Source of the DNA: Pseudomonadota bacterium
GTDB lineage: Bacteria; Pseudomonadota; Gammaproteobacteria; Xanthomonadales; Rhodanobacteraceae
Length of the DNA stretch: 13,451 nucleotides
Assembly (NCBI GenBank): GCA_025351555.1
Contig: JANXVS010000473.1
Span: 1-13,451 of the forward strand
Direction of reading: 5' to 3'
This document shows positions 1-13,451 of this stretch, piece by piece. A model generated the notes under the pieces. The model saw only the letters and a program-made list of their open reading frames with translations. It was not told where the DNA came from and did not search any database. Position 1 is the stretch's first letter; each line of letters starts with the position of its first letter. Position numbers and translations under genes: made by a program.

Positions 1-189
1 CGCCCTCCGCGATGCCGGTGCACACCGAACGACCTTGATCCCGAGGATCAGGTGGGAAAGCTCGCCGGTCGTTAGGCTTTCCGCTCGCGGCGGACTTGCG
101 CACAGACTTGAAAGGCACTGCAATCCCGGAGTCGTATATAGGGCCAAGGCAATATGTTTGGATGTGCTGTCGCACATCGCAGGGAACGC
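1..189 (-). ncRNA. ssrS: 6S RNA (RNA polymerase sigma-70 holoenzyme regulator), 3' end at the window edge
   Basis: 6S RNA mimics an open promoter and sequesters the housekeeping RNA polymerase holoenzyme in stationary phase. Read on the minus strand, the region just downstream of zapA shows the 6S architecture. There is a terminal closing stem (minus-strand CCCU at 184-181 with AGGG at 6-3, and GCGAUG at 180-175 with CAUCGC at 14-9, with a GG bulge). A 3'-half hairpin lies at 52-33 (CCUGAUCC / GGGAUCAAGG), equivalent to the E. coli CCUUGAACC/GGUUCAAGG element. The 3' segment CGGCAUCGCGGAGG closely resembles the E. coli CGGCAUCUCGGAGA. Length, about 185 nt, and position immediately after zapA match the conserved zapA-ssrS order. 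The 5' end is estimated from the closing stem and a candidate promoter. The 3' end may lie a few bases outside the window. Confidence 0.88.
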
Positions 190-193
190 GTGC

Positions 194-496
194 CTATCTT
201 ACCGGGGTGGCGAGCACGCCATCAAGCTTTGTTCGCAGCGTGTGCAGATGTTGTGCCAATGCGCCGGTGTCGGACTCGCTGCGTTGCTTGGCCTGCATCA
301 GCTCGTGTGCGATGTTCAGCGCCGCCATCACAGCAATGCGATCTACGCCCGCAGAGCGTGACGCGTTGCGGATTTCGCGCATCTTGCCATCAAGGTACGC
401 GGCTGCCGCGATCAAGCCGGGGCGTTCTTCGGCGGTGCAGCCGATCAGAAACTCGCGATCCAGGATGCTGACCGAAACCGGTGCGTCCGCGCTCAT
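194..496 (-). CDS. zapA: Cell division protein ZapA
   Basis: This encodes a 100-aa cytoplasmic ZapA that binds and bundles FtsZ at the division ring. The N-terminal half carries the family signature: VSVSILDREFLIGC near residues 7-20, followed by the E-R-P-G-L segment and AAYLDGKMREIR. The C-terminal half is the dimerisation coiled coil, from the I-A-V-M-A-A-L-N-I-A-H-E-L motif onward. The start is the ATG at 496-494, giving the normal ZapA length. That start overlaps the stop of the upstream ZapB-like gene as ATGA, implying translational coupling. A longer reading from 646 would add about 50 low-complexity residues that overlap the upstream gene, so it is rejected. 6S RNA follows immediately, as in E. 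coli. Confidence 0.94.
   Translation of the reverse strand: MSADAPVSVSILDREFLIGCTAEERPGLIAAAAYLDGKMREIRNASRSAGVDRIAVMAALNIAHELMQAKQRSESDTGALAQHLHTLRTKLDGVLATPVR
196..225 (-). promoter_or_regulatory. Candidate 6S RNA promoter inside the zapA 3' end
   Basis: On the minus strand there is a -35-like TTGATG (225-220), an 18-bp spacer and a -10-like TAAGAT (201-196). This would start transcription near 189-190, just before the 6S closing stem. Each hexamer matches consensus at only four of six positions. The placement over the zapA stop codon is plausible because 6S RNA usually has its own promoter as well as readthrough. The assignment is inferred from position. Confidence 0.35.
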
Positions 497-717
497 GCGC
501 CGTTCTCCAGCGTGCGCAGGCGCGCGATCATGGCCTCGACGCGCGAACGCGCCTGCTCGTTCTTGGCCAGCAGGTTCGAGCGTTCGGTCGACAGTTGCTC
601 CTGACTGACGCGCAGGCTGCGGTTTTCCTCGGCCAGACGCTGGCAAAGCTCGATCACGCGGTCAAGGCGACCACTGATATCGTGCAGATCGGCAAGCATC
701 GGATTGGGTTCGGACAT
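493..717 (-). CDS. TIGR02449-family ZapB-like coiled-coil protein
   Basis: This is a 74-aa acidic protein predicted to be almost entirely alpha-helical coiled coil: heptad-like spacing of L/V/I runs from about residue 8 to 70 (LADLHDISGRLDRVIELCQRL, then EENRSLR, then LLAKNEQARSRVEAMIARLRTLE). It matches the TIGR02449 type, short ZapB/SlyX-like proteins found next to zapA in xanthomonads and relatives. The likely role is as a division-site partner of ZapA, inferred from coiled-coil character and the ATGA-coupled zapA. There is no Shine-Dalgarno before the ATG at 717, which fits the leaderless promoter listed separately. The family assignment is good; the cellular function is not proven. Confidence 0.87.
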   Translation of the reverse strand: MSEPNPMLADLHDISGRLDRVIELCQRLAEENRSLRVSQEQLSTERSNLLAKNEQARSRVEAMIARLRTLENGA

Positions 718-752
718 GGCGCGACTATAGGCGGCGGCTTGGGGACGGTCAA
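717..752 (-). promoter_or_regulatory. Strong promoter of the ZapB-like/zapA operon, probably giving a leaderless mRNA
   Basis: On the minus strand: -35 TTGACC (752-747), exactly 17 bp, -10 TATAGT (729-724), then six bases to the ATG at 717-715. The usual start site seven bases after the -10 falls on the A of the ATG, so the transcript would have no 5' leader. No purine-rich ribosome binding site is present upstream, consistent with this. The -35 overlaps the stop codon (TGA, 751-749) of the upstream c-di-GMP enzyme gene. Confidence 0.68.
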
Positions 753-3700
753 CGCACCGTGCGCTGCGGGCGCGCCGGCAGGCGGCTGCGCTCGAATTCG
801 CGGATGAAGGTGAAGCACGCTGCGGCGGTCAGCGGCGGCGACAGCCAGTGGCCCTGGATTTCGTCGCAACCCTGTTCATGCAGGTATTCCAGCTGCTCCA
901 GGGTTTCCACGCCTTCGGCGATGACATTCAAGCCGAGCGAATGCGCCATCGTGATGATGGTCTTGGTGATGGCCTCGTCGTCTGGATCAGTGGTGATGTC
1001 GCCGACGAAGCTACGATCGATCTTGAGTCGGTCGATCGGCAGGCGCTTGAGGTAGCTCAGCGACGAGTAGCCGGTGCCGAAATCGTCGATCGCGATGGAT
1101 ACGCCCAGGGTATGCAGCCGGTTCAGCGTGTGAATCGCCAAGTCCGCGTTGGCCATCAGCACACTCTCGGTCAGTTCCAGTTCCAGTTGCGCCGGCGCGA
1201 GCTTGAGTTCGGCCAGGATCTCGCACAGGCGCTGGGTCAGGTCGTCGCGCAGCAGTTGCAGCGCCGACAGATTCACCGACATGGTGATGTTGTGCAAGCC
1301 GCGATGCTGCCATTCGCGCAGTTGCGTGCAGGCGTGATACAGCACGAACTCGCCGATGCGGTCGATTAGGCCCGCCTCTTCGGCCAGGGGAATGAATACG
1401 ACCGGAGAGACCTCGCCAAGCTCGGGATTGGTCCAGCGAAGCAGCGCCTCCACGCCGGTGATGCGGGCTTCATCCAGCGTCAGCATGGGCTGATAGACCA
1501 GGCTCAACTCGTTGCGCTCCAGGGCCATGCGCAAGGCGCCGATCATGTTGGCGCGCTGGCGCGCCTGCGCATCCATCGCCGGGGTGTACAGCATGTAGGT
1601 GTTACGGCCGCCTTCCTTGGCCTGATACATCGCGGTATCCGCGAACTTGAGCAGGTCCGTCGGCACCTGGGCGTGATCCGGATACAGGCTGATGCCGATC
1701 GACGGTGAGATCACCACTTCCTGGCCGGTGTCGAGCGCGAGTGGGCGGGAAAATACCTCGAGCAGGCTACGCGCCACGTTCACGGGTTCATCGCCGTGCT
1801 GTACATCTTCCAGCACCACAGTGAACTCATCGCCACCGAGCCGGGCCACAGTCGCCGATTCGCGCACGCTGGCGCGCAGGCGCGCGCCGACAGCCTTGAG
1901 CACGCGATCGCCGGTGGCATGACCCATCGAATCGTTGACGTGTTTGAAGCGATCCAGATCCAGGAACAGCACGGCGACCTTGCGCGCCGTGCGACGCGCA
2001 CGGATAACCGCATGCGCGAGACGTTCGCCGAGCAGGGTGCGGTTCGGCAAGCCGGTCAAGGTGTCGTAGTTGGCCAGGTAGCGCAGCTCCTGCTCGGCGC
2101 GCTTGCGGTCGGTGATGTCGTTCATCACGCCGACGAAATGCGTGCGTTCTCCGGCGGCGTCGCGTACTTCGCTGACCTCAAGCCAGCACAGGAATTCCTC
2201 GCCATCTTTGCGCCGTTGCCACAACTCGCCATGCCAGTGGCCGCTGCGCACGAACTCCGCGCGTATCGCCAGGTAAAACTCGGTCGGATGTTGCGGGCTG
2301 TTGAGCGCGTCGGCGGTATGACCGATGACATCGGTTTCGCTGTAGCCGCTCATGCGCGTGAAGGCGCGATTGATCGAGACGAAGTGAAATTCCAAATCGG
2401 TGACGGCGACGGCCTCGCTCATGCTGGCGATGACTTCGGCGGCGATGCGGCGCTCGCGCTCGGTCGCGCGCGAGACGGTGATGTTGCGCGCCGTGCCACA
2501 CACGTGCAGTGCACGGCCGTTGGCGTCGCGTTCGACGGCCTTGCCACGCGACAGCACCCAGATCCACTCGCCGGCGGCGTTACGGATGCGATGTTCGGAT
2601 TCGTAGAAGTCGCGGCGGCCCTCGATATGATCGTAAAGGCGCTGCTCGACCTGGGCCAGATCGTCCGGATGCACGGCGTGCTGGCGCCACTGCGCAGCCG
2701 ACAGGGTTTCCTCGCGGCGACCGCCGAGCAACTGGTCGGCGCCGATGCGGTGGATGGTTGCTGCATTCACATCGAAGTCCCAGAACTCGTCGCCTGATCC
2801 CCACAGCGCCAGTCGCAAGCGGTCTTCGCGCCGGCGCAATTCGTCGTGATGGCGCTGCTCGCGCGCGCGCCGACGGCGGTAGCCCAGCCATCCCAGCCAG
2901 AGCAGCAACGCCGCGACCGCGACATACAACAGTTGCATTCCGCGGCTCGCCCACCACGGCGGCGTTACCGTCAGGCGCAGATGGGTGCCGTCGTCATTCC
3001 ATACACCATCGTGGTTGCTGGCGCGAACCTCGAAAACGTAATCTCCTGCTGGCAGATTGGTATAGGTGGCATCGTGGCGCGTGCCGGCTTTTATCCAGTC
3101 CTCGTCGAAACCCTGCAAGCGGTAGACGAACTGGTTCTGCTCGGGCGCGGCATAGTCCAGTGCAGCGAACTCGAAGCGCACCACGCGCTGCGCTTGCGAC
3201 ATCGCCAACTCGTCGCCTGGCGCGTGCAGCAGACCATGCGCGCTACCGGTCTGCGCGCCGGTGATCACCACTGGCGCCATATAGGTGTCGTGCTTGATCA
3301 CCTCCGGGTCGAACAGGTTGATGCCGTGAATGCCGCCGAATACCATCTCGCCGTTGCCGCGCCGGTAGCTGGCGGCGGCATTGAATTCCAGACCTTGCAA
3401 GCCGTCCTTGAGCGAAAATGCCCTGAATTGCCCCAATGCGCGATCAAACCGGGCGACGCCGCGATTGGTGCTCAGCCACAGATTGTGGTGCCTATCCTCC
3501 AGGATGCCGTAGATGGTTGCGCTGGGCAGCCCGTTCTTTGTGGAATAATGCACAAAGTTTACATTTTCATTGCTTGGAACGTCCACGCGATCCAGTCCAC
3601 TATGCGTGCCGATCCACAGCGCGCCGTCCCCGCTCTGCTGGATTGCGCGCACCAGATTGTCGGCCAGCGAGTGCGGATCGGCCGGATCGTGACGGAAGCT

Positions 3701-5401
3701 GCGCATGCGGCGCTTGGCGGGGTCATAGGCGCTTAATCCGTCCAGGGTGCCGATCCAGACGCGGCCATCCGTATCTTCAGTCAGCGCAAGCACGCGATCG
3801 TGTGCCAGGCTATCGGGCTCTCCGGCATGGTGACGAAACACTTCCCAGCGTCCCGCTGGTGCTGATGTTGGCGGCGCTGACGTCGATGCAGATGATGTCG
3901 ATGCAGATGATGTCGGCGGCCACCAATGCGCCAAACCACTGCCGTAAGTGCCAAACCAAAGGCTGCCGTCATGCGCGATCAACATCGCGCACACGATGGC
4001 GCCGGGCAGACCATTGCCGTTGACCGGGTCCACCGGCAAAGCCGTGGCGTTGCGCGCATCCGGATCGAGCAGGAAGGCGCCTTGATTGGACGCGACCCAG
4101 AGCTTGTTGCCACCGGCTCCGACCAGCCCACTGATACGCCATAGCGGGTCAGCGCCAGACGATGTTGGGGTCTTGAACACGTCGTTGAAAGACTCGAAGG
4201 TGTCGCGTGCCGGGTCGTAGCGCTTGAGGCCACCGCCATCGGTGCCAAGCCACAGGCGTGCGGCGCCGTCTTCCCAGATCGCACGGATCGTGTTCGTCAT
4301 CTGATTGCGGCCGGGTGTCGGATCCATGACGTAGCGGAACTGCGCGCCATCTGGGTTGGTCGTGGCAGCGCCGCCAATCGTGCCGCCGACCCAGAGCAGG
4401 CCGGACCGGTCGATCGCCAGTTCGGTGGTGAAATCGTCAGGCAGCGATCCGGGCATGGCGTCGTCGTGGCTCAGCGATTGCGTGTTGCCGCTGGCCGGAT
4501 CGTAAATCGTCAGCCCTTCGCCGTAGACCGCCAGCCACAGCCGCCCTTGCCGATCCTGAACCAACGCGTGAATCTGCGTTGCGTCAGGACGCTGCTCGGC
4601 CATGGGCCAGACGTGCTCGGCCGAATCGTTTTGTGCGTCGACCCGGTACAGACCGCTTTCGCTGCCGGCATAGATCGTGGCGTCGGCGGCGATCAGTACG
4701 CAGCGGACGCCGGCAAAGTTGCGCACGACCACCGTTGCATCGCTACCCGGTGCGATGCGCAGCAGACCCGCCGTCGTCGCACTCCATAACGTGCCATCGG
4801 CCGCGAGCGCGAAGCCGTGCACGCGCGCAGCCATTCCGCCGACGGCGGGGAAACGAAAGATCTGGCGACGCGCGCCGGTTTCGGCGTCCATGAGCTCAAT
4901 CCCGGCCGCGGTGCCGACCCATAGTCCGCGCGCCGGATCGAACAGCAGGGCGCTGATGGCGTTGCGTGGTTGCGCGTCCGCACCAGAAATTTGTGCGCCG
5001 GCGGCGATCTTGCCGCTGGCCGGATCCAGCCACGCCAGGCCGCGCGTGTTGCCGCCGATCCACAGGCGCCCGTGGCTATCTTGCGCAAGCGCAGTAACGA
5101 AACTGTCGGGCAGGCTGTCCGGGTTGTCCGCGTCGTGCTTGTAAAGCACATAGCGATAGCCGTCGTACTGATGCAGACCGCCTTGGGTCGCGATCCACAT
5201 GTAACCGGCGCGATCCTGCAAGAACGCGTTGACGGTATGTTGCGTCAGGCCCTGCTCGCTGCCGATATCGTCGAAATAGTAGCGCCGCTCGGCGGCGTGC
5301 GACGCAACGCCGGCCAACAAGCACAAGATCGCGGACAGCCGCACCAGCCAACGTCCGGCCGGGAGTCGTGCTCTAGCTGGACGCGCCGAAAGTTTTGGCA
5401 T
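749..5401 (-). CDS. Periplasmic beta-propeller/Y_Y_Y sensor with PAS-PAS-GGDEF-EAL output (c-di-GMP synthase/phosphodiesterase)
   Basis: This 1550-aa inner-membrane protein probably converts a periplasmic signal into cyclic-di-GMP changes. Order: signal peptide about 1-37 (RLSAILCLLAGVASHAA); two-component-regulator propeller repeats about 45-705 with many LW(I/V/L)G(T/G)..GL..(Y/L)D blades; Y_Y_Y domain about 740-815; one TM helix about 822-842 followed by an arginine-rich stop; linker coiled coil; PAS at about 862-975 and 988-1098; GGDEF about 1105-1270 with intact RLGGDEF (motif at 1189-1193); EAL about 1285-1535 with GVEALLRW (1316-1323), ELTES, IDDFGTGYS (from 1438), LKIDRSF and AEGVET. 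Both catalytic sites look complete. The product-inhibition I-site is degenerate (RESA instead of RxxD, five residues before GGDEF). The start chosen is the ATG at 5401; a TTG at 5425 would add eight residues but lies upstream of the predicted transcription start. The ligand is unknown. Confidence 0.92.
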   Translation of the reverse strand: MPKLSARPARARLPAGRWLVRLSAILCLLAGVASHAAERRYYFDDIGSEQGLTQHTVNAFLQDRAGYMWIATQGGLHQYDGYRYVLYKHDADNPDSLPDSFVTALAQDSHGRLWIGGNTRGLAWLDPASGKIAAGAQISGADAQPRNAISALLFDPARGLWVGTAAGIELMDAETGARRQIFRFPAVGGMAARVHGFALAADGTLWSATTAGLLRIAPGSDATVVVRNFAGVRCVLIAADATIYAGSESGLYRVDAQNDSAEHVWPMAEQRPDATQIHALVQDRQGRLWLAVYGEGLTIYDPASGNTQSLSHDDAMPGSLPDDFTTELAIDRSGLLWVGGTIGGAATTNPDGAQFRYVMDPTPGRNQMTNTIRAIWEDGAARLWLGTDGGGLKRYDPARDTFESFNDVFKTPTSSGADPLWRISGLVGAGGNKLWVASNQGAFLLDPDARNATALPVDPVNGNGLPGAIVCAMLIAHDGSLWFGTYGSGLAHWWPPTSSASTSSASTSAPPTSAPAGRWEVFRHHAGEPDSLAHDRVLALTEDTDGRVWIGTLDGLSAYDPAKRRMRSFRHDPADPHSLADNLVRAIQQSGDGALWIGTHSGLDRVDVPSNENVNFVHYSTKNGLPSATIYGILEDRHHNLWLSTNRGVARFDRALGQFRAFSLKDGLQGLEFNAAASYRRGNGEMVFGGIHGINLFDPEVIKHDTYMAPVVITGAQTGSAHGLLHAPGDELAMSQAQRVVRFEFAALDYAAPEQNQFVYRLQGFDEDWIKAGTRHDATYTNLPAGDYVFEVRASNHDGVWNDDGTHLRLTVTPPWWASRGMQLLYVAVAALLLWLGWLGYRRRRAREQRHHDELRRREDRLRLALWGSGDEFWDFDVNAATIHRIGADQLLGGRREETLSAAQWRQHAVHPDDLAQVEQRLYDHIEGRRDFYESEHRIRNAAGEWIWVLSRGKAVERDANGRALHVCGTARNITVSRATERERRIAAEVIASMSEAVAVTDLEFHFVSINRAFTRMSGYSETDVIGHTADALNSPQHPTEFYLAIRAEFVRSGHWHGELWQRRKDGEEFLCWLEVSEVRDAAGERTHFVGVMNDITDRKRAEQELRYLANYDTLTGLPNRTLLGERLAHAVIRARRTARKVAVLFLDLDRFKHVNDSMGHATGDRVLKAVGARLRASVRESATVARLGGDEFTVVLEDVQHGDEPVNVARSLLEVFSRPLALDTGQEVVISPSIGISLYPDHAQVPTDLLKFADTAMYQAKEGGRNTYMLYTPAMDAQARQRANMIGALRMALERNELSLVYQPMLTLDEARITGVEALLRWTNPELGEVSPVVFIPLAEEAGLIDRIGEFVLYHACTQLREWQHRGLHNITMSVNLSALQLLRDDLTQRLCEILAELKLAPAQLELELTESVLMANADLAIHTLNRLHTLGVSIAIDDFGTGYSSLSYLKRLPIDRLKIDRSFVGDITTDPDDEAITKTIITMAHSLGLNVIAEGVETLEQLEYLHEQGCDEIQGHWLSPPLTAAACFTFIREFERSRLPARPQRTVR
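3879..3914 (-). repeat. 15-bp in-frame tandem repeat coding a Ser/Thr/Ala linker
   Basis: Plus-strand units GACGTCGATGCAGAT (3879-3893), GATGTCGATGCAGAT (3894-3908) and a partial GATGTC (3909-3914). On the minus strand they encode the low-complexity SSASTSSASTS stretch between two propeller blades, about residues 498-508 of the c-di-GMP enzyme. The unit is a multiple of three, so copy changes would lengthen or shorten the loop without a frameshift. Confidence 0.82.
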
Positions 5402-5436
5402 ACTCGATGATACGATTGTCCCCAATCCGCAGTCTA
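5401..5436 (-). promoter_or_regulatory. Candidate promoter of the c-di-GMP enzyme gene, leaderless configuration
   Basis: On the minus strand: -35-like TAGACT (5436-5431), 18-bp spacer, -10 TATCAT (5412-5407, five of six matches), then five bases to the ATG at 5401. A start site six to seven bases after the -10 falls on the first bases of that ATG. There is no ribosome binding site at normal spacing. This supports ATG 5401 over TTG 5425. The -35 is weak. Confidence 0.45.
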
Positions 5437-5474
5437 GGCGCGGGCGCTCGTTCCGGCAATACGCATGCGGCCGC

Positions 5475-5483
5475 TGCTAGAAT
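5475..5483 (+). promoter_or_regulatory. Candidate extended -10 promoter for ygfB-pepP-acvB
   Basis: TGCTAGAAT carries the TGn extension directly before a TAGAAT -10 box (five of six). The predicted start is near 5490, leaving about 23 nt before the ygfB ATG at 5513. No convincing -35 is visible at 16-18 bp, as expected for extended -10 promoters. It faces away from the c-di-GMP enzyme promoter in the same 111-bp divergent region. Confidence 0.38.
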
Positions 5484-5512
5484 ATCCACATGTGCTTGTA
5501 TCACCTCGACCG

Positions 5513-6070
5513 ATGAATACCGGTTCGCCGGTCACCCATGCCCAGCTTGGCGAGCTGCTGGCCAATCTGCGCTTCGGCGTTGGCCCCAGCGATCTGCACG
5601 GCTCACTCACCGGTTACCTGTGCGGTGGTGGCGTCGCCGACTCGCACGATTGGCTCGCGGCGCTGGAGCTGGATCCGGATGATGACGTGGCGGCTATGCC
5701 GCAACCCGTGTTGACAAACCTTTACGAGCAATGTGCGGCGTGGCTGGACGATCCCGAGATGGGCTTCGAGCCCTTGCTGCCGCCGGCCGACACCGCGCTG
5801 GAAAATCGCGCCGACGCGCTGGTCGAATGGTGCCGCGGTTTTCTTGGCGGGCTGGGCTTGGCCGGCGTGTCGCGGCAGCATGGGCTTTCGGCCGACGGCG
5901 CCGAGATCCTCAAGGATTTCGGTATCATCGCCGGCACCCGGTTTGAATATGCCGATGGCGAGGAAGACGAAACCGCGTTGACCGAGGTAATCGAATTCAT
6001 CCGCGTCGGCGTCTTGCTGCTGCACGCGGAGCTCGTTTCGACGCCGCAGGCGGGAGCGACTTTGCACTGA
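5513..6070 (+). CDS. ygfB: UPF0149 family protein YgfB
   Basis: This encodes a 185-aa acidic cytoplasmic protein of the UPF0149 (YgfB/YecA) family. Visible family features are SDLHGSLTGYLCGGG (residues 26-40), the W-C-R-G-F-L-G-G-L-G-L block (106-116) and the C-terminal acidic stretch followed by FIRVGVLLLHAEL. Length matches E. coli YgfB (about 190 aa). In Pseudomonas aeruginosa YgfB is reported to influence beta-lactamase expression through the AlpA regulator; a general biochemical role is not settled. The ATG at 5513 is preferred. An upstream in-frame ATG at 5465 would add 16 residues and place the predicted -10 box inside the coding region. The next gene is pepP, the conserved neighbour in E. 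coli, 79 bp downstream; that gap shows no terminator hairpin. Confidence 0.9.
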   Translation: MNTGSPVTHAQLGELLANLRFGVGPSDLHGSLTGYLCGGGVADSHDWLAALELDPDDDVAAMPQPVLTNLYEQCAAWLDDPEMGFEPLLPPADTALENRADALVEWCRGFLGGLGLAGVSRQHGLSADGAEILKDFGIIAGTRFEYADGEEDETALTEVIEFIRVGVLLLHAELVSTPQAGATLH

Positions 6071-6149
6071 TGTGTTCCGCGGGCACCGATTTTTTATTTT
6101 CCCGATCTGACGAAATTCATCTGAAGAAATTCAAAGGACTGCGCCGCGC

Positions 6150-7466
6150 ATGATCGATCGCAAAGAATTTGCCCGCCGTCGCAAACAACTGATGCGCATC
6201 ATCGGCGACGACGCGATCTGCATCGTGCCGGCTGCGCCCGAGCGCCTGCGCAATAACGACAGCCACTATCCGTACCGGCAGGACAGCGATTTCCATTACC
6301 TGACCGGTTTCCCGGAACCCGAAGCGGTGCTGGCGCTGATTCCCGGGCGCGCGCACGGCGAAGTTATCCTGTTTTGCCGCGAGCGCGATCCGGAACGCGA
6401 AGCTTGGGATGGCGCACGCGCAGGGCAGGAAGGCGCCGTGAGCGATTACGGCATGGATGATGCGTTCCCGATTGGCGACATCGATGAGATTCTGCCGGGC
6501 ATGATCGAAGGCCGTTCGCGCGTGTACTACCACTTCGGCCGCACCGCCGAGTTCGATATCGAATTGATCGGCTGGGTCAATCATGTGCGCGGCCAGGTCC
6601 GGCGCGGCGCGCGTGCGCCGCACGAGTTCGTCGCGCTCGGTCACATCCTGCACGATCTGCGTCTGTTCAAGACGCGCGATGAACTGCGGATGATGCGCCG
6701 CGCCGCGAAAATCGCCGGCGAGGCGCATGTGCGCGCGATGCGCAGCGTGCGCCCGGGCATGAACGAGAATGAAGTCGAAGGCGAGTTGCTGCACACGTTC
6801 CGCCGCCACGGCGCGGTGGCCTCATATGAGCCGATCGTCGGCGGTGGCGCGAACGGCTGCGTGCTGCACTATCGCGCCAACAACTCTGTACTGAAGGACG
6901 GCGACCTGCTGCTGATCGACGCTGGCGCCGAATATCAGTGTTACGCCTCCGACATCACGCGCACGTTCCCGGTCAACGGCAAATTTTCCGTCGAGCAGCG
7001 TGCGTTGTACGACCTGGTGCTGGCCGCGCAACGCGCGGCGATCGCGCAGATTCGCCCGGGCCGTCCGTTCGGCGGGTATCACGATGCCGCGGTGCGCGTC
7101 ATCACCGCGGGCCTGATCAAGCTCGGCCTGCTCAAGGGCGGCGTCGACAAGAATATCCGCGAACACAGCTATCGCCGTTTCTACATGCACAAGACCGGGC
7201 ACTGGCTGGGTCTGGACGTGCACGACGTCGGCGACTATCGCGTCGACGGCGAAGATCGCGAGCTGGAACCGGGCATGGTCGTCACGGTGGAACCCGGCAT
7301 CTACATCGCGCCAGATGCAAAAGGTGTCGCCGCGAGATGGCGCGGCATCGGCATCCGCATCGAGGATGACGTCGTCGTCACGCGCACAGAACCGGAAGTC
7401 ATTACCGCCGGCGTGCCGAGCGATGCGGATGAGATCGAGGCGTTGATGGCTGCCGCAAGAAAGTAA
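6150..7466 (+). CDS. pepP: Xaa-Pro aminopeptidase (aminopeptidase P)
   Basis: This 438-aa cytoplasmic dimetal (Mn) peptidase removes N-terminal residues that precede proline. It has an N-terminal AMP_N domain (about 1-135, including the NDSHYPYRQDSDFHYLTGFPEP segment) and a C-terminal pita-bread M24 catalytic domain (about 175-425). All five metal ligands expected from E. coli PepP are visible: D257 (LLIDAG), D268 (SDITRTFP), H351 (GHWLGLDVHDVG), E381 (TVEPGIYI) and E405 (GIRIEDD), plus H358. Length equals the E. coli enzyme (about 440 aa). An AAAGGA at 6133-6138 lies 11 nt before the ATG. In E. coli ubiH and ubiI follow; here an acvB-type gene follows after 18 bp, so the two are probably co-transcribed. 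Confidence 0.97.
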   Translation: MIDRKEFARRRKQLMRIIGDDAICIVPAAPERLRNNDSHYPYRQDSDFHYLTGFPEPEAVLALIPGRAHGEVILFCRERDPEREAWDGARAGQEGAVSDYGMDDAFPIGDIDEILPGMIEGRSRVYYHFGRTAEFDIELIGWVNHVRGQVRRGARAPHEFVALGHILHDLRLFKTRDELRMMRRAAKIAGEAHVRAMRSVRPGMNENEVEGELLHTFRRHGAVASYEPIVGGGANGCVLHYRANNSVLKDGDLLLIDAGAEYQCYASDITRTFPVNGKFSVEQRALYDLVLAAQRAAIAQIRPGRPFGGYHDAAVRVITAGLIKLGLLKGGVDKNIREHSYRRFYMHKTGHWLGLDVHDVGDYRVDGEDRELEPGMVVTVEPGIYIAPDAKGVAARWRGIGIRIEDDVVVTRTEPEVITAGVPSDADEIEALMAAARK

Positions 7467-7484
7467 GGTCTGGAAGAAGTCGTC

Positions 7485-8849
7485 ATGCGCAGGATGTGCC
7501 TTTTGTTAGTGTTTTTTTCTATCGCAAGCACGTCCGTGTTTGCCGCCACCGTGCCCGTGCACTTCGGCCTGTTCGGCAATATCCACACCGCGACGCCGGC
7601 CGGCGAAGTCAAGCGCACCGTCGTGCTGATTTCCGATCGCAACGGCTGGGATGCGCGCAGCGAATCGCTGGCGACCGCGCTGAGCCACGAAGGTGCGCTG
7701 GTGTTTGGCGTGGATCTACCGGCGTATCTTAAGCAAATGGAATCGATCAAGGACAAGTGTTCGTTTCCGGCAGCGCATTTCGAGGAAATGAGCGACTGGA
7801 TGCAGCGCAACCAGAAGGTTGCAAAGTTTACTTATCCACTTTTGATCGGCGATGGCGCGGGCGCCGCGCTGGCGTATGCGGTCGATGCGCAGGCGCCCAA
7901 GGGCACGTTCGCCGGATTGATTACGCTGGGCTACGATTTCGGAGTGCGTTTGCTCAAGCCGATCTGCGCGGGCGACGCCGGCAAGACGTCGACAGCCGAT
8001 GCGAGTGGCCAGTTTCGCATCGTGCCGGTCAACAAATTGCCGAATCCTTGGCTGCCGTTGCCGTTCGCTCCTGGCGCGGTACACAACGGCGCACTGGCTA
8101 AATTGGATGCCATGCTGAAATTGTCGCAGCACGCACCGGCTCCAGCTGGTGCCGATCTCGCCGCCCAACTGGCGCGCTTCACCGAGCCAGTCGTGAGCGC
8201 GCCGGGTCTGCCCGAAGACGTGGCCGACCTGCCCCTGGTCGAAGTTGCCGCGCGGGGCGCGTTCGCAAACCGCTATGCCGTCATCCTCACCGGCGACGGC
8301 GGCTGGGCCGGGCTTGATGTTGCCGTTGCCGATCAATTGTCCAAACGCGGCATCGCCGTGGTCGGCCTGAACACGCTGAAGTTTTTCTGGCAGACGCGCA
8401 AGCCCGAGGAAGCGGCCGATGCGCTGACCCGCATCATCGGCCACTACGGCGCCGAACATCCACAGGCCGACTTCGTCGTGATCGGCTATTCCTTCGGCGC
8501 AGCACTGGCACCGGTCGTGATCAATCGTCTGCCCGACGCCGCGCGTGCGCGCATCGCCGCGCAAGTGCTGATCTCGCCCGATCCGGAAGCCGTGTTCGAG
8601 GTCAAGATGGGCGATTGGTTCGGCTCAGCGCATCACGAAGGCGTGATTCCAATCTCGCCCGAGATCGCCAGGACCAAAGTGCCGGTGATCTGTGTGCACG
8701 GCGATGAAGAAGGTGCCGACAGTTTCTGCCAGACCCTCGTCGGCAAACCGAATGTGCGCCAGCTCGTGTTGTCTGGCGGGCATCATTACAACGGCGATTA
8801 CGACAAGCTGGGGGCGAGTATCGTGGCGAGTTTGCCGCAGAAGAAGTAG
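7485..8849 (+). CDS. acvB: AcvB/VirJ-family periplasmic aminoacyl-phosphatidylglycerol hydrolase
   Basis: This 454-aa secreted protein has a signal peptide at 1-20 (SVFA cleavage). It is two repeated alpha/beta-hydrolase halves, the arrangement of Agrobacterium AcvB, which hydrolyses lysyl-PG. The second half (about 255-454) is VirJ-like and looks active: LTGDGGW (268-274), nucleophile S336 in GYSFGA, D407 in HGDEEG and H433/H434 in SGGHHY. The first half (about 40-230) looks inactive: SDRNGW replaces SGDGGW, and GDGAG (122-126) replaces the G-x-S-x-G elbow, losing the serine. C92 and C161 fall where the 320-aa paralogue at 11602-12564 has C150 and C219. It probably sits in one transcript with pepP and converges on mprF, the likely source of its substrate. 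No virB genes are nearby, so a VirJ role in T-DNA transfer is unlikely. Its stop codon lies inside a REP element. Confidence 0.88.
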   Translation: MRRMCLLLVFFSIASTSVFAATVPVHFGLFGNIHTATPAGEVKRTVVLISDRNGWDARSESLATALSHEGALVFGVDLPAYLKQMESIKDKCSFPAAHFEEMSDWMQRNQKVAKFTYPLLIGDGAGAALAYAVDAQAPKGTFAGLITLGYDFGVRLLKPICAGDAGKTSTADASGQFRIVPVNKLPNPWLPLPFAPGAVHNGALAKLDAMLKLSQHAPAPAGADLAAQLARFTEPVVSAPGLPEDVADLPLVEVAARGAFANRYAVILTGDGGWAGLDVAVADQLSKRGIAVVGLNTLKFFWQTRKPEEAADALTRIIGHYGAEHPQADFVVIGYSFGAALAPVVINRLPDAARARIAAQVLISPDPEAVFEVKMGDWFGSAHHEGVIPISPEIARTKVPVICVHGDEEGADSFCQTLVGKPNVRQLVLSGGHHYNGDYDKLGASIVASLPQKK

Positions 8850-8899
8850 CGTGCGCTACGCGCACGAATGAATGAAATCGTGCGCGCAGCGCACGCTAC
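8846..8899. repeat. Inverted pair of GTAG-type REP units (SMAG/BIME-like), probable transcript barrier
   Basis: Unit 1 (8846-8866, plus): GTAG, then stem CGTGCG, loop CTACG, stem CGCACG. Unit 2 (8899-8879, minus): GTAG, CGTGCG, loop CTGCG, CGCACG. They face each other across 12 bp. The whole element is a 22-bp inverted repeat with one mismatch and a 10-nt loop. A GTAG foot beside a GC hairpin is the hallmark of REP sequences mobilised by RAYT (IS200-like) transposases, such as SMAGs of Stenotrophomonas. It lies between the ends of two convergent genes and could block readthrough, although no U-tract follows. The TAG of the first GTAG is the acvB stop codon. Confidence 0.85.
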
Positions 8900-8955
8900 G
8901 GACTGGTGACGACGAGGATTCACGATCTGAGATATCGGATGGTTTATCGCCGTGA

Positions 8956-11574
8956 TCAACTGCCGCCAATCAAAAACCGCCTGTACCCGCCCGACACCAA
9001 CGCCGCGATATCGATCAGCAGGCCCGGCACCCAGGTGCCGCGCGGGTAGGCCAGGTACGAGCCGACCCAATCGGGTTTGAATTTGTCCTTGTACTTGCGC
9101 ACGCCCTGATAGTTGTACAAGCGGTTGCCGTACTGGAACGCGAGCGCGGCGAGACGTTCGTTGACGCGTGCGTAGGGATTGTCGCCGACGCGCGACAGCG
9201 GCGCCATGCCGAGGCTGAAGATCGCGTAGCCCTGTTCCTGCGCCCACAGCATGACCTTGGCGAACAGGAAATCCATCGTGCTGCGCGGGGCGTCGGCGAC
9301 GTGGCGCATCAGGTCCACGCTGGCGTGACCACCAGGTCCGTACGGCGGCAGCACGTTCGCGAACGCGATCAGCTCGCCATCGCGGTGCACCAGGCCGAGC
9401 GGGCTCCAGGCGAAATACGCCGGATCGAAGCGGCCGAGCGAAAAGCCCTTCTCGTTGCCTTCCTTGTCTGCCAGCCAGGCATCGGATACGCGCTCCAGCT
9501 CGCTGACGAGCGCAGTATCGAACGGCGGGTATACAAGGGTAAAAGTCAACTTTTCCTTTTGTGCACGATTGCACGCCTGGCGCAGGTCTTCCCAGCGCTT
9601 GCCGGCAAGCGAGAATTCCTCGAGCCTGACCAAGGCCAGCTCGCCGAGCTTGAACAGGTCGAAGCCGTGGTCGTGATAGCGCGACAGATCCGGTTCCAGC
9701 ACTTCGTAGAACACCGGCATGCGGTCTTGGGCGTCGGCGAAATGGCGGAAGTCGAGAATTGCGCGATCGATGCCGGCGTCGGTGCCGCAGGGTGAACCGA
9801 GCGCGACGAGGCGATCGCGGATCGCGCCATAGGCGATCACGGCCTGATGATCGGCCGCCCAGAACAGATGCTTGTCGGCCATGAAAGTCAGATGCGCGAA
9901 TTCGCCGCCGCCGTGTTCCCGGTACAGCGCGCGCGCGCGTTCGAGTTCATTGTGATCCGGCAGCACCAGCTGTGGACGCTTGACCGCAAACACCTGCCAG
10001 ATCGTGTAGATCACCAGGCCAAGCAAGGCGGCAGCGAGGCCGCGGCCTATGCGCGAAGTGTGCTCGCCGAAGCCGACGTAGAACAGATCGAACGAGTCAT
10101 CGCCCAGCACCTGGGCGACTCCAATCGCGAAGAATACAAGTACACAAAGCAACAATCCGGCGTACCAGCCGAGTGTGGTCGCCGAGGTCAGGGTCATCGC
10201 GCGCCGCGTGAACGCGCGCTTGCGCGTACGCAACAGCGCGGCGACCGCGAGCAGAAACAGCGCTTCGCCGAAATGCAGACCTTTGGTGATCGCCAGTCCC
10301 GCGCTGAGCAGCAGCAGCCATTGTGAGACCCGATATGCCAGACGCAAGCGGCCGTCGATACCGCGCGCGAGCCCGAGCAACAAGACGCCGGAAACGATGC
10401 TGAACCAGTTCGAGCTTTCCACGGCCAGGATCGGCAGGTTCGCGCGCACGACTTCGATGTGCTCGATGACCGACGGTATGGCTGCCGAGGCCAATTGCAT
10501 CGCTCCGGCGCCGAAGGTCAGCACGGCGAGCAGACGTGTGCCCAGATCCGCGAGCAAGGTGACCGGCAGGCCGAGGACGCCGAACAGTGGATGGCCGGCG
10601 AGACGTTGGCGCAGACGATTGAGCAGCGGCATGCGCTGGGTCAGCATTTCCGAGCCTAGATACAGACTGCCAAGCAGTGGCAGCAGGTAATAGGCGATAC
10701 GGAACAGCACCAGACCCGACACGATAGGCGCGTGATCGTAGCCGGCTTCGGTCAAGGCCAGCAGCATCAAGCCGTCGAACACGCCCAGTCCACCCGGCAC
10801 CAGGCTGACCAGGCCAAGCGTGGTCGCACCGGCAAAAGCACCAAGCATCAGTCCGGGTTTCACATGGGCGCCGGACAGATATAGACAGGCGTACAGGGTC
10901 GCGGCGGTCAGCAGCCAGTCGAGAAACGAGATCAGGGTCAGTTGCAGCTTCAGTGGCAGCGGCGGCATGCCCATTTCCGCCGGGAGCCAACGCATCAGTG
11001 CCCGCCGCGTGGTCAGGAAAAAGTATAAAGGTAGATAAAGTGCGGCCGCGACGAGGATGCCGAACGCCGCTATCCGTTGTGCCGTACCGCTGGTCATCGG
11101 CAGCGAGCTGGTGACCAGGGTCAGCACGACCAGCAGGCTCAGGCCCAGCGGTAGCGACAGTGCCTGCATGCCGATCAGTGCTGCCGCGCGCGGCAATTCA
11201 ACGCGCTGCGAGGTGAGGCCCATCAGGCGGATGCCGGCGCCGACTGCGCCGGACAAGTTCAGGGTATTGGCCAGGCTGTTGGCGACGAAGGCCAGGCGCA
11301 AGTAGTCGCGTGTGCGCAGGCCCAGTTTGAGCCAGTGCCCGATCAGGATGTCCACGCAGCCGGTGAAGACGACGCTAAGGGTGGCTAGCGCGGCGACGCC
11401 CAGTGCCGGCAAAGTTGGCACATCCAGCAGGGTGCGTTGCACTTCGGGCAGATTGAACTCGTCGACGCCGCGCCAGAGTAGCCAGGCGGTCAATGCCAGG
11501 AAGGCGCTCGGCACGATCCAGCGCAGACGCGCAAAAAAATGGCGTCCGGTGTGCGTTGTGCTGGAATCGCTCAT
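8956..11574 (-). CDS. mprF: Bifunctional phosphatidylglycerol lysyltransferase/flippase MprF
   Basis: This 872-aa inner-membrane enzyme transfers an amino acid (typically lysine) from aminoacyl-tRNA to phosphatidylglycerol and flips the product, lowering surface negative charge and protecting against cationic peptides. Residues about 15-535 hold around 14 hydrophobic helices, with the UPF0104/flippase signature SLVPGGLGVFDG (257-268). Residues about 540-850 form the cytosolic GNAT-like DUF2156 synthase domain, with EKGFSLGRFD (708-717), DLMRH (754-758), FSLGMAPLS (786-794) and the YNYQGVRKYKDKF block (820-832). Both modules look complete, and length is normal. The start ATG at 11574 lacks a clear Shine-Dalgarno and lies 27 nt after the upstream hydrolase stop, suggesting one operon. 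The donor amino acid (Lys or Ala) cannot be told by eye. Confidence 0.96.
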   Translation of the reverse strand: MSDSSTTHTGRHFFARLRWIVPSAFLALTAWLLWRGVDEFNLPEVQRTLLDVPTLPALGVAALATLSVVFTGCVDILIGHWLKLGLRTRDYLRLAFVANSLANTLNLSGAVGAGIRLMGLTSQRVELPRAAALIGMQALSLPLGLSLLVVLTLVTSSLPMTSGTAQRIAAFGILVAAALYLPLYFFLTTRRALMRWLPAEMGMPPLPLKLQLTLISFLDWLLTAATLYACLYLSGAHVKPGLMLGAFAGATTLGLVSLVPGGLGVFDGLMLLALTEAGYDHAPIVSGLVLFRIAYYLLPLLGSLYLGSEMLTQRMPLLNRLRQRLAGHPLFGVLGLPVTLLADLGTRLLAVLTFGAGAMQLASAAIPSVIEHIEVVRANLPILAVESSNWFSIVSGVLLLGLARGIDGRLRLAYRVSQWLLLLSAGLAITKGLHFGEALFLLAVAALLRTRKRAFTRRAMTLTSATTLGWYAGLLLCVLVFFAIGVAQVLGDDSFDLFYVGFGEHTSRIGRGLAAALLGLVIYTIWQVFAVKRPQLVLPDHNELERARALYREHGGGEFAHLTFMADKHLFWAADHQAVIAYGAIRDRLVALGSPCGTDAGIDRAILDFRHFADAQDRMPVFYEVLEPDLSRYHDHGFDLFKLGELALVRLEEFSLAGKRWEDLRQACNRAQKEKLTFTLVYPPFDTALVSELERVSDAWLADKEGNEKGFSLGRFDPAYFAWSPLGLVHRDGELIAFANVLPPYGPGGHASVDLMRHVADAPRSTMDFLFAKVMLWAQEQGYAIFSLGMAPLSRVGDNPYARVNERLAALAFQYGNRLYNYQGVRKYKDKFKPDWVGSYLAYPRGTWVPGLLIDIAALVSGGYRRFLIGGS

Positions 11575-11601
11575 GGTTGTGCCGAGTCTGGCGCCGATGG
11601 A

Positions 11602-12564
11602 CTACCGGTCGGATGCGGCAACGTGTCGCGGAGCGCCGTCGAGCCGATCCAGCAGATCGAGCAGGCCCTGACGATATTGCGGCATCCAGTTTCTCGGCAC
11701 CGAGTAGCCGTGTCCGACCTTCGGCAGCATGACGACTTGGCCGCCTTTGACCTGCTCGACAAACTCTCTGGTTGCCGGTGGGTTGCAGACCTGGTCGATC
11801 TCGCCCTGCAGCACGATCCAGGGTGCGCCGACCTTGGGCACCGTGTTGAAGATCGGCGTGTACGGCGCCTTGGACATCTTCGTGGCCGTCAGCTTGCCGG
11901 CGCCTTCGCACCAGGGTTTGTGGATGATCAGATCCGGGCAGAAACCCAGCGTCATCGCGCCGCCGAAACGGGTATCGCCCGCCTGCGCCAGCGCGGCGTA
12001 CGCAATCGTCGCGCCAGAGGAATAACCGATCAGGACGGGCCGAAAAGTCGATGGCAGTTTCATCCGGGTTTTCACCGTCTCGCCGAGTTGATCGAGCAGC
12101 CCTGAGGCATCGCTGCATTTGCCATCGCCGGTTTCCAGATCCTTGAGGAAGGCCGGTGTGCTGAAACCTGCCACCCAATAGCCCAGCTCCGCCGCCGTGC
12201 GCGCCATATCCCATACGCCCAAGTTCCAGCCGCCATCGCCGGAAGCAAACAGCGCCAGACCGCGCGCCTGTCCTTGCGGCGCATAGATCGTCACTTCGCC
12301 GAGTCCGTCCACATCGAAAATGCGCGCGGCTGCTGGATCATGCGCCGGTGGCTTGGGTTTTGCCTTTGCCACGGGTGCCGGTGCTGCTTTGGCGCGAATG
12401 GATTTGGCTACGTGTGGATTTTGTTTCATTTTCGAAGGCGCGGCTGCCGCCGTCGATGGCACCGGCGTCGACGATGTCGTGTGCTCGGCAGCGGCCGAAT
12501 GGGTCGAAGTGGCGACGGTGGCGGCCAGCAACAGCGCGGCTGGCGCGATCAAGCGCGAAAACAT
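11602..12564 (-). CDS. Secreted VirJ/AcvB-like alpha/beta hydrolase, single-domain, upstream of mprF
   Basis: This 320-aa exported protein has a signal peptide at about 1-26 (ending HSAAA), a Ser/Thr/Ala/Pro/Lys-rich linker at about 28-78, then one alpha/beta-hydrolase domain (80-312). The catalytic set is complete: SGDGGW oxyanion loop (108-113), nucleophile S182 in GYSSG, D257 in QGEIDQ and H285 in VGHGYS. It aligns by eye with the first half of the AcvB protein at 7485-8849: PAFLKDLE...DGKC against PAYLKQME...KDKC, and VLIGYSSGATIAYA against LLIGDGAGAALAYA. That half of AcvB has lost the serine. Cysteines C150, C209, C219 and C260 could form disulfides. A good AGGAG (12575-12571) lies 6 nt before the ATG at 12564. 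Being 27 nt ahead of mprF, it probably acts on MprF's product or a related lipid. The substrate is inferred only. Confidence 0.87.
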   Translation of the reverse strand: MFSRLIAPAALLLAATVATSTHSAAAEHTTSSTPVPSTAAAAPSKMKQNPHVAKSIRAKAAPAPVAKAKPKPPAHDPAAARIFDVDGLGEVTIYAPQGQARGLALFASGDGGWNLGVWDMARTAAELGYWVAGFSTPAFLKDLETGDGKCSDASGLLDQLGETVKTRMKLPSTFRPVLIGYSSGATIAYAALAQAGDTRFGGAMTLGFCPDLIIHKPWCEGAGKLTATKMSKAPYTPIFNTVPKVGAPWIVLQGEIDQVCNPPATREFVEQVKGGQVVMLPKVGHGYSVPRNWMPQYRQGLLDLLDRLDGAPRHVAASDR

Positions 12565-12595
12565 TTCAATCTCCTGGGGCCGTGCTGCACACGAT

Positions 12596-12621
12596 TGCCG
12601 GATGAAAACCCGGAACCGGCA
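12596..12621 (-). other. Inverted repeat in the predicted 5' leader of the hydrolase-mprF operon
   Basis: TGCCGG (12596-12601) and CCGGCA (12616-12621) could form a 6-bp stem, with further CCGG self-complementarity inside the loop. It lies about 30-60 nt before the hydrolase start codon, within the leader expected from the candidate promoter at 12641-12649. It may be no more than a chance GC palindrome. Confidence 0.3.
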
Positions 12622-12640
12622 GGGTGATATTCCAGCGTGA

Positions 12641-12649
12641 ATTATCGCA
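12641..12649 (-). promoter_or_regulatory. Candidate extended -10 promoter of the hydrolase-mprF operon
   Basis: On the minus strand TGCGATAAT has the TGn extension before a GATAAT -10 box (five of six). The predicted start is near 12634, giving a leader of about 70 nt. No good -35 is visible. No terminator separates cydX from this gene (138-bp gap), so readthrough from the cyd operon is an alternative. Confidence 0.32.
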
Positions 12650-12702
12650 CGCGTATGGGCGCGCGTCCGTTGCCGGCGACAAGATCCGTGAATTGCGCGC
12701 GT

Positions 12703-12834
12703 TCAATGTGCCGGATTGTGCTCGTCGACGTTGCGTTTGGCCTGCTCATCGGCGTTCAGCTCGAACCACATCGCGTTGAGGATGGCGAACGCGCAAGCCA
12801 GGCCAAGGCCCAGGATCCAGCTGAAGTACCACAT
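12703..12834 (-). CDS. cydX: Cytochrome bd oxidase small subunit CydX
   Basis: This 43-aa single-TM inner-membrane protein stabilises the haem centres of the CydAB quinol oxidase. It begins MWYFSWILGLGLACAFAILN, followed by AMWFELNADEQ and a charged tail (KRNVDEHNPAH). The MWYFxWILG start and the N-x-x-W-x-E segment are the CydX/YbgT family signature. The ATG (12834-12832) follows AGGAG at 12846-12842 with 7 nt spacing and comes 12 nt after the cydB stop. This gives the cydB-cydX order seen in E. coli. The gene is short enough to be missed by length-filtered annotation. Confidence 0.95.
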   Translation of the reverse strand: MWYFSWILGLGLACAFAILNAMWFELNADEQAKRNVDEHNPAH

Positions 12835-12846
12835 GTTTCGTCTCCT

Positions 12847-13451
12847 TCAATACATGCCGTGCGAGCGGCGCACATGTTCCAGACTCACGCGTCCGCGCAA
12901 CACGCGGTACACCCACGCCGTATAGGCCAGCACGATCGGCAGCAGGGCCACGGTGCTGAGCAGCATCAGGCCAAGCGTGCTCTTGCTGCTGGAAGCATCC
13001 CAGACGGTCAGGCTGCTGTTTGGGTCCAGGCTTGACGGCAGCAGGAAGGGGAACAGGGCGAAGCCTGCCGAAAGTATGGTCGCGGCGATGGTCAGCGCAC
13101 TGGCGGCAAACGCCGTCCGGTGTCGTGGCGACAAGCTCAGCGCGGCCATCGCTGCAGCGGACACCACAGCCAACGCCGGCGCCAGCCAGAAAATGAAATG
13201 ACGCCCGGGGAAACCGGCGAACCAGTTACCCTGCACAAGGACATGCTTGAGCAAGGGATTCGACGGCACATCGCCCGCAACGACCGAAACGATGGCGTAA
13301 CCAGGTTGGCCAAATGCAAGCCAGGCGCCCGCTGCAAGGTACAGCAGCACGAAGACAATGACCGCGATGCGCGCAACGCGCGATGCACGCGCGGCAAGCG
13401 CGATATCGGCCTTCATCGCCGCGTAGGCCGCACCGTGCATCAGGATCATCG
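12847..13451 (-). CDS. cydB: Cytochrome bd quinol oxidase subunit II, C-terminal part (partial)
   Basis: This is the last 200 or so residues of CydB (usual length about 380 aa); the start lies beyond the right window edge. CydB is the second membrane subunit of the cytochrome bd quinol:O2 oxidoreductase, a high-affinity, proton-pumping-independent terminal oxidase. Visible features are hydrophobic helices ([80 protein letters not shown]), the periplasmic GRHFIFW segment and the diagnostic LTVWDASSS motif before the last helix. The C-terminus ends in HGMY. Its stop codon overlaps the upstream edge of the cydX ribosome binding site. No frameshift is seen in the part present. Confidence 0.97.

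Follow-up and report, generated by a model that had tools for sequence, protein, structure and literature searches.

The window, by which we mean the whole 13,451-nt stretch of DNA analysed here, comes from a draft assembly of 603 contigs that is 80% complete. It holds, in this order, zapA and a large Reg_prop/PAS/GGDEF/EAL protein on the minus strand, UPF0149, pepP and acvB on the plus strand, and mprF, a gene for a 320-aa protein (h320) and cydB on the minus strand (Table 1). A first-pass annotation had described an mprF with two hydrolase-family neighbours, one of them a two-half AcvB converging on it, and the three open reading frames were confirmed in both position and strand. As only 27 nt separate the end of h320 from the start of mprF, co-transcription of these two genes is likely. 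Between the convergent ends of acvB and mprF lies a near-perfect hairpin without a T-run, which is likely to be a transcription stop, maybe from both sides, or a repeat element. The large protein, at 749-5425 beside UPF0149-pepP, is a sensor of 1558 aa that combines propeller repeats with PAS, GGDEF and EAL domains, and matches to it adjoin pepP in many of the loci read. Because the same gene order returns in other genomes, the arrangement of acvB, mprF and h320 is not a product of chance.

Table 1. Features of the acvB-mprF-h320 block and its flanks (positions within the window)
Feature	Position	Strand	Basis or remark
pepP	6150..7466	+	outer neighbour at the acvB end
two-domain acvB, 454 aa	7485..8849	+	ORF, Pfam VirJ, match to AcvB 9xhm
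acvB N-half, without triad	about 7545-8216	+	
acvB C-half, catalytic VirJ domain	about 8217-8846	+	S336, H433 present; D340->A, D370->V (A. tumefaciens numbering)
long hairpin between convergent acvB and mprF ends	8846..8899	.	RNA fold -42.4 kcal/mol, z -7.8
mprF, bifunctional aminoacyl-PG synthase/flippase, 872 aa	8956..11574	-	ORF, Pfam, NCBIfam
h320, secreted-looking alpha/beta hydrolase, AcvB N-domain (D1) type, 320 aa	11602..12564	-	triad Ser182-Asp257-His285
codon of h320 nucleophile Ser182 (GYSSGA)	12019..12021	-	
codon of h320 Asp257	11794..11796	-	
codon of h320 His285	11710..11712	-	
cydB, cut by the window end	12847..13449	-	outer neighbour at the h320 end

The product of mprF passes the NCBIfam model of the bifunctional enzyme (NF033480 bifunc_MprF, 718.6 bits against a cut-off of 600) as well as Pfam LPG_synthase_C/TM. 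The 454-aa protein matches Agrobacterium tumefaciens AcvB (9xhm) across both halves with 211 bits, and its residues 264-452 pass Pfam VirJ with 172 bits against a cut-off of 22. According to PMC13135905, the catalytic residues of AcvB are Ser269, Ser336 and His433, and Asp271 is likewise required (PMC13197417). The 454-aa protein combines the VirJ domain with Ser336 and His433, as is expected of an AcvB/VirJ hydrolase, and carries Thr in place of Ser269. At the lysine-reading site D271/D340/D370, it keeps D271 and has D340 replaced by A and D370 by V, a pattern other than that of a lysyl-PG hydrolase. PMC13197417 also states that full Lys-PG hydrolysis by A. tumefaciens AcvB needs D340 and D370, and D370 is likewise replaced in the makers of Ala-PG that it cites. 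Judged by these residues, the AcvB of the window may not read lysine. Among genomes with type-B mprF, a class set by our own cut on Pfam bits (264-303, with G171 added on a partial hit; 54 genomes), Asp stands at the D340 or D370 place in 0 of 29 AcvB C-halves, while D340 is kept in 30 of 35 other C-halves. Since both residues are replaced, Lys-PG is a doubtful substrate of AcvB throughout the type-B clade, with h320 present or absent. Two side observations concern related hydrolases: G191 has a partial second copy of the AcvB C-domain, 126 aa long and 0.6 kb downstream of acvB (L179:7613-7990), and three loci with the other mprF type (L181, L182, L183) carry a VirJ-type hydrolase directly after mprF, without an N-domain match and with Tyr where AcvB has Trp378.

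The gene upstream of mprF had been annotated as a one-domain VirJ/AcvB-type homologue running in the same direction; its homology, position and strand hold, and its type has to be revised from VirJ to AcvB N-domain. With the N-terminal half of AcvB, the half that is catalytically dead in proteins of solved structure, h320 shares 31% identity over 167 aa (E 2e-19); against the catalytic VirJ half it reaches a weak 24 bits, and with 19.9 bits it falls below the Pfam VirJ cut-off of 22. PADLOC and NCBIfam gave no family for it beyond a 19-bit stray. Its nearest relatives in both sequence and fold are AcvB N-domains, which places it in the D1 lineage, and its fold matches also include broadly esterase-like proteins. 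A truncated VirJ, that is, a protein of the C-domain type, was considered as well and ruled out, as h320 groups with the N-half and h320 rows (100/100) against the 20 C-domain rows used.

The triad Ser182-Asp257-His285 is complete in all 27 h320 loci read, which represent 27 of 32 genomes (the other five are G223, G265 and G310, read only in the 24-sequence alignment, and G255 and G294, whose triads are outside the count). In that alignment, comprising the window and 23 sequences at 45-74% identity to it, Ser108, Asp110, Ser182, Asp257 and His285 are invariant; it covers 24 of 30 loci, with G215, G311 (contig ends), G224, G255, G294 and G317 (inner stop) omitted. Ser108, Asp110 and Ser182 pair with AcvB Ser269, Asp271 and Ser336, and His285 is equated with AcvB His433 because both sit at the end of the fold, the gapped alignment giving them separate columns. 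A conserved triad with a nucleophile elbow is what a serine alpha/beta hydrolase should have, and h320 has both, with the fold-model block 281-290 that contains His285 at a pLDDT of 68. The full triad is found in only one of 60 AcvB N-halves, that of G616 from another class (L163), where four of the 60 (L149, L150, L151 and L157) were missed by the N-profile, cut by position alone and poorly aligned in the triad columns; the N-half of G428 (L164) has Asp and His, and its Ser is gone. The 60 remain from 62 extracted rows after the single-domain L166 and L182 were dropped, and L002-L005 were omitted as duplicates of other loci in the set.

Further residues bear on structure and substrate. Cys209 and Cys260 are lost jointly in 3 of 27 h320 (G176, G211, G245), and this joint loss suggests a disulphide between them. 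Thr186 stands where most C-domains have D340, and residue 211 is acidic (Asp or Glu) in all 24 sequences. From the sequence, h320 is very probably a serine hydrolase, and its signal-like N-terminus, judged by eye, makes a periplasmic location likely. Thr186, the acidic residue 211 and the deep split from the catalytic AcvB domain hint that its specificity may differ from that of AcvB, a suggestion to be taken as tentative. The idea of the first-pass annotation that the two hydrolases stand for two specificities or two control points is likewise a conjecture, with the missing D340 and D370 of the window AcvB as a sequence hint.

The first-pass annotation had made its proposal depend on a conserved linkage of mprF, acvB and h320 in related genomes, and such linkage was found. 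Matches to h320 above 200 bits occur in 32 of 197 genomes of the family, and 32 of these 32 carry type-B mprF, with h320 in none of the 143 family genomes outside type B; G311 counts with one h320/mprF copy, another on contig C229 having been set aside beforehand. In 24 of the 32, h320 immediately precedes mprF in the same orientation, and 18 of these 24 also have a convergent acvB within 8 kb of mprF. On the other side, h320 is missing from 22 of the 54 type-B genomes and is not beside mprF in 8 of 32. Within the genus of the window (16 genomes sampled, some of them fragmented drafts), ten have h320, and acvB is near mprF in 10/10 with h320 and 0/6 without it. Absence of acvB was not counted for G199, G265 and G284, because pepP also lacks a match in those assemblies. 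The convergent orientation of acvB and mprF holds in all 38 type-B genomes that have both within 8 kb, out of 49 with both matches.

Outside the family, profile searches gave matches in 14 of 274 genomes of the class and 21 of 349 of the phylum (window included, the phylum set also containing another family member), and above 100 bits these comprise, besides the window h320, only G616, G428 and G749, all of them fused N-halves. A single-protein search of 151 sampled genomes of the order yielded no full-length free-standing h320 beyond that of the window, and in plasmids 13 records matched, each over less than 80% of the query.

The neighbourhood of h320 has another frequent member. Of the 27 loci read, 19 have cydAB next to h320, with 2 of the 8 misses stopping at a contig edge, and coordinates add G223, G255 and G265 as further cases. 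Of the 8 genomes in which h320 has left mprF, 7 keep it next to cydA, and in one genus (g76) all 11 h320 genes are beside cydA, seven of them without mprF alongside. The cydAB genes stand upstream in the same direction or divergently (L065, L066, L074-L084, L087, L089, L091, L093, L094 and the window), the divergent form being seen in all five unlinked g76 loci read as well as in L074, L077, L080 and L084. This adjacency weakens an argument from mprF linkage alone, and together with the broad esterase-like fold matches it speaks for h320 being an active periplasmic esterase unrelated to MprF, whose place between cydAB and mprF is inherited or whose role lies with cytochrome bd. Against this, the presence of h320 tracks mprF and not cydA. 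Among the 13 g76 genomes, 11 have both h320 and mprF, and the two without h320 also lack mprF and acvB matches; one of these, G186 (99% complete), possesses cydA and shows an empty site (L189:4122-8535) in which pepP, 313 nt, cydA and cydB follow each other and the entire acvB-mprF-h320 block is missing. Likewise, cydA is present and h320 and type-B mprF are absent in G110 and G276, the latter having the other mprF type, while h320 and mprF occur without a cydA match in G203, G248, G277, G303 and G317 (drafts, 80-93% complete). Such patterns are not independent trials, since the genera share history. Moreover, the closest kin of h320 are AcvB domains. An esterase unconnected with MprF is thus unlikely, though the strongest of the alternatives, and a partnership with cytochrome bd, which adjacency favours and the presence pattern opposes, is the less likely assignment.

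In a tree of 87 domains, the 27 h320 form one clade (100/100) whose sister is the N-half of G616 (100/100), separate from the N-halves of their own family. An origin of h320 as a recent copy of the acvB of the same genome was ruled out by this placement. When the tree is rooted with 20 C-domains (9 of 27 h320, 21 of 60 N-half and 20 of 64 C-half rows), the active clade (96/85) stands opposite the other 20 N-halves used (97/85), and a long branch, drawn as 1.5 changes per column on each side of the root, separates the h320/N group from the C-domains. With the active-site blocks masked, h320 and G616 remain joined (92/96), the base loses its resolution and a clade of inactive N-halves is not rejected (p-AU 0.54). 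No proof can be drawn from where the active clade is rooted, as its root is starred when the active-site columns are kept and the base lacks resolution once they are masked. Because regain of a whole triad is unlikely, an N-domain lineage that was active at first would be the simplest reading, not a proven one. Across 21 genomes, the h320 distance matrix correlates with that of mprF at r 0.95, with that of the AcvB C-half at 0.94 and with that of the N-half at 0.90, an agreement that speaks for shared descent, not for joint function.

The G616 AcvB itself (L163:5439-6941) is a two-domain protein encoded straight after mprF; its N-half carries the triad, and its C-half has both members of the catalytic pair, Ser and His. 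The profile search gave no second case in the order to which G616 belongs (1 of 78 genomes with a match), and the protein was perhaps acquired horizontally.

Two further alternatives were weighed. If h320 were redundant with AcvB, it would act on the same substrate as a backup or dose enzyme, in the manner of AcvB and VirJ in octopine-type Agrobacterium, where one strain is known to have two hydrolases (PMC13135905); its membership of another domain lineage, the long branch to the C-domains and Thr186 at the D340 place make this improbable. That h320 is a non-cutting regulator binding AcvB or MprF, as has been proposed for the AcvB N-domain, is very improbable: in its favour, the AcvB C-domain on its own slightly exceeded the activity of the two-domain protein (PMC13197417), yet a regulator needs no triad, and the triad is kept in 27/27 h320 and absent in 59/60 N-halves.

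We favour, with a probability of roughly 0.58, the reading that acvB, mprF and h320 constitute one aminoacyl-phospholipid turnover block between pepP and cydAB, in which h320 would be a second periplasmic aminoacyl-phospholipid hydrolase and a living relative of the dead domain of AcvB. MprF is predicted to make and flip aminoacyl-PG, the C-half of AcvB to strip the amino acid in the periplasm, and h320 to take amino acids off MprF products as a second periplasmic serine hydrolase, probably preferring another amino acid or lipid than AcvB does. That h320 acts on MprF products at all seems, on balance, the better assumption. Its lineage would otherwise survive as the dead N-terminal domain of AcvB.

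A broader proposal, more speculative than the above, is that h320 stands for an undescribed family of hydrolases acting on aminoacyl-phospholipids, with the dead D1 half of AcvB as its orthologue. Two-domain AcvB could then derive from two active erasers of different specificities, which still lie side by side in the G616 AcvB and occupy separate genes in genomes labelled Rudaea or Dokdonella and in their relatives; loss of its triad may in most lineages have turned the first eraser into a regulatory domain. The open-licence papers searched yielded no account of h320 biochemistry, nor of an AcvB N-domain that is catalytically intact or that stands free beside mprF. With their intact catalytic residues, h320 and the G616 AcvB are concrete candidates for the active ancestor of the dead AcvB half, so that work on two proteins could test how that half arose. 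If there is a lipid that h320 erases and AcvB leaves untouched, the control of membrane charge by MprF would include a second off-switch so far overlooked, and MprF products beyond Lys-PG and Ala-PG may have escaped notice.

Among known systems, the Lys-PG hydrolase AcvB of A. tumefaciens (PDB 9xhm/9xhn) shares with the 454-aa protein both halves, S336, H433, D271 and the W378 loop, and each is the partner of an MprF. They differ in that the window acvB converges on mprF instead of following it and that its product has D340 and D370 replaced and T for S269. The lpiA-acvB operon, with acvB downstream of mprF on the same strand, is accordingly not the layout of the window. PA0919, the aminoacyl-PG hydrolase of Pseudomonas aeruginosa, is an AcvB homologue in a maker of Ala-PG and, by an alignment remark in PMC13197417, has D370 replaced as in the window AcvB; by the description given there, it keeps D340, which the window AcvB has lost. 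VirJ of octopine Ti plasmids and the VirJ-type neighbour of this family's other mprF type resemble h320 as small hydrolases accompanying MprF/AcvB, but they are C-domain proteins, and h320 falls outside the C clade (100/100). The best sequence and fold match of h320 is the D1 domain of AcvB and Brucella VirJ (PDB 9rc4), and Cys at the Cys150 and Cys219 places is common to h320 and most AcvB N-halves. D1 is fused and, in Brucella VirJ, is reported to be without a catalytic triad (PMC13135905), whereas h320 is free-standing, has its triad intact and carries a second cysteine pair (209, 260) in most members.
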